A stretch of DNA of 64,000 bases from the NCBI GenBank assembly GCA_017428055.1, contig JAFRRN010000062.1, forward strand, positions 1 to 64,000, written 5' to 3'. A program made the translations under genes and the position numbers. Below are positions 1 to 64,000 of the stretch, in pieces (the stretch's first letter is position 1; every line of letters begins with the position of its first letter). The stretch comes from Prevotella sp. Its GTDB lineage: Bacteria > Bacteroidota > Bacteroidia > Bacteroidales > Bacteroidaceae. The notes under the pieces are model-generated. The model was given only the letters and a program-made list of their open reading frames with translations, did not search any database and was not told the DNA's origin.

Positions 1-1
1 G

Positions 2-268
2 AAGATTGTTGTGGTTACCCATCACTTGCCTACACGACAGGTGGTGGCACCACAGCATCTGGATTCGCTCATCAATAGTGCCTTCGCTACAGAGTTGGGC
101 GATTTAATAGTCAACAGCCGTATTGATGTATGGATATATGGTCATTCCCATACCAATATAGATGCTACCATTGACAAGACGAAAATCGTCAGCAACCAGA
201 TGGGGTATGTCTTCCAAGATGAGCATCTTTCAAACGGCTTTGATGCAGGGAAGTACGTTGAACTATAA
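2..268 (+). CDS. Metallophosphoesterase, C-terminal part (cut by window start)
   Basis: The left edge of the window cuts this gene; the frame is open from base 2 and no start is visible. About 89 C-terminal codons remain. They contain V-T-H-H-L-P close to the edge and I-Y-G-H-S-H-T further on. These are the last metal-binding histidine blocks of calcineurin-like metallophosphoesterases (GH and GHxH), which hold two metal ions and hydrolyse phosphate esters. The substrate cannot be told. The gene ends 12 bases before a second metallophosphoesterase on the same strand, so the two are probably one transcript closed by the hairpin at 1072-1101. Both lie upstream of a tRNA-type attachment site and may be cargo of an integrated element (inference). 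Confidence 0.75.
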   Translation, partial: KIVVVTHHLPTRQVVAPQHLDSLINSAFATELGDLIVNSRIDVWIYGHSHTNIDATIDKTKIVSNQMGYVFQDEHLSNGFDAGKYVEL

Positions 269-280
269 AAAGTTAAGAGC

Positions 281-1027
281 ATGAAACAAAAATATAACAA
301 ACCGATATTGTTGATTATACCAGACATACATGGGCGTTTGTTCTGGATATCGGCCACAAAGAAGTATCCTGACTTGCCTGTGATTTTCCTTGGAGACTAT
401 CTGGATCCATATACATATTATGAGGAAATCCTGCCAAGTGAGGCTCTTGCGAATTTCAAGGAAATCCTGGATTTCAAGAAAGCCAACATGGAAAGGGTTA
501 CTCTGCTTTTGGGTAATCACGACATCCATTATTTTGACAAGGACATGAACAACAGCCGTAAAGACAAAGAACGTTATGAAGAGATTCATCAAGTCTTTAT
601 TGAGAACTTGTCTTTGTTCAAACTGGCGATGACGATAAGAACCGCAGGGAAAGATTTCCTCTTCACTCATGCCGGTGTAGATATCAATTGGTTAAGGTAT
701 AGAATGCCAGAAGTCAACCCGAATGATGTGCATGACATCTGCAAATCTCTCAATGACAAATTGATGACAGAAGAGAAGCTTTATGATTTTGTTTTCAATG
801 GCCTGATGGATGTGTCTGCATCGCGCTGGGGCTATGCTCGATATCCCTCACCAGTGTGGACAGATGAAACGGACCATCAATACATGAGAGAGCGATTGCC
901 CAATGTCTATCAAGTCTTTGGGCATACCCAACAGGAATCGGAACCTGTCATCACAGAGCAATATGCATGCTTAGATTGTCGCAGGGCCTTCCTGATAACA
1001 AACAAAGGCAATATTATAGAAGCATGA
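281..1027 (+). CDS. Calcineurin-like metallophosphoesterase
   Basis: A complete 248-residue protein with the ordered motif set of the family: D-I-H-G-R near residue 15, G-D-Y-L-D near 38, G-N-H-D near 74, T-H-A-G near 130 and F-G-H-T near 218. These residues bind the two catalytic metals in Ser/Thr-phosphatase-like and nucleotide-phosphohydrolase members. No signal peptide or membrane segment is present, so it should act in the cytoplasm. The first ATG after the upstream gene (12-base gap) was chosen. Whether the substrate is a phosphoprotein, a dinucleotide polyphosphate or RNA cannot be decided. Two adjacent phosphoesterases next to an att-like site suggest accessory DNA, but this is only contextual. 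Confidence 0.8.
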   Translation: MKQKYNKPILLIIPDIHGRLFWISATKKYPDLPVIFLGDYLDPYTYYEEILPSEALANFKEILDFKKANMERVTLLLGNHDIHYFDKDMNNSRKDKERYEEIHQVFIENLSLFKLAMTIRTAGKDFLFTHAGVDINWLRYRMPEVNPNDVHDICKSLNDKLMTEEKLYDFVFNGLMDVSASRWGYARYPSPVWTDETDHQYMRERLPNVYQVFGHTQQESEPVITEQYACLDCRRAFLITNKGNIIEA

Positions 1028-1071
1028 ATCTATCGGTTTATTCTTACAAGAAAAAAGTAAGGAATAACATT

Positions 1072-1101
1072 ACTCACGCAAAAATAATTGCGTGAGTTTT
1101 T
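1072..1101 (+). terminator. Rho-independent terminator after the phosphoesterase pair
   Basis: A perfect 9-base stem, actcacgca (1072-1080) with tgcgtgagt (1089-1097), has an 8-base A/T loop and runs directly into five T residues (1097-1101). It lies 45 bases after the stop at 1027. Confidence 0.8.
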
Positions 1102-1137
1102 ACTTCTTGAAGCTATACATTTGCGTTTCAATATAAC

Positions 1138-1200
1138 AGTTTATTATCAAACTATTATTCGTATATTTGCAGCACAAAAGTTCAATAATAAACTATTATG
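1138..1200 (+). promoter_or_regulatory. Promoter with palindromic operator of the HTH regulator
   Basis: A -7 box TATATTTG sits at 1162-1169. It is framed by an inverted repeat, agtttattat (1138-1147) and ataataaact (1185-1194), and by a direct repeat, aaactattat at 1149-1158 and 1190-1199, spaced 41 bases (about four helical turns). The second copy runs into the start codon at 1198. This arrangement is typical of autorepressed HTH regulators; binding by the adjacent regulator is an inference. Confidence 0.55.
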
Positions 1201-1528
1201 GATAACATTTACATGCTTGCCGATACCATCATCTTTAATGGAATCGGTGGTAACTTGAAAGCTGTCTGGCTGAGACAGAATATCACCCAGCAGAGTCTTG
1301 CAGATGCTGCTGGAGTGTCTCTTTCTTCTTTGAAGAAAATAGAGAAGGGGGGAAATCGGTTCGTTTGATTCTCTATTAAGAGTACTGCGTACCTTGGGAA
1401 AACTTGACGTGCTTCAGCCTTTGGTGGAAGAAGAACAACTGAGTCCGAGCGAATACTATGAACTCGTACATTCAATCAAGTCAAGACGTCAACGAAAACG
1501 AGCATCCAGAATGTATAAGTCAAGTTGA
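1198..1528 (+). pseudogene. XRE/HipB-like HTH regulator, frameshifted at a G6 tract
   Basis: Reading from ATG 1198 gives a helix-turn-helix protein (N-I-T-Q-Q-S-L-A-D-A-A-G-V-S-L-S-S-L-K-K-I-E-K-G) that stops at 1366-1368. Removing one base from the run of six G at 1347-1352 restores a single frame to the stop at 1526-1528. The restored product is about 109 residues: an N-terminal HTH followed by a helical tail rich in Arg and Lys. The intact form resembles HipB-type antitoxin regulators, but no HipA kinase gene follows. Either the gene is decaying, the G-run slips in a phase-variable way, or the assembly has a homopolymer error. The palindromic operator upstream is intact, which fits a recent or reversible loss. 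Confidence 0.7.
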
Positions 1529-1572
1529 AAAATCTTCACCCAATACCACAAAAATCACATTGTGGAAAATCT

Positions 1573-1908
1573 TGCGTAAACAAAGAGTAGTCTGGATGCT
1601 TTTGCGAGACCTTACCAATGAATAGTCTGAAGGTTTTATCTCAAAAATGCTTTTTTTCAACAAAAGTGCCTTCGAAAGAGTAAATGCAAATGTAAACAAC
1701 CATTGAAATACATTGATATACAGTTGTTTATTCTCGAATTTTGCGTAAACAATGCGTAAACATCGCGTAAACAATGCGTAAACAGAGCAAATAAAACAAA
1801 GATTTGGTTATTATTCCACGAATAAATAAGTAAAAACAAGTAGTCTGTGGGTTTTATAAATGTGGACAAATAGGCAAAAATCATGTCTGCGTAAACAATG
1901 CGTAAACA
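1573..1908 (+). repeat. Direct repeats of tgcgtaaaca with 11-base period
   Basis: Copies of tgcgtaaaca lie at 1573-1582, 1742-1751, 1753-1762, 1764-1773 (first base c), 1775-1784, 1888-1897 and 1899-1908, all on the + strand. An eighth copy is at 2116-2125. Within clusters the period is exactly 11 bases, so neighbouring copies face the same side of the helix. The copies at 1888 and 2116 share the longer context catgtctgcgtaaaca and flank the tRNA fragment. Such same-phase repeats around a tRNA 3' end look like arm-type binding sites for a tyrosine recombinase or its accessory factor (inference). No integrase gene is present here. The rest of 1529-2020 is A/T-rich with no credible gene. Confidence 0.6.
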
Positions 1909-2023
1909 TTTTATTTCAGTTAGGGGTATTTTTATAAGATTCTGTGAAAATCACAAAAGTATAAGTTTTTGAAAATCAATATAGTTACATGTCATAGAGT
2001 ATCATAAAAATCGTTATTTGCGG

Positions 2024-2065
2024 CTCATAATCTGGAGGTCGTAGGTTCAAGCCCTACCTGGTCCA
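2024..2065 (+). pseudogene. 3' part of a CAU-anticodon tRNA gene (attachment-site core)
   Basis: The sequence starts at an anticodon loop, CTCATAA (2024-2030, anticodon CAU). It continues through a variable loop, a T-stem gtagg/cctac closing ttcaagc (2041-2057), and the acceptor 3' strand ctggtcc plus A73 (2058-2065). The 5' partner is missing: upstream bases do not pair with tctgg (anticodon stem) or ctggtcc (acceptor). It is therefore not a functional tRNA. Homology beginning at the anticodon loop is where many tRNA-targeting tyrosine recombinases cross over, so this is best read as an attR/attL remnant. Which methionine or isoleucine tRNA it came from cannot be decided. Confidence 0.75.
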
Positions 2066-2076
2066 CACTGAAAATC

Positions 2077-2109
2077 AAGCACTTACGAGTTTCTCGCAAG
2101 TGCTTTTTT
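2077..2109 (+). terminator. Rho-independent terminator of the tRNA remnant
   Basis: A 13-base stem with one A.C mismatch, aagcacttacgag (2077-2089) with ctcgcaagtgctt (2093-2105), has a 3-base loop and ends in a run of six T. It directly follows the tRNA fragment and was probably copied or retained with it. Confidence 0.8.
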
Positions 2110-2268
2110 CATGTCTGCGTAAACATTTTATGGTTCAGTCGATAATTAGTGGGGGTAAGCATGGATCGCAGATAGTCTGTACATGAAGAATCTGATGTTC
2201 CCCAAACCTCAGAACTATGTTTTGAAAACTTTGCTCTTTGTACATCTTTCGTAATCGAAAGGTCGCCA

Positions 2269-2502
2269 CTAACGGGTCAGAATGGAGTAAAGCGAGGTAC
2301 CATGCAAACGCTCGAAAGATAGGCTTTGTATCTTTGCACGTGCATTGAGGGTTTTCAGTATCTGCTCAAGGTTTATAGCAGAAACATGGTGACACTCGTC
2401 GGCAATCACCATACGATAATCCTTGACGAAAGGCTTAACTGCGTTGTCAGATACAGACGACCGCATCAAGGCTACATCTATGATGCCATGAAGTTTGCCG
2501 AC
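2269..2502 (-). pseudogene. DEAD/DEAH helicase remnant (TOTE-type resemblance)
   Basis: A short minus-strand frame, open from a stop at 2503-2505, encodes G-I-I-D-V-A-L-M, then M-V-I-A-D-E-C-H-H-V-S-A and E-Q-I-L-K-T-L-N-A-R. The D-E-C-H-H block is the Walker B (motif II) of a superfamily 2 helicase. The surrounding wording resembles helicases annotated with TOTE conflict and related systems. The expected G-L-T-A-T-P (motif III) that should follow N-A-R is replaced by unrelated sequence, and no Walker A is found upstream. The piece is therefore a decayed internal fragment, not an active gene. It supports the view that 1-3100 is a graveyard of accessory DNA. Confidence 0.6.
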
Positions 2503-2582
2503 TCACATGAGAACTGGTGTACATAGTCCAAGCGTCAGTTTTTTCCTCAATGCTTTCCGGTTTGTAGAGATGTCCTTTGCCT

Positions 2583-3011
2583 TCATAGCTTGCGGCGATA
2601 TTTTACGCTTGCCCCTTTGATGCATAGCCTTACTTGGCCTTCCAAGGCGGTGAGATGATGCGTTGAGCAACGGATTGTCATGTCGATTTCCTGTGTCAGC
2701 ACACATCCCTCGCCTTGTGTACCCTCATAGTTGTTTTCCTCGCTGTATACCTCCGACGTATATTTTTCGATGTTTGTCCGCTTGGCTGCGCTTACAATTT
2801 TGTAGTTGTGTTCCAACGCCATTTTGAGGAAGATGTAATTCCTCTTCGATAGGTATAATGCCTCTTCATAGCTTTTGACCATGTCGATGATGGTTACTTT
2901 TACGAAATATGTTTCCATAAGTTGTCGGTTGGTTTGGTTATCTGGCGCAAAGGTAAGTTCGGCATGTACCATATAGTGATACAATCTCCAGTAAAATGCG
3001 TTGAAAGTCAT
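2583..3011 (-). CDS. Hypothetical protein, 142 residues
   Basis: An open frame starting at ATG 3009-3011 (M-T-F-N-A-F-Y-W-R-L-Y-H-Y); a TTG 48 bases further upstream is possible but less likely. The protein is soluble, rich in Tyr, Lys and Glu, and has no signal peptide or membrane segment. The first 100 residues look like a normal folded protein with helical stretches. The last 40 change character (Cys, His, Arg rich), which could mean the 3' end is disrupted. I do not recognise a family. It lies between a helicase remnant and a repeat-rich gap, so it may itself be a leftover of an accessory element. Confidence 0.4.
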   Translation of the reverse strand: MTFNAFYWRLYHYMVHAELTFAPDNQTNRQLMETYFVKVTIIDMVKSYEEALYLSKRNYIFLKMALEHNYKIVSAAKRTNIEKYTSEVYSEENNYEGTQGEGCVLTQEIDMTIRCSTHHLTALEGQVRLCIKGASVKYRRKL

Positions 3012-3220
3012 ATTCTTATCATCTTTTATTATTTGGTCGTCAAAAACAAGAAACTTCAAAATCGCCAGTTATTCATCTATGTATATGTATTATGACAATC
3101 AAGGCAAAAGTTGTTGTTAAAACGCAGAATCATCATCTTTTACTTATGGAGGAACTATTTGTATTCCTTTTGTAATAGATGATGCTTTATGAAAGGTATC
3201 ATATTCCCTTTCGGCCGGTT

Positions 3221-3290
3221 GTTTACGTATCGAAAACAATTTGTTTATCATGCTTAAACAAATTGTTTTTGTATCGGAAACAAAATGTTT
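3221..3290. repeat. About 70-base nested palindrome, copy A
   Basis: The core is a perfect 15-base inverted repeat, aaaacaatttgttta (3233-3247) and taaacaaattgtttt (3255-3269), with a 7-base loop. It is flanked by gtatcg-aaaacaa and gtatcg-gaaacaa type sequences. It shares gaaaacaatttgttta and the preceding cgtat with copy B at 35281-35349. It ends about 170 bases before the -7 box of mutS. Confidence 0.7.
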
Positions 3291-3436
3291 AGGGTAGCTT
3301 TTTCAGGCATAAACAAGTCCTTTGCCAAGTACTTACGTATGATTTTTAGGCAGTTATGATTAGTTTTGGGGGGTGGTTTGGGTGTCGCAAACGAACATTC
3401 TAAGGCATGGATTAGCAAAAATGTTTATACTAAAGT

Positions 3437-3467
3437 TTTGTTACTAAAATGGTTTTTTGTATTTTTG
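3437..3467 (+). promoter_or_regulatory. mutS promoter
   Basis: TTTG at 3437-3440 and TATTTTTG at 3460-3467 are spaced 19 bases, a full match to the Bacteroidetes TTTG/TAnnTTTG consensus. The predicted leader is about 40 bases. Confidence 0.75.
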
Positions 3468-3516
3468 TGCCAAACTTACAACAGTAACTTTAGGACATTT
3501 CTAATAAGAGAACACA

Positions 3517-6135
3517 TTGAAAGGGAAAGAGTTGACACCGATGATGCGGCAGTTTTTCTCGTTGAAGGAGAAGCATCCCGATGCGATACTGCTGTTTCGC
3601 TGCGGTGACTTTTACGAGACCTATTGCGAGGATGCCGTCACGGCGGCTGCCATCCTCGGCATTACCTTGACAAAGCGCAACAATGGTGCGGGGGTGAAAG
3701 GCGACGAGATGGCGGGATTTCCCCATCATGCCCTTGACACCTATCTGCCCAAGCTCATCCGTGCGGGCAAGCGGGTGGCAATCTGCGACCAGTTGGAAGA
3801 CCCCAAGCTGACGAAGAAGCTTGTCAAGCGGGGCATCACGGAATTGGTCACGCCGGGTGTTGCCCTCAATGACAATGTGCTGAACTACAAGGAAAACAAC
3901 TTTCTCGCTGCCGTGCATTTTGGCAAGACGGCCTGTGGCGTGTCGTTTTTGGACATTTCCACGGGCGAGTTTCTCACGGGCGAGGGCTCTTACGACTACG
4001 TCGATAAGCTCTTGGGCAACTTCCAGCCCAAGGAAGTGTTGTATGACCGTAGCAAGAAACATCAGTTTGAACAATATTTCACCAACCGCTATTGTGTCTT
4101 TGAACTCGATGACTGGGTGTTTACCGAGCAGAGTGCGCGGCAGAAACTGCTCAAACATTTCGGCACGAAGTCGTTGAAAGGCTTTGGCGTAGACCATCTG
4201 CGCAATGGCGTGATTGCCGCTGGTGCCATCTTACAATACCTCGAACTGACGCAACACATCCACATTGGCCATATCACGGCGTTGGCTCGGATAGAGGAGG
4301 AGCGGTATGTGAGGCTCGACAAGTTCACCATCCGCTCGTTGGAACTGCTGCAACCCATGCAGGAGGATGGCTCGTCGCTGTTGCAAGTCATCGACCGCAC
4401 CGTCACCCCCATGGGTGGTAGGTTGTTGAGACGGTGGCTCTTGTTCCCGTTGAAAGACGAGAAACCAATCAACCAACGATTGGACGTGGTAGACTATTTC
4501 TTCCGCGAACCCGATTTCAGGCAGTGCATCGACGACCATTTGCACCGCATTGGCGACCTGGAGCGTATCATCTCCAAGGTGGCGGTGGGCAGGGTGTCTC
4601 CCCGTGAGGTGGTGCAGTTGAAACTCGCCTTGCAAGCCATCGTCCCCATCAAGACCGCCTGTCTCTATGCCGACAACGACACATTGAAAAGGGTAGGGGA
4701 GCAATTGAACCTCTGTGAGAGCCTCTGCGACCGCATCCAACGGGAGATCCAGCCCGACCCGCCCATCTTATTGAGCAAGGGGTCTGTCATTGCCGATGGC
4801 TACAACGCCGAGTTGGATGAGCTTCGCAATATCTCCAACAATGGCCGCAACTACCTTTTGCAGATACAGGAGCGCGAGAGCGAGCAGACGGGTATCGCCT
4901 CGTTGAAGGTGGGATACAATAATGTCTTCGGCTATTATTTGGAAGTGCGTAACACCTACAAGGACAAAGTTCCCGCCGAATGGGTGCGTAAGCAAACCCT
5001 TGCGCAAGCTGAGCGTTATATTACCCAAGAGTTGAAGGAATACGAGGAAAAGATCCTCGGTGCCGACGAGCGCATCCAGTCATTGGAAGAGCGACTATTC
5101 AATGAGTTGGTGGTGGCGATGCAGGAGTTCATCCCCCAAATCCAAATCAATGCCAACGTGATTGCGCAGATGGACTGCTTGCTTTCGTTTGCCAAGACAG
5201 CCGAAGAGCATCATTATGTGAGGCCCGTCGTTGCCGATGATGACTACCTGGAAATCCGGCAGGGGCGGCATCCCGTGATTGAGACGCAATTGCCTTTGGG
5301 CGATAGATACATTCCCAACGACATCACGTTGGACATTGAGAAACAACAAATCATCATCATCACTGGTCCTAACATGGCGGGAAAGAGTGCCTTGTTAAGG
5401 CAGACGGCACTCATCGTGCTGCTTGCGCAAGTGGGTTGCTTCGTGCCTGCGGAGAGTGCGAGAATAGGGTTGGTAGACAAGATCTTCACCCGTGTGGGAG
5501 CTTCCGACAACATCTCGTTGGGCGAGTCCACCTTCATGGTGGAGATGACCGAGGCGGCGAATATCCTCAACAACGTGTCGCCTCGCTCGTTGGTGTTGTT
5601 TGACGAGTTAGGGAGGGGCACCTCCACCTACGATGGCATTTCTATCGCCTGGGCAATCGTGGAATATCTGCATGAGCAGCCCAAGGCTCGTGCGCGGACA
5701 TTGTTTGCCACCCATTACCATGAACTCAACGAGATGGAAAAGTCATTCTCGCGCATCAAGAACTATAACGTGAGCGTGAAGGAGGCAGATGGCAAGGTGA
5801 TATTCCTCCGTAAGTTGGAACGGGGCGGCAGCGAGCATTCCTTTGGCATACACGTGGCTGACATCGCGGGGATGCCGAAGAGCATCGTCAAGCGCGCCAA
5901 TACCATCCTCCACCAATTAGAAGGGAAGGATGATGGGAAAGGCTTGCGCCAGTCATCTGTGAAAAACATTCCCGATGCCGACAGCCGCGATGGGGTCCAA
6001 TTGTCTTTCTTCCAATTGGATGACCCCGTGCTTTGCCAGATCCGTGACGAGATACTTGGTCTTGACATCAACAACTTGACACCCATCGAGGCGTTGAACA
6101 AGTTGAATGACATCAAGAGGATCGTGGGAAAGTGA
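3517..6135 (+). CDS. mutS: DNA mismatch repair protein MutS
   Basis: MutS recognises base mismatches and small loops as a dimer clamp and recruits MutL. The 872-residue length matches the family. The mismatch-reading Phe-x-Glu motif is at residues 32-34 (G-D-F-Y-E). The connector, lever and clamp regions follow, then the ATPase domain with Walker A G-P-N-M-A-G-K-S near 617-624 and Walker [11 protein letters not shown] near 690-700, and a short C-terminal helical tail. The frame opens just after a stop at 3505, and TTG at 3517 gives the family-typical L-T-P-M-M-x-Q-F start. ATG at 3541 is the alternative, but it would remove part of that conserved opening. The gene stands alone with its own promoter and is convergent with the UbiA operon. 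Confidence 0.96.
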
Positions 6136-6170
6136 TGGAATTGTTTTGTGTCAATACCATGGAGTTATCC

Positions 6171-7049
6171 CTATAGGAAATAGATGATGAGCAAGAAGCA
6201 GAGGATCCACGCCAATACGACGAGCTGGGTGAATCGGTCGCGTAGGATGACTTTGGTGGGGTCGCCGCTCTTCTTGTCCACCACTGCCAATTGGATGTAG
6301 CGTAGGAGTCCCACCAAGACGAAGACGGTGGTGAGGTAGAGATAGTCGGTGTGGAATTGGGCTTTGACTTCGGGCGACACCGTGTACATCACATAGCATA
6401 CCAAGGTGACAGATGCCGTGATGGTGATGGCTTGGTTGATGAAGGTGAAGTTATAGCGGATGGTGTTCCTGCGCGGTGCCTCGCCCGTCTCTTGCATCCG
6501 TATCACGTCGTCGCGCCGCTTGGCAAAGGAGAGGAAGAGCGTGAGGAGAAAGGTCATTAGCACAATCCAATTACTCAACGTGATGTTTGCGGCGATGCCT
6601 CCCGCCAATATCCTAAGCACGAATCCGAATGCTATGACGCATACGTCGATGATGGCGTGGTCTTTCAACTCGGCGCAATAGGCGAGATTGAGCAGCCAAT
6701 AGAAAAGGATGACCGCACCCACTTGCCATCTGTTCTCAGTAAGGAACAGAATACAAATTGCCGACAGGATGAACATCAGTGCCATCAGCATGTATGCCTG
6801 AGATACGCTAATAGCCCCTGAGGCGATGGGGCGTTTGCACTTGACGGGGTGTCGGCGGTCTGCCTCCACGTCTACCAAGTCGTTGAAGCAATAGATGGAC
6901 GAGGCGGCAAAGCAATAGGCGAGGAACGTGATGATGCCCGCCGTGAGTTTCTGCCCGTCAAAGAGGTTGCCACTGAAGAAGATGGGAATCAAGACAAACG
7001 TGTTCTTGATCCATTGCTTGGGACGTATCAGCTTGAACAATGCTTTCAT
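6171..7049 (-). CDS. UbiA-family prenyltransferase (decaprenyl-phosphate phosphoribosyltransferase-like)
   Basis: A 292-residue integral membrane protein with about eight or nine hydrophobic segments. The UbiA metal/diphosphate motif is N-D-L-V-D-V-E-A-D-R-R-H-P near residues 60-72, and the K-C-K-R-P-I-A-S-G block follows it. The R-P-K-Q-W-I-K-N opening, A-K-R-R-D-D and G-D-P-T-K-V-I-L-R-D-R resemble the DPPR synthase branch (mycobacterial Rv3806c type), which moves phosphoribose onto polyprenyl phosphate. ATG 7047-7049 was chosen because the longer frame would run into the upstream acyltransferase, whose stop lies 2 bases away. It is the last gene of the minus-strand operon starting at 16362. 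The DprE epimerase partners are absent here, so an arabinose-lipid product is only a possibility. Confidence 0.82.
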   Translation of the reverse strand: MKALFKLIRPKQWIKNTFVLIPIFFSGNLFDGQKLTAGIITFLAYCFAASSIYCFNDLVDVEADRRHPVKCKRPIASGAISVSQAYMLMALMFILSAICILFLTENRWQVGAVILFYWLLNLAYCAELKDHAIIDVCVIAFGFVLRILAGGIAANITLSNWIVLMTFLLTLFLSFAKRRDDVIRMQETGEAPRRNTIRYNFTFINQAITITASVTLVCYVMYTVSPEVKAQFHTDYLYLTTVFVLVGLLRYIQLAVVDKKSGDPTKVILRDRFTQLVVLAWILCFLLIIYFL

Positions 7050-7051
7050 GT

Positions 7052-8062
7052 CTATATGTTTTTTGTTTTGTCGATGATTAAGGATTGCAATGGCGACAAT
7101 GCCCGGTGCAGAAGCCAAGCCAAGGGAATGGTGCCTATGGTGACGAGGATGACCGTTGGCCAATATCCCAATCGGTAGGGCTGGATGTATGCGAGGACGA
7201 AATGCACGTGGATAAGGTATATTTCCAAACTGATTGTTCCTATGAATCGAAGGAATGCGTTAAGCCTTTTGGGGGCATGGTTGAGAAGATGGCAGAGCAG
7301 GAGAATGCCTGTCGTGGTGAGGGGGATGTACAGCATCCGCTCGATGAACAATGGGAATTGCCCATGTTTCATTTGCTCAAGATAGATACATGTGCCAAAT
7401 GCCATCAAGAAGATAAGTATGACCATCCACCATGCCTGTCGGTCAAGGGATTGTCGATTCATGACCCATTTCCCCATATTGATGCCAATGAAGAAGATGG
7501 GTATGCGACTCCAGAATATTTCCAGATGCCCCACCGTTCCATTGATGGGAGTTACCAGTTCCACCATTACGCACCACACGATTGCCACCACAGGCAACCA
7601 ACGATAGGTCGGACACTTCCCGATGAGTTTCATGTAAAGGGGTGCGATGGTGTATAGCATCATGATGGTGGGAATGTACCAGAAATGGAGTTCACAATTG
7701 AACCAAAAGTCCCAGTTGATGAGGATGTCTCCCAATAGGTCTCCGATGTTTCCGCCCTTGGGGAAGCGGGGAATATAATAGAGGCATGAGATAATGAGCC
7801 ATGCTGGATAGACTCGCACATAGCGGCGGATGAAATACTGTGCCAATGATGGTCGTTTGCTCCATGAAAACCATAACCCGACACCACTGAGGAAAAGGAA
7901 CATGTCCACACCCACGTTGCCGCACCGCCGCAAGCCAAAGAACATGTCATTTCGTGACAACCATACGTGAAACAGAATGATGAAGAGCATTGCCAACCCC
8001 ATCAATTCGCCACGATAGCGACTGATGGTTGCCAGTTGGATGTCGGGGAACGGTCTGCTCAT
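7052..8062 (-). CDS. Acyltransferase family 3 membrane protein
   Basis: A 336-residue polytopic protein of the OafA/YrhL-type acyltransferase 3 family, which moves acetyl or other acyl groups onto surface sugars. The first membrane helix carries R-G-E-L-M-G-L-A-M-L-F-I-I-L-F-H-V-W with the family's His after the hydrophobic run. F-L-F-L-S-G-V-G-L-W and a following R-R-Y-V-R-V-Y-P-A-W block are also typical. About ten hydrophobic segments are visible. Its start overlaps the stop of the upstream acyltransferase by four bases, which implies translational coupling. The acceptor is unknown; neighbours suggest an envelope glycolipid or polysaccharide. Confidence 0.85.
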   Translation of the reverse strand: MSRPFPDIQLATISRYRGELMGLAMLFIILFHVWLSRNDMFFGLRRCGNVGVDMFLFLSGVGLWFSWSKRPSLAQYFIRRYVRVYPAWLIISCLYYIPRFPKGGNIGDLLGDILINWDFWFNCELHFWYIPTIMMLYTIAPLYMKLIGKCPTYRWLPVVAIVWCVMVELVTPINGTVGHLEIFWSRIPIFFIGINMGKWVMNRQSLDRQAWWMVILIFLMAFGTCIYLEQMKHGQFPLFIERMLYIPLTTTGILLLCHLLNHAPKRLNAFLRFIGTISLEIYLIHVHFVLAYIQPYRLGYWPTVILVTIGTIPLAWLLHRALSPLQSLIIDKTKNI

Positions 8063-9264
8063 GCCTTGTCTTGTGTAGGGTTGGGGATGCGTTTCATGAG
8101 TTCGTTGAACAGCCAGGCGAGGCAGATGGAGGTGATGATGTACAGCAATAGCCCTGTGTACATGTCGCCCTTTCGACTAATGGGTATGAATATCTTACGT
8201 GTGATGGGGTGGCATACGAAGAGAGCCGCCGAGATGCTGCCCATCCATTGCAGGAAATGGAAGATTTTTTGTAGGAGGAGTTTTGGAGTTTCACGAAGTT
8301 CTGGAGTACAGACATTAGTTTTTTTTGTCAGAGGACTATTGTCTGAACTCCTTGAACTCCTATACTCCTTGGACTCCTTTAAATTTATTAGCTTGATGAT
8401 GCAGATGCTGGTAAACACCACTGCCAACGGAACGAATGTCCAATAGAGGTATCCATTGCTGAAGTAATAGACCATGAAAATGCTTGGCAACACGACGATG
8501 GCACAAAGGCGATAGGTGAACGGCTCGCCATATCGTGCGGTGAGTAAGCCCATGCCAAAGGGTAACATTCCCCCGATGAAATTGTAATGCCAGCGATTGA
8601 GGGCATCCCCTTCGGGGTCACATGCCAACAGGATGAGTTCACAGACGGCGATGAAGGCGACGGTGACACCCCAATGTCGGCGGTAAAGGAACAGTCGGTA
8701 GATGATGTAGAACTGCATCATCAATCCAAAGAACCAATACGGTCCAGGCCAGATGATTTTATCGGGATTGGGCAAGATGTTGTTGAACATCAGCAGTTGC
8801 GATACAATGTCCATCACTTGGTAATGGTGTCTGCCAGGGGTAATAGCATCAACCATGGTGAATGCCACGAATCCCACAATCATCATCTTGAAGAGCTTGA
8901 GGTAATGGTAACGGATAAAACCCCAAATCCTGCGCAATTGGATCTGAATGATCTCGGTAGGAGAATTGATGCTGGCCGCCACATCGGGTTTATGTTCATA
9001 TTTCAACACCAACCCATAAGCACTGAGGAAGAGGAAGATGGGAACACCATAATGACCGAAAAATGACAATAGGTGCATGGGCAGGAGCCAGTCGGGATGC
9101 GTCAAGGCTTGGTTGATCGCGTCAACCCTGTCTTGGAAATATTGGTATTCGTTTTCTTTCACGATAGGACCAAGCCAGTGGCAGTAGTTATGGAGGAAGA
9201 TGCCAATGATGGCCAAGCCCCGCAGGGCATTACATTCGGCACGTGATAAGATGGGTGTGGACAT
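8059..9264 (-). CDS. Acyltransferase family 3 membrane protein with in-frame repeat insertion
   Basis: A 401-residue polytopic acyltransferase 3 protein. A-L-R-G-L-A-I-I-G-I-F-L-H-N-Y-C-H-W near the N-terminus holds the family His, and G-V-P-I-F-L-F-L-S-A-Y-G-L follows. Between two late membrane helices (about residues 295-330) lies a hydrophilic Ser/Lys/Glu-rich stretch beginning K-E-S-K-E-Y-R-S-S-R-S-S-D-N. It is encoded by a DNA repeat also found outside genes at 19166-19214. This stretch looks inserted and probably forms a loop outside the membrane core. The gene starts one base after the stop of the phosphoethanolamine-transferase-like gene and overlaps the next acyltransferase by four bases. 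Confidence 0.85.
   Translation of the reverse strand: MSTPILSRAECNALRGLAIIGIFLHNYCHWLGPIVKENEYQYFQDRVDAINQALTHPDWLLPMHLLSFFGHYGVPIFLFLSAYGLVLKYEHKPDVAASINSPTEIIQIQLRRIWGFIRYHYLKLFKMMIVGFVAFTMVDAITPGRHHYQVMDIVSQLLMFNNILPNPDKIIWPGPYWFFGLMMQFYIIYRLFLYRRHWGVTVAFIAVCELILLACDPEGDALNRWHYNFIGGMLPFGMGLLTARYGEPFTYRLCAIVVLPSIFMVYYFSNGYLYWTFVPLAVVFTSICIIKLINLKESKEYRSSRSSDNSPLTKKTNVCTPELRETPKLLLQKIFHFLQWMGSISAALFVCHPITRKIFIPISRKGDMYTGLLLYIITSICLAWLFNELMKRIPNPTQDKA
8285..8382. repeat. Interspersed repeat inside an acyltransferase gene
   Basis: On the + strand, attgtctgaactccttg and further actcc-type units at 8337-8380 closely match 19169-19214. The left half (ggag near 8285 to acagac near 8313) is an imperfect reverse complement of the right half, so the whole is a loose palindrome. 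It keeps the reading frame of the host gene open. Confidence 0.65.
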
Positions 9265-9265
9265 G

Positions 9266-11095
9266 TTATGGATGTTGAACGTTCATTTTCAGACTGTCAT
9301 AATCAGCGGTGCCTTTCAAGATACGAGGGCGGTTCTCGTTGTATTGAGGTGAAAGGACATCATACTCAGCATGGTAGTCGGGCGAGCAGATACCCGCTAA
9401 ATATAATAAGGTGTGGGCAATGGCATCGGTCATCAGCCGTCGGTCTTTGGCTTCCACCACTTGATGGAACACCTCTGGGTGGCGGGCGGCATATTTGGGC
9501 GAGCACCAGATCCAGAATGGGATGGCAAACTCAAACCGTGCCATGTCGTAGTCAATCTTCATGGCATGGTTTCGGCAGATGAATCCCCGCTTGCCCTCAA
9601 AACATTCCTCGCCATGGTCGGGCATGTAGATGACGATGGCGTCCTCATGCTCAAACCGCGCCATGATTTGGTCTACGATGGAGTCGTTGTAATGCACGGC
9701 ATTGTCATAGTCTGCCAAAACCTTGCGCTTGTTGCCTGTCAGTTCGGGGCGCAATTCGCGATAGTCTTGTGCCTTGAAAGGCTTTTGGTTTTTGGGGTAT
9801 CGCAATTGATAAGCCACATGTTGTCCCATCAGATGGAAGATAATCAGGTTTCGGGAACTATCCGATATATTGATTTGTTGGGCTTGGCGCATCTTGTCGT
9901 ATTCTGTCAGCAACCCTTCATCGAGGGGGAATACTTGTTCGTTGCGCAGGTCGAACTGCGCTTGGCTCAATCTTGGGTCATTGAGGAAGAAGCCGCCGCT
10001 GAAGTCATACACCGCTTCTTTAGCCTTGGGGAGGAATTGGTTGGTGAGGAATGTCACTTGATAACCAGCCTTGCGGAACAATTCGGGGAACAATGGATAG
10101 TCGCACCATTCCCCCGCTTGTCCTACAACGTGCATTGAAAAGACGCTCTTGAAGACAAAGCTCGTCAAGTTCCATGTTGCCACCACATCGGAATATTTGG
10201 TTAGGTATCCCGTCTTTTCGCGTTCCACTTGCCGTGGCGTGGTGGGCATCATGTAGCCATACTGCTGGGAATGGTGAGGACCAAGGCTCTCGCCAATGAT
10301 GAAGATGATGTTAGGCGAGCGGAAGGAGCAACTGTCTACTTGAACTTTGTCAATCGCCTCTATCAGTTGGCTGATTTGCTTGGATGCCAAAGAATTGGCA
10401 TAAATACTGAAAGCCAATCGGCTGATGGGGGTATAGAGTTGTGCATGGTCCTTGGCAGTAAGGGCATGTTCCACCTCGCCGATATTATTGCCTGTCATCA
10501 ATTGCCATGTTGCCGCCTTGTTGTGGACGGAGGTGATGATGCTCCAGATGAGCAGGGAGAGGCAAGCAAAACCAAGAAGTGGATTGAATATCATAGAAGC
10601 CATAGGAATCATAGGATGTCTATCATTTCTCGATTTGATAATCCATGATAATCCATGTGCCAGCATGATTATGATTATCCACCCCACGGGTCCCAACAAC
10701 ACATCCGTTGTGAGATGGGTTTGCAAAAACTCCTTTGCCTCATGTGAATTGGTCTCACCAACTAAGAGCAGCATGGTGGGCGTAAGCGTGGAGTCAAATT
10801 TCACGAAGCAATATACATCGATGATTGCTACCACATAAAGCACCACACAGAGCAACAGCCTCACCCACTTACGAACCTTCTTGGGAAGGAGGGCAAGAAT
10901 TGTACAGACCACATATAAGTCCAAGAACAATTCCAGATATAAGTTCCCATAGACATGCGCGTCTTTGGTCGTAGGCAAGGTGGCGTATGCACATATAATC
11001 CCTAATGTGTACATGAACACAAAGAACAAGGCGTTCAATTGGATTGGCAATGCCACCCTGCCAAGGATCTTCCCAAGGGAACTAATGAATCGCAT
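9266..11095 (-). CDS. Phosphoethanolamine-transferase-like sulfatase-fold membrane enzyme
   Basis: A 609-residue protein with about five N-terminal membrane helices (residues 1-190) and a periplasmic alkaline-phosphatase/sulfatase-fold domain. N-I-I-F-I-I-G-E-S-L-G near residue 265 is the nucleophile motif. Here Ser follows the metal-binding Glu where EptA-type enzymes usually have Thr. M-P-D-H-G-E-E near 500 and F-I-C-R-N-H-A supply further metal ligands. The family (EptA/CptA/LTA-synthase-like) moves phosphoethanolamine or a similar phospho-alcohol from a phospholipid to lipid A, core sugars or other envelope glycans. The acceptor here is unknown. It sits 12 bases after the GH51 gene and one base before an acyltransferase in a single operon. 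Confidence 0.82.
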   Translation of the reverse strand: MRFISSLGKILGRVALPIQLNALFFVFMYTLGIICAYATLPTTKDAHVYGNLYLELFLDLYVVCTILALLPKKVRKWVRLLLCVVLYVVAIIDVYCFVKFDSTLTPTMLLLVGETNSHEAKEFLQTHLTTDVLLGPVGWIIIIMLAHGLSWIIKSRNDRHPMIPMASMIFNPLLGFACLSLLIWSIITSVHNKAATWQLMTGNNIGEVEHALTAKDHAQLYTPISRLAFSIYANSLASKQISQLIEAIDKVQVDSCSFRSPNIIFIIGESLGPHHSQQYGYMMPTTPRQVEREKTGYLTKYSDVVATWNLTSFVFKSVFSMHVVGQAGEWCDYPLFPELFRKAGYQVTFLTNQFLPKAKEAVYDFSGGFFLNDPRLSQAQFDLRNEQVFPLDEGLLTEYDKMRQAQQINISDSSRNLIIFHLMGQHVAYQLRYPKNQKPFKAQDYRELRPELTGNKRKVLADYDNAVHYNDSIVDQIMARFEHEDAIVIYMPDHGEECFEGKRGFICRNHAMKIDYDMARFEFAIPFWIWCSPKYAARHPEVFHQVVEAKDRRLMTDAIAHTLLYLAGICSPDYHAEYDVLSPQYNENRPRILKGTADYDSLKMNVQHP

Positions 11096-11107
11096 GGAAT
11101 CTATCCA

Positions 11108-13090
11108 TCAGAACTTATACACGGAGAAAGTCCTTGCTGGAACGGTCAGCTTAACGGTGTTTTTGTTGATAGAGACGGATGGCGTGGATTCCATGGGCAC
11201 GATGACCTGTGGATTTTTAATCGTGTTGCAAGCCATCGGGTTGTCGCTATGCAGGGTAGTCTGTTGAACCTTGCTGACATCGGGCAGGGCTTTCGCTCCC
11301 TTGAACGTAATCTGGACATCTTGTGCCTTTTCGCCAATGTTCACAATCTTCACAATATATTGTTTCGTGTTCTTGTCATAAACAGCAGAGGCGCAAAGTC
11401 CGTCTTGTCCTGTCACGGGCTTCTTGTTCTCGGTCAACGACAATACGTTGGTACCAGGATTGCAAGCAAACATCTGTTGCACGTAGTAGTTGGGTGTGCG
11501 AACAGTAGAGAGGTTGTCCATCCAGATGAGGTCGGGACGCCATTGCCAACCTTCCTCATGGGCAAACAGAGGAGCGTATGTCGCCATGTGTACGATATCG
11601 GCGTTGCGCTCAAAACCTGTCATGGCCGCTGCCTCATAGAGTGCTCCTTCAAATATGTTCTTTCCTTCGGGAACGGGCAAGGCGGGTTGTGTCACATGGC
11701 AAGCATATTCGCCGGCGAATACTTTTGGTCCCTTGCGGTTGTAGTTGTCATAACGTGTCACATTCTCCAAGAACCATTGTTGGTTACGATAGTAATGCTC
11801 GTCCACCAAGTCGGCTTTCAGCTTCGTCATCTGTTCCCATCCGTATGTAAATTGCTTGCCATCCTTGTCATCAGGGCTTGGACCTGACGAGCCAACAATC
11901 TTCATCTTGGGATATTTGGCACGGATGGCTTGCATGAATTTCTCCAAGCGTTCGGGATAGAGCGGTCCCCATTGCTCATTGCCAACGCCAATCTGCTGGA
12001 GGTTGAAAGGTTCGGGATGCCCCATGTCAGCACGTAACTTGCCCCATTTGGTGTCTATACCGCCATTGGCAAACTCGATCAGGTCGAGTGCATCGTCAAT
12101 GTAGGGTTGTAGGTTGTCAACAGCCACATGCACACGGTCAGCATCCTTGTCGCTGTTTTGGTATTGACAAGAAAGACCCACATTGAGGATGGGGAGAGCC
12201 TGTGCGCCAATCTCCTCTGAAAGCAGGAAGAACTCATAGAAACCAAGTCCGTATGTCTGGTAGTAGTTGGGGAACAAGCGATGTGGGAATGTGTAGTTCC
12301 AACGATTCTCGTTTAATGGACGATTCTCGGCGGGGCCAACGGAGTTCTTCCATTGGTAGCGTGAGGCAAGGTCTGTTCCCTCCACGATGCAACCGCCAGG
12401 GAAACGGAACACGCCGGGGTGCAAGTCCTTCAGGTCTTTTACCAGGTCGGCACGCAATAGCCCTTTCCAAGCATCGGCAGGGAAGAGGCTTACGTGGTCG
12501 AGGTCAACGGCATTCCGCCCTTCGAGATACACGCGAAGAAACCCTTTAGCGTCGGTCTTGGGAGAGGTGATGGTAGCGGTGTAGCGTTGCCATTCATTGC
12601 CATTGATGGCAACGCTTTGGCGAGCTAACACCTCATTGTCGGAGTCAATCAGTTCCACGCGGATCTTGCCGTTGGCATTGCCACGTGTACGGGCATAAAC
12701 AGAGAAATCATAATTCATGCCCTTTTTCAATCCCATGCCAAAGAAACCATGGTTCTCGATTCCCGTGCGTTTCTCATGGTGCATGGGGTCGCTCAAGGTG
12801 ACATAGTGGGGATTGCGGTCGAAGGCGGGGTTGGCATCGTTCACTTGGACGTTGCCAAAGGTGTTCCATCCCATCAGCCGTTGGGGAAACTCAAACGAGC
12901 GGTTTTCCACCATCTCGGCATACAAGCCACCGTCGGCACCGAAGTTGATGTCCTCAAAAAAGATTCCGTACATGGTGGGCTGTATCTCCGCACCGAGTTT
13001 CGTGTTCACGGTAAACTGGTGTTGCGCATTCGCCGTCGTGGCAAATGCCATCGTCGCCAAAGCAAGCGATACAAAGGCTTTCATTCTCAT
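11108..13090 (-). CDS. Secreted alpha-L-arabinofuranosidase, GH51
   Basis: This 660-residue enzyme removes terminal L-arabinofuranose from arabinan, arabinoxylan or arabinogalactan. A signal peptide ends in T-A-N-A before Gln. The mature start has the GH51 opening T-M-Y-G-I-F-F-E-D-I-N-F-G-A-D-G. A CBM-like beta-sandwich comes next. The barrel then carries acid/base G-V-G-N-E-Q-W-G near residue 369 and nucleophile F-A-G-E-Y near 459, followed by a C-terminal beta domain. It lies 35 bases downstream of the GH2 gene, and the two probably debranch and trim the same plant side chain in the periplasm or at the surface. The start M-R-M-K gives two possible ATGs six bases apart. Confidence 0.93.
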   Translation of the reverse strand: MRMKAFVSLALATMAFATTANAQHQFTVNTKLGAEIQPTMYGIFFEDINFGADGGLYAEMVENRSFEFPQRLMGWNTFGNVQVNDANPAFDRNPHYVTLSDPMHHEKRTGIENHGFFGMGLKKGMNYDFSVYARTRGNANGKIRVELIDSDNEVLARQSVAINGNEWQRYTATITSPKTDAKGFLRVYLEGRNAVDLDHVSLFPADAWKGLLRADLVKDLKDLHPGVFRFPGGCIVEGTDLASRYQWKNSVGPAENRPLNENRWNYTFPHRLFPNYYQTYGLGFYEFFLLSEEIGAQALPILNVGLSCQYQNSDKDADRVHVAVDNLQPYIDDALDLIEFANGGIDTKWGKLRADMGHPEPFNLQQIGVGNEQWGPLYPERLEKFMQAIRAKYPKMKIVGSSGPSPDDKDGKQFTYGWEQMTKLKADLVDEHYYRNQQWFLENVTRYDNYNRKGPKVFAGEYACHVTQPALPVPEGKNIFEGALYEAAAMTGFERNADIVHMATYAPLFAHEEGWQWRPDLIWMDNLSTVRTPNYYVQQMFACNPGTNVLSLTENKKPVTGQDGLCASAVYDKNTKQYIVKIVNIGEKAQDVQITFKGAKALPDVSKVQQTTLHSDNPMACNTIKNPQVIVPMESTPSVSINKNTVKLTVPARTFSVYKF

Positions 13091-13125
13091 TTTATGGGTT
13101 GTTATTGATAAAAGATTTGATATTC

Positions 13126-16386
<3,261 letters not shown>

Positions 16387-16408
16387 TCATCATGTTCACT
16401 TGCGTTTG

Positions 16409-16440
16409 CAAATATACATAAATTTCCCGACAATATCAAG
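16409..16440 (-). promoter_or_regulatory. Promoter of the GH2-GH51-envelope operon
   Basis: On the minus strand TATATTTG (16416-16409) is a perfect -7 box, with CTTG (16440-16437) 20 bases upstream as a weaker -33 element. The leader would be about 40 bases. Confidence 0.6.
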
Positions 16441-16493
16441 CAAGGGGGATAAAAATGTCATCTGCGCCACCATTCTGCCCCATCCGTCGCGAG

Positions 16494-16574
16494 TACCACA
16501 ACGTGGTAGCCTCCCTACCACGCTTTGGTAGCCTCGGTACCAAACCGTGGTACTCCCAGTACCACACATTGGTC
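16494..16574. repeat. Tandem array of four 15-base mini-hairpins, 22-base period
   Basis: Four 15-base units begin with TACCA: 16494-16508, 16516-16530, 16538-16552 and 16560-16574. The first three end in TGGTA, so each is a small inverted repeat; the fourth ends TTGGTC and is degenerate. They are separated by 7-base spacers (gcctccc, gcctcgg, ctcccag). The loops differ between units while the TACCA/TGGTA ends are kept. The period is exactly 22 bases, two helical turns. Confidence 0.8.
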
Positions 16575-16600
16575 TGCAATCTGGTATCATCGAACATAGA

Positions 16601-16621
16601 CCTTTGACCATTGGTCAAAGG
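16601..16621. promoter_or_regulatory. 21-base perfect palindrome upstream of fprA
   Basis: cctttgacca (16601-16610) and tggtcaaagg (16612-16621) are exact inverted repeats around one base. It lies about 50 bases upstream of the -33 element of fprA and could be a dimeric regulator site; no regulator is identified. Confidence 0.5.
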
Positions 16622-16671
16622 CCAACGCCAACGGTTCTCAGCCAAACAATCTTCATTCTTTAATCCAAAAG

Positions 16672-16703
16672 TTTGGATAATTGCATAAAAATTCGGATAT
16701 TTG
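16672..16703 (+). promoter_or_regulatory. fprA promoter
   Basis: TTTG (16672-16675) and GATATTTG (16696-16703) are spaced 20 bases; the -7 box has G for the first T of the consensus. The leader would be about 20 bases. Confidence 0.5.
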
Positions 16704-16730
16704 CAAGAAATTTTAAAAATATACCTAAAG

Positions 16731-17915
16731 ATGATAGAAATATTCAACAAAGTTTACTATGTTGGCGTAAACGACCGTAACAAGAACCTCTTTGAGGGGC
16801 TGTGGCCATTGCCGAATGGCGTTTCCTATAACTCTTATCTCATCAATGATGACTTGGTGTGCCTGATTGACACCGTGGAGGTGGACTTCTTCACCCAATA
16901 TTTAGAGAACATACACGAGGTGATAGGCGACCGACCCATCGACTATCTCGTCATCAATCACATGGAACCCGACCACAGCGGCTCATTGGCCCTGGTGAAG
17001 AAATATTATCCCAACATCAAGATCATCGGCAACAAGAAGACCTTTGGCATGATGCAGGGCTTCTACGGCATTGGCGACGGGCTGTTGGAGGTGAAGAACG
17101 GCGACACGTTGGAGCTGGGACACCACACCCTCAACTTCGTCCTCACGCCGATGGTGCATTGGCCGGAGACGATGGTGACGCTCGACGTGGTGAACAATAT
17201 CCTCTTCTCGGGCGACGCATTCGGTTGTTTTGGCGCATTGAACGGCGGCATCATCGACAATGAAATCAATTGCGACACGTTCTGGTTGGAGATGGTGCGC
17301 TACTATTCCAACATCGTGGGCAAGTACGGCGTGCCCGTACAAGGCGCGTTGAAGAAGCTGGCGGGCGCGAAAATCGACTACATCTGCGCCACGCACGGTC
17401 CCGTGTGGCACGAGTATATTGACAAGGTGATCGGGATGTACGACAAGATGAGCAAGTACGAGACCGAGCCGGGACTTGTGATTTGCTATGGCACGATGTA
17501 CGGCAACACCGAGCGCATGGCGGAGGTGATTGCCCGCGCCGCCTCACAGGCGGGTGTGAAAGACATCGTGATGTACAACGTCTCCAAGACCCACCACTCC
17601 TATATCTTGCGCGATATATTCCGTTACAACGGCTTGATTGTCGGTGCGCCGACATACAACACGGGTCTTTACCACGAGATGGACGTGCTATTGTCCGAGA
17701 TTGCGGGCAAGGACATCAAGAACCACTTATTGGGATGGTTTGGCAGTTACGGCTGGGCAAGCAAGGCGGTGGAGAAGATCAAGGAATGGAATGACACCCG
17801 TCTGCATTTCGAACCTGTCGGTGAGCCCGTGGAGATGAAACAGGCACTCTCCGCCGAGAGCAAGGCGGCTTGCGAGGCATTGGGCAAGGCGATGGCGGAA
17901 CGCATATTGAATTGA
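16731..17915 (+). CDS. fprA: Flavodiiron protein (A-type flavoprotein)
   Basis: A 394-residue cytoplasmic enzyme that reduces O2 to water (or NO to N2O) without making radicals, protecting anaerobes. The N-terminal metallo-beta-lactamase-like domain carries the diiron ligands: H-M-E-P-D near residues 76-80, H-W-P-E, G-D-A-F-G and A-T-H-G-P-V-W. The C-terminal flavodoxin domain (about 245-390) has the FMN loop I-C-Y-G-T-M-Y-G-N-T-E and G-A-P-T-Y. ATG 16731 is used because it gives the family start I-x-K-V-Y-Y-V-G-V. There is no extra rubredoxin domain, so an outside electron donor is needed. Its stop overlaps the start of the symporter gene by one base. Confidence 0.93.
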   Translation: MIEIFNKVYYVGVNDRNKNLFEGLWPLPNGVSYNSYLINDDLVCLIDTVEVDFFTQYLENIHEVIGDRPIDYLVINHMEPDHSGSLALVKKYYPNIKIIGNKKTFGMMQGFYGIGDGLLEVKNGDTLELGHHTLNFVLTPMVHWPETMVTLDVVNNILFSGDAFGCFGALNGGIIDNEINCDTFWLEMVRYYSNIVGKYGVPVQGALKKLAGAKIDYICATHGPVWHEYIDKVIGMYDKMSKYETEPGLVICYGTMYGNTERMAEVIARAASQAGVKDIVMYNVSKTHHSYILRDIFRYNGLIVGAPTYNTGLYHEMDVLLSEIAGKDIKNHLLGWFGSYGWASKAVEKIKEWNDTRLHFEPVGEPVEMKQALSAESKAACEALGKAMAERILN

Positions 17916-19093
17916 TGGCTATCTGTCCCAAAATAAGGGTTGGCTTGTTGCCACGCATCGTCTTGGCAATCATCTTGGGCATTGTCTTCGGTCAAGTGCT
18001 TTCCTTGCCGTGGGTGAAGGTGTTCACCACTTTCAATGCCATCTTCAGCCAATTCCTGGGATTCATGATTCCCTTGATTATCATAGGATTGGTCGCTCCT
18101 GCCATTGCCGACATTGGCAGGGCGGCGGGGCGGTTGCTCTTGATGACGGTTGCCATCGCCTATCTCGACACCATCTTGTCCGGCATCCTTGCATACGGAA
18201 CAGGCTCTTGGCTCTTTCCTGCGATGGTGGAAGGAACGTCGCGTATGGTGAAGGTGGAAGAGGCGATAACGATAGCCCCATATTTCTCCATCCAGATACC
18301 ATCCATCATTGACGTAATGAGTGGGTTGGTACTCTCGTTCATGATGGGGTTGGCGATAGCATACGCCAACCTCACGACGCTGAAGGGTGCCTTTAGTGAG
18401 TTTAGGCAAGCCATTACCATGGTCATTTCCAAGGCGATTATCCCCTTGTTGCCGCTCTACATCTTCGGTATCTTCCTCCAAATGACCTATACGGGACAGG
18501 CTTACCGCATCATGTTGGTGTTTATCCAAATCATCTGTGTCATCTTTGTCCTCCACCTATTTATATTATTATACCAGTTTTGCATAGCGGGAGGCATCGT
18601 GAAGAGGAATCCCCTCAAGCTCTTGTTGAACATGTTGCCCGCTTATCTCACGGCTTTAGGCACGTCCTCGTCGGCTGCGACCATCCCCGTGACGTTGAGG
18701 CAATCCATCAAGAACGGCGTGTCGGAGGAGATTGCGGGGTTCACTGTCCCCCTCTGTGCCACTATCCACATGTCGGGCTCGGCAATGAAGATTACGGCGT
18801 GTGCCTTGACCATTTGCCTCATGGAGGGCATCCCCCACGGCTTTACCGTGTTTATGGGCTTCATCTTGATGCTGGGAATCGTGATGGTGGCGGCACCCGG
18901 TGTGCCGGGCGGTGCCATCATGGCGGCGTTGGCACCGTTGTCAAGCATCCTCGGCTTCGGCTCGGAGGAGCAGGCATTGATGATTGCCCTTTACATTGCC
19001 ATGGACTCTTTCGGCACCGCTTGCAATGTCACGGGCGACGGGGCCATTGCCCTTGTGGTGGACCAGTTTACTCAGATGAAGAAAAGGAAGTAG
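17915..19093 (+). CDS. Dicarboxylate/amino acid:cation symporter (DAACS family)
   Basis: A 392-residue membrane transporter of the GltP/SstT/DctA fold. It has about eight membrane helices and two re-entrant loops. The serine-rich loop T-S-S-S-A-A-T-I-P-V-T is near residue 253. The second loop and helix 8 carry D-S-F-G-T-A-C-N-V-T-G-D-G-A near 370, whose Asp, Thr and Asn coordinate substrate and Na+. The exact substrate (glutamate, aspartate, serine/threonine or C4-dicarboxylate) cannot be read. The ATG at 17915 shares its A with the TGA of fprA, so translation is coupled. A start in the fprA frame region further upstream is possible but would add a hydrophilic extension lacking in the family. 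Confidence 0.9.
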   Translation: MAICPKIRVGLLPRIVLAIILGIVFGQVLSLPWVKVFTTFNAIFSQFLGFMIPLIIIGLVAPAIADIGRAAGRLLLMTVAIAYLDTILSGILAYGTGSWLFPAMVEGTSRMVKVEEAITIAPYFSIQIPSIIDVMSGLVLSFMMGLAIAYANLTTLKGAFSEFRQAITMVISKAIIPLLPLYIFGIFLQMTYTGQAYRIMLVFIQIICVIFVLHLFILLYQFCIAGGIVKRNPLKLLLNMLPAYLTALGTSSSAATIPVTLRQSIKNGVSEEIAGFTVPLCATIHMSGSAMKITACALTICLMEGIPHGFTVFMGFILMLGIVMVAAPGVPGGAIMAALAPLSSILGFGSEEQALMIALYIAMDSFGTACNVTGDGAIALVVDQFTQMKKRK

Positions 19094-19130
19094 AATCATT
19101 GCCCTTGTGGTGAATCGGCTTTTATCATAA

Positions 19131-19224
19131 TTCAACTTTCGCAAGTAGATGAACTTCCCCCAGAAGGCTATTGTCTGAACTCCTTGCAGCTCCTAAACTC
19201 CTTGAGCTCCTAAAAGTTGAACGC
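19131..19224. repeat. Intergenic interspersed repeat
   Basis: The core 19166-19214 (attgtctgaactccttg and following actcc units) matches the copy inside the acyltransferase gene at 8333-8380. The element is bounded by ttcaacttt (near 19131) and aaagttgaa (near 19213), an inverted pair. A weaker reverse-orientation relative is at about 35390-35415. It lies between convergent genes. Confidence 0.6.
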
Positions 19225-19238
19225 TTGTGAAACTTCTA

Positions 19239-21938
19239 TTAGTCCTTTTTCTTCGCATCTAAATGGTAAGCGAAACTGATTCCGACATAGTGATGATGGA
19301 AGTCCTGCCAAGTGGAAGAGTGCTGGTATGCAGTCTGATTGCTCCAGAATTCGTCCTCGTTGTTGAGTATGTCTTCAAACTTCAAAGTGAGTCGGGCCTT
19401 GTTCTTGAGGATTTTCCAAGTAATATTGGCATCCCAGAGCAACATGTTCTTGTTCATCGACTGGGCAGCGTAGCCACGGCGGGTTGTCTCGGTGATTGTT
19501 GACTCGAACACGAAGTTTCTCCAAGTCGCCTCAGCTTCAAGGCCGAAGTTGTTGTCCCAAAGCGTAGTGTTCTGCTCGGGCGAGGCGGTATAACGGATAC
19601 GGTCGGCCTCAATTTCTGCAAACACAGAGGCTTTGAGCCAGTTTCTGTCGAAAGAAAATGTGAGCTTGTCCTTGGGGTAGAAGTTGTTTTGCCGATTCAA
19701 GATGCGTTCGGGTTGAGTAGGTAACAGTGTCAGGTAACCATAGCGTTGTTCGGTTTTAAGACGAAACTCGTTTTCCAAACGGAACATATCGCCCAGTCCT
19801 TGGTCGTAGTTCAGGCGGAAGTTCCAGGTGTGGCTCCCCCGAATGTTTTCGGGTCGGCTGACATAGACGGCTGTCGCCGGGTCGTATCTGAGTGCAGTCG
19901 TGAGGTCGTGGTCGATGTCCTGATAACCGATGCTGGCACTGAATGAGGTCTGGCTTCGGGCAAGTACCATGTTGTATGTTAGCTTGACGTCGTGGATGTG
20001 CGAGTCTCGCAAGTCGGGGTTACCCTCGGTGATGAAAAGTGGGTTCGTAAGGTCGCGGTAGCCGATAGTCTCAATGATTTTTGGCTGCGAGGTACGGAAG
20101 CTGTAGTTCAGTTCTAAGCCGATTGTCTTGCTGATTTTCCAAATGGCACGGAGCGAAGGGTCGATGAGAAAACTGTGGCGCATGGCGGCAGTGTCGAGCA
20201 TTCCGCGCTGGTAGTCTTGGCTTTCGCGCAGCCATTTCGCCGTAAGGCTGGGCATCAACTGAATGGGGGCAAGATTAATGGTGGAGCCAAATTTCAGGCT
20301 GTGTGTCTGATTGCTGTAGTGGTCGCTATAGCTGTTGGCCATGTCCACCAGTCCATCGGTCAGGAAATCTTGGTCTGTGCGATTCCTGTCGGTCTGGAAC
20401 ATGTATTGCACCTGAATCATCATTTTCTTGGTGAGCCATCGGGCGTGATGCAACTCAGCGCCCATTGAGAACTGGCTGCTTGGCGAGGTGGAGTACTGGT
20501 TTAACTGTGAAGAAAGGATAGACGAAGTATGCGAGGTAATGGTGCGGTCGTTCCATCGTTCTGACTTGCTGTCGGTATAGTTCAACGTGATGCTGGCACC
20601 GAGTGCCCCGTCTTTGATGTAATGCTCCCAGCCAGCCTTCGTATAGAGATGGGTTGCGTGACCTTCGCTCCTTGAATTGATATATTGTGAGAGCGTGGGC
20701 TGATAGTTGCCCATGACAGTCTGTTCTTCCTGCTCTGTTTCCTCTCTGCCATGAGAGCGGGTACGCTTGTAATCGACGCTGGCAGTAAGGGAGAAAGTGT
20801 TCAGTGAGTCTTTTGCCCATCGTAGGTCAGCATTGATGGTGGGGCTTAACTCATGGTTACGGTTATACGAAGTGCTGGAAATGCGACTGGCAGCGGTATT
20901 CGGAAAGAAATTCTCCGTCTCGGTGTGCGACGTGCGCCAATTGTCGTCATGCGCCAGTCCGCCACTGAAACTGTATTGGCTTTTCAGCTCCTGTGTGCCA
21001 GACTGCTGTTTCCATTTGTGCTGATAGCCAGCCGATGCTCCTTGCTCTTGTCCAAAGCCATTGCCCCACATACTCATGCTCCGCCCCATGTAATGGCGAT
21101 GACGCTTGCCCAAATTATTGGCATCGGCAAAGACCAGTACGGGGTCGGTCTTCGACAAACGGTTCATTGTCAGTTCGCCCTCATAGTAGTCGGGGGTCTG
21201 GTAGCCTGCCTTCACGTCGCCATACCATCGGTCGAGGAATCCGGGCTTGATATTGAGGTCAAGTACCATGTCTTGGGTACCGTCGTCCTTGCCAGTGCGC
21301 TCGCTGAATTCCGAAGCCTTGTTATAAGCCTTGATGTCCTGCACAGCCTCGGCGGGCAACTGTTTCATCAGCGCATCACCGCCCAACATACTCTCGCCGT
21401 CCATCGTCAGGCGGATGGGCTTGCCGTTCCACGACATCTTTCCCTCTTGGTCAACTTCCACGCCAGGCAACTTCCTGATGAGTTCGTCGAGTCTCGCTCC
21501 CTCCTGCAAGTGGAAAGCCTCGGGGTGGAAGACAATCGTATCGCCTCGCACGGTGAAGCGTCGTGCCCGGCCTGTCACCTCCACCATCTTCAGCATCTGC
21601 GGCGACATCTTCAGTTCTATCGTCCCGATGTCGAGCGTGTCTTTGCGGCTGTCGCTGAAGGCAAGCACGGGCTTCGTCTTGTTGTAATATCCCAGCATCG
21701 ATACCTCTATGTTCCCTCGTCCGTCGGCAAAGAAAGTGAAAACCCCCAAAGAGTCGGCCTTGCTGTTCATTATCGAATAGCCGTAGTCGCCCATCCTTTG
21801 GGTGTATTTCACCGAGGCTTCTGCCAGCGGTTCCTTCGTATCAGAATCTACCACGCGGCCACGGATGATGTCAGCATTGACAGTTTGTGTTCCCAGTATG
21901 AATGTGAGCAGTGCTGTGATGATGGCTTTCTTGTTCAT
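19239..21938 (-). CDS. Outer membrane beta-barrel protein with carboxypeptidase-regulatory-like domain
   Basis: An 899-residue protein with a signal peptide (ending V-N-A), then a CarboxypepD-regulatory-like domain (I-R-G-R-V-V-D-S-D-T-K-E-P-L, residues about 24-110). A plug-like segment follows (V-R-G-D-T-I-V-F-H and L-P-G-V-E-V-D-Q-E-G-K). The rest is a long beta-barrel with alternating aromatic residues to the C-terminus. It belongs to the outer-membrane beta-barrel family related to TonB-dependent receptors, which import or export unknown ligands. No SusD partner is adjacent, so a glycan-PUL role is unlikely. It is transcribed alone from the promoter at 22331-22338 through a leader of about 385 bases holding the structured element at 22041-22204. 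Confidence 0.85.
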   Translation of the reverse strand: MNKKAIITALLTFILGTQTVNADIIRGRVVDSDTKEPLAEASVKYTQRMGDYGYSIMNSKADSLGVFTFFADGRGNIEVSMLGYYNKTKPVLAFSDSRKDTLDIGTIELKMSPQMLKMVEVTGRARRFTVRGDTIVFHPEAFHLQEGARLDELIRKLPGVEVDQEGKMSWNGKPIRLTMDGESMLGGDALMKQLPAEAVQDIKAYNKASEFSERTGKDDGTQDMVLDLNIKPGFLDRWYGDVKAGYQTPDYYEGELTMNRLSKTDPVLVFADANNLGKRHRHYMGRSMSMWGNGFGQEQGASAGYQHKWKQQSGTQELKSQYSFSGGLAHDDNWRTSHTETENFFPNTAASRISSTSYNRNHELSPTINADLRWAKDSLNTFSLTASVDYKRTRSHGREETEQEEQTVMGNYQPTLSQYINSRSEGHATHLYTKAGWEHYIKDGALGASITLNYTDSKSERWNDRTITSHTSSILSSQLNQYSTSPSSQFSMGAELHHARWLTKKMMIQVQYMFQTDRNRTDQDFLTDGLVDMANSYSDHYSNQTHSLKFGSTINLAPIQLMPSLTAKWLRESQDYQRGMLDTAAMRHSFLIDPSLRAIWKISKTIGLELNYSFRTSQPKIIETIGYRDLTNPLFITEGNPDLRDSHIHDVKLTYNMVLARSQTSFSASIGYQDIDHDLTTALRYDPATAVYVSRPENIRGSHTWNFRLNYDQGLGDMFRLENEFRLKTEQRYGYLTLLPTQPERILNRQNNFYPKDKLTFSFDRNWLKASVFAEIEADRIRYTASPEQNTTLWDNNFGLEAEATWRNFVFESTITETTRRGYAAQSMNKNMLLWDANITWKILKNKARLTLKFEDILNNEDEFWSNQTAYQHSSTWQDFHHHYVGISFAYHLDAKKKD

Positions 21939-22040
21939 TGTTACGATTTCTATTGTTGGTACTTACTATTATTATATACACCATTCATGCGGAAATGTGA
22001 CATTCAAGGGCGTTAATTCTTCTTAATTGGACAAAGAAAT

Positions 22041-22204
22041 GGCGTAAGTCTGATTCTGCATCGGTTTCTGAGGCATCGCCAAACGCCTTACGCCCAGATA
22101 CAAGTATCAGCCCACGCCATCTTGCGTGAGCATCAACTTCTATCATCCTTGGGCGTTCCTTGTTTGGCGAATTTCAGAAACCAAGAATCAAAAAGTCAAC
22201 GCTT
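22041..22204 (-). promoter_or_regulatory. Long structured leader with alternative pairing (candidate cis-RNA)
   Basis: A series of coaxial inverted repeats surrounds the loop 22118-22123. The pairs are 22110-22117 with 22124-22131, 22097-22105 with 22136-22144 (8 of 9), 22090-22095 with 22151-22156, 22077-22084 with 22162-22169, 22063-22071 with 22174-22182 (9 of 9) and 22052-22056 with 22185-22189. A competing pair, ggcgtaag 22041-22048 with cttacgcc 22087-22094, cannot coexist with the third helix. The innermost stem has a C-A mismatch on the + strand that becomes a G.U wobble in minus-strand RNA, which favours the minus orientation, the sense of the downstream barrel gene. Symmetric tgat/tgat internal loops separate two of the helices. 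I do not recognise it as a known riboswitch; a palindromic mobile element is the main alternative. Confidence 0.6.
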
Positions 22205-22330
22205 CCTTATGTCGTTTTATGTCTGTCGGTCTAATTTCCGGGCAAAGCTCGCCGCCTGGTAACTTTTCCGCTCATGTTGTGATCTCGTTAGTGAATGTTT
22301 AACTCTTTTCTTTTGTTGTTTTAACGGGTG

Positions 22331-22338
22331 CAAAGATA
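22331..22338 (-). promoter_or_regulatory. Promoter -7 box of the outer-membrane barrel gene
   Basis: TATCTTTG on the minus strand (22338-22331) fits TAnnTTTG. A clear -33 TTTG at the right distance is not seen. The next minus-strand start is at 21938. Confidence 0.5.
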
Positions 22339-22380
22339 CGAAATCTTTTGAAATATTGTTCGTTTTGCCACACCTATATA

Positions 22381-22842
22381 TTATGTATTATTGGAGAAAA
22401 AAGGGCGGGAAAGACACGATTCTGCCTTCCCCGCCGTAGTTGTAGTTGTAGTTTCGATGCTTACCACGGGACGTATATCGAAGAACCGTAGGCCACATGC
22501 TATCTGTTCCTCAAGCGTTGATACTTGACTGATGGCTGTCATGTTGAACACATACTTCAGCATGGGTTGGTAGAATCCCATACCAGTCATAGTATCGTGG
22601 GTGCCGGGGATGCTCAACTTGCACACCTTTGTATCGTCTTTCACCATGCCCAGCCAGTCGGTGGCGGGTGAGGGCAGGTCGTAAGCAATAAAGATGGTGT
22701 CCTGGTAATCTTCTGAGAAGATGAACGGTGAGTCGAGGGAGGTGTTTTCATCATAGACTTTCGCCAAGTCCTCTTCCTCGCAACTGTTCATTGTAGTCAT
22801 GGCCATTATGGCCATAACTATATATAAGAGATTTCTTTTCAT
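22381..22842 (-). pseudogene. Truncated PI-PLC X-domain lipoprotein
   Basis: The 153-residue product has a lipoprotein signal (T-M-N-S-C). After a linker comes the start of a phosphatidylinositol-specific phospholipase C X domain: L-S-I-P-G-T-H-D-T-M-T with the first catalytic His, and L-E-E-Q-I-A-C-G-L-R-F-F-D-I-R-P. Family members continue for more than 200 residues with the second His and the rest of the barrel. Here the frame goes into Thr repeats and ends after passing through the operon terminator at 22397-22435. A deletion has therefore joined the 5' part of the gene to the terminator. It is the last gene of the efflux operon, 38 bases after the OMF gene. Activity is unlikely. Confidence 0.7.
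22397..22435 (-). terminator. Terminator of the efflux operon
   Basis: On the minus strand ggcggggaa (22435-22427) pairs with tttcccgcc (22412-22404), including one G.U. The stem is followed by c and a run of six T (22402-22397). It overlaps the 3' end of the truncated PI-PLC frame. Confidence 0.75.
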
Positions 22843-22880
22843 AAGTTATTGATTCATCATTTATAATAAAACGCCAAAAA

Positions 22881-24302
22881 TTACTCTGCGCCGCCGCCGA
22901 GGGCAATGTAGAGGGCGATGACGGCCTGGGCACCCTTGTACATGTTGGCTGCCTCGTTGAGTTGGGCGCTGAGCAGATTCTCCTGGGCGGTGAGAACCTC
23001 GATGTAGCCGGCCTTGCCATTGTCCATCAGTTCGTGGGTGCCGGCGTAGGCATCATAGAGCACCTCCACCTGACGACGGTAGTAGGCGTGTTTCTCACGG
23101 GCTGCTTGACAATCGGCCAGTGCCTCGTTCACCTGATTACCGGCATCAATGACGGTCTGCACGTATTTTTTCTGTAGGTCTTCCTGCGTCAACTGCGAGA
23201 TTTTCAAGTTGGCTTTCAGCCTGCCACGGGCGAAGATGGGCTGGGTGAGCTGGCCGACGGCATTGAGGAGCAGCTTGGCGGGGTTGACGGTGCCGGCACT
23301 ACCGTTGTTCCATCCCAATGTGCCGTTGAGCGTGATGCTGGGGAAGAAGGCGGAACGTGCGGCCTGCATGTTGTAGAAAGCCTCCTCCATCTGGTGGTTG
23401 GCCATACGGATGTCGGGGCGCAGCTCGAGCATCGAGGCGGGTACGCCGACTTTCAGGAACCGTGTGTCGAACATGCGCTGGCCAGTGTCGCCCTGTGCAT
23501 CTGGGTGATGCAGGGCGGCACTGCCCCATTTCGCACGGTTGACGTGCTGTGGCGTGATGCCCAAGAGTCGGCAGAGGGCGTTCTCGGTAGCTTGGATGTT
23601 GCGACGTGTATCGACCATTTGTGTCTTCACGTTGAGGTATGAAGACTCCATCTGGTTGACGGCGGTCGAGTATGCCTTGCCGTTCTCCCAAAGCGATTTC
23701 TGCGTTTCTAAGGAGGTGTTCCAAAGACTGTCGGTCAGGGTCAGGATGTCCAACTGGTGGTCGAGCAATTGCAACATGTAGTATTGCTGGGCAATGGTGC
23801 TGATGAGGTTGGTGCGCACGGCCTCCTCGCCCATCTGAGCCTGTAGCAGCACAGCCTTTGCGGCGCGTTTCTTGTTGGTGATGGAGCCGAACACATCGAC
23901 ATCCATCGACAGTTGCAGTGGTAGACTATAGGTCTTTGTAGTCATGTCGTTGAATCTGGAGATCTGGCCCTGCGGGGAGAAGTAGAGCGATGGCAGGTAG
24001 GCCATCTTGGCAGCTTTCAGCGATGCCTCGCTCTTCTCCACGGCGATGCGGGCAGAGTTCAGGTCGGTGTTGTTCTCCAGCACCTGCTCGATGAGCTGTT
24101 GCAGCAGGGGGTCGGTGAAGAACTCGCGCCACGACATCTGTGCCAGGGATGCACCCCCTACGCCCCCCGATGGGTCTTCTACACCAAACAGGGCATTTGT
24201 ATCACCCCCAGGGGATGATAGGGGGGCTTCGTATTTGTCATATATGCCGCAGCCCGTAAGCGTGAGCGTAGCGGCAATGATTGGAATGATATACTTTCTC
24301 AT
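22881..24302 (-). CDS. NodT-type outer-membrane efflux lipoprotein (TolC family)
   Basis: This 473-residue outer-membrane channel forms the exit duct of the RND pump encoded upstream in the operon. A lipoprotein signal ends L-T-G-C at residue 18. Two OEP repeats follow, with long helical runs and motifs such as F-F-T-D-P-L-L-Q-Q-L-I near residue 62, N-N-T-D-L-N, P-S-L-Y-F-S-P and L-E-L-R-P-D-I-R-M-A-N-H-Q-M-E. Between the lipid anchor and the first conserved block, about 25 residues rich in Gly, Ser and Pro (S-P-G-G-D-T-N-A-L-F-G) are encoded by a C-rich inverted repeat (24151-24230) and look inserted. The gene lies 36 bases downstream of the DUF4421 gene. Confidence 0.92.
   Translation of the reverse strand: MRKYIIPIIAATLTLTGCGIYDKYEAPLSSPGGDTNALFGVEDPSGGVGGASLAQMSWREFFTDPLLQQLIEQVLENNTDLNSARIAVEKSEASLKAAKMAYLPSLYFSPQGQISRFNDMTTKTYSLPLQLSMDVDVFGSITNKKRAAKAVLLQAQMGEEAVRTNLISTIAQQYYMLQLLDHQLDILTLTDSLWNTSLETQKSLWENGKAYSTAVNQMESSYLNVKTQMVDTRRNIQATENALCRLLGITPQHVNRAKWGSAALHHPDAQGDTGQRMFDTRFLKVGVPASMLELRPDIRMANHQMEEAFYNMQAARSAFFPSITLNGTLGWNNGSAGTVNPAKLLLNAVGQLTQPIFARGRLKANLKISQLTQEDLQKKYVQTVIDAGNQVNEALADCQAAREKHAYYRRQVEVLYDAYAGTHELMDNGKAGYIEVLTAQENLLSAQLNEAANMYKGAQAVIALYIALGGGAE
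24151..24230. repeat. C/G-rich inverted repeat within the OMF gene
   Basis: CCCCCTA at 24154-24160 and TAGGGGG at 24219-24225 are inverted, with further C and G runs (cccccc 24163-24168, ccccc 24205-24209, gggg 24211-24214) between them. The reading frame is kept and the encoded peptide is unlike other OMF N-termini. Confidence 0.5.
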
Positions 24303-24338
24303 TGTTATGATAACATTTTGTTTAAACTTGTTTCATTT

Positions 24339-25310
24339 CTATATCCTCAGACCGAAGAAGGTGCGGATTCGCCATTTGATGTTATGGATGGCGAGGCTTT
24401 CCTCGTGGCCGATGTTGGTGAAGTTGAACACCATCGAAAGACCGAGAAACTTGTTGCCCCATTGGCGTACCACAGCTCCGCGCCCCGTAATGATAACCTC
24501 CGGGAAATGATAGTGTAGGGGTACGTGCATGTCGCCGAAAGTGATAGACGAGTTGCTATAGACGATGAACGTAGGCAGGGCCGATATGTGCAGCAGCCAG
24601 CCTTGGCTTGGGACATAGTTATACCCATAGCCTGCGCCGAGTCCGATGTTCGTCATCTTCAGCTGCATTTCCGGTTCCCAGTCGAGAGTGGCATGCTGCC
24701 CTTGTCCCGACGCAGCCAAGAGAAAACTTCCGGCAGATTGTCGCTGGATATAGCTCTGCGAGAATGCGGCGGGATAGGAGAAGCGACGGCTGTTGAAGAC
24801 ATAGAAGGCATTCAGGTTCAGCGTCTTCACCTTCAGCAGACCGTCGGAAAGTTCGATGCGCTCCATTCCCTCATGGTCGTGCCAGCCGGTGAAGTTGTGC
24901 GCGTCTTGGTAGATGACATCGAAGCCGAAGCGGCGGCCGTAGCTGTTGAAGTTCAACTCGAAGTCGCGGTACTTTCCCATCATCTTGGCAGGATTGAGCG
25001 CGGTACTGAGTGAAAAGCCCAGGTAGCTCAAGCGCAGGCTGACCGTCGATTTGTAGTCTGCCTTCATTTCCGAATTGAAATGAGAGTCCTGGTCGATGCC
25101 CTCGGCCTCAATCTTTGCCCCTGACACATTCATCCGGGCCGTGACAGTCCACTTCGTTGAAGGTCGCATAATATACGCCGTATCTACATCCCCCTTACGA
25201 TAGTTCACGGTCAATATGCTGTCAACACGATGAAGAATGCCCTGCGCCGATATGGGCAGACACAAACTGTTCATCACAGTGAGCAGCATGATTGATAATT
25301 GACGATTCAT
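24339..25310 (-). CDS. DUF4421 outer-membrane barrel-like protein
   Basis: A 323-residue secreted protein; the signal peptide ends I-S-A before Gln. The start at 25310 is preferred because it gives a normal signal (M-N-R-Q-L-S-I-M-L-L); an ATG 24 bases upstream is possible. The mature part has alternating hydrophobic and polar residues, many aromatic residues and repeated short strands. Blocks such as K-W-T-V-T-A-R-M-N, L-S-Y-L-G-F-S-L-S and a C-terminal R-I-R-T-F-F-G-L fit a Bacteroidales DUF4421 beta-barrel. No biochemical role is known to me. Its place between RND pump parts and the OMF suggests an accessory outer-membrane component. Confidence 0.75.
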   Translation of the reverse strand: MNRQLSIMLLTVMNSLCLPISAQGILHRVDSILTVNYRKGDVDTAYIMRPSTKWTVTARMNVSGAKIEAEGIDQDSHFNSEMKADYKSTVSLRLSYLGFSLSTALNPAKMMGKYRDFELNFNSYGRRFGFDVIYQDAHNFTGWHDHEGMERIELSDGLLKVKTLNLNAFYVFNSRRFSYPAAFSQSYIQRQSAGSFLLAASGQGQHATLDWEPEMQLKMTNIGLGAGYGYNYVPSQGWLLHISALPTFIVYSNSSITFGDMHVPLHYHFPEVIITGRGAVVRQWGNKFLGLSMVFNFTNIGHEESLAIHNIKWRIRTFFGLRI

Positions 25311-25379
25311 AGACCGTAGTGAAAGAGTTGGCATCCGTGGTGACTTCTTGCGTGGGGCGAATTGTCAAATGACCTGTTT

Positions 25380-25568
25380 TTATTCATCCCAAACAGATTG
25401 GCCAGGTTTTGACAGGAGATCGTCAAAGTCAGATACATCATCATCGTCATTTGGGTTTCCAGAATTACCTCCGTCACCGACAGGCAAGGTTACTGAATTA
25501 TCCAAGAGAGGCAGATTTTCTTTTATTTCCAGATATGCCATTTCTGGTTGCAAATATGTTTTTTTCAT
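25380..25568 (-). CDS. Small acidic peptide, 62 residues
   Basis: ATG at 25568 starts M-K-K-T-Y-L-Q-P-E-M-A-Y-L-E-I, an opening seen often in small Bacteroidales peptides of unknown role. The rest is L-P-L-L-D-N-S, then a Gly/Asn/Asp-rich linker with D-D-D-D-V-S-D-F-D-D and the end S-V-W-D-E. There is no secretion signal, no Cys and no membrane segment. A longer frame starting 48 bases upstream is less convincing. It lies in the efflux operon between the methionine-rich secreted protein (58-base gap) and DUF4421 (69-base gap). It could be a precursor peptide, a small partner of the neighbouring protein, or a regulator; nothing in the sequence decides. Confidence 0.6.
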   Translation of the reverse strand: MKKTYLQPEMAYLEIKENLPLLDNSVTLPVGDGGNSGNPNDDDDVSDFDDLLSKPGQSVWDE

Positions 25569-25626
25569 TTTCGTCCTAAATTTTTGTGGGGGGCAAACCG
25601 CAGGGTATGCCCCCACTTTCTATTGT

Positions 25627-28593
25627 TTATTTTACAATGAGTTTTTTACCGTTGGCGATGTAAATACCCTTCGTCGGATGATCTACCCGACGTCCCTGTA
25701 GGTCATGGAAGGGGTCTGCGCTTGTTTTGGAATCGTCGATGGATTGGATGCCGGTAGTTTCATCAACGAAGAATCCACAATACTCATGAGCATTAGCCAC
25801 ACGATCCTCAACGGACAGATAGACGCGGCCAGCACCGAGCAATCCGCCTGTCCACCTGTAGAAACCTATACCTTTGCTCCTGTCAGCTAAAACGTAGATG
25901 GTGGTATTGCCCTTGACACCAGATGTCGTATCATCGCTTATGAGGAGCTTGTTGCCATCTGGCTTTGCAACATTTGTGGTTCTCGTCAAGGTGTATTGTC
26001 CTGGATTACCATGTAGCAGATATGGCTCTCCTCCCTTGAGTTCACTTACGGCTTCAAGTTTTGCCTTGCTTTGAGTTTCTTCAGCCTGCACGTCTTTCAC
26101 GATATATGCTTTAATGTTGTCGTCCTCGTCGGAGGGCAGGGTCACATCATAGGCACTTACGATGGTAGCCCACATGGTCTCGCCAATCGTAATGCTGTAT
26201 TCATCGGCCTGTACCAGACGATATAGACGGGGCAAGGTTGCCTTGTCGGATTCCGGCTCGAAGCCTCCGAACGATGTTGACATTGTGCCCTTCTCATAGC
26301 GGATGACGTTTTTGGCTGTGACAGTCTTGCCGTCTTTCTCGCGGTCGGCAAAGTTGAACTGTATCTTTACGCTGTCATTCTTTTCTGCCAGGAAGGTAAA
26401 CGACACCAGACAGCTGTCGCTGACGGCTTCGCGTGTTCCCGTCTTCAAGCTGGCTCCGCTGCTGCCCATGCCGGGTATCATGCTGGAGCTGCCGTTATCG
26501 TTATCGGAAACGTAGAGATAGGTCATTATGTAGTCGGCTGTCCTACCCGTCTGTAGCAGTCGGTTGTCGTCGGCCTGCTCCAGCGTCAATATAAGGGCAT
26601 CATCGGGCACCTCGGTTATCTTGCCGTCGTCATCGATGGTGATATCGCTGGCATTACCGCCGCCTCCGAACATCGATGCCATCGGGTTGCTGCTGTCGCT
26701 GCCGCTGTTGGAACCTGCCTTTCTGTTGAGCACCTTTGACTTGTCGCCTATCGTAGCCACGATGAGCAGCTTGTCATCAGGCTTCAACTGGCTGGCATCT
26801 GTCACTAACTCATAGTTACCTACCATTGTACCTGAAGGCAGCACTTTCCGGTCTCTCACATCAAGGTTGAACTTACGCTTCATCTTAATGGTGTCTCCGG
26901 CTTGGAGTAGAACGGGGGCGTTGACCGTCACCGTAATGATGCCAGACTTCTTGGGAGTCAGCAGACTGTCGGCACCATCAACCACCCAACTGGCTACATC
27001 AGTATCGCTCAATTTTATCGAGGTTTTGGGCAGCGTGTTGTCCGCTGCGTTCGTGTTTGTAACCAGCTCACCGCCAAACAAATCGGTGATGCTGAAGAGC
27101 TCGTCAGTTTGTTTCGTCTGACCAAAGTACAGGGTGATGTCCTCGGTGATAAGGTTGCGCTTGTGCTCACTCATATAGTTGACACGTGGCATCTTAGCCG
27201 TTTTCTCCTTGTTGCCACCACCAAACATCGACATCATGTCGTTGTTTTCAGAATAATCTAACGGACCATACACCGTCACCCAGTCGCCTACGCTGAGAGA
27301 GTCTGCGGTAATGTCAACCAGCACGTTATCCAACAACACGCCACGGCCATTGATGACGGACAGCGAGTCGCGGTTGACACCATTGTCGCTGATGGCGTAG
27401 GTCACGGTGCCTGGCTCCTGTTCGCCCATGAACATGCTCAGCATCGAACTCATGTCAAAGCCTCCCATGTCCATGCCTTCCATCATTCCCGACATCATAG
27501 ACATCATGTCTTCCATACCTTCCATACCCGCCATGACTCCGCCGACGCTCGACACGATGCCCTTGACGAAGTAGCCGACACCATTGGCAGTCTCTTCTTC
27601 ATGACCTTCTGCCTTGGCATAGGCTATGGCCTCAGCGACAGAGAAAGGATGATTCCGCCCACCAGCAGCCTCGCTGTCATCGATTCGCAGGATATACGAT
27701 GTCAGGTAATCGTCGTAGGCTTCTGTTGCTGCAACTTGGGCGTAGATGCGCACCGTGCCGCGCTTCTTGGGTGTCACGACACCTGTTGTTGCATTTACTT
27801 CGGCTAACTCCGTATTACCGCTATAATAGGTAATTGAACCAGCTCCCGCTTCATCTACTGTTGCCACGGGCGACTCAAAATCATTAGGATTCTGGACATC
27901 GGCCTCATAGTCATGGCCAGGGAAATATAGTGTGGGATCGGGCAATGTGGTCTCTACCTTCTTGAAGAAAGCCATCTTCGTGGCGGCGATTTCTTTGTTG
28001 ACATAAGTATCCCCCGTCTCGGTATTTACAGAATCCGCCATCAATTCCCATGTACTGCCGCCCATCATAGACTGTATGCCGCTGGCAACCTTCAGACCGA
28101 CGTGGTAGTCTTTGAATTCGTCTGGTCCCGTTTCTACATGTTCCATGAACAGCAGACTTTTGTCCATTTCAAACTTTCTTTTCCATGCATCGTTGCTGCT
28201 GACATAGCCAATGCGAAGGTTTTGGTCAGAATTGAACAGATGATGTCCTTTGCTCGCTGTCTTGAACGCATACTTGCCGTCCGTGCGGTCAGCCGTCCAT
28301 ACGATGGTGTCGCCAACTTCGCTGGTGATGCGGTCCAACTCTTCCTTAAGCGTCACCTTCAAGGCAGGAGGTGAAGCCTTACTTACCGTGTTTTCTCCTT
28401 CATACTCAGGATTATTACGCATAGCATTGGCAGTGGTCATATCGACAATGACCACTACATCGTTCGTTTGAAGTGTACTGGGGTCTTGCACTTGCTTCCA
28501 TTTTGTGAATGTTGTTTGTGCTGTAGCACTTTCCATCCCTGCCATCAACAAGCATGGCAGAAGTAATAATCTAAAAAAACAAATCCTTCTCAT
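25627..28593 (-). CDS. Methionine-rich secreted protein with DUF6359-like domain and C-terminal sorting-like tail
   Basis: A 988-residue secreted protein; the signal peptide ends A-T-A before Gln. Residues about 225-300 look like a bacterial Ig-like (Big-2-type) domain (G-V-V-T-P-K-K-R-G-T-V). From about 315, H-P-F-S-V-A-E-A-I-A-Y-A and V-G-Y-F-V-K-G-I-V-S opens a DUF6359-like OB domain. Within it, residues about 352-392 contain 15 Met in 40 positions, and shorter Met/Gly-rich patches follow (M-M-S-M-F-G-G-G near 450, M-A-S-M-F-G-G-G-G near 640). The C-terminus is D-L-Q-G-R-R-V ending G-K-K-L-I-V-K, a tail shared in style with two other proteins of the window. Met-rich patches can bind Cu(I) or Ag(I), but that is only a hypothesis here. 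Confidence 0.75.
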   Translation of the reverse strand: MRRICFFRLLLLPCLLMAGMESATAQTTFTKWKQVQDPSTLQTNDVVVIVDMTTANAMRNNPEYEGENTVSKASPPALKVTLKEELDRITSEVGDTIVWTADRTDGKYAFKTASKGHHLFNSDQNLRIGYVSSNDAWKRKFEMDKSLLFMEHVETGPDEFKDYHVGLKVASGIQSMMGGSTWELMADSVNTETGDTYVNKEIAATKMAFFKKVETTLPDPTLYFPGHDYEADVQNPNDFESPVATVDEAGAGSITYYSGNTELAEVNATTGVVTPKKRGTVRIYAQVAATEAYDDYLTSYILRIDDSEAAGGRNHPFSVAEAIAYAKAEGHEEETANGVGYFVKGIVSSVGGVMAGMEGMEDMMSMMSGMMEGMDMGGFDMSSMLSMFMGEQEPGTVTYAISDNGVNRDSLSVINGRGVLLDNVLVDITADSLSVGDWVTVYGPLDYSENNDMMSMFGGGNKEKTAKMPRVNYMSEHKRNLITEDITLYFGQTKQTDELFSITDLFGGELVTNTNAADNTLPKTSIKLSDTDVASWVVDGADSLLTPKKSGIITVTVNAPVLLQAGDTIKMKRKFNLDVRDRKVLPSGTMVGNYELVTDASQLKPDDKLLIVATIGDKSKVLNRKAGSNSGSDSSNPMASMFGGGGNASDITIDDDGKITEVPDDALILTLEQADDNRLLQTGRTADYIMTYLYVSDNDNGSSSMIPGMGSSGASLKTGTREAVSDSCLVSFTFLAEKNDSVKIQFNFADREKDGKTVTAKNVIRYEKGTMSTSFGGFEPESDKATLPRLYRLVQADEYSITIGETMWATIVSAYDVTLPSDEDDNIKAYIVKDVQAEETQSKAKLEAVSELKGGEPYLLHGNPGQYTLTRTTNVAKPDGNKLLISDDTTSGVKGNTTIYVLADRSKGIGFYRWTGGLLGAGRVYLSVEDRVANAHEYCGFFVDETTGIQSIDDSKTSADPFHDLQGRRVDHPTKGIYIANGKKLIVK

Positions 28594-28619
28594 GAGTTTT
28601 ATTGTTTTCGGTTTGTATA

Positions 28620-31600
28620 TTATGCTTTTATTTCTTCACTTGCAACTTCGGCGTGAGCCGCTTCTAACTTTCCACCCTGGTACTTCTCGTGCAGTTTCTG
28701 GAACACGATGAAGAAGGCGGGAACGACGAAGAGCAGGGCGATGGTGCCGACGGTCATACCGCCGATGACACCGAGGGCAAGGGCACGGTTGCCGTTGGCA
28801 CCGGCACCACCCGCGATGACGAGCGGTATCATGCCGATAATCATCGTGGCCACTGTCATCAGGATGGGGCGCAGACGCTCTTGACAGGCGGCGAATGCCG
28901 CGTCGCGGATGCTCATGCCTTGGGCACGGCGCTCGCTGGCGAACTCAGTAATCAGGATGGCCGTCTTCGAGAGCAGTCCTATCAGCATGATGACACCTGT
29001 CTGCAGATAGATGTTGTTGTCCATGCCCGGCAGGTGAACCAGTGAGCCGAGATAGGCGAAGATGAAGGCACCCATCAATCCGAAGGGTACGGAGAACAAC
29101 ACTGCCCACGGCGTGAACCAAGAATTATAGAGCGAGGCCAGGATGAGATAGATGAGGATGACACATATTATATATATAAGGGCGGTGGTGTTTGAGCCGG
29201 CCGCTTCCTCCACCTCGCGCGACATGGCACTGTACTCGTATGTGTAGCCTTTGGGCATCTCCTGCTCAAACACTTCTTTGATGATTTCGTGAACCTCACC
29301 CTCGCTGCTGCCGTTGGAGGCCATGATGTTACAGGTGATGCTCTGGAACAGGTTGAAATGCTCGATGTTCGACGGACCGACAATCTCCTTCAGCGAGACG
29401 AACTCGGCGAGCGGAGCCATCTTTCCGCCCTTCACCTTGACGAAGATGTTGTTCAGCGACGACGGGTCGAGACGGTATTCAGGCGAGGCGGCAGCCATGA
29501 TGCGGTAGACCTTACCGAACTGGTTGAAATTGCCGATGTACGAACCGCCGCAGAAGGAGCCGAGCGTGCTGAGCACCGTCTTGGGCGACACGCCGGCACG
29601 GTCGCATTGGGTGGCATCGACTTCAACTTGATACTTTGGGTAACGCTCTGAGTAAGACGACATGGCCATACTGATTTCTGGTCGTTCCGACAGTTTGTTC
29701 AGGAAATTCTGGGTATGCTTGGCAAACTCCGATAGGTTGCCGTCAGAGGGATCCTGCACCACGAGGCTCACGCTGTTGCTCGAACCGTAACCCGGCACCT
29801 GCGGCAACTGGAAGGGCAGCACCTGCACGTTCTTGATGTCCTTGCAGGCAAAGTAGATACGACCGATGACAAGGTCAATGAGATGATTCATGCCGGGGCG
29901 GTCGTCCCAGTGTTTTAGGCGGACAACGAGCGTGGCAAAGTTGGAGCCATTGCCCGAAATCAGGCCGTAGCCGCAGGCCGTGGCGAAACTCTCCAGTTCG
30001 GGGATCTCCTTCACCTTTGCCTCCACTTGCTTCGTCAGCTCTTGTGTCTGCTTCAGCGTATAGCCCTCCGGCGCACGAATCTCAGCAAGGAATACACCCT
30101 GGTCTTCCTGCGGCACGAGACCCGAAGGCAGGTTCTTCATGAAGAACATGAGCAGCACGACGGCGACCGCCAACAAGCTCCATGCCAAGACGGGACGCTT
30201 GATGAATTTCTGCACGCTCTTGCTATACTTGCGGAAGATGGCGTTGTAACTGGCGGTATAAGCCTTCTTCGTGTAATAGGTCAGCGTATTCTTCTTGTCT
30301 CCCTTCTCCGACATTTTCAGCATGATGGCGCAGAGTGCGGGACAGAGCGTCAGGGCAGACACGCACGACAGGCCGACCGACGAGGCGATGGTCACGCCAA
30401 ACTGGGTGAAGAACGTACCCGACGTGCCACCCATGAAGGTCACAGGGATAAACACGGCCATAAATACCAAGGTACACGAGATGACGGCTACCGACACCTC
30501 GCTCATGGCTTGACGGGTGGCTTCGCGGGCGTCGCTGATGCCGCCCTCCATCTTCGCCATGACCGCCTCGACCACCACGATGGCATCATCCACCACCGTA
30601 CCGATGGCCAGCACGAGCGCGAACAGCGTCAGGATATTCAATGAGAATCCTGCCAGCGCAACGATGGCAAACGTACCCAACAGCGACACGATGATAGATA
30701 TCGAAGGAATGATTGTTGCCTTGATGTTCTGCAGGAAGAAGAAGACCACGAGAATCACCAGGATAATGGCGATGATGAGCGTCTCGACCACGTTGTGGAT
30801 GGCCGCAAAGAGGAAGTCGTCGGAAGTCTGCAGGGTGACGAACTCCAGTCCTGCGGGCATCGTTGGCTTCATGTCCTCACACATCTTCGTGATGCGGGCA
30901 TTCACTTCCGTCGCATTGGCTTCCGGTGCCTGGAACACCATGAGCAGCGTACCGGGCTGGCCGTTGATGTTCGACAGGAAGCTGTAGCTCTGGGCTCCTA
31001 TCTCCACCTCGGCCACATCGCCTAAGTGCAGCAGATGGCCGCCATCGCTCGTCTTCAAGACGATGTCGTTAAACTCCTCGACGGTCTTCAGCGTACCCTT
31101 GTACTCCATCGAGTATTGGTACTTGTTCTCCGACTGCTCGCCTAAGGAACCCGTCGAGGTAACGAAACTCTGGCCGCTGATGGCAGCGAAGACTTCGTTT
31201 GGCTCCAAGCCGTACTGGGCCATCACGTCGGGCTTCAGCCAGATGCGCAGGGCGTAGGTGTTGCCTAATGCCGTCACGTCGCCCACGCCGGTGATACGCA
31301 TCAGTCGCGGCTTGATGTTGATGTCCACGTAGTTCGAGATGAAGTCGTCGTCATACTTGCCGTCGGTACTTCTCACTGCAAGGATGCGCAGGATGTTGCT
31401 CTGTAGCTTCATCACTTGGACGCCCACCTTCGTTACGTCGGCGGGCAGCAAGGCCAAAGCCCTCGACACGCGGTTCTGCACGTTCACCGCCGCCATGTCG
31501 GGGTCGGTGCCCTGTTCGAAAAAGACCGAGATGCTCACATTGCCCGATGACGATGCCTTCGAGGTGATGTAGGTCATGCCGGGCACGCCGTTGATATTCT

Positions 31601-31802
31601 CCTCCAACGGCTGGATGACCGACTTCATGATCGTGTTCGCGTCGGCACCCGTATAGGTGGTTACCACCATCACCTGTGGTGGGGCAATGCTGGGATATTG
31701 TTCGATGGACAACGACTTCATGCAGATGAAGCCTACCATCGCAATGACAATCGAGATGGCACACGCCATCACGTAGCGGTTGATGAAAATATTGTTTTTC
31801 AT
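28620..31802 (-). CDS. RND efflux transporter, HAE1 type
   Basis: A 1060-residue inner-membrane, proton-driven multidrug exporter. Features include M-K-N-N-I-F-I-N-R-Y at the start, helix 1, Y-P-S-I-A-P-P-Q-V, the helix 4 pair G-T-V-V-D-D-A-I-V-V-V-E-A (proton relay Asp-Asp), porter domain repeats and E-F-A-S-E-R-R-A-Q-G before helix 11. Two homologous halves with twelve helices are visible. ATG 31802 was chosen over one 48 bases upstream, since the extra residues are polar and atypical. It follows the membrane-fusion protein by 68 bases and uses the OMF encoded further down the operon. The substrate range cannot be predicted; it is HAE1 rather than heavy-metal (HME) type. Confidence 0.93.
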   Translation of the reverse strand: MKNNIFINRYVMACAISIVIAMVGFICMKSLSIEQYPSIAPPQVMVVTTYTGADANTIMKSVIQPLEENINGVPGMTYITSKASSSGNVSISVFFEQGTDPDMAAVNVQNRVSRALALLPADVTKVGVQVMKLQSNILRILAVRSTDGKYDDDFISNYVDINIKPRLMRITGVGDVTALGNTYALRIWLKPDVMAQYGLEPNEVFAAISGQSFVTSTGSLGEQSENKYQYSMEYKGTLKTVEEFNDIVLKTSDGGHLLHLGDVAEVEIGAQSYSFLSNINGQPGTLLMVFQAPEANATEVNARITKMCEDMKPTMPAGLEFVTLQTSDDFLFAAIHNVVETLIIAIILVILVVFFFLQNIKATIIPSISIIVSLLGTFAIVALAGFSLNILTLFALVLAIGTVVDDAIVVVEAVMAKMEGGISDAREATRQAMSEVSVAVISCTLVFMAVFIPVTFMGGTSGTFFTQFGVTIASSVGLSCVSALTLCPALCAIMLKMSEKGDKKNTLTYYTKKAYTASYNAIFRKYSKSVQKFIKRPVLAWSLLAVAVVLLMFFMKNLPSGLVPQEDQGVFLAEIRAPEGYTLKQTQELTKQVEAKVKEIPELESFATACGYGLISGNGSNFATLVVRLKHWDDRPGMNHLIDLVIGRIYFACKDIKNVQVLPFQLPQVPGYGSSNSVSLVVQDPSDGNLSEFAKHTQNFLNKLSERPEISMAMSSYSERYPKYQVEVDATQCDRAGVSPKTVLSTLGSFCGGSYIGNFNQFGKVYRIMAAASPEYRLDPSSLNNIFVKVKGGKMAPLAEFVSLKEIVGPSNIEHFNLFQSITCNIMASNGSSEGEVHEIIKEVFEQEMPKGYTYEYSAMSREVEEAAGSNTTALIYIICVILIYLILASLYNSWFTPWAVLFSVPFGLMGAFIFAYLGSLVHLPGMDNNIYLQTGVIMLIGLLSKTAILITEFASERRAQGMSIRDAAFAACQERLRPILMTVATMIIGMIPLVIAGGAGANGNRALALGVIGGMTVGTIALLFVVPAFFIVFQKLHEKYQGGKLEAAHAEVASEEIKA

Positions 31803-31870
31803 ATTTTCGGATTTTTCGTTCTTTTCGTTATTTCGATTTAACGTTATCACGCTATCACGCTATAACGAAA

Positions 31871-32995
31871 TTATTTATCTTCACTCTTCGGTTCCTCTGG
31901 AAACAGCACCTGCTGCCCTTCTTGTACGTTATTCGCTCCGATGGTCACGATCTTGTCGCCTACGTTGAGACCGCTGGTGACGATGAAATCCTTACCATTG
32001 CCGATGTCCACCGTTGTCACCTCGACGGCTGTTGCCGTGCTGTCGGCCTTCACCTTAAACACCTGCTGCTTGTCCTGAAGCTTCACCACAGCAACCTGAG
32101 GTATCACCATCACGTCCTTCTCGCTCATTGGCAATACCACTGTACCCTGGATGCCTGAGAACAAGTGGCCGTCAGGGTTGGGGAACGTTGCCTTTACGCC
32201 CAATGAACCGGTGGCAGCATCTACCACGCCGGTCAGACTGGTAACGCGCCCTTTGTGCGAATATTCCGTACCGTTTTTCATCACGAACGTCACTGGCGGC
32301 AGTTCGGCCATGTATCTGGCCTTATCAGCCTGAGTCGCACCAGACGAGACCGATTCTTCGATCAGTGCCTCCGTCACAGAGAACTCGGCGTCCATATTCG
32401 TATTGCCGCTCACCATCGTCAGCTGTGTTCCCGGCGACACCAGGTCGCCGTTGCGAACGGGAATCTCGCCGATGGCACCCGTCACGGGTGCCGTGATGGT
32501 GCAGAATCCGAGGTTCACCTTCGAGCGGTTCACTTGGGCACGGGCCTGGGCCACCGAGGCCTTGGCCTGCTTATAGGAGTTCTCAGAATTGCTGAGCATA
32601 TAACTGCTCACGATGTTCTTCTCAAACAGGTTCTTGTTCGACTCATACTCCAGCTTGGCACTGTTCTCCTGTGCCAGGGCTGCCTGCAGGTTGGCCTGTG
32701 CTGCCTCCAACTCCAACCGGGCGTTGCGGGAGTCGATGACGAAGAGCACCTGTCCCTTCTTCACCTGCTGACCCTCAGTCACGCAAATCTTCGTCAACTG
32801 GCCGCTCACCTGAGGTGTAATCGTCACATCCGACTTACCTTTCAGCTTGGCACTGAACTTCAACGGAACAGTGATGTCCTGTTTCTTCACTATCATCGTT
32901 TCGAACGATGACTTCGTTTCCTTGGGCATGTCGATTCCGCATGATGCTAATCCTGCGACTGCACTAAGCATCAATGCCCATTTAAAAGTCTTCAT
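31871..32995 (-). CDS. RND periplasmic adaptor lipoprotein (membrane fusion protein)
   Basis: A 374-residue adaptor that links the RND pump to the outer-membrane channel. A lipoprotein signal ends L-A-S-C near residue 19. Then come the beta-barrel/lipoyl parts (V-S-G-Q-L-T-K-I-C-V-T-E-G-Q-Q-V-K-K-G-Q), a helical hairpin of about 75 residues rich in Ala and Glu, the second lipoyl half (F-C-T-I-T-A-P-V-T-G-A-I-G-E) and the beta-barrel and membrane-proximal domains. The start at 32995 gives a cleaner signal than the ATG six bases upstream. It lies 31 bases after the Kef-type gene and 68 bases before the RND gene. Confidence 0.93.
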   Translation of the reverse strand: MKTFKWALMLSAVAGLASCGIDMPKETKSSFETMIVKKQDITVPLKFSAKLKGKSDVTITPQVSGQLTKICVTEGQQVKKGQVLFVIDSRNARLELEAAQANLQAALAQENSAKLEYESNKNLFEKNIVSSYMLSNSENSYKQAKASVAQARAQVNRSKVNLGFCTITAPVTGAIGEIPVRNGDLVSPGTQLTMVSGNTNMDAEFSVTEALIEESVSSGATQADKARYMAELPPVTFVMKNGTEYSHKGRVTSLTGVVDAATGSLGVKATFPNPDGHLFSGIQGTVVLPMSEKDVMVIPQVAVVKLQDKQQVFKVKADSTATAVEVTTVDIGNGKDFIVTSGLNVGDKIVTIGANNVQEGQQVLFPEEPKSEDK

Positions 32996-33026
32996 TACCA
33001 TTTTTAGTTTTTTTTATTGTTGATGA

Positions 33027-34757
33027 TTATTGTTGTTGTTCTATTTTTTCACGTGCACTCAGATTGTCAGTGAATTTCTGGGTCATCTCCTTGCTATACT
33101 TCTCCAAAAGAGATGAGAAGTAGATGATGAACAGGATGGCAACGAGGGCAAACATACCGAGCCAAGTGGACCCGGGAATAGCATAATCGACGAAGTAACT
33201 GACAAAGACTGCGGTGATGAGAATGCGCAGCACACCGTAGGCTGTCAGCCTGACACGCCAGCGTGAGCCGCTATCCCATAATTTGTTGACCTCTGGGCTG
33301 TCGGCACCTGCCCGTATCAGCATCCAAAGGAAGGGAGAGCATAAGATAAGGGCGATGAGAGCCGTCACGGGGTGAACCCATTTTGCTGATACCATGCCAG
33401 CAATGATCGGCTCGCCGTAATAGAGCATGATGGCCATGATGGCTATACAGAGTACGCTGTTAATCAACATGATGAAGATGAAACGCTTGAAGCAGCTGTT
33501 CCACATCTGCTGTAGCTCGCTGGGAACTTTCTCGTCGCTCTCATCCGTATTGCGCTCCAGCCTGGCAATCCACTTGGCTGGGAGAACCCGCGAAAGTGCG
33601 TTGTAGGCAGGCTCTGCCAGGCGAATCATGTAGGGCGTGGTGAACGTCGTGAAGACGGACACGGCCACGACGATGGGATAAAGGAAGTCGCCAGTGACAC
33701 CGAGTGATGTGCCGAGGGTGGCCAGGATGAAAGCGAACTCGCCAATCTGTGTCAGCGAGAACGAGCACTGCATGGAGGTCTTCAGCGACTGGCCTGAGAG
33801 CAGAAAGCCGCAGGTACTCAGGATGGTCTGACCCAGTATGACGGCTGCGATGATGCTGATGATGGGCACAATATACTCGATGATGAGTGCCACATCGACC
33901 ATCATGCCAACTGACACGAAGAAGATGGCACCGAAGAGGTTCTTGACCGGGGCAACCAAATGCTCTATTTCCTCTGCCTCGACGGTCTCTGCCAGGATGC
34001 TGCCCATGACGAAGGCGCCGAAGGCTGCGGAGAAGCCCGCCTCGGAGGCCGCCACTACCATGCCGAAGCAGAGGGCGAGCGAAATGATGAGCAGGGTCTC
34101 GTCGTTCATCAGCGGCTTCAACTTACGCAATGCCATGGGGATAAAATAAAGTCCTACGGTGAACCAGAGCACGAGATAAAGGCCCAGCGTCAGGATGGCA
34201 TTGAGCATTTGAGAGCCTTCAAACTCCTTGCTGACGGCCATGGTGGAGAGCATCACCATGAGTACGATGGCTAAGATATCCTCAATGATTAACACACTGA
34301 GCACGAGGCCGGCAAAGCGCTTCTGGCGAAGCCCCATGTCGTCGAAGGCCTTGAAAATGATGGTTGTCGATGACATGGCGAGCATGCCGCCCAGGAAAAT
34401 GCAGTCCATATCGCTCCATCCGAAGAGTTCGCCCGTGCATGCACCGACGTACATCATGGCCAAGATGATGGCCAAAGCGGCAATGATAGGCGCAGCACCC
34501 ATCTTCAGTATTTTCTTGAATGAGAATTCCAGGCCAAGTGCGAAGAGCAGGAATATCACACCTATTTCACTCCACACGTGTACGCCGTGCATGTCTGTCA
34601 CGCTGGGCATATAGGGCATATTTGGCGAGGCGAGGAATCCCGCGACGATATAACCAAGCACGATAGGTTGTTTTAGACTCTTGAAAAAGAGCGTCATGAC
34701 ACCTGCGCAAATCAAGATGAGCGCAAGGTCGGCAATCAATGGTTCAAGATGTGACAT
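33027..34757 (-). CDS. Kef-type cation/proton antiporter (CPA2)
   Basis: A 576-residue polytopic protein with about 13 hydrophobic segments. P-I-V-L-G-Y-I-V-A-G and F-L-L-F-A-L-G-L-E-F-S of the CPA2 family are present near the N-terminus. L-S-V-L-I-I-E-D-I-L-A-I lies in the ion-binding helix. S-L-T-Q-I-G-E-F-A-F-I-L-A and the later F-F-V-S-V-G-M-M-V-D complete the core. The usual C-terminal TrkA-N/RCK nucleotide-binding domain of KefB is missing; the last 190 residues instead form four more hydrophobic segments and a short charged tail. It exchanges K+ or Na+ for protons. As the first full-length gene of the efflux operon, it may balance the proton load of the RND pump (inference). Confidence 0.88.
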   Translation of the reverse strand: MSHLEPLIADLALILICAGVMTLFFKSLKQPIVLGYIVAGFLASPNMPYMPSVTDMHGVHVWSEIGVIFLLFALGLEFSFKKILKMGAAPIIAALAIILAMMYVGACTGELFGWSDMDCIFLGGMLAMSSTTIIFKAFDDMGLRQKRFAGLVLSVLIIEDILAIVLMVMLSTMAVSKEFEGSQMLNAILTLGLYLVLWFTVGLYFIPMALRKLKPLMNDETLLIISLALCFGMVVAASEAGFSAAFGAFVMGSILAETVEAEEIEHLVAPVKNLFGAIFFVSVGMMVDVALIIEYIVPIISIIAAVILGQTILSTCGFLLSGQSLKTSMQCSFSLTQIGEFAFILATLGTSLGVTGDFLYPIVVAVSVFTTFTTPYMIRLAEPAYNALSRVLPAKWIARLERNTDESDEKVPSELQQMWNSCFKRFIFIMLINSVLCIAIMAIMLYYGEPIIAGMVSAKWVHPVTALIALILCSPFLWMLIRAGADSPEVNKLWDSGSRWRVRLTAYGVLRILITAVFVSYFVDYAIPGSTWLGMFALVAILFIIYFSSLLEKYSKEMTQKFTDNLSAREKIEQQQ

Positions 34758-34808
34758 AAGATGTTTAATTATTGATGCTTTTGAAAAATGTTCATGTTTC
34801 GCAAGTTC

Positions 34809-34985
34809 CTAACTTGCCAGTTTTAACTGATAAATGTTGAAGAAATGACCAAGTTTGTCCGACCGATTCACGAGCAGGTCGAGGATTTGTCCATCGTCGA
34901 TATGGAAGCACTCTGTGCTTTCGCGGACAATCTTGAGTGTCATATACCAGATTCTCTCAATGAGAGTAAGATCCACTCTATTCAT
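34809..34985 (-). CDS. Small leader ORF, 58 residues
   Basis: ATG 34983-34985 opens a frame M-N-R-V-D-L-T-L-I-E-R-I-W-Y-M-T-L-K-I-V ending Y-Q-L-K-L-A-S. The open frame begins 54 bases further upstream without a start. The composition is protein-like (amphipathic helix, few rare residues). It lies between the strong minus-strand promoter at 35055-35085 and the Kef gene, so it is transcribed in the operon leader. It could be a small regulatory protein, a translated leader or a remnant of a larger gene. I do not recognise a family. Confidence 0.4.
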   Translation of the reverse strand: MNRVDLTLIERIWYMTLKIVRESTECFHIDDGQILDLLVNRSDKLGHFFNIYQLKLAS

Positions 34986-35054
34986 GGCTGCATCCTTGAA
35001 GAGTCTGCTTACTCTGTTATAACCATAATAAAAACACTTTTAAGTTTCCGATTG

Positions 35055-35085
35055 CAAATGTAACGATTATTTCTTAATTCCCAAA
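35055..35085 (-). promoter_or_regulatory. Promoter of the efflux operon
   Basis: On the minus strand TTTG (35085-35082), 19 bases, then TACATTTG (35062-35055): a full consensus match. The leader to the Kef start is about 290 bases and includes the 58-residue ORF. Confidence 0.75.
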
Positions 35086-35280
35086 GAAAGACAAAAACAA
35101 AATTAATCATACAGAGAATAGTGTGTGTAAAAGGTGAACATTGAGATAATCCACAAAGTATGTGTAAAAGCATGGGATTACTACACCAAGAACCCGATAT
35201 TTGGTGATTCCGAACCACATGAATTGGCGTGAATAGCTTGGCGAAGGATTTGTTTACCCTTTGTGGAGGTGCCATAAACA

Positions 35281-35349
35281 GTTTGTTTGCGTATGGAAAA
35301 CAATTTGTTTACCATCCGAAAACAAACTGTTTGCCATACGTAAACAAAT
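35281..35349. repeat. 69-base nested palindrome, copy B
   Basis: The outer arms 35281-35296 and 35334-35349 pair over 16 bases with two G.U-type differences. The inner arms 35297-35310 and 35319-35332 pair with one mismatch. Left outer plus inner sequence (cgtatggaaaacaatttgtt) matches copy A at 3226-3245 with one difference. It ends 153 bases before the FKBP -7 box. Confidence 0.75.
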
Positions 35350-35502
35350 GAAAAGAGGCCTTTTTCATCAGAATATCTGCCTATTATATTATAAGGAATT
35401 CAAGGAGTTAAGAAGGAGCAAATCATTCCATGCCGCAGTTAATCAAAACATTAAAACTCCTTAATTTTCATGGTACTTAGCACGTATTCATGAGAAAAGT
35501 GT

Positions 35503-35510
35503 TAATTTTG
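35503..35510 (+). promoter_or_regulatory. -7 box of the FKBP operon
   Basis: TAATTTTG fits TAnnTTTG; the -33 region is weak (ttag at 35477-35480). The start codon is at 35555. Confidence 0.5.
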
Positions 35511-35554
35511 CACGATTTAAATGATTGTGATTAAATTAATATAGGTAAGAAAGA

Positions 35555-36160
35555 ATGGATCAAGTAAGTTATGCCTTGGGTCTTGGCATCGGTCGCCAAT
35601 TGTGTGACATGGGTGCAAAGACCCTCAATATTGACGACTTTGCGCAGGCTATCAAGGATGTTATCGCGGGGGTGAAACCCCGTTTGGGCGAAAGCGAGGC
35701 GCAAGCCATTGTGCAAAGGTTTTTCCAAGAGCAGGAGAAGAAGCAGCGTGCCAATGCCGCCGAGAGGTTCAAGGCCAATAAGGAGAAGGGAGAGAAATAT
35801 CTCTCGGAGAACGCCGCCAAGGCGGGTGTCCACACATTGCCCAGCGGTTTGCAGTACCAAATATTGAAGGAAGGCAACGGGAAGTCGCCAAAAAGTACCG
35901 ACCAGGTGAAGTGCCACTATGAGGGTATGTTGGTAGACGGGACGCTGTTCGACAGCTCCATCCAGCGTGGTGAGCCCGCCACATTCCCCCTGAATGGGGT
36001 GATTGCGGGTTGGACGGAAGGCTTGCAACTGATGAAAGAGGGTGCCAAATATCGTTTCTTCATCCCTTATCATTTAGGTTATGGCGAGCGAGGTGCGGGT
36101 CAGTCCATCCCCCCGTTCTCTGCCCTTGTCTTCGATGTGGAATTGATAGAAGTCATATAA
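35555..36160 (+). CDS. FKBP-type peptidyl-prolyl isomerase, no signal peptide
   Basis: A 201-residue FkpA/Mip-like protein. An N-terminal helical dimerisation region (residues 1-90, with a K/E-rich helix Q-E-Q-E-K-K-Q-R) leads into a C-terminal FKBP domain: L-P-S-G-L-Q-Y-Q-I-L, V-K-C-H-Y-E-G-M-L-V-D-G-T-L-F-D-S-S near 125, G-W-T-E-G-L-Q-L-M and I-P-P-F-S-A-L-V-F-D-V-E-L. It speeds cis-trans isomerisation of prolyl bonds. Unlike its two downstream neighbours it has no export signal, so it should stay in the cytoplasm unless it leaves by another route. It is the first of three tandem FKBP genes spaced 31 and 9 bases. Confidence 0.9.
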   Translation: MDQVSYALGLGIGRQLCDMGAKTLNIDDFAQAIKDVIAGVKPRLGESEAQAIVQRFFQEQEKKQRANAAERFKANKEKGEKYLSENAAKAGVHTLPSGLQYQILKEGNGKSPKSTDQVKCHYEGMLVDGTLFDSSIQRGEPATFPLNGVIAGWTEGLQLMKEGAKYRFFIPYHLGYGERGAGQSIPPFSALVFDVELIEVI

Positions 36161-36191
36161 GAACAATAACAAATAACAAAAAACAACAGAA

Positions 36192-37103
36192 ATGAAAAAA
36201 TTAACTTTTGTGGCAGCCATGGTCATTGCCGTCGCTGCATTCACGGGTTGTGGCAACCCAACGCCAAAAGCCAGTTTGAAGAGTGACATTGACTCCATGA
36301 GCTATGCCATAGGACAAACCCAAAGCCAAGGCCTCAAAGACTTCCTTGTGCAGCGCATGGACATCGACACAGCTTACATGAGTGAATTCATCAAGGGTCT
36401 TAACGACGGAGCCAATGCGGGCGACGACAAGAAGAAGGCCGCTTACTATGCCGGTATCCAGATTGGCCAGCAGATTTCCACCCAGATGGTGAAGGGCATC
36501 AACCGCGAGATTTTCGGTAAGGACACCACCAAGACCATTTCCATGAAGAACTTTATGGCAGGTTTCGTGGCTGGTACCACTGGCAAGAGCCAGAAGATGA
36601 CCATGCAAGAGGCACAGACCGTGGCCCAGGTCAAGTCGCAGGAGATCAAGACCAAGAACATGGAAAAGGAATTTGGCCCCAACAAGCTTGCCGGCGAGAA
36701 GTTCATGGCGGAGAATGGCAAGAAGCCTGATGTGAAGACCATGCCCGTGGAAATCCAACAGCCCGACGGCAAAGTCCTCAAGTCGTTTATACAATATAAG
36801 GTCATCAAGGAAGGTAATGGTGCTTTGCCAAAAGACACCTCGATGGTGAAGGTACACTATGAGGGTAAGATGATTGACGGTACGGTGTTCGACAGCTCCT
36901 ATCAGCGTGGCGCTCCCGTCACGCTTCGTGCTAACCAGGTTATCAAGGGCTTCACCCAAGCCTTGACCCACATGCCAGTTGGTTCTACGTGGGAGGTTTA
37001 CATTCCCCAGGAATTGGCATACGCAGACCGTGAGCAAGGGCAGATTAAGCCTTTCTCCCCGCTGATTTTCAAGATAGAACTGATTTCCCTCGGTGCTAAA
37101 TAA
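36192..37103 (+). CDS. FKBP-type prolyl isomerase lipoprotein
   Basis: A 303-residue protein with a lipoprotein signal, F-T-G-C at residues 18-21. An N-terminal dimerisation domain (D-S-M-S-Y-A-I-G-Q-T near 35) and a long helical connector carrying A-Q-V-K-S-Q-E-I-K-T-K-N-M-E come next. The C-terminal FKBP domain has V-H-Y-E-G-K-M-I-D-G-T-V-F-D-S-S near 223 and I-K-P-F-S-P-L-I-F-K-I-E-L. It probably works as a membrane-anchored periplasmic chaperone and isomerase. It sits 31 bases after the soluble FKBP and 9 bases before the third copy. Confidence 0.92.
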   Translation: MKKLTFVAAMVIAVAAFTGCGNPTPKASLKSDIDSMSYAIGQTQSQGLKDFLVQRMDIDTAYMSEFIKGLNDGANAGDDKKKAAYYAGIQIGQQISTQMVKGINREIFGKDTTKTISMKNFMAGFVAGTTGKSQKMTMQEAQTVAQVKSQEIKTKNMEKEFGPNKLAGEKFMAENGKKPDVKTMPVEIQQPDGKVLKSFIQYKVIKEGNGALPKDTSMVKVHYEGKMIDGTVFDSSYQRGAPVTLRANQVIKGFTQALTHMPVGSTWEVYIPQELAYADREQGQIKPFSPLIFKIELISLGAK

Positions 37104-37112
37104 TCCAAATCC

Positions 37113-38075
37113 ATGAAGAAGATTGTTGTTTTGAGCATCGCCATTCTTGCCAGTGCCTCGTTCAGTACGGCAAGTGCAGGAAAGAAAAAAGACAAGAAAC
37201 AGAAACAAGAGGAGGTGGTCGTGGTGGCAGAAAACGAGCCTGTCATCTTGGCAACACCTTCCGATTCGATGAGCTACGCGGCTGGCAAGACCGCCACGCA
37301 AGGGCTGATCCCATACCTCCAGCAGCAACTGAACGTTGATACTGCCTATATGGAAGACTTCGCCAAGGGCTTTGAAGAGGCATACGCGAAGATTGAAGAC
37401 CCCAAATACGTGGCTTACATCGCTGGTTCGCAGATTGCCCAGATGGCTAAGCAGCGTATCTTCCCTTCCATGAAGGGTAATTTCGAAGGCTCTGACATCG
37501 CCCTCTCGGAGGACTTGTTCAGCAAGGGATTCATCTCTTCGTTGAAGAAAGACAATAGCATCTATCCTGACTCTGTTGCCAACAAGCTCTTCAATGACCG
37601 CGTGGAAGCCATTAAGAAGGCGCAACAAGCCGAGTATATCGAGCAAAACAAGGCTTGGCTCGCAGACAACGCTACCAAGGAAGGTGTGCAGACAACGGCC
37701 AGTGGCTTGCAATACAAGGTCATCACCATGGGTACTGGCGAGAAGCCGAAGGCAACCGACAAGGTGGTGGTGAAATACGAGGGCAAGATGATTGACGGCA
37801 CCGTGTTTGACAGTTCTTATAAGCGCAACCCACAAACCAGCTCGTTCCGTTGCGACCAAGTCATCAAGGGATGGACAGAAGCACTCACGATGATGCCAGT
37901 AGGCAGCAAGTGGGAACTCTACATTCCTGAGAATTTGGCATACGGAGAGCGTCAGGCAGGGCAGATTAAGCCCTATTCCACATTGATTTTCACGGTGGAA
38001 CTGGAGAGCATCGAGGCAGAACCCGCCAAGGCGGAGACCAAACCCGCAGCCAAGAAGCCTGCTGCAAAGAAGTAA
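37113..38075 (+). CDS. FKBP-type prolyl isomerase, exported, Lys/Ala-rich tail
   Basis: A 320-residue exported FKBP. The signal peptide ends T-A-S-A-G, followed by a Lys-rich stretch (K-K-K-D-K-K-Q-K-Q-E). An N-terminal domain (D-S-M-S-Y-A-A-G-K near residue 50) and a C-terminal FKBP domain (V-K-Y-E-G-K-M-I-D-G-T-V-F-D-S-S, I-K-P-Y-S-T-L-I-F-T-V-E-L) follow. The last 20 residues are A-K-A-E-T-K-P-A-A-K-K-P repeats. The basic tail may help contact with membranes, nucleic acid or acidic clients. The gene ends the tandem FKBP set and is followed by the hairpin at 38121-38156. Confidence 0.9.
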   Translation: MKKIVVLSIAILASASFSTASAGKKKDKKQKQEEVVVVAENEPVILATPSDSMSYAAGKTATQGLIPYLQQQLNVDTAYMEDFAKGFEEAYAKIEDPKYVAYIAGSQIAQMAKQRIFPSMKGNFEGSDIALSEDLFSKGFISSLKKDNSIYPDSVANKLFNDRVEAIKKAQQAEYIEQNKAWLADNATKEGVQTTASGLQYKVITMGTGEKPKATDKVVVKYEGKMIDGTVFDSSYKRNPQTSSFRCDQVIKGWTEALTMMPVGSKWELYIPENLAYGERQAGQIKPYSTLIFTVELESIEAEPAKAETKPAAKKPAAKK

Positions 38076-38120
38076 GAAAACAAATAGACATTTGGAGGGA
38101 AATATCCCCTTTTACATGAC

Positions 38121-38156
38121 AAAATGCACGGAAGATGAAATTTTTCCGTGCATTTT
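38121..38156 (+). terminator. Terminator hairpin after the FKBP genes
   Basis: A perfect 13-base stem, aaaatgcacggaa (38121-38133) with ttccgtgcatttt (38144-38156). The A-run before and T-run within it would let it work in both directions; the downstream T-tract is interrupted (gttgttt). Confidence 0.7.
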
Positions 38157-38157
38157 G

Positions 38158-38188
38158 TTGTTTATATCGTGAAATTTGCCTACTTTTG
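38158..38188 (+). promoter_or_regulatory. Promoter of the Lrp-led operon
   Basis: TTG (38158-38160) and TACTTTTG (38181-38188) are spaced about 20 bases and match the Bacteroidetes consensus. The start codon is at 38219. Confidence 0.6.
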
Positions 38189-38218
38189 CTTTGATAAAAA
38201 CATGATATAATAAGTGAA

Positions 38219-38683
38219 ATGGAAAAAATCGATAAACTTGACAAAAAGATCTTGAGCATTCTTTCCAAGAATGCACGAATCCCGTTTAAGGACGTGGCGG
38301 CGGAATGTGGCGTGTCACGTGCCGCCATCCACCAACGTGTGCAACACCTCATGGAGGATGGCGTGATTACGGGAAGTGGCTTCGATGTCAGCCCCAAGAG
38401 CCTGGGTTATAGCACCTGCACCTACGTCGGGCTGAACTTGGAACGTGGCAGCATGTACAAGAATGTGGTGAAACGGCTGATTGACATCCCCGAAATCGTG
38501 GAATGCCACTTCACCACGGGGCCCTATACGATGCTCCTCAAACTCTATGCCCGGGACAATGAACAGCTGATGGACCTTCTTAATAACAAACTCCAAGGAA
38601 TCCCGGGAGTGGTTTCCACAGAGACACTTATCTCTCTGGAACAGAGCATCAAGCGAGAAATACCTGTACATACCGACGATTGA
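38219..38683 (+). CDS. Lrp/AsnC-family transcriptional regulator
   Basis: A 154-residue DNA-binding protein. The N-terminal winged HTH has the classic L-D-K-K-I-L-S-I-L-S-K-N-A-R and V-S-R-A-A-I-H-Q-R-V recognition helix. The C-terminal RAM (ACT-like) domain has C-H-F-T-T-G-P-Y-T-M-L-L-K-L and ends with I-S-L-E-Q-S-I-K-R-E. Members bind amino acids and form octameric or dimeric complexes that tune amino-acid and peptide metabolism. Leading an operon with a dipeptidase fusion and a glutaminyl cyclase, it could sense an amino acid released by them (inference). Confidence 0.93.
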   Translation: MEKIDKLDKKILSILSKNARIPFKDVAAECGVSRAAIHQRVQHLMEDGVITGSGFDVSPKSLGYSTCTYVGLNLERGSMYKNVVKRLIDIPEIVECHFTTGPYTMLLKLYARDNEQLMDLLNNKLQGIPGVVSTETLISLEQSIKREIPVHTDD

Positions 38684-38697
38684 AGACGAAGAGGGAC

Positions 38698-40533
38698 ATG
38701 CAGACAGACTTTAACCTACAAACACATCTCGACGAGATATATAGTCATTTCCCCGAAGCCACACACCAGCCTATCATTGGCATTACCGCCAACTTCACGG
38801 GAGAGGATGCAACTCTGCGCGACAGGTATTACATGCAGGTGGTAAAGGCGGGGGGAACGCCTATCATCATCCCGCCCATCAATGACAAGGATGCCATCAT
38901 CAACACCTTGGAGCATATTGATGGGCTGTTGCTTTCAGGAGGAGGTGACTACAACCCGCTATGGGCAGGGGAGGAACCCATGCCTCATCTTCGTGGCATT
39001 AATTCCAACCGCGACTTGCCGGAGTTGCTCATCACGCAATTGGCATTCAATCGGCAAATCCCCATCTTGGGCATCTGCCGAGGCATACAGACGCTTGCCA
39101 TTACCCTTGGTGGGCATGTGACGCAACATATCCAAGAGAAGAAAGCGGAACCTGTTGCCAAGAGTGGAAGAGGAAGCAGGAGTAACAATAAGGACGCGTC
39201 TGCCACCACGCCCTCTCCCTTGCTCAAGCATAGCCAGGAAGCCGACCGCAACGAGCCTTCACATAGCGTGAATATCGTGGAGGGGTCTATCTTGCATAAG
39301 ATTTACGGGTGTGAGAAGATCTTTGTCAATTCATTCCACCACCAAGCGGTAGACAAGACGGGTGACCGCTTTACCGTCACTGCCACGTCGCCCGATGGTG
39401 TCATTGAAGCAATGGAGAGCAGCGAGCATAAGCCCATCCTCGGTGTGCAATGGCATCCCGAGTGGCTGGAGGAGGAAGGGTTGAGGCTCTTCACATGGCT
39501 GATAGAACAAGCCAACAACTTCCATGTTGCCACTCGCTTGCACAAACGCATCCTCACGCTTGACACCCATTGCGACACACCCATGTTCTTCTCGCAAGAC
39601 ATACACTTCGACCATCGCGACTCGCGCATCCTCGTAGACCTTCATAAGATGACCGAAGGACAACAAGATGCGACCATCATGGTGGCATATCTGCCGCAGC
39701 CCAAGCTCGGTGAGACTTTCTCATCGAAAGTTCCTTTCAAGGTGGACGGCCCCTTGGCTTACGCCAACCTGATATTCGACAAGATAGAAAGCATCGTTAA
39801 GCAGAACAGTCAGTTCGTGAGCCTTGCGCGTACTGCCGCTGACCTCTATGAGGACAAGCGTAAGGGGCGCAAGAGTATCATGTTTGGTATCGAGAACGGG
39901 CTGGCGTTGCAGCACGATTTGCAAAACATCAAACATTTCGCACAGCGTGGCGTGGTGTATATCACCTTGTGCCACAATGGCGACAACGACATCTGCGACT
40001 CCGCCAAGGGGTGTGACACCAATAACGGATTGAGCCAGTTTGGCGAGAAAGTCATCAAGGAAATGAACAATTGCGGCATCATGGTTGACCTCAGCCATGC
40101 CAATGAGAAGAGCTTCTATGATGCCATTGAGGTGAGCAAAATGCCCATCGTGTGCAGCCATTCCAGTTGCAGGGCATTGTGCGACCATCCCAGAAACCTT
40201 ACCGATGACCAACTATGGGCACTTGCCAGTCACGGGGGCGTGGCGCATATCACGCTCTACAGTGGATTCCTGCGCTCTTCGGGAGAGGCTTCCATCATGG
40301 ATGCCATTGCCCATTTGGAACATGCCATTGAGGTGATGGGCATTGACCATGTGGGGTTAGGCACAGATTTCGATGGCGATGGGGGCGTGCGTGGCATTGC
40401 CAACTCCTCTGAATTGCTGAATTTCACGCTCCATCTGTTGCGCCGCAAATATAGTGAGCGCGATATCCAAAAGATATGGGGAGGTAATTGGTTGCGTGTG
40501 ATGACCAAGATACAAAACGCAAAACGAACATAA
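38698..40533 (+). CDS. Fusion of class I glutamine amidotransferase-like hydrolase (C26) and membrane dipeptidase (M19)
   Basis: One 611-residue chain with two enzymes. Residues about 25-275 form a gamma-glutamyl hydrolase domain like PuuD: nucleophile I-L-G-I-C-R-G-I-Q near 126, L-L-S-G-G-G-D-Y-N-P, and the His/Glu pair in V-Q-W-H-P-E-W near 250. Residues about 285-605 form a renal-dipeptidase-type zinc enzyme: L-D-T-H-C-D-T, F-G-I-E-N-G-L, D-L-S-H-A-N, C-S-H-S-S-C-R and G-L-G-T-D-F-D-G-D-G. Both catalytic sets are complete. ATG 38698 was chosen; a TTG overlapping the Lrp stop is possible. Together they could split gamma-glutamyl bonds and then dipeptides, for example from wall peptides or glutathione-like compounds. 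No signal peptide is visible. Confidence 0.9.
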   Translation: MQTDFNLQTHLDEIYSHFPEATHQPIIGITANFTGEDATLRDRYYMQVVKAGGTPIIIPPINDKDAIINTLEHIDGLLLSGGGDYNPLWAGEEPMPHLRGINSNRDLPELLITQLAFNRQIPILGICRGIQTLAITLGGHVTQHIQEKKAEPVAKSGRGSRSNNKDASATTPSPLLKHSQEADRNEPSHSVNIVEGSILHKIYGCEKIFVNSFHHQAVDKTGDRFTVTATSPDGVIEAMESSEHKPILGVQWHPEWLEEEGLRLFTWLIEQANNFHVATRLHKRILTLDTHCDTPMFFSQDIHFDHRDSRILVDLHKMTEGQQDATIMVAYLPQPKLGETFSSKVPFKVDGPLAYANLIFDKIESIVKQNSQFVSLARTAADLYEDKRKGRKSIMFGIENGLALQHDLQNIKHFAQRGVVYITLCHNGDNDICDSAKGCDTNNGLSQFGEKVIKEMNNCGIMVDLSHANEKSFYDAIEVSKMPIVCSHSSCRALCDHPRNLTDDQLWALASHGGVAHITLYSGFLRSSGEASIMDAIAHLEHAIEVMGIDHVGLGTDFDGDGGVRGIANSSELLNFTLHLLRRKYSERDIQKIWGGNWLRVMTKIQNAKRT

Positions 40534-41564
40534 TGAAAAACAAAAAAACAAACATGAGAATAGCCATCGGCATAGCCGTAATCCTGTTGGCAATCTGCAT
40601 CAAGCCCATGTTGAGGGCTTTCCATGCCCTTCGTGAAACCTCCGAGGTAGAAGAGATGGTGAAAGTTGACCCCGTCGGTCCCTCGTTCGATGCTGATTCA
40701 GCATACGCTTTCACGCAGACGCAATGCGACTTCGGTCCCCGCGCAATGAACACGGAGGGGCATGAACGGTGCTTGGAATGGATTATCGGGAAGTTTAAGG
40801 AATATGGTTGTGAGATCCATACGCAACGTGCAGACCTCACGGGATATGATGGCACCATCCTTAAAAGCACCAACGTTTTGGCGAGGCACAAGCCTGAACT
40901 GACCACCCGCGTCCTTCTTTGCGCCCATTGGGACAGCCGCCCTTGGGCAGACAACGACCCTGACTCTGCCAATTGGCACAAGCCCATCCTCGCTGCCAAC
41001 GATGCGGCGAGCGGCGTAGCCGTCATGATGGAGGTGGCGCGACTCCTCCAACAAAACGACTCGTTGCCCTTGGGTGTGGATTTCGTTTGTTTCGATGCTG
41101 AGGACTGGGGAACGCCGCAATGGTCAGACGTGCAGACGGAAGGCAACACCTGGGCTCTGGGCTCACAATATTTTGCCGAGAACTTACCCCAAGGGTATGA
41201 GGTGCGCTATGGCATCTTGCTTGACATGGTGGGCGGACAGGGTGCAAAGTTCTATCGGGAGGGGCTGTCGAGACGTTACGCCAATGCCATCGTCAAGAAA
41301 GTATGGCGGGCTGCAAGGCAAGCGGGATATGACAGCTATTTCCCAAAGCGTGATGGTTTTAACATCACTGACGACCATGTACCCTTGAATCAGAAAGCCA
41401 ACATCCCCACCATCGACATCATTCCTTACTATCCAAACTGTCCGCAAAGTTCATTTGGTCCTACATGGCACACGACGAATGATGACATGGCGCACATTGA
41501 CAAGAACACTTTGAAAGCAGTGGGGCAAACCATCATCCAAGTATTATTCACGGAAATGGAATAG
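40533..41564 (+). CDS. Glutaminyl-cyclase-like M28 family enzyme, membrane anchored
   Basis: A 343-residue zinc enzyme of the M28 fold with an N-terminal membrane anchor (M-R-I-A-I-G-I-A-V-I-L-L-A-I). Metal ligands lie in A-H-W-D-S-R-P near residue 130, N-D-A-A-S-G-V-A near 155 and F-D-A-E-D-W-G near 190, with a late His in W-H-T-T-N-D. The A-H-W-D-S-R-P and F-D-A-E-D-W-G wording fits animal-type glutaminyl cyclases, as in Porphyromonas QC, better than plain aminopeptidases. Such enzymes convert N-terminal Gln of exported proteins to pyroglutamate in the periplasm. Several secreted proteins of this window expose Gln after the signal cut. The ATG shares its first base with the stop of the fusion gene. 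Confidence 0.82.
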   Translation: MKNKKTNMRIAIGIAVILLAICIKPMLRAFHALRETSEVEEMVKVDPVGPSFDADSAYAFTQTQCDFGPRAMNTEGHERCLEWIIGKFKEYGCEIHTQRADLTGYDGTILKSTNVLARHKPELTTRVLLCAHWDSRPWADNDPDSANWHKPILAANDAASGVAVMMEVARLLQQNDSLPLGVDFVCFDAEDWGTPQWSDVQTEGNTWALGSQYFAENLPQGYEVRYGILLDMVGGQGAKFYREGLSRRYANAIVKKVWRAARQAGYDSYFPKRDGFNITDDHVPLNQKANIPTIDIIPYYPNCPQSSFGPTWHTTNDDMAHIDKNTLKAVGQTIIQVLFTEME

Positions 41565-41583
41565 TATTTATATCATTTGGCCT

Positions 41584-42969
41584 ATGAAGAGAATGGCTGT
41601 TTTTTACATGTTCCTATGGATGGGAATCATGGGCGTTAAGGCGCAAGGGTACCATTATGATAACTTTGAGACTGCCACGCAAGCCGTGGAGAACATGTGT
41701 GTGGGATGGAACATCGGCAATACCATGGAAAGCAACTCAGGGGACACGCTCAATATGTGGATAGAGCATTGGACTGACCGCACCCCCGCCGCATACGAGA
41801 AAGCCTGGGGACAGCCTGTCATCGCGCCAGAGCTTATCAAACTTTTCAAGAATGCGGGATTCAACGCCCTCCGCCTACCCGTGACATGGTATCCTCACAT
41901 GGAGGCGAAGTTCAATTTCTCGACGTGGGAAAACAGCTATTGGTATCCATCTCAAGACGGCATCGGTACGAAAGTGAACGCCACTTGGATGAAACGGGTG
42001 CATGAGGTGGTGGACTACATCATCGACGAGGGCATGTATTGCATCCTCAACGTACACCATGACACGGGTGATAGCAACACGGCATGGCTCCGTGCGGATG
42101 AGAATGTCTATGCCAAACAGAAGGATCGCTTCGAGGCATTGTGGACACAAATAGCCGAGGAGTTCCGCGACTATGGCGACCACCTGCTCTTTGAGGGCTA
42201 CAATGAGATGCTCGACTCGTATGGCTCATGGTGCTTTGCCTCATTTGCCACGTCAAGTAGGTACAATGCGTCGGTTGCCACATCTGCCTATAATGCCATC
42301 AATGGCTATGCGCAGAGCTTCGTCAATGCTGTCCGTGCCACGGGAGGAAACAACCTCTACCGCAACCTCATCGTCAATACATACGGTGCTTGTAATGGTA
42401 GCGGGACATGGAACTCTCACCTGTTGGACCCACTCAAGCAGATGAAGTTGCCCACCGATGAGGTGCAAGGACACATCGCCTTTGAGGTACATTGCTATCC
42501 CGACATCAGCAACCTGTCCACCGCAAAGAGTGAATTGAATACTACCATCAGAAATCTCAAGACCTATCTTGTGGCAAAAGGCGCACCCGTCATCATCGGA
42601 GAGTGGGGGGCAAGCAACGGGGATGCGTATAGCAATAACCGCAGCAATATGCTTAACTTTGCCAAGTATTTCGTCCAGCAGACCAAGGTCAACGGCATGG
42701 GGGCTTTCTATTGGATGGGGCTTTGCGACGGTGACAACCGCAGCGTCCCCCAATTCAACCAGCAAGACCTCGTGGATGCCATCATCACTGGCTATTATGG
42801 CGACGGAGGATATGACAATGGCGTGAAACATGTCGTCATAACTGAAACGGCCGAGAGACATTATTATGACATCAATGGTCGCCGTATCAGCCAACCCATA
42901 CCGGGACAAGTAGTCGTCTTGCACACCAACGATGCAAATGGATCCGTGAAGATCATCAAGAAACGGTGA
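41584..42969 (+). CDS. Secreted GH5 endoglycanase with C-terminal sorting-like tail
   Basis: A 461-residue extracellular glycanase. The signal peptide ends V-K-A before Gln. The GH5 barrel has G-W-N-I-G-N-T-M near residue 40, R-L-P-V-T-W near 98, H-H-D-T-G near 159, acid/base F-E-G-Y-N-E near 208 and nucleophile I-I-G-E-W-G near 340. The family cuts cellulose, mixed glucan, xyloglucan or mannan; the exact target is not readable. The last 45 residues (Y-Y-D-I-N-G-R-R-I-S-Q-P, ending I-K-K-R) form a short beta domain like Bacteroidetes C-terminal sorting domains. It lies 19 bases after the glutaminyl-cyclase gene and seems to share its transcript. Confidence 0.92.
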   Translation: MKRMAVFYMFLWMGIMGVKAQGYHYDNFETATQAVENMCVGWNIGNTMESNSGDTLNMWIEHWTDRTPAAYEKAWGQPVIAPELIKLFKNAGFNALRLPVTWYPHMEAKFNFSTWENSYWYPSQDGIGTKVNATWMKRVHEVVDYIIDEGMYCILNVHHDTGDSNTAWLRADENVYAKQKDRFEALWTQIAEEFRDYGDHLLFEGYNEMLDSYGSWCFASFATSSRYNASVATSAYNAINGYAQSFVNAVRATGGNNLYRNLIVNTYGACNGSGTWNSHLLDPLKQMKLPTDEVQGHIAFEVHCYPDISNLSTAKSELNTTIRNLKTYLVAKGAPVIIGEWGASNGDAYSNNRSNMLNFAKYFVQQTKVNGMGAFYWMGLCDGDNRSVPQFNQQDLVDAIITGYYGDGGYDNGVKHVVITETAERHYYDINGRRISQPIPGQVVVLHTNDANGSVKIIKKR

Positions 42970-43141
42970 TTCATCACAGTGCGTTTGCCACAGACTATTT
43001 GATGACACACGAGGAAGCGTCGATCTTTACCTATCCTTTCACTTGGGACTTCGAGAAGGAGTGTCCCTTCTTAACAGACTCTTCAATGATTATCAGTTCA
43101 AGATGAGTACACACATCGTGTCCGCATGGGGCTTGTCAAAA

Positions 43142-43207
43142 TGTTTTCCCATTGTGAAAATGGTGTTTTCTGCCGCAGAAAACACCATTTTCCGATATGG
43201 AAAACGA
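43142..43207. repeat. Nested palindrome, copy C
   Basis: A perfect 37-base palindrome at 43156-43192 has 18-base arms (gaaaatggtgttttctgc and its complement) around one central base. Outside it, ttttccc (43144-43150) and tggaaaac (43198-43205) are again inverted. The build resembles copies A and B (GAAAAC/GTTTTC blocks with an atatgg spacer), although the base sequence differs more. It ends about 160 bases before the -7 box of the next operon. Confidence 0.7.
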
Positions 43208-43370
43208 TTGAAAAATGCAAAGAGAAGCCAAGATTCGGGTACGAATCGTCCAAATCAAAGGGTGTTTATGTCATGAGGATTATCGCATACGGTTTAGGAA
43301 ACGACCTACAAATAAATGGGTCAATGTGTTTTTTCCATGGAATAGCGAATGTCATACCGATAATTCTTTG

Positions 43371-43378
43371 TACTTTTG
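43371..43378 (+). promoter_or_regulatory. -7 box of the spmAB-flippase operon
   Basis: TACTTTTG matches TAnnTTTG; no clear -33 TTTG at 19-20 bases. The start codon is at 43403. Confidence 0.5.
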
Positions 43379-43402
43379 CACTTTGTAGATAATAGTTTGA
43401 TT

Positions 43403-44635
43403 ATGGTATTGAATTATATTTGGGTAGCTTTTTTCTTGATTGCGTTCATCATTGCCGTGGTGAAATTGGTGTTTATGGGTGATGTAGACGTGTTTCCTGC
43501 GATGATGAACTCCACGTTTGAGACATCGAAGACGGCGTTTGAGATTTCCCTTGGGTTGACGGGAGTGTTGTCGTTGTGGCTCGGCATCATGAAGGTTGGC
43601 GAGAAAGGAGGCGTGGTGAATGTGTTGGCACGGGTATTGTCGCCTGTGTTCACCAAGCTCTTTCCAGACATCCCCAAGGGGCATCCCGTTACGGGAAGCA
43701 TCTTCATGAACATCGCCGCCAACATGTTGGGGCTTGACAATGCTGCCACCCCGATGGGCCTGAAGGCGATGGAACAGATGCAGGAGTTGAATCCCAAGAA
43801 GGATACAGCTACCAATCCGATGATTATGTTCTTGGTTTTGAACACGTCGGGGCTGACATTGATTCCCGTGAGCATCATGGTGTATCGGGCGCAATTGGGA
43901 GCAGCCAACCCCACCGACATTTTCATTCCCATCCTTCTGGCAACGTTTTTCTCGACATTGACGGGCATCATCGTGACTTCCCTTTACCAACGCATCAACC
44001 TCTTGAACCGCACGATGCTGCTTACCCTTGGCGGGATGTGTGCATTGGTGGCGGCAGTGGTCTGGGGTTTCGGGCAGATGGATAAGGAACAAATGAACGT
44101 GGTGAGTACGTCTGTTGCCAATATCCTCTTGATGACGATTATCATTGCGTTTATCTTGGCGGGAGTAAGGAAGAAAGTTAATGTGTATGATGCGTTCATT
44201 GAGGGAGCGAAAGACGGGTTCTCCACGGCTGTCCGAATCATTCCCTATTTAGTTGCCATCCTCGTGGGCATAGGCATCTTTCGTGCATCAGGGGCGATGG
44301 ACATGCTCATCGATGGCATCAAGTGGGTTGTGGAGGCGTGTGGTGGCAACACCGACTTTGTGGGAGCGTTGCCGACGGCATTGATGAAACCGCTCTCCGG
44401 CAGTGGCGCCCGTGGGATGATGGTAGATGCCATGACCACATACGGGGCAGACAGTTTCCCCGGGATATTGAGTTGTATCTTCCAAGGATCGACAGACACG
44501 ACGTTTTACATCATTGCTGTTTACTTTGGTTCTGTGGCAGTGAAGCACACTCGCCATGCCGTGACATGTGGCTTGTTGGCAGACTTGGCAGGCGTGATAG
44601 CGGCAACGGCGATAGCATATTTGTTCTTCGGATAA
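43403..44635 (+). CDS. SpmA-SpmB fused nucleoside-recognition membrane protein
   Basis: A 410-residue membrane protein with two Gate (nucleoside-recognition) domains, corresponding to SpmA (residues about 1-190) and SpmB (about 240-410) joined by a hydrophobic linker. Typical blocks are N-M-L-G-L-D-N-A-A-T-P-M-G, N-T-S-G-L-T-L-I-P, K-P-L-S-G-S-G-A-R-G and G-S-T-D-T-T-F-Y. The family is named for spore maturation in Bacillus, but the fused form is common in non-sporulating Bacteroidetes, where the role is unknown. ATG 43403 is chosen since the longer frame adds polar residues with no family match. It begins an operon with the flippase 21 bases downstream. Confidence 0.88.
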   Translation: MVLNYIWVAFFLIAFIIAVVKLVFMGDVDVFPAMMNSTFETSKTAFEISLGLTGVLSLWLGIMKVGEKGGVVNVLARVLSPVFTKLFPDIPKGHPVTGSIFMNIAANMLGLDNAATPMGLKAMEQMQELNPKKDTATNPMIMFLVLNTSGLTLIPVSIMVYRAQLGAANPTDIFIPILLATFFSTLTGIIVTSLYQRINLLNRTMLLTLGGMCALVAAVVWGFGQMDKEQMNVVSTSVANILLMTIIIAFILAGVRKKVNVYDAFIEGAKDGFSTAVRIIPYLVAILVGIGIFRASGAMDMLIDGIKWVVEACGGNTDFVGALPTALMKPLSGSGARGMMVDAMTTYGADSFPGILSCIFQGSTDTTFYIIAVYFGSVAVKHTRHAVTCGLLADLAGVIAATAIAYLFFG

Positions 44636-44656
44636 GAAAAATGGGAGGGAAAAACC

Positions 44657-46105
44657 ATGGCAAATCTCAAATCACTCGCAAAAGACACTGCCATCTATGG
44701 ATTGAGCAGCATCGTTGGTAGGTTTTTGAATTACCTGCTCGTACCCCTTTACACCATCAAGATGCCTGCGGCAGAGGGCGAATATGGTGTCATCACCAAT
44801 GTATATGCTTACGTGGCATTGTTGTTGGTCATCCTTACATACGGTATGGAGACCACGTTCTTCCGCTATGCCAACAAACAAGGGGAGAATGCGGAAAAGG
44901 TGTATGGCACGACGCTTTGGTCTGTTGGGGTTACTTCCGTCTTGTTTGTCATATTGGTCATGACGTTCCTCCAGCCCATCAGCGACCTCCTGCAATACCA
45001 CGACCACCCCGAATATATCGCTTGCATGTTTACCTGTGTGGCGATAGACGCTTTCCAGTGCATTCCCTTTGCCTACTTGCGTTTTCAGAAACGCCCCATC
45101 AAGTTTGCCGCCCTCAAGTTGTTGTTCATCTTTATGAATATCGCGCTTAATTGCATTTATTACATCGGCATGGGTGGCAAGGATGCCGGCACGGCATTTT
45201 ACATTAACCTGATATGTACGAGCGTTATCACTTTCTTCTTTTGGAAGGAACTCAAAGGGCTATGGTATGGATTTGACAGAAACCTGCTCAAGCGGATGCT
45301 TTCATACAGTTGGCCCATCTTGATATTGGGAATAGCGGGCGTGTTGAACCAGTCTGCCGATAAGATGCTGTTCCCTTATTTATATAAAGGTGTAGACATG
45401 AAAGAGCAGTTGGCGGTTTATGGTGCGGTGTTTAAGATTGCCATGATCATGGCGATGATAACCCAAGCCTTCCGTTTTGCCTACGAGCCGATTGTGTTTA
45501 GCAAGGCACAAGACCGCGACTCCAAGGAATACTATGCCGTGGCGATGAAGTATTTTATCATCTTCACGTTGCTGGCGTTCCTCGCCGTGGTGGGATATAT
45601 GAACTTGATTCGCAATCTCATCGGCAGTGACTATTGGACGGGGTTGTATGTGGTGCCTATCGTCATGGCTGCCGAAATCATGATGGGCATCTATTTCAAC
45701 CTGTCGTTTTGGTATAAGCTCATCGACAAGACCATCTGGGGAGCCATCTTCTCTGGCATAGGATGCGCCGTGTTGCTTGCCGTCAACTTCATCTTCGTTC
45801 CGCGATATGGTTATGTGGCATGTGCATGGGGAGGCTTTGCGGGCTATGCCACGGCAATGGTGTTGTCGTATATCGTGGGACAAAGGGAGAACCCCATCCA
45901 ATATCCCTTGCGTGACATTGGCGTTTACGTGGCAGTTGCGGTACTCTTGTTCTTGTGCATGGATGAGGTGAACCGTACCCTTCCCGCATGTGGAGCCATC
46001 GTCATCAACACCTTGTTGTTGCTCGCCTTCGTCGCCTTGGTGGTCAAGAGAGACTTCCCTTTGGAGAATTTGCCCGTCATTGGGAAACGTTTTAGAAGAC
46101 AATAA
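44657..46105 (+). CDS. Oligosaccharide/polysaccharide flippase (MOP superfamily)
   Basis: A 482-residue membrane protein with about 14 helices of the Wzx/RfbX type. It starts A-K-D-T-A-I-Y-G-L-S-S-I-V-G-R-F-L-N-Y, the usual opening of lipopolysaccharide-biosynthesis flippases in this phylum. Also typical are E-Y-G-V-I-T-N, M-E-T-T-F-F-R-Y and W-P-I-L-I-L-G-I-A-G. It moves lipid-linked sugars across the inner membrane. No glycosyltransferases are adjacent, so its cargo is not evident; it may serve a general O-antigen or glycolipid path. It ends 13 bases before the S46 peptidase start. Confidence 0.88.
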   Translation: MANLKSLAKDTAIYGLSSIVGRFLNYLLVPLYTIKMPAAEGEYGVITNVYAYVALLLVILTYGMETTFFRYANKQGENAEKVYGTTLWSVGVTSVLFVILVMTFLQPISDLLQYHDHPEYIACMFTCVAIDAFQCIPFAYLRFQKRPIKFAALKLLFIFMNIALNCIYYIGMGGKDAGTAFYINLICTSVITFFFWKELKGLWYGFDRNLLKRMLSYSWPILILGIAGVLNQSADKMLFPYLYKGVDMKEQLAVYGAVFKIAMIMAMITQAFRFAYEPIVFSKAQDRDSKEYYAVAMKYFIIFTLLAFLAVVGYMNLIRNLIGSDYWTGLYVVPIVMAAEIMMGIYFNLSFWYKLIDKTIWGAIFSGIGCAVLLAVNFIFVPRYGYVACAWGGFAGYATAMVLSYIVGQRENPIQYPLRDIGVYVAVAVLLFLCMDEVNRTLPACGAIVINTLLLLAFVALVVKRDFPLENLPVIGKRFRRQ

Positions 46106-46118
46106 ACACATTATTTAT

Positions 46119-48233
46119 ATGAAGAGACTATATTTATTCGCATTATCGTTGTTTGCCCTGCAAACCTCGTATGCCGATGAGGGTATGTGGACGATTTACA
46201 ATCTTCCCCCTGCCGTGTATGACATCATGCAGCAAGAGGGCTTTGAGATGAGCTACAACGACCTGTATTATGGCGACCATGCCTTGAAGAATGCCGTGGT
46301 GAACTTCTCTGGTTATTGTTCGGGCGTGGTGGTATCGCCCAATGGCTTGGTGTTCACCAATCACCATTGCGGCTTTGAGGCGATACGCTCCCATTCCACG
46401 GTGGAACATGACTATATGCTCAATGGCTTCTATGCCAAGACATACGAGGAGGAATTGCCCAATGAGAACATGTTTGTCGCATTCATGGTGGACCAGGTAG
46501 ATGTCACGAAACGCTTGGAGACGCTTGGCTACTATGACATGAATGCCGACGCGGGGGAAATGTTAGTTGACTCTTTGCAGAATGCTATGACGGAAGACAT
46601 CAAGAAGCAAGACTCCACTTTGTATGTGTCGATAGACCCATTCTATGAGGGCAATAAGTTTTATGCCACGACTTACCAGATGTTCCCCGACCTTCGCTTG
46701 GTGTTTACCATACCCAAGTCGATGGGGAAGTTTGGTGGGGAGACAGACAACTGGATGTGGCCGCGGCAGACTTGCGACTTCTCCGTGTTCCGCATCTATG
46801 CCGACCCGCTGACGAATGGGCCAGCCGAATATAGCGAAGAGAATGTGCCATACCATCCCAAGCGCTGGGCGCAGGTGAGTATGCAGGGCTACAAGGAGGG
46901 CGACTACGCCATGACGATAGGCTATCCGGGTAGCACGAGCCGCTATCTGTCGAGTTATGGCATCCGTGAGATGCGTGATGCCGACAATGCCACCCGCGCA
47001 CAGGTGCGTGGTGTGAAGCAAGACATCATGATTCGCCACATGCGTGCGGATGAGGCTGTTCGCATCAAGTACGACTCGAAATATGCCCAAAGCAGCAACT
47101 ATTGGAAAAACTCCATCGGCATGAACAAGTGTATAGACTCCATAGGGATCATCAACCAAAAGAAAGCGTATGAGGACCGAATACAGGCATGGCAGGACAG
47201 CACGGGCTTTTTGCGTGACTCACTGGATTTCAAGCGGCTTGCCAAGTACTATGGAGACCGCTTTGACGACCGCAGGGCTTTTATGTATTGGGCGGAGACG
47301 TTCATCCGCACCAATGAGTTCACCACCCGTGCGCGCCGCTTGAATGCGGGGATGGAGGTGAAAGGGCCAGAAGACAAGCCCAAGAAGCAATACATGGAGT
47401 TTGAGGACAATGGCGATGAGTGGGATGAGGCTTTAGATAAGGAGGTGTTTGCTGCCTTGCTTAAGAATTACAAGGAGCATGTCTCCGAGAAATACCTCCC
47501 CGCTTTCTATAAGACCATCAGCAAGAAATTTGGCAACGACTACACCAAATATGTGGACTATCTTTACAAGAAGTCATTCATCATGAAGAAAGGTAAGAGG
47601 ATTTATTTCAACAAGAAAAGTTACCTAAAAGACCCTGGTGTTAAATATGGTCTCGACTTAATGGAGAACATGGCGGTAATTCGCGAGGGCTTGCTTGCTA
47701 CGTATGATAGTGTGGATGCGCAGGAACGATACCTCTGTGCCGCCAAATTGCGGATGGAGCAAGACCTACCGCACTATAGCGATGCCAACTTTACCATGCG
47801 CTTGAGCTATGGACAGGTGGGAGGATTTGAACTGGCAGGCAATCCCTCTGGCTATTACACTACGGCAGAGAGTATTGTAGACAAGATGAAGAAGGCCGAC
47901 CAAAACGTGGAATACTTTGCCGAACCCATCATGCACGAGTTGATGTCGGCAAAGGATTTTGGTCCTTATACGGACAAGACAACGGGGAAGATGCAACTCT
48001 GTTTCCTCACCAACAATGACATCACGGGTGGAAACAGTGGCTCGCCGATGTTTGACGGCAAGGGACAATTGATTGGTTTGGCATTCGATGGCAACTGGGA
48101 TAGCCTGTCGAGCGATATCAACTTCGACAGTCGCTTGGCTCGTTGCATCGGTGTAGACATCCGCTTTGTCTTATATATGATGGACAAATGGGGGAAAGCT
48201 GACCGCTTGTTGGACGAGATTGGCGCAAAGTAA
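46119..48233 (+). CDS. S46 dipeptidyl-peptidase (DPP7-like)
   Basis: A 704-residue periplasmic serine exopeptidase that removes dipeptides from peptide N-termini. The signal peptide ends S-Y-A before D-E-G-M-W. The catalytic His is in T-N-H-H-C-G-F near residue 82, and the nucleophile Ser is in G-G-N-S-G-S-P near 640. A helical lid domain lies between. The specificity position in F-D-G-N-W near 656 is Gly, as in DPP7 (hydrophobic P1), and not Arg as in DPP11 (Asp/Glu P1). ATG 46119 gives the signal peptide; the frame is open further upstream only because it overlaps the flippase. It feeds dipeptides to the periplasm for uptake. Confidence 0.93.
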   Translation: MKRLYLFALSLFALQTSYADEGMWTIYNLPPAVYDIMQQEGFEMSYNDLYYGDHALKNAVVNFSGYCSGVVVSPNGLVFTNHHCGFEAIRSHSTVEHDYMLNGFYAKTYEEELPNENMFVAFMVDQVDVTKRLETLGYYDMNADAGEMLVDSLQNAMTEDIKKQDSTLYVSIDPFYEGNKFYATTYQMFPDLRLVFTIPKSMGKFGGETDNWMWPRQTCDFSVFRIYADPLTNGPAEYSEENVPYHPKRWAQVSMQGYKEGDYAMTIGYPGSTSRYLSSYGIREMRDADNATRAQVRGVKQDIMIRHMRADEAVRIKYDSKYAQSSNYWKNSIGMNKCIDSIGIINQKKAYEDRIQAWQDSTGFLRDSLDFKRLAKYYGDRFDDRRAFMYWAETFIRTNEFTTRARRLNAGMEVKGPEDKPKKQYMEFEDNGDEWDEALDKEVFAALLKNYKEHVSEKYLPAFYKTISKKFGNDYTKYVDYLYKKSFIMKKGKRIYFNKKSYLKDPGVKYGLDLMENMAVIREGLLATYDSVDAQERYLCAAKLRMEQDLPHYSDANFTMRLSYGQVGGFELAGNPSGYYTTAESIVDKMKKADQNVEYFAEPIMHELMSAKDFGPYTDKTTGKMQLCFLTNNDITGGNSGSPMFDGKGQLIGLAFDGNWDSLSSDINFDSRLARCIGVDIRFVLYMMDKWGKADRLLDEIGAK

Positions 48234-48271
48234 TATCGGTGTCTGGGATTCATTTAGAATAAGTCCAAATC

Positions 48272-48742
48272 ATGAAACGTTATTATTGTTTTCTCACTTG
48301 GGTTTTTATAACCATGATGTCGTTTCCTTTCACCTCATGTAGTAATGAGGATGACGATGACAAGGACTCACTGATTGGTGTATGGGTATCCGAAGATTCT
48401 TTGCCAATGTATTATGATGAAGAATTAAAAGGTCATGTCAAAGCCTTTTTCCTATTCATGGAAGATGGTTCACTGATAGAAAAAGATGTTATAACTGAGA
48501 TAGGAAGTGGTGAAACTTATACTGAGACATCTACATACGGAAGATGGGAAGCAACAGGCAATCATTTGAAAATAATTACAAGTTTTGTAGAGCCAAACGA
48601 TAACCCGAAAGAAAATGCAGATGTGACAGATTGCACATATATGTTTGACAATGGCAAGTTGATACTTTCATATCAAGATGAAGATACAGGTGAAATGAAG
48701 TCAATCACCTTTGTTCGTGGTCAGATGCCCGAACTTTATTAA
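48272..48742 (+). CDS. Lipocalin-like lipoprotein
   Basis: A 156-residue lipoprotein with signal F-T-S-C at residues 20-23 and an acidic linker D-D-D-D-K-D. The mature part starts L-I-G-V-W-V-S-E, the usual first strand of Bacteroidales lipocalin-like domains (L-x-G-x-W). A series of beta strands follows, with Y-G-R-W-E-A-T-G-N-H-L-K-I and L-I-L-S-Y-Q-D. The ligand is unknown. It lies 38 bases after the S46 gene and may share its transcript. The codon use appears richer in A and T than its neighbours (by eye). Confidence 0.7.
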   Translation: MKRYYCFLTWVFITMMSFPFTSCSNEDDDDKDSLIGVWVSEDSLPMYYDEELKGHVKAFFLFMEDGSLIEKDVITEIGSGETYTETSTYGRWEATGNHLKIITSFVEPNDNPKENADVTDCTYMFDNGKLILSYQDEDTGEMKSITFVRGQMPELY

Positions 48743-48802
48743 AAATGAAGAATGAAGAACAATTTGGCAGAGAACATATAGCGCGAGCCTATTCTTCATC
48801 CC

Positions 48803-49930
48803 TCATTTTATCAAATGGTAAATGCCCCCAGGTAAAGGCTTGACTACTCCTTTCATCTCAAGGCTGAAGAGAATGGCGGTTAGGTTGCCGATGGGGATAT
48901 TGTTCCTGACAGAGAGCATGTTGATTTGTAAGTCGTTGGTAAGCGAGAGCGTATCAACGACTTTCTTTTCATCGGGTGTCAAGTTGGGAAACAATTGTCG
49001 CTCTATTCCCTTGTCGTAAGCTTCATGCAGCATCATGTCATCTTCCCACCCCATCGCTTTCACGAAGTCATGGGCATTGGTGATGAGCGATGCCAGTTGG
49101 TCACGAATGGCATTGTTGCACCCCTCACTGTAAGTGGCACCAATTGCACCAGGGAAGGCAAATGCGTCACGGTTGTAATCGCGAGCCAACTTGGTGGTAA
49201 TGAGTCCTCCGCCGTGTGATGCACTCTCCACCAAGATGGTGGCATCGGCGATGCCCGCCACGATGCGGTTGCGACGCACGAAATTCACCTTGTCGGCATT
49301 GGTGTTAGTGAGGAACTCCGTAAGTAATCCCCCTTGCCCCAGCATCTTGTCGGCGGTGGGTTTATGGCGTGGCGGATAGAGATAGTCCATGCCATGCGCC
49401 AATACCCCCACGGTCTCGTAGCCATTCTGCAAAGCATAGTGGTGTGCGCGGATGTCTACGCCATACGCCAACCCACTCACGATGAGCACTTGGGGGCATA
49501 ACTGCCGCAACTCTTGTATGAAACGGCGGATGAGGTCTTGTCCATACGTGGTGCAATGGCGTGTGCCGACGATGCTGATGATTTTGGCTTGGTTGAGGTC
49601 TGCCGTGCCTTTGTAGAACAACATCAATGGCGCATCGTCACATTCTTTCAGGCGTTGGGGATAACGGGCATCATGGAGGCAGAGGGGCGTGATACCATTG
49701 GCGATGTCATATTCATATTCGGCGACCGCTCTACTGGTGGCTTCTTTGGTGTCCTTGAAGGCTTCAATCAGTTTTGGTGACGCATGGGGGATAATAGCAC
49801 GGATGTCATTCTTGTGCGCCATCACCTCCGTTGCCGACCCGCATCGGCGATACAACTCGAGCATTCCTGCAAGGTTGAAATAATTGATGCGAGTGAGAAT
49901 GATGGTGTTAATGATTTCTTGTTGGTCCAT
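48803..49930 (-). CDS. dprA: DNA-processing protein DprA
   Basis: A 375-residue protein that binds incoming single-stranded DNA during natural transformation and loads RecA. An N-terminal SAM-like helical domain (residues 1-80) precedes the Rossmann-like core with I-V-G-T-R-H-C-T-T-Y-G near 120, S-G-L-A-Y-G-V-D-I-R-A-H near 153, R-R-N-R-I-V-A-G near 222 and E-S-A-S-H-G-G-G near 236. A C-terminal winged-helix (DML1-like) domain spans about 315-375. It is transcribed with the thioesterase gene 30 bases upstream and is convergent with the lipoprotein gene. Confidence 0.95.
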   Translation of the reverse strand: MDQQEIINTIILTRINYFNLAGMLELYRRCGSATEVMAHKNDIRAIIPHASPKLIEAFKDTKEATSRAVAEYEYDIANGITPLCLHDARYPQRLKECDDAPLMLFYKGTADLNQAKIISIVGTRHCTTYGQDLIRRFIQELRQLCPQVLIVSGLAYGVDIRAHHYALQNGYETVGVLAHGMDYLYPPRHKPTADKMLGQGGLLTEFLTNTNADKVNFVRRNRIVAGIADATILVESASHGGGLITTKLARDYNRDAFAFPGAIGATYSEGCNNAIRDQLASLITNAHDFVKAMGWEDDMMLHEAYDKGIERQLFPNLTPDEKKVVDTLSLTNDLQINMLSVRNNIPIGNLTAILFSLEMKGVVKPLPGGIYHLIK

Positions 49931-49960
49931 TAGGGTGTGTTTTTCATCTTTCGTCTATAT

Positions 49961-50371
49961 TTATGTTGTCTCCCTTCCATCTGTCAGAAGGGCTTTTTCC
50001 AAAAGGTCGCTGTCGCATAACCGCCCGTTGACAAGACATACCAGTTCCACCGTGGCACGGAAACAGAGCTGTTCATCGTCTGCCCGGAAGAGGTCTTGTT
50101 GGAAGATATACTTGATACCCTCCTTGTGCCAAGCTAATCGGGAAATAAATATGTCATCGCAACGGAGAGGAATCTTGTACTGCAACTTCATGCGAGCAAC
50201 CACGGGGTCGATGCCTTGGGCATGAAGCTCTGCGAAACTCAACCCCCGTTCCTTGATGAAAAGATGCCTTGTATGTTCCGTGTAATGTAGGTAATTGGCA
50301 TTGTTCACAATGCCTTGGATGTCGCATTCATAGTCGCGCACTTCCATCGTTGTCTCGAAAACGTATTCCAT
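49961..50371 (-). CDS. Acyl-CoA thioesterase, 4HBT hot-dog fold (YbgC/FadM-like)
   Basis: A 136-residue hot-dog enzyme. Y-E-C-D-I-Q-G-I-V-N-N-A-N-Y-L-H-Y near residues 14-30 is the family motif; the second Asp (D-I-Q-G-I-V) is the usual catalytic acid. H-T-R-H-L-F follows on the long helix. It splits acyl-CoA thioesters; chain-length preference is not readable. No signal peptide is seen, so it is cytoplasmic. It is promoted from 50392-50399 and followed by dprA after 30 bases. Confidence 0.88.
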   Translation of the reverse strand: MEYVFETTMEVRDYECDIQGIVNNANYLHYTEHTRHLFIKERGLSFAELHAQGIDPVVARMKLQYKIPLRCDDIFISRLAWHKEGIKYIFQQDLFRADDEQLCFRATVELVCLVNGRLCDSDLLEKALLTDGRETT

Positions 50372-50391
50372 AGCCGATTATGTTTACGGCA

Positions 50392-50399
50392 CAAAGATA
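50392..50399 (-). promoter_or_regulatory. -7 box of the thioesterase-dprA operon
   Basis: TATCTTTG on the minus strand (50399-50392) matches TAnnTTTG, 21 bases before the start codon; the -33 element is not clear. Confidence 0.5.
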
Positions 50400-50587
50400 C
50401 GGAAAAACATTGACATAAACCCCATATTTTGGAGAATAATGGCGATTTTACGATGATAGCTGTTGAATTGGGATTGTAGTTCTAATTCCATAAGTAAGAT
50501 ATGGTTGTATTTGATGATGCAAAGATGGCATTTTATATTTGTTAAGGAATTCCTTTCTTCTATGTGCCTATGTGGGTATAAAAACCA

Positions 50588-50622
50588 ACGAAGGTGAGTC
50601 ATACATGTTAACTCACCCTCGT
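50588..50622 (-). terminator. Terminator of the 1615-residue gene
   Basis: On the minus strand acgagggtgagt (50622-50611) pairs with actcaccttcgt (50599-50588), with one G.U, and is followed by a T-rich tract (ttggttttta). Confidence 0.65.
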
Positions 50623-50675
50623 TTTGGGATTTTGGGCTGTCGGTTATGCCCAGCCCAAGGGTTTGTTCACGCGAT

Positions 50676-53600
50676 TTACTTCACCACAACTTTCTTGCCG
50701 TTAATGATGTAAACGCCCTTTTGCAGACGGTCTGCTTGGTTGATCTTCACGCCGTTGATGTTGTAAATCTCGGCATTCTCCAAGTCGGAGGCGATGGTGT
50801 TGATGCCTGTGAGAACGCTGGAGTCAACGAAGGTGATGTCTACTTCGAGGACGACAGCCTTGTCGTTATAGACGATACCCCACTTGGCAACGTATGTGTC
50901 GCCCACCTTGAAGTTGGTGTCGTGTGCGCCAGAATAGTCGAAGATACCCGATGCGGGGTCGTTCAGTTTGAGGCAGAAACCTGTTGTGGCAGTACCCCAA
51001 CCCTCTGCATCGCCGTCGATGTTGCGCCAACCATCTGTGGTGTTCGGCACGAAGTTGCCCGTGGTGACATTCACGATGTAGGTTTCTGCATCGTCGATGT
51101 TGTCGATACCCAGAGCCTCGCAAACCTCGTTCACGTTGAAGGTAGGTGCTACGCCTTCCTCATCGTATGCTGTCTCGGCAGCTTCCATGTGTTGGATGAC
51201 GATGGTCTTGACGATTTCGGGCTTGTAGACAGGCTCCACATACTCGGTGAAGAGGACATTGATGGTGTAGACAACGGTCTTCTCGTTGGCTTGCAATGCC
51301 CATTTAGCCGTGAATGTCTCGCCGACGGCGGGAACGTTGGCGTTGTCCATGTCGCAGATGTCAAACTGTCCTTCTGGCAAGGCTTGGAAGAATTTGACGC
51401 AGACAGACGCATTGTCGCCCCAGAATTGGGCATCGCCATCGCGGTTGAACCATCCATCGTAAGGAGCATAGTCAGCTATCAGTTCGTCATTGGTCACGTT
51501 CTTGATAAACAATTGTGCATCCGTAATATTCTCAACGCCAAGGAACGCAAGTGCCTCAGTGAAGTCTACAGTGCCACGCTGTGCAGCGTAACCCTGTCCC
51601 ACCATGCGCTCGATGTCGATGGCCAGTTCAAGGACGTTCGGGTCGGCAGCCTCCTCGATGAACCAGATAGCACGGTCGCCCACTTTCTCCACGCTCTTGT
51701 CAGAATAACAAGCTGCGCCCACTTCCGTTCCGTCGGTACCGATGAATCCCTTGATTTGGCCAAGTGTGTATTCGCCATTGCCAAGGTTGTTGACGGTGAT
51801 GACGAGCTTGTTGTCTGCCAAAGCGGACATCGTCCAGTTGTTGGTGCCGGCGAGACCAACAAAGAGAGTTCCATCTGTGATGTAATATCCACCCTCTGTG
51901 GGTACGAATGACATGGGTTGTGGCTCCTCTGCCAAGCGCACACCGTTGCCATTCTCACCATCATCATAGAGTGAGAGATAGAGACCACTCTCTTTCTGCT
52001 TGAAGGTATAGAACTTGTCTGCGTCAGGCTGGGTGGCAGAATTGTTGTATGCGGCGGTGGCGGCGGCAAGTGCGTCGATGGCTGCTTGCAGTTCCTCTGC
52101 CGTGGCATCAGCCTTGTCGTCAACATCCTGTGCGGCATAGACGGCATTCATGTATTCCTCCAAGGCACTCTCGGGGATGGCAAAGAGGCCTTCGCCTACA
52201 CCTTCGCGAGCCTCGATGGTGGCATTGGCAGCAGCGATGGCTTGCTCTAACTCGGCGCGAACAACGTCAACGTCGGTAACTGCCTGGATGTCCACACGGT
52301 CGATGAAGAGGTGCTGTGCGCTGCCTGAACCCACATTCTGACCTTGATAACCCAAGGAGATGACACCCGTCGTTGCCTCGGGGAGTGTGAAGGTAATCAC
52401 TTCATTCGTCCATTGGCCTACGGCGTATGCCTTGGCAGGAGCCAAGTATTCCGTACCGTCGCCAGCGATGAAACCAATTAAGCTCTTCACGGGAACGCTT
52501 GCGCCACCTACTGAATTGTAGATAGGTACAGTCATGACATAGCTGCCAGCTGGCAAGGTCACCTTTTGTGTGTATTGCGTCGTGGCACTCCACACGGCAA
52601 CGATACCGAGGGCATTGCCTTCGGCTGCACCCTCTGGATTGGTAGCGGGAGCGAGATAGCCCTTACCGCCGAGCCATACGTTCTCGTCAGCACCATAAGC
52701 GAAAACGCCCGAGGCACGGGCATCGCCATTCTCCACGGCAATGTCCCAACCTTCCACCTCTTGCATCTGGCTGAAAGTCGTACCATTGGCTTCCATGTCC
52801 TTGGCGTAGGTACAGATACCATTGCTGATAGGTGTACTTTCTGAGAAGTCAAGGTTGGTTGCCTCGTAGACTTTTTCATACATCACATTCTTGAAGGAGA
52901 GCCAACTGATGTTATTGTCTTCAGCAACGTTGAACTTGATTTCCATCTTTCCGTCCTCGCCAACGACACCTTCGGCGGTGAAGTTGCCGATGAAGAATTG
53001 CGATTCCCCAACTTGTGAGCCGATGACATCGACAGCCTCACCATCGTTTACTTGTAGGTTGATACCTGTTACAGGTGCGGCATAGCCATTCTTGGCACGT
53101 ACACGAACCCATGCGGACACGTTGTATTTACCGGCGGGGATGTTCTCCAATGTGGCGGTGTGTGTCTTGGCGGCTAATGAGTTGGCATCACCCGTCCAAT
53201 ACTCGAAGAATGGTACGAGGAAGTTTGTGCCGTCGCTGACACCTTCCACAGACCAAGTGTTGATGTATAGGTCGGTGTCATAATTGCTTGTGCCCCAAGC
53301 ACTGAGCAGTAGATCGTCAACGTCGTTGGCAGCATGCCACCCCATGAGGCTCTTGGGATTCTCAATAGCGGTGGTGAGAGTGCCTTCGTTGTATTGTGCA
53401 AGATAACCATCGGCAAGGGCCTTGTATGCGTCGTATGCCTCTTGGGTATAGACGTTGGTCTCAGCCATAATCTCATACATGGCATCGATGGCGGGCTTGT
53501 TGTTGACATCCAACTTGGCTTTGTTGATGGCATCTGTGAGAGTGGCAATAGCTGCTTGGTAAGCTTCTTCCGTACCCTCTATCGTCTCGGTCTCTGCCAA

Positions 53601-55523
53601 AGCGTTTTCAAGTATTACTTGTGAGGCAGTGCTAACATCCACATTGTTTTTCAATACTTGTGCCTCTGTACGGAGTTCTTCCACTTGTGCAATAAGACCT
53701 CCAAACTTCAATTCGTCGAGATTGGCTTCCGTGCCATAATACATGATGGTGAAATTGTCCCAGATAGCCCAAGTATTAGTACGTGTACCCTTGACGCCTA
53801 CGGTCAATGTTCCGTCTGTCACTTCCACATAGATGGGGTTGACATTGTATTTGCCAGCCGTGAAACTTGCAGACAATGTAGACATGTTGGTGCCACGGTC
53901 GCTGCTGTCCATGGAATTGAATAGGGAAGTCTCGTCGTTGGCAAACACAACGGGATAGTCAACACCGTCGTAGGCGTTGGTGTAGTCTGTCAGCGCGGCC
54001 TGTGCCGTCACCTTGTAAATACCATTGGGGGCTTCGGCGGATTGAGAAATGGTGAATGCTGATTGCCACGACTCGGCGCAGTTGTTGATGTTGTTTCCGC
54101 CAGAGAGGTTGGAGTTGGCGGCATCTACCGTCCACTTGCTGGAATAGCGGTTGTTGCGTCCGAAGTTGGCATCGTCGATGAGGAATGTCGCATTCAGCGG
54201 ACTTTCCTGAGTGGCATTGGCAAGGTTAGCCTTGGCATCATCAAGGGAGACAATGGTCCATTGCACGTTGGCGGCGGTGCCGTCGGTCTCGGTCTTCCCA
54301 AGGATTGTGCTTGAGCCGTCCCATCCATAATAGATTCCTTCCTCGACATTTTGGAAGGTGTAATAGTCTCCATCCTGTGCAATGTTGATGGCAACGGGTG
54401 CTCCATTGTCCATGTAGTCGCCATTGAAGTAGTACTGAGTGCCGCCATTGTTCACTTGGGTCTCGATGTTGTACGTGCCGTCGGGTAGCGGAACGAGTTT
54501 CAGGAACTCTGGGTTGTCAACCAAGGATGCCCTCGTTCCCCAATCGTTTCCTGCACTCCAGTATTTGCCAGTAGCCACGTTCTGCACGAGATACTTGGCG
54601 TATGGGAACTCGTAGAATGCCGAAAGAGCCTCTGCCGGGTCGAAGTCGCCCATCTCTTGGATGAGGAACTGGTTGCCGTCATCGAGCGTCGTCCATCCAT
54701 TGATGACCAAACCCGGTGTATAGCCGCCGCTGACGTTAAGGACAAGTTCGCCAAAGAAAATCTCAAAGAGGTTGTCTCCCAACTCTGACAATGTGATTGG
54801 TTCGGGATTCTCATTCGTGGCAATGCCCTGTGAGTTGATGAAAGCCTTTGCCTCTATGCTGTAGAGGTAGAGTTGGTCTTTGTAGGTGAGAAGGGCAAAG
54901 TCGGAAGGCTCATACCCCTTGATGGTGGCAACAAGCGTGTTGTCGTTCACGCCCAACGAGCCACGCTTGGTGGTCAGGCGATAAGCCTTCGTGTTGCTCA
55001 GTTCTGACAAGGTGGTCACATAGACGGGTGCAACGTAGTTCTCGTCAACTTCCACTGTCACGGTGAACGAACTTACATTCATCCACGGACTGCCGGCTAC
55101 AACATTAAATACCGCCGAAGTGGATGAAAGGCCCGTGACGGCAACGGTCGTGGGATTTGCCGCATCGGTAGAGATGGCGATGGCATCCTGTCCGTTTGGT
55201 GTAACGTTGACCTCGGTGGTTGCCCCCGTGTACGCCTCAAAGCTGTAGCCAGTGATTAGATAACCGCCTTGTACAGATAAGGTGTAAGTGTCTGTGGCAA
55301 AACGAATGGCAGCGTCGATGACGATGTCATTTTTGGTACATTGTAGGGACAACACCTGGTCGTTGGCAGTCCAGAGGTTTCCATACTGCGACGATTCCGA
55401 TACCGTGATGGCTTGGGTTCCCCCTCGATAGAAGGTACCAGTCTCCGCACTGATAACGTAGTCAGTCGCCCATGCTCCCGTGATTGCGCAAAGGGAACAA
55501 ATGAGAAATAGAATTTTCTTCAT
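50676..55523 (-). CDS. Very large secreted mosaic protein with C-terminal sorting-like tail
   Basis: A 1615-residue exported protein (signal ending T-G-A-W-A). Residues 20-330 are beta-rich. Residues about 445-590 look like a carbohydrate-binding-type beta sandwich (S-K-W-T-V-D-A-A-N-S-N-L-S). Helical FIVAR-like stretches rich in Ala, Glu and Leu occur near 600-690 and 1090-1150. A second sandwich is near 720-860. Two tandem copies of a domain resembling DUF4859 fill about 1265-1560; both contain an L-G-x-x-N/D-I block followed by G-W-x-N-x-D-G-D-A. The tail Y-N-I-N-G-V-K-I ending G-K-K-V-V-V-K matches the other sorting-like tails of the window. No catalytic motif is recognised; a surface adhesin or glycan-binding role is plausible. 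Confidence 0.7.
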   Translation of the reverse strand: MKKILFLICSLCAITGAWATDYVISAETGTFYRGGTQAITVSESSQYGNLWTANDQVLSLQCTKNDIVIDAAIRFATDTYTLSVQGGYLITGYSFEAYTGATTEVNVTPNGQDAIAISTDAANPTTVAVTGLSSTSAVFNVVAGSPWMNVSSFTVTVEVDENYVAPVYVTTLSELSNTKAYRLTTKRGSLGVNDNTLVATIKGYEPSDFALLTYKDQLYLYSIEAKAFINSQGIATNENPEPITLSELGDNLFEIFFGELVLNVSGGYTPGLVINGWTTLDDGNQFLIQEMGDFDPAEALSAFYEFPYAKYLVQNVATGKYWSAGNDWGTRASLVDNPEFLKLVPLPDGTYNIETQVNNGGTQYYFNGDYMDNGAPVAINIAQDGDYYTFQNVEEGIYYGWDGSSTILGKTETDGTAANVQWTIVSLDDAKANLANATQESPLNATFLIDDANFGRNNRYSSKWTVDAANSNLSGGNNINNCAESWQSAFTISQSAEAPNGIYKVTAQAALTDYTNAYDGVDYPVVFANDETSLFNSMDSSDRGTNMSTLSASFTAGKYNVNPIYVEVTDGTLTVGVKGTRTNTWAIWDNFTIMYYGTEANLDELKFGGLIAQVEELRTEAQVLKNNVDVSTASQVILENALAETETIEGTEEAYQAAIATLTDAINKAKLDVNNKPAIDAMYEIMAETNVYTQEAYDAYKALADGYLAQYNEGTLTTAIENPKSLMGWHAANDVDDLLLSAWGTSNYDTDLYINTWSVEGVSDGTNFLVPFFEYWTGDANSLAAKTHTATLENIPAGKYNVSAWVRVRAKNGYAAPVTGINLQVNDGEAVDVIGSQVGESQFFIGNFTAEGVVGEDGKMEIKFNVAEDNNISWLSFKNVMYEKVYEATNLDFSESTPISNGICTYAKDMEANGTTFSQMQEVEGWDIAVENGDARASGVFAYGADENVWLGGKGYLAPATNPEGAAEGNALGIVAVWSATTQYTQKVTLPAGSYVMTVPIYNSVGGASVPVKSLIGFIAGDGTEYLAPAKAYAVGQWTNEVITFTLPEATTGVISLGYQGQNVGSGSAQHLFIDRVDIQAVTDVDVVRAELEQAIAAANATIEAREGVGEGLFAIPESALEEYMNAVYAAQDVDDKADATAEELQAAIDALAAATAAYNNSATQPDADKFYTFKQKESGLYLSLYDDGENGNGVRLAEEPQPMSFVPTEGGYYITDGTLFVGLAGTNNWTMSALADNKLVITVNNLGNGEYTLGQIKGFIGTDGTEVGAACYSDKSVEKVGDRAIWFIEEAADPNVLELAIDIERMVGQGYAAQRGTVDFTEALAFLGVENITDAQLFIKNVTNDELIADYAPYDGWFNRDGDAQFWGDNASVCVKFFQALPEGQFDICDMDNANVPAVGETFTAKWALQANEKTVVYTINVLFTEYVEPVYKPEIVKTIVIQHMEAAETAYDEEGVAPTFNVNEVCEALGIDNIDDAETYIVNVTTGNFVPNTTDGWRNIDGDAEGWGTATTGFCLKLNDPASGIFDYSGAHDTNFKVGDTYVAKWGIVYNDKAVVLEVDITFVDSSVLTGINTIASDLENAEIYNINGVKINQADRLQKGVYIINGKKVVVK

Positions 55524-55704
55524 GCGATAATATTTTAAGTTAGTAATTAGGAAAAAATATAATCATTGCATTTGTCATGTCATTGTAATGTGGCACGAAG
55601 TAGTGCCATAGGTTGTTGATTGTTAGGTAAATTGATAGTTATTATATATAATGTTCACAAAGTTCAACATTTTTTTTGAAATGGGCAAATAATTTCACTT
55701 AAAT

Positions 55705-57021
55705 TTAGGGTTGTTGCCCCTTCGGGGTACTCGTTTTCAGGTATTCATAGCCAATACGGCATCGTAAACACTCTTTTTTGTCACAATATTCTTTCTTCAA
55801 TTGGATGAGCGATTGCGAGTCTCCTGCGTTTTGTACGGATAGTCCACATTCGCTCCACATCTTCACGATATGGTTGTTTTCCGCTGGCAGTAGTTCCAGG
55901 AAGTCAAAGGCGCGGTCGCAAAGTTGGTCGTCCATCTTGTGTCGTCCGTAAGCGAAGAGGGCAGGGATGAGTGTGTTGATGATTAGTAAGTCCAAGGAAT
56001 GGGTGGAAAGTCGTTTGGTGTTCTTGTCGGTGGTAGAGCCAAAACCATAGTGTGTTTCCCAATAAGGGGTGACATGAGTTTGCAAGGCTGCCTCTGCTTC
56101 CTTGATGGTCTTGCATTCCAAGAGTTGGCTAAGCTCTGCCTTTCGGGAGAAATAGAGGTTGGCGAGTTGGGAAATGCGGATGTGTGGGAAGTTCTGCGGG
56201 CGCAGCCTGAGAAATCGCCATCGCTTGAAATCCATCGGTTTCATCGAGAATTTATGGGCGAGATAAAGGTATTCATTGCGCAATTTGGCGAAGTATCCTT
56301 CATTCAATGCCAAGGCTTGGTAACGCTCGGGGATGCTTTCCAGTTCCAATAGTCCTGCTTGTCCCATGAAGATGGCCTCTATCTGGAAAAGATTGTCGCG
56401 GTGATGGGCGACATGCTGGAGGGGGATGTGCGTCGCCCAAAGCTCAAAGGCATCGCCATTGATGCCAAACCCATAGTTACGGGCGAGGGTGATAAACAAA
56501 GCCTTTTCCCAAGAGCCGTCGCATTGTTTCACCCTTTGGTATATCGTTTGTGTCTTATGCTCTAATCGTTCTGTCTGCAAGGCACTCATCCAAGAGTGGA
56601 CAACCAGCCTCGGCAGGGAGGGTATGATTTTGTAGCAAGGGGGATAATGGTCGATGGAGATGAGTTCTTGGTAGTTTTGGGTGATGTTGTCAGGGATGTC
56701 CAATTGCATCTGTGGCAAGGCTTCACCCTTGGAAGTCCTCACCTCCATGTCGATGATGCCGCAGACATGTAGCACCACATTGTCGTATGCCCTGTCCTTT
56801 TGGTGTCCATGGACGTACCAGTCGCTTGCCTTTTCGTGTATTTCCACGTTGCCCACCCATAGGGTGTTGCCTATTTTCACCTTGGCATTAAAGAAGTCTG
56901 GACCGGCATTCCTGTTGTGTAGGCCGGGGTCGATTACCTCTATAGCCTCGCCATGGGTTGTGGAGAGGGGTCGTAATGGAAACAGCTTGTGTTTCCAGAC
57001 ATAGTGAATGAGTTGTTCCAT
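55705..57021 (-). CDS. DUF2851 family protein
   Basis: A 438-residue cytoplasmic protein typical of Bacteroidetes: M-E-Q-L-I-H-Y-V-W-K-H-K-L-F, G-L-H-N-R-N-A-G-P-D-F-F-N-A-K-V near residue 35, W-V-G-N-V-E-I-H and H-V-V-L-H-V blocks, then a long helical C-terminus with C-D-K-K-E-C-L-R-C-R-I-G-Y near the end. The H-N-x-N-A-G-P-D-F and E-I-H pattern hints at a nuclease-like core, but no activity is known to me. The GH2 gene ends 75 bases upstream, with two GC-rich hairpins in between, so it is probably transcribed at a reduced level from upstream or from its own weak promoter. Confidence 0.85.
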   Translation of the reverse strand: MEQLIHYVWKHKLFPLRPLSTTHGEAIEVIDPGLHNRNAGPDFFNAKVKIGNTLWVGNVEIHEKASDWYVHGHQKDRAYDNVVLHVCGIIDMEVRTSKGEALPQMQLDIPDNITQNYQELISIDHYPPCYKIIPSLPRLVVHSWMSALQTERLEHKTQTIYQRVKQCDGSWEKALFITLARNYGFGINGDAFELWATHIPLQHVAHHRDNLFQIEAIFMGQAGLLELESIPERYQALALNEGYFAKLRNEYLYLAHKFSMKPMDFKRWRFLRLRPQNFPHIRISQLANLYFSRKAELSQLLECKTIKEAEAALQTHVTPYWETHYGFGSTTDKNTKRLSTHSLDLLIINTLIPALFAYGRHKMDDQLCDRAFDFLELLPAENNHIVKMWSECGLSVQNAGDSQSLIQLKKEYCDKKECLRCRIGYEYLKTSTPKGQQP

Positions 57022-57036
57022 AGTATGAAGGTTAGA

Positions 57037-57094
57037 GGGCGGAGACGCGGTTCCGCCCGTGGTTTATAGGGGCAGGTAATGTTGCCCTGCCCCT
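57037..57094. repeat. Two adjacent GC-rich hairpins
   Basis: gggcgga (57037-57043) pairs with tccgccc (57052-57058); aggggcagg (57068-57076) pairs with cctgcccct (57086-57094). They fill the gap between the GH2 stop and the DUF2851 start. There is no T-run on the minus strand, so RNA processing or partial termination is more likely than a full terminator. Confidence 0.6.
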
Positions 57095-57096
57095 AA

Positions 57097-59970
57097 CTAA
57101 TAAGGTGAGATGTTGTTTAATTGTTCTAATTGTGTTTCGTTGGCATCTTCCTTAAATGCCTTGATGAGTTGTTCCATCGTAATGGGAGTGGTGGGATGGA
57201 GGCTTGGGGATGCAAGGTAATCCATCAAAGACTGGCGGAAAGCCCGACCCTCCACGTATTTATCGCATTCATCGAGGTCAGTGGTACATACCAACAGGCT
57301 ACCTTTTCCCACTTTGAACTCCATCAGGATGCCCAATTTATGGTTGCGCTCGATGTTGTCTATCACTTGGATGATGGGGCGATAGCCGTATGGGAGGTTG
57401 TCAAGGATCAAGGGGCGGCTGTTCTTCAGGATGGCAAACCATTGCCAGTTGGTGTGCTCCTCGGTGGGGAAGCCTTGTAAAGCGGGGTGTTCGGGTTGGC
57501 AGAGGATGCCCATTGTCCCCGGCGACACCGTCTTTTTGTTGTTCTCACAGATGGTCTTGAACATACGGTAGTTCCAATAGTCGGTTTGGAATAGAGGCTC
57601 GACGGCGTGGAATGTCGTGTCATTGGCTATCGTCCACAACACCCGTGCGCCCTTTTGTAGTTTCTTCACAATGCGGTCAGTCATTTCGCGGGTTACAATA
57701 GTTTTCTTGTTTGTCGTTATCTGTTTCCCGTCGTTATTGGGATAAACCCATATTGGGTAGTTATTGCCTATGGCTTGCCCTGCCATTCTCACTGTCAGTT
57801 GGGCTTGGATGGGGCAGTGTTGTAGGTTGCTATTGGTTGGAAGGGTGGGGCAGGGGAGGCTGGCTTGCCCCACGTTCATGAGTCCTTTTTCATCGTTGTT
57901 GATGACAAACGTGCCTACTTGCGTCTTTTCCTCACCGTCTTGGTTGTAGGTGATGGCATACTCAACCTGTTTGCCCTTCAACGACTCCTCTCCATAGTTG
58001 GCTACAAAGACATCACATTTGATGGTCTCCCCTTCGGTGTAACAATGTTTTTCTAATCCGAGCATCGCCACCACGGGGGAGCAGAAGGCACGCCATTGTT
58101 GTGGCAAGACGAACCCCTTGTTCACCATAAAAGCGTCGAGCATCCCCACGTAAGCAGAGCCTTGGCCGGGATAATCTTGTAAGTCCAACAACTGGAATCC
58201 TGCCATGTTCTTGGTGCGTAGGTCCATCTCGATGTCCGCCTTGTATAGCTGTGCCGCCCATAGTCCCGAGGCGCGGTTGAAGTCTGGCAGTTGGTCAATC
58301 ATCCCTGCCCTCGTTATCCTGTCCTTGAACACTTCCATGTTGTAGGGGTATAGCACTCCCTTATATCGGGGGATTTCTTGGTCGAAGTCGGGAATATGCT
58401 GAAACTGTCCCGTCTCGTGGCTGATGATGGGCACTGTAGCAGGGTCGCAAGCCTCGTCGAAGTTCATCAGGGTATTGGGATAGCTATGGTTGATGAGGCC
58501 ACCGTCGGCTGCATCGGCGAAAGAGAACGACCCGCGGGTATGTGTGTTATAGCTGCCCCAAGCCTCCCCGCCGATGCGGCAGGTGGTGAAATAGTCCATC
58601 CCGGGCTTGATGCCTTGATAGCCTAAATAATAATTGGAGCCGAAAGTGTATAGCTTGGTGGGGTCGATTTGGCGGAATTGGTCTACAAACTCCTTCATCT
58701 TGTCGATGTTTCCCCAAAGCTCATTACCCAAGGCAAACATCACAAACGACGGATGATGGCCGTAAGTGTGGATGATGTCCATGCCTTCTTGGAGCAAATA
58801 ACTCATCAAGGTGGTGTCCTCTGCCTTGAAGTCGCCCCAAAACGGCAGCTCTGGTTGTAGGTAAATACCCATCTCGTCGGCAACTTGGAATGCCGCCTCG
58901 GGCGGGCACCACGAATGGAAACGCACATGGTTGATGCCCCATTCCTTGCATGTGCCAAGGTATTTGCGCCATGATTCCGTATCCATCGGCACGTGTCCCG
59001 TCAATGGGAAGACGCAAGCATCGTGCTTGCCACGCAGGAAAGTCTTGTTGCCATTGATATAAAAATGGTGTTCATCGGACGTGAACTCCCGCATCCCGAA
59101 GGTTGTTGAATACAAGTCTTGCCCTTCTATCTCCACCTCCAACGTGTATCGGTCGGGGTGGAACTCGCTCCATAGGCGGAGGTCTTTGATGGGAAGGTCA
59201 CACTCCTTTTCATAAAACTCCTCGCCCGTGTTGTCGAAGTCCTTGCCCGTGAGGTCGAGATAGCTGATTTTTCCGTTCCATCCGAGCGGGATAGCGCGTA
59301 CCAGAATCTTGGCTTTAGGGTCTAATTCGCCACAGATGTATAGTTGTAAGTGGGCCTTGCTCTCCTTGATGTTGGGCGTGATGTTAGCCGCACTTGTCCG
59401 CAGAGGCTCCAACGCCACCAATGAAATATCGCCGATGATGCCGTTCCAGTTGGTCTGCGTGTCCTCCGTCAGGGCATGGCTGCTGGCATAGAGTTGCTCG
59501 GGAAGGCGACCGCCGTTGTCCACCATGATGGTCAACGTATGCCTCCCCGGTGTCAGATACCCGTCTAAATGGTATTCTTGGGGTGTGGAAATGTTGTTTA
59601 ATGACCAAATCTGCAAGCCGTCCACATACACGGTGGCTGGCTTCGTGCGCTCTAATCTGAGCCGAACCAACTTGTCTTTCCAGTCCTTGGGTATATCCAC
59701 CGTGCGACTATACCATGCCTTCCCCTTGTAGCTATATAGTCGGGTGAGGTGAGTTGTCTCACTTGTTGCCGTGTTCTCAACGCCTTTTTTGTTTGTATCG
59801 GTTGTTCCTGGTAGAATGACCGTCTCGTTAAATGTGGTAGGATAAGTATCTCCCAATGCGAATTGCCACTCCCCCGACAGGTCTATCCGTGGTCGATATT
59901 CATTTGCATGGATATTGATGACGGAAAGCATCAGTAGATGCACGCACAATAGATTACGCCATTTCTTCAT
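57097..59970 (-). CDS. Secreted GH2 family glycoside hydrolase
   Basis: A 957-residue exported enzyme (signal ending N-I-H-A). The order is GH2 sugar-binding jelly roll (I-D-L-S-G-E-W-Q-F-A-L-G-D, near residue 25), Ig-like domain, TIM barrel with acid/base F-A-L-G-N-E-L-W-G near 416 and nucleophile I-S-H-E-T-G-Q-F near 518, and a long C-terminal part that includes a domain resembling glutamine-amidotransferase folds without its catalytic residues. The specificity (beta-galactosidase, glucuronidase or mannosidase) is not decided. ATG 59970 gives the signal peptide, and its first 17 bases overlap the 3' end of the restriction-modification gene. Such overlap of unrelated genes suggests the R-M gene arrived or was trimmed here. 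Confidence 0.88.
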   Translation of the reverse strand: MKKWRNLLCVHLLMLSVINIHANEYRPRIDLSGEWQFALGDTYPTTFNETVILPGTTDTNKKGVENTATSETTHLTRLYSYKGKAWYSRTVDIPKDWKDKLVRLRLERTKPATVYVDGLQIWSLNNISTPQEYHLDGYLTPGRHTLTIMVDNGGRLPEQLYASSHALTEDTQTNWNGIIGDISLVALEPLRTSAANITPNIKESKAHLQLYICGELDPKAKILVRAIPLGWNGKISYLDLTGKDFDNTGEEFYEKECDLPIKDLRLWSEFHPDRYTLEVEIEGQDLYSTTFGMREFTSDEHHFYINGNKTFLRGKHDACVFPLTGHVPMDTESWRKYLGTCKEWGINHVRFHSWCPPEAAFQVADEMGIYLQPELPFWGDFKAEDTTLMSYLLQEGMDIIHTYGHHPSFVMFALGNELWGNIDKMKEFVDQFRQIDPTKLYTFGSNYYLGYQGIKPGMDYFTTCRIGGEAWGSYNTHTRGSFSFADAADGGLINHSYPNTLMNFDEACDPATVPIISHETGQFQHIPDFDQEIPRYKGVLYPYNMEVFKDRITRAGMIDQLPDFNRASGLWAAQLYKADIEMDLRTKNMAGFQLLDLQDYPGQGSAYVGMLDAFMVNKGFVLPQQWRAFCSPVVAMLGLEKHCYTEGETIKCDVFVANYGEESLKGKQVEYAITYNQDGEEKTQVGTFVINNDEKGLMNVGQASLPCPTLPTNSNLQHCPIQAQLTVRMAGQAIGNNYPIWVYPNNDGKQITTNKKTIVTREMTDRIVKKLQKGARVLWTIANDTTFHAVEPLFQTDYWNYRMFKTICENNKKTVSPGTMGILCQPEHPALQGFPTEEHTNWQWFAILKNSRPLILDNLPYGYRPIIQVIDNIERNHKLGILMEFKVGKGSLLVCTTDLDECDKYVEGRAFRQSLMDYLASPSLHPTTPITMEQLIKAFKEDANETQLEQLNNISPY

Positions 59971-62206
59971 ATATTGCCTTGATAAAATTCCTGATTTCAT
60001 ACCAATTAGGTTTGCCCTCCCGGTCAACGGGCAACAAGAGCGTTGTCTCATTCATCTTCTCCAATGTCCACTTGTCGAGAAATTGGTATCTGATTCCTTC
60101 TTTCCTAAATAAGGAAACAAAGAAAAGGGCGATATACCTATCCATCTCAAACAAAGGGTAGAATACATTTACGTCGTCGGAAGCCCAAAAGGGATTCTCT
60201 TGGTAGAAAGCCGAACCGATAGATCCATTGTAGCAAACAGTAATGGTGTTAGCATCGTGTAAATGCTCGGAGTTGCCGATATGGGCAGTAATGCCATTGT
60301 TGAAGGCGGAAGCTCCGATATAGTTGATGTTCCCTTCTTTCATGTTTGCCTTCGTCAACCTTTCCCCCTTTTCTATCCTGAATAGCCTTTGGTATTCAAA
60401 AGGCTTCCAAGTAGAAGTGTCAATTGTCTCGGTGTCTTTACGGATGGTCACTAACTTCCTATATTCTTCGGGAATAGTCTCATTATATAGCACCATGCCC
60501 AATACCTTTTCCTTGAAGTCTTTCTCGTCAATCCCCTTTTTGTAAAGGATGTAATGAAGAACACTTCTGACGAAGTCGGCTTGTGAAACCTCCAAAGGGG
60601 CAAGCGGTTCTTTGTACCGTATGGCCTGGCGGGGGTCAATCCATTGGATGGTATCGTTGCCAGACTGCTTCCTGATAACCTCCATCCAGTAGTCTTCTAT
60701 CTCCTCCCAACGGTTTTTGGTGTCTTGCCTACCTTGGTTTTTTACGGTTTCAAGCCCGTCTTCCTCGATATGACAGGCGAAGATGCTTTTGCCGTTTTGA
60801 GGAACACCAGCCGTAAAAACGAAGATGGATGTTGTCATGCCAATGCCTTGGAAGGTGTCTTTAGGCAGCTTGATGATTTGCTCCAATCTGTTCTTTTTCA
60901 ACAACTTCTTGGTTGTTGACGGGTTTTTCTCCAATTTGTTGTCTGGCAAGATGAATGCGCATGATGTTCCTATGCCTACGTTCTCTAACACATTTCGCAC
61001 GATGTCAAGGCATCCGTATTTGTTTTCAAAGGGGGGATTCATCAGTACTTTCGTGATGGGTTTCGACCGAATCCATCTGCCAGCCTCATCTGTGCGTGAG
61101 TCGAGCAAGGTCAAGTTGGTCTTCCCGTCCTTATGGATGAGCATGTTCGCGCAAGCCAAGGCATAAATCTCCTTGTCAAACTCGATGCCAAACAACTGGT
61201 TGTCCTTGATTTCGTTCGCCTGTTTGGTTCGGACTCCTCCCGTTTCCTTGATCATATTGCACATCGCCTTGACAAGAAACGAGCCAGAACCACATGCCGC
61301 GTCAAGCACGACGGAGTTCCTGTCCACGTCGATGAGCCTATACATAAACGAGGTGATATGGTCTGGGGTGAAAACTTGGCCTTGTTCCGATTTGCCTTTA
61401 TACCTCGTAAACTCATTGAAGAATATCGCCATCACGTCCTCTCCGTTCCAAAAGTCGGAATTGAGATTGTCGGAAATCTTAGATACATAGTCGATAAAGT
61501 CATTGATGGATTGTTGGCGGGGAGTCGTGTTGACTTGGATATTTGAATAGGTATCAATCAATATTTGCAATTTAGCATTCTTTTCCAAGTCTTCTTGCAG
61601 GGAATTGGCCAATGTCGTCTTGATGGATGCTTGGAAAAGTTCCCATTTCATGTCATGTATCAACATGGCACCGAATCGCTTGGCAACCAATGTGCATGAC
61701 GTGAAGATCATGCGATGGTAGAGGTTTTTGATGCCAAAGTCGAAATGCAGGGCATCGTTTATCTTTTTGGTTAATTGATAAATGGTCTTTTTGTCAATGG
61801 TGTTTTGATAGAACAGCCCAAAATACGCTTCTTTGTTTAACAGCTCGTTGCCAACGGAAACCTTCTCATTCTCTTTATAAACCTCGATGTCTTCTCCATT
61901 ATATAATATGCCTACAACGTGGGCGTATTTCTTTTTGCAAATCCCGCAATTCTTCAATAACTCTTGGCGATCTCGTTCTCCCAAAGGATGGTTTTCGGCC
62001 TTTGTCTCCAAAATCAATGCCGTGAAGTTAGTCTCATGGGGCAAATACCATCCATCGGGTTTGTCATTGATACCCTTGAAACCTAATTGGTTGAAAGTCG
62101 TTATTTGCCCTACGCCGGCGCGGGCAGTCTCTGTATCTTCCAATCCTAATATCCGTTTGGCTTGGTCTCTTACTTGGTCTTCAGTAAGATAGCATTTGCT
62201 TTGCAT
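59954..62206 (-). CDS. Single-chain type IIG-like restriction-modification enzyme
   Basis: A 750-residue protein with three parts. Residues about 40-80 hold a PD-(D/E)xK-type nuclease core (P-D-G-W-Y at D51, then I-L-E-T-K with E67 and K69). Residues about 260-500 form an N6-adenine methyltransferase: S-E-Q-G-Q-V-F-T-P, AdoMet motif L-D-A-A-C-G-S-G-S-F and N-P-P-F-E. Residues about 585-750 look like one type I S-subunit-type target-recognition domain (W-K-P-F-E-Y-Q-R-L-F-R-I-E-K-G, I-G-A-S-A-F-N-N-G). All functions being in one chain fits type IIG/BcgI-like systems; no separate R or S gene is adjacent. ATG 62206 was preferred to GTG 62215. It cuts or methylates an unknown site as phage defence. 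Confidence 0.85.
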   Translation of the reverse strand: MQSKCYLTEDQVRDQAKRILGLEDTETARAGVGQITTFNQLGFKGINDKPDGWYLPHETNFTALILETKAENHPLGERDRQELLKNCGICKKKYAHVVGILYNGEDIEVYKENEKVSVGNELLNKEAYFGLFYQNTIDKKTIYQLTKKINDALHFDFGIKNLYHRMIFTSCTLVAKRFGAMLIHDMKWELFQASIKTTLANSLQEDLEKNAKLQILIDTYSNIQVNTTPRQQSINDFIDYVSKISDNLNSDFWNGEDVMAIFFNEFTRYKGKSEQGQVFTPDHITSFMYRLIDVDRNSVVLDAACGSGSFLVKAMCNMIKETGGVRTKQANEIKDNQLFGIEFDKEIYALACANMLIHKDGKTNLTLLDSRTDEAGRWIRSKPITKVLMNPPFENKYGCLDIVRNVLENVGIGTSCAFILPDNKLEKNPSTTKKLLKKNRLEQIIKLPKDTFQGIGMTTSIFVFTAGVPQNGKSIFACHIEEDGLETVKNQGRQDTKNRWEEIEDYWMEVIRKQSGNDTIQWIDPRQAIRYKEPLAPLEVSQADFVRSVLHYILYKKGIDEKDFKEKVLGMVLYNETIPEEYRKLVTIRKDTETIDTSTWKPFEYQRLFRIEKGERLTKANMKEGNINYIGASAFNNGITAHIGNSEHLHDANTITVCYNGSIGSAFYQENPFWASDDVNVFYPLFEMDRYIALFFVSLFRKEGIRYQFLDKWTLEKMNETTLLLPVDREGKPNWYEIRNFIKAIYEEMA

Positions 62207-62244
62207 TCTTGACACGTGATTTGAGGTTAGATTTTTCTATTGTG

Positions 62245-62252
62245 CAAAGTTA
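62245..62252 (-). promoter_or_regulatory. -7 box of the restriction-modification gene
   Basis: TAACTTTG on the minus strand (62252-62245) matches TAnnTTTG, 39 bases before the ATG at 62206; no good -33 element is visible. Confidence 0.5.
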
Positions 62253-62634
62253 CGAATTTTTTTGTAAACTTTCATTGATGATTGAAAAAAGATGTTCTCC
62301 TTATTTGAACTTCTCTTGTTATCAAGGAAAGGATGATAGTTGATTACGTTCAAAAAATTTGACAAAATCATGTCTGGATTTTTTCTTGAAATAGAATTGG
62401 GCGGGATGGATTTGGCATTGGATGGAGGGCGAAAAATGGGTGTTTTTCGGCAAATATATGCTTTTAACATTTTTTCTGTGGCATTTATCGGCGATAGATG
62501 TATGGGTTATTGGTCGTGGATGGGGTGTTTGTCGGGTGCGGAGGTATCAGAAATAATGTTAAAATGGGGCATTCGTGGGCGGTGAAAAATGCTCTCTTTT
62601 GCTATGTGGTTGGTATTCAATGAGATACGAAAAG

Positions 62635-62686
62635 CGGAAAAAAGCCCGTATTTTCGACCAAAAGGCTTGTTGGTTGAAAATACGGG
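62635..62686 (-). terminator. Terminator of the P-type ATPase gene
   Basis: On the minus strand the 17-base stem 62686-62670 pairs with 62661-62645, with a single G.U-type difference and an 8-base loop. It is followed by c and a run of six T (62643-62638). Confidence 0.8.
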
Positions 62687-62711
62687 AGTTATGGAGGGGG
62701 TGTTTTGTCAT

Positions 62712-64000
62712 TTATCTTGACAAAATGCGCAGGGAGTTAAGCACCGCCAAGAGAGCCACGCCCGTATCGGCGAAGACGGCTTCCCATAGGTTGGCAAGCC
62801 CGAGGATGCCGAGGATCATCACCGCCACCTTGATGCCTATGGCGAGCGAGATGTTCTGTTTCACGATGCGCCGTGTGCGTTGGCCGATGCCGATGGCCTC
62901 CGCCACCTTGGATGGCTGGTCGGTCTGGATGACCACGTCCGCCGTCTCTATCGCCATGTCCGCGCCCAATGCGCCCATGGCAAGCCCCACATCGCTGAGG
63001 GCGAGGACGGGTGCGTCGTTGATGCCGTCGCCAATGAATGCCACCTTTCGCCCTTGTGTCTTGAGCCGTTGGATGTGTTCCACCTTGCCTTGTGGCAAGA
63101 GGTCGCCGTGCGCCTCGTCCACCTGCAACTCGTTCCCCACCTTGTCCACCAATGCCTGTTTGTCGCCCGAGAGGATTTCCGTCCGCATACCCATGTCCTT
63201 GAGGTTGCCGACGGCAAGCCTTGCCTCGTCTTTCAACGTGTCAGAAAGGAGGATATGCCCTATATATTTTCCATCTTTGGCACAAGCCACGATGGTTTCT
63301 GGGATGTCTTTCAGCTGTGATGGATAGCTTATTTGTTCGCGGTCTAACAGGCGGAGCGTACCGACGAGCCATTTCTCTTTGTCTATTTCGGCAGATATTC
63401 CATATCCTTGGATGGATGTAGAATGTTGGATGGATGGGCTTTTTGCGGGCGGAAATGCTGATACGCCCCTACGATACATTTCACTGATAATTGCCTTTGC
63501 GATGGGGTGATTGCTCGTTTTCTCGATGGCAACCACCTTGTGGAGGTCATCTTCTGATAGCCCCTCGACGTGCGTCACAGCGAACTGTCCCGTGGTGAGC
63601 GTCCCCGTCTTGTCGAAGACCACCGTGTCTATCGTGGTGATGGCATCCAGCCCGTTACCTCCCTTAAAGAGGATGCCGCGCCTCGAGGCGGCGCCGATGC
63701 CCCCGAAATAGGTGAGTGGCACGCTGATGACCAAGGCGCAAGGACAAGAGATGACCAAGAGGACGAGTGCGCTATGCAGCCATTGGGAGAAGTGGAACTC
63801 GAAAGCGGGATGGAATAACGACCATATCCACGGCACCAACACTACCAACGCCGCCAAGGCGATGACGATGGGCGTGTAGACATGGGCGAAGCGATGGATG
63901 AACAACTCGGTGGGTGCCTTGCGCTCCACGGCATCTTCCACCATCTTTAAGACACGTGAGATGGCCGACTCGCTTGCGGGACGTGACACCTGGAGGCGCA
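62712..64000 (-). CDS. Heavy-metal P1B-type ATPase, Zn/Cd type (cut by window end)
   Basis: At least 428 C-terminal residues are present; the N-terminal metal-binding and first membrane helices lie beyond base 64000. Visible parts are the actuator end (S-R-P-A-S-E-S-A-I-S-R), membrane metal site V-I-S-C-P-C-A-L-V, phosphorylation site D-K-T-G-T-L-T-T-G, nucleotide site S-N-H-P-I-A-K-A, hinge G-D-G-I-N-D-A-P, and last helix A-D-T-G-V-A-L-L-A-V-L-N-S-L-R-I-L. The Asp in that last helix, together with Cys-Pro-Cys, is typical of ZntA/CadA Zn2+/Cd2+ exporters. Frame continuity with bases up to 64000 shows it is truncated only by the window. Confidence 0.93.
   Translation of the reverse strand, partial: RLQVSRPASESAISRVLKMVEDAVERKAPTELFIHRFAHVYTPIVIALAALVVLVPWIWSLFHPAFEFHFSQWLHSALVLLVISCPCALVISVPLTYFGGIGAASRRGILFKGGNGLDAITTIDTVVFDKTGTLTTGQFAVTHVEGLSEDDLHKVVAIEKTSNHPIAKAIISEMYRRGVSAFPPAKSPSIQHSTSIQGYGISAEIDKEKWLVGTLRLLDREQISYPSQLKDIPETIVACAKDGKYIGHILLSDTLKDEARLAVGNLKDMGMRTEILSGDKQALVDKVGNELQVDEAHGDLLPQGKVEHIQRLKTQGRKVAFIGDGINDAPVLALSDVGLAMGALGADMAIETADVVIQTDQPSKVAEAIGIGQRTRRIVKQNISLAIGIKVAVMILGILGLANLWEAVFADTGVALLAVLNSLRILSR

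Follow-up and report, generated by a model that had tools for sequence, protein, structure and literature searches.

Results

A long hairpin in the leader of a barrel gene

The window, that is, the whole stretch of DNA that was analysed (64,000 nucleotides from a Prevotella sp. genome), carries on its minus strand a gene for an outer-membrane barrel protein with a long leader. An earlier note on this DNA placed the leader between a -7 promoter box and the gene, and both ends were found as described, the box at 22331-22338 and the ATG of the barrel gene at 21936-21938. Upstream of the leader promoter lies a short lipoprotein-like ORF (22381-22842, minus strand, 153 aa), for which no Pfam match was found. 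The features needed below are as follows, with a, b, c and d denoting the putative pairing strands.

22331-22338 (-), -7 promoter box of the leader, TATCTTTG, read directly
22231-22275 (-), upstream ORF of 14 codons (ATG AGC GGA ... TAG)
22041-22206 (-), putative four-strand element, match to covariance model R1 with 165.2 bits, E 7.6e-34; this copy was itself among the aligned sequences from which R1 was built
22181-22206 (-), strand a; candidate partners b (giving the 5' hairpin) or d (giving the base of the long hairpin)
22171-22175 (-), internal loop of the long hairpin, 5' side, GAAAT
22122-22162 (-), strand b; candidate partners a or c
22088-22118 (-), strand c, which begins with the apical 3' arm GGCGTGGG (22111-22118); candidate partners b or d
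22087-22094 (-), GGCGTAAG, proposed in the earlier note as the partner of 22041-22048; a perfect match here, not conserved
22070-22076 (-), internal loop of the long hairpin, 3' side, ATGCCTC
22041-22072 (-), strand d, which ends CTTACGCC; candidate partners c (terminator-like hairpin) or a
22029-22040 (-), U-rich stretch ATTTCTTTGTCC past strand d; interrupted, and therefore poorer than in most family copies
19239-21938 (-), downstream gene, 899-aa outer-membrane beta-barrel protein (PF14905, E 1.2e-20)

The nested inverted repeats that had been reported here are present, with arms of 21 nt (22076-22096 and 22150-22170) and perfect arms of 9 nt (22063-22071 and 22174-22182), and so is the perfect 8-nt pair between 22041-22048 and 22087-22094. 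Minus-strand RNA of 22041-22204 folded into a single long hairpin of -75.1 kcal/mol (z -8.9), and none of 200 dinucleotide shuffles (-42.5 ± 3.65 kcal/mol) was as stable. The plus-strand RNA was weaker (-65.1 kcal/mol, z -7.7), and the entire leader gave a folding z of -5.6. The long hairpin at 22041-22204 is real.

The hairpin belongs to a family found across Bacteroidota

Judged by its sequence relatives, the window hairpin is one copy of a multicopy leader-RNA family across the phylum Bacteroidota. A DNA search found partial copies on other contigs of the same genome and matches in 76 of 200 genomes of the genus. The copies fell into two subtypes with common motifs, and their stems were altered on both sides together. 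The covariance search across Bacteroidales that the earlier note had proposed was made with model R1, built from 17 sequences, and it found many copies. In the window's genome R1 matched nine places (E up to 1); one of them is the window copy, and the poorest has E 0.127. Counting the window's own genome at each level, matches occurred in 60 of 100 genomes of the genus (E up to 0.01); at 1e-4 the order had matches in 80 of 247 genomes (59 of 167 genera) and the phylum in 26 of 296 (13 of 140 genera). Because a limited number of candidates was scored per genome, copy numbers by R1 are lower bounds; in one genome all 11 candidates scored fitted the model.

A pattern scan of named genomes gave at least 120 stretches, and the 80 of these that were listed were examined. 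R1 also fitted 58 of the 80 (E up to 0.05), and the titles of all 58 read as Bacteroidota; the 22 without a match comprised 20 titled as other groups, one Hymenobacter and one "bacterium". Carriers among the matches listed include Paraprevotella, Alistipes, Bacteroides, Odoribacter, Chryseobacterium, Flavobacterium, Mucilaginibacter and Belliella, with Paraprevotella clara (L207) and Flavobacterium hercynium (L254) among the named records. Viral contigs gave 47 pattern hits, of which R1 fitted 11.

One step of the collection took 86 loci and left out multiple entries for a single place, together with some loci that were truncated or duplicated. The loci fetched came mainly from the best-scoring places, which leaves weak copies under-represented. 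Dropping identical copies reduced 167 placed copies to 160 distinct ones, of which 156 entered the strand-swap and apical-arm tests, 159 the micro-ORF and U-run counts, 154 the promoter count and 153 the orientation count (seven had too little downstream sequence). The folds of separate halves, the count in the c:d core, the repeat swap tests and the prefix folds used 124 or 125 dereplicated copies.

No family of Rfam 15 (4227 families) reached or came near its gathering cut-off on the window's element or at 31 other loci, which rules out a copy of a known Rfam RNA and agrees with the earlier note's remark that the hairpin lacks the hallmarks of cobalamin or TPP riboswitches. Elsewhere in the window nothing reached a gathering score, and a relaxed threshold gave two weak snoRNA-like matches outside the element. 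DUF805 or DUF805b RNAs occur in two element-bearing loci (L155, 1180-1245 and 2144-2212; L149, 2080-2114), and one DUF805 RNA copy in L155 lies 47 nt past the element.

Position in the leader and very short upstream ORFs

The longest nearby ORF followed the element in the sense direction in 146 of 153 copies, was antisense in five and was absent in two, consistent with the earlier claim that the hairpin is leader RNA read on the minus strand; an orientation-free palindromic repeat is ruled out by the same count. The ATG lay a median of 66 nt downstream of the element. In 81 of 154 copies a TAnnTTTG -7 box lay 35-115 nt upstream; the two control windows gave 12 and 7. In some of the named flavobacterial and related copies the next ORF is farther off, as in L233 and L216 (289 and 350 nt); such copies may be small RNAs or long leaders. 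In L233, L254, L216, L224, L273 and L265 the RNA would begin with a GCGATTCTTC-like sequence directly past the -7 box, and this start, standing in for a micro-ORF, could pair with strand a.

In 99 of 159 copies the 65 nt preceding the element contained an ORF of at most three codons; shuffles gave 38 ± 5 (maximum 53) and an upstream control window 17 of 159. One-codon ORFs alone were not enriched in these copies (16 vs 13.1). ATGs as such were not enriched before the element either (184 vs 196), so that it is the quick stop that stands out. The commonest micro-ORFs were ATGACATAA and ATGACATAG, followed by ATGTAA, ATGAGCGGATAG, ATGTAG and ATGAAATAA. In 56 of the 159 copies no ORF of up to five codons was found in the 65 nt. 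A leader peptide of the trp type, whose regulatory codons overlap strand 1, was not seen: the micro-ORFs mostly had one to three codons, the codons varied, and they ended a median of 24 nt before the element. The window copy, with its ORF of 14 codons, is not among the carriers of such micro-ORFs; its ORF looks like ATGAGCGGATAG, which is read in several relatives, with an in-frame insertion of 33 nt.

A 34-nt head preceding strand a recurs with a different body, a TTGCTTAGGCAAGC-like hairpin, at contig C104 of genome G000 (1777-1810, locus L007) and in L023 and L037, as if leader heads and bodies were exchangeable. In L031 the 5' half resembles L025 and L026 and the 3' half L022, a chimera joined at the apical loop that could also be an assembly artefact.

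The helices of the long hairpin covary

In alignment A3 (101 matches, 100 chosen loci) the long hairpin, hereafter Fold I, was paired in 94.6% of cells, and 34 of 36 pairs had changes on both sides; A3 was fitted to the structure of the model and so leans towards Fold I. Double-change cells numbered 762, compared with 212 in shuffles, and none of 500 shuffles equalled the observed covariation; shifting the registers by one to three columns lowered pairing to 36-45%. The helices that the earlier note had drawn do covary. The internal loop of Fold I contains conserved unpaired AA (alignment columns 43-44, A in 96% and 94%) opposite CCU (columns 193-194, C in 100%).

A second, exclusive fold

The earlier note also held that the 3'-most segment, 22041-22048, can instead pair with 22087-22094, at the cost of the third helix. 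Exclusive pairing of this segment is conserved in the family, but its conserved partner is another: when copies were compared by eye, the perfect 8-nt match to 22087-22094 occurred in the window copy only and was rejected as a conserved pair, whereas a match to the apical 3' arm (22111-22118 in the window) was general. When the apical 3' arm was forced onto the 3' segment, two side-by-side hairpins were predicted, suggesting a scheme of four strands. By their complementarity, strands a, b, c and d would pair in two exclusive ways, either a:d with b:c (Fold I) or a:b with c:d (Fold II).

Individual loci illustrate the match. The apical arm is GGCATGGG with the 3' segment CCATGCC in L095, GCATGGG with CCCATGC in L171, and GGTGTGGG with CACACC in L047; the 5' strand has changed too in L171 (AAAAGCAT) and L047 (AAGTGTT). 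In L173 the c:d complementarity reaches well past the core, and in L024 and L182 the two segments pair poorly.

Pairing energies were compared between a copy's own strands and strands swapped among copies (n=156). Own strands paired better in a:b (-18.98 vs -15.21 kcal/mol), c:d (-25.30 vs -20.56), b:c (-23.79 vs -15.63) and a:d (-12.85 vs -11.73), and had no advantage in the off-scheme pairs a:c (-8.50 vs -8.74) and b:d (-8.46 vs -8.56). With 124 dereplicated copies the p values of Fold II were 7e-13 (outer) and 2e-10 (inner) for a:b and 1.4e-4 (outer) and 9e-14 (inner) for c:d, and four off-scheme tests gave 0.25-0.93; because swapping preserves composition and not relatedness, these p values are guides. 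Strongly positive results came from a2:d1 (3e-21) and c2:b2 (3e-9), two comparisons that had been run as controls and that contain Fold I helices. Each half also folded alone: the 5' half had a mean z of -2.62 (94 of 125 copies below -2) and the 3' half one of -4.14 (118 of 125), the 3' half of the window copy reaching -34.8 kcal/mol. By the comparison of own with swapped strands, both exclusive folds have been kept in evolution, as is expected of attenuators.

Column-wise tests of Fold II gave little. The core of c:d (8 bp) hardly varies, and in fixed register it had no excess of double changes (12 vs a shuffled mean of 10.3 in 55 sequences; 4 vs 2.3 in nine). RNAalifold returned almost no structure from MAFFT alignments of the two halves or from A3 split in two, perhaps because the halves align poorly. 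Strand d often pairs with a GGGACU farther downstream (own -11.62, swapped -10.61), which makes a third pairing or pseudoknot possible.

A terminator-like end and the order of folding

A U-run (at least 6 T in 8 nt) followed strand d in 141 of 159 copies, in contrast to 45 and 46 of 158 in control windows, and a T-rich stretch came immediately after the apical-arm duplex in 150 of 156. The family has a terminator-like hairpin with an adjoining U-run, as is expected of attenuators, although the large c:d loop is atypical for a terminator. At equilibrium Fold I was favoured over Fold II by 7-21 kcal/mol in six copies, and Fold II would thus need kinetics or a factor. In minimum-free-energy folds of growing prefixes, which are not a kinetic simulation, a:b was present in 118 of 125 copies at the end of b and still in 108 with 14 nt of c; b:c was present in 109 once 30 nt of c had been added, in 119 immediately ahead of d and in 114 when the element was complete. 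This order suggests that strand c can capture b only over a limited length of transcript, until d emerges, and that delay would favour the terminator.

The genes behind the element

By a hydrophobicity rule of our own, applied alike to targets and background, a signal-like N-terminus was called in 114 of 146 downstream products and in 21 of 102 other ORFs of the same loci. Of the 146 downstream ORFs, 127 were scanned against Pfam (19 near-duplicate, short or doubtful ones were omitted), and these hit 81 families, led by LRR_5 (15) and including T9SS sorting domains (5), BACON (3), dockerin (2) and N6 DNA methylases (2); no shared pathway was seen among them. The tie to the barrel gene family that the earlier note assumed did not hold, both by this diversity and by the absence of an R1 match at seven loci whose barrels are 66-70% identical to the window's. 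A barrel only 32% identical (L334) has a weak R1 match just upstream (39.3 bits). Absence at close barrels and presence at a distant one mean that the leader is gained, lost or exchanged independently of the gene. The earlier note would have taken the hairpin for a palindromic mobile element if copies occurred apart from the barrel family, if they bore target-site duplications or if the helices lacked compensatory changes; copies apart from that family do occur, and the compensatory changes are there.

Several loci deserve mention in their own right. Near-identical signal peptides with different mature proteins stand behind the leader in two sets (L014, L022, L023, L024 and L026; L011, L013, L015 and L030), as if leader and signal peptide were one exchangeable module. 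Within the window's genome, a DUF6364/PIN_3 pair occupies 2720-3577 of L006 (contig C70), where the PIN gene ends within the 5' part of a truncated element copy and another signal-peptide gene comes next; restriction-modification genes, MmeI-like and Eco57I-like, follow weaker copies in L049 and L050 (contigs C30 and C101). In several genomes (L061, L117 and L177) the element is followed by small HTH genes, all of one kind.

Discussion

The four-strand scheme followed by a U-run has the topology of an attenuator. We propose that the element is a cis-acting leader RNA of a Bacteroidota-wide family and, more likely than not, a transcription attenuator. Since the two folds exclude each other and one resembles a transcription stop signal, the element is probably an on/off gate for the gene behind it. 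In the nascent RNA, strand a would pair first with b. The emerging strand c may then take b from a, and b:c together with a:d would form the long hairpin, which would allow read-through; if b were still held by a when d emerged, c and d would form a hairpin at the U-run and the polymerase would stop before the gene. Two inputs are candidates: a ribosome on the tiny upstream ORF may alter the availability of strand a, and the AA/CCU internal loop could be where the read-through fold is stabilised by a protein or a small molecule. Termination, the order of events in cells and the signal are parts of this scheme that we infer.

The structured leader could instead act after transcription, by protecting the 5' end, as an RNase III site, or through a micro-ORF and hairpin that set translation of the main ORF (ribosomes passing the hairpin included), with Fold II secondary. 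Such a role fits Fold I as the stable fold and the enrichment of micro-ORFs before it, but it would leave unexplained both the conserved complementarity of a:b and c:d and the U-run directly past d, and we think it unlikely. We give still less credence to a metabolite riboswitch or protein-binding antiterminator with the internal loop of the long hairpin as aptamer: the leader position, the exclusive folds and the conserved unpaired AA and CCU would suit it, but the 127 downstream proteins, from 81 Pfam families, have no shared pathway that we could see, the conserved loop is single and small, and Rfam has no match. With a general factor as ligand, this reading would be compatible with an attenuator. 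A palindromic mobile element whose insertion in leaders is fortuitous is very improbable, for although the element is multicopy, is missing before seven closely related barrels, is fitted by R1 in viral contigs (11 of 47 pattern hits) and shows one chimeric copy and internal deletions, it keeps one orientation (146 of 153) and a fixed place past the -7 box, and double changes maintain its helices. A single orientation and a single place, in a leader, are unlike plain palindromic insertion; spread by recombination combined with an RNA role is possible.

As a putative attenuator, the element can be set beside known systems. Attenuators of the trp type pair strands 1:2 and 3:4 or else 2:3, with a U-run past 3:4 and a leader-peptide ORF. 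The family resembles them in its four strands, exclusive pairs, U-run, ORF before strand 1 and position in a 5' leader. It differs in that its ORF usually has one to three codons, lies before strand a and has no common regulatory codon; its b:c is much longer; and it is phylum-wide, with many copies per genome, and fronts surface and secreted proteins, not one biosynthetic pathway. Like riboswitches it is a leader RNA with exclusive folds, but without a known aptamer or a shared downstream metabolic pathway. It is like LoaP/UpxY-type (NusG-paralogue) antitermination leaders (cf. PMC12691694) in that a leader RNA hairpin would govern termination, but most of its genes lie outside polysaccharide and antibiotic operons. 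DUF805 RNA (RF03081) is likewise a cis-regulatory RNA, but it is a separate family of 68 positions without a match to the element.

A literature search, in which most papers were judged by title and the opening of the abstract, found no account of the element. A study of mRNA 5'-end maturation in Segatella copri has reportedly been published. PMC8040213 describes two palindromic Bacteroidetes candidates, HMP2_1032 and HMP2_4205 (106 and 132 bp), as predicted Rho-independent terminators near TonB or TPR genes. Compared by description only, these resemble the family in being palindromic, from Bacteroidetes and terminator-like, and they may overlap it.

More tentatively than the attenuator itself, we can picture a multi-gene, phylum-wide attenuator regulon, a view we advance as a possibility rather than an expectation. 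One two-state RNA, spread by recombination among unrelated genes, might gate a large share of the surface and secreted proteins, along with some restriction-modification genes, and might respond through the ORF of one to three codons and the internal loop to a general signal (for example, ribosome availability or elongation speed) and to no metabolite.

Bacteroidota largely do without Shine-Dalgarno sites. PMC9723704 says the same of flavobacteria and reports 64 structured 5' regions in a flavobacterium. If the attenuator reading is true, many exported proteins of gut and environmental Bacteroidota would be under one RNA gate that is missing from Rfam. The family would then offer a handle on surface variation in Prevotella and its relatives, and a natural setting in which to test how termination may be steered by a minimal ORF together with a large hairpin where Shine-Dalgarno sites are largely lacking.
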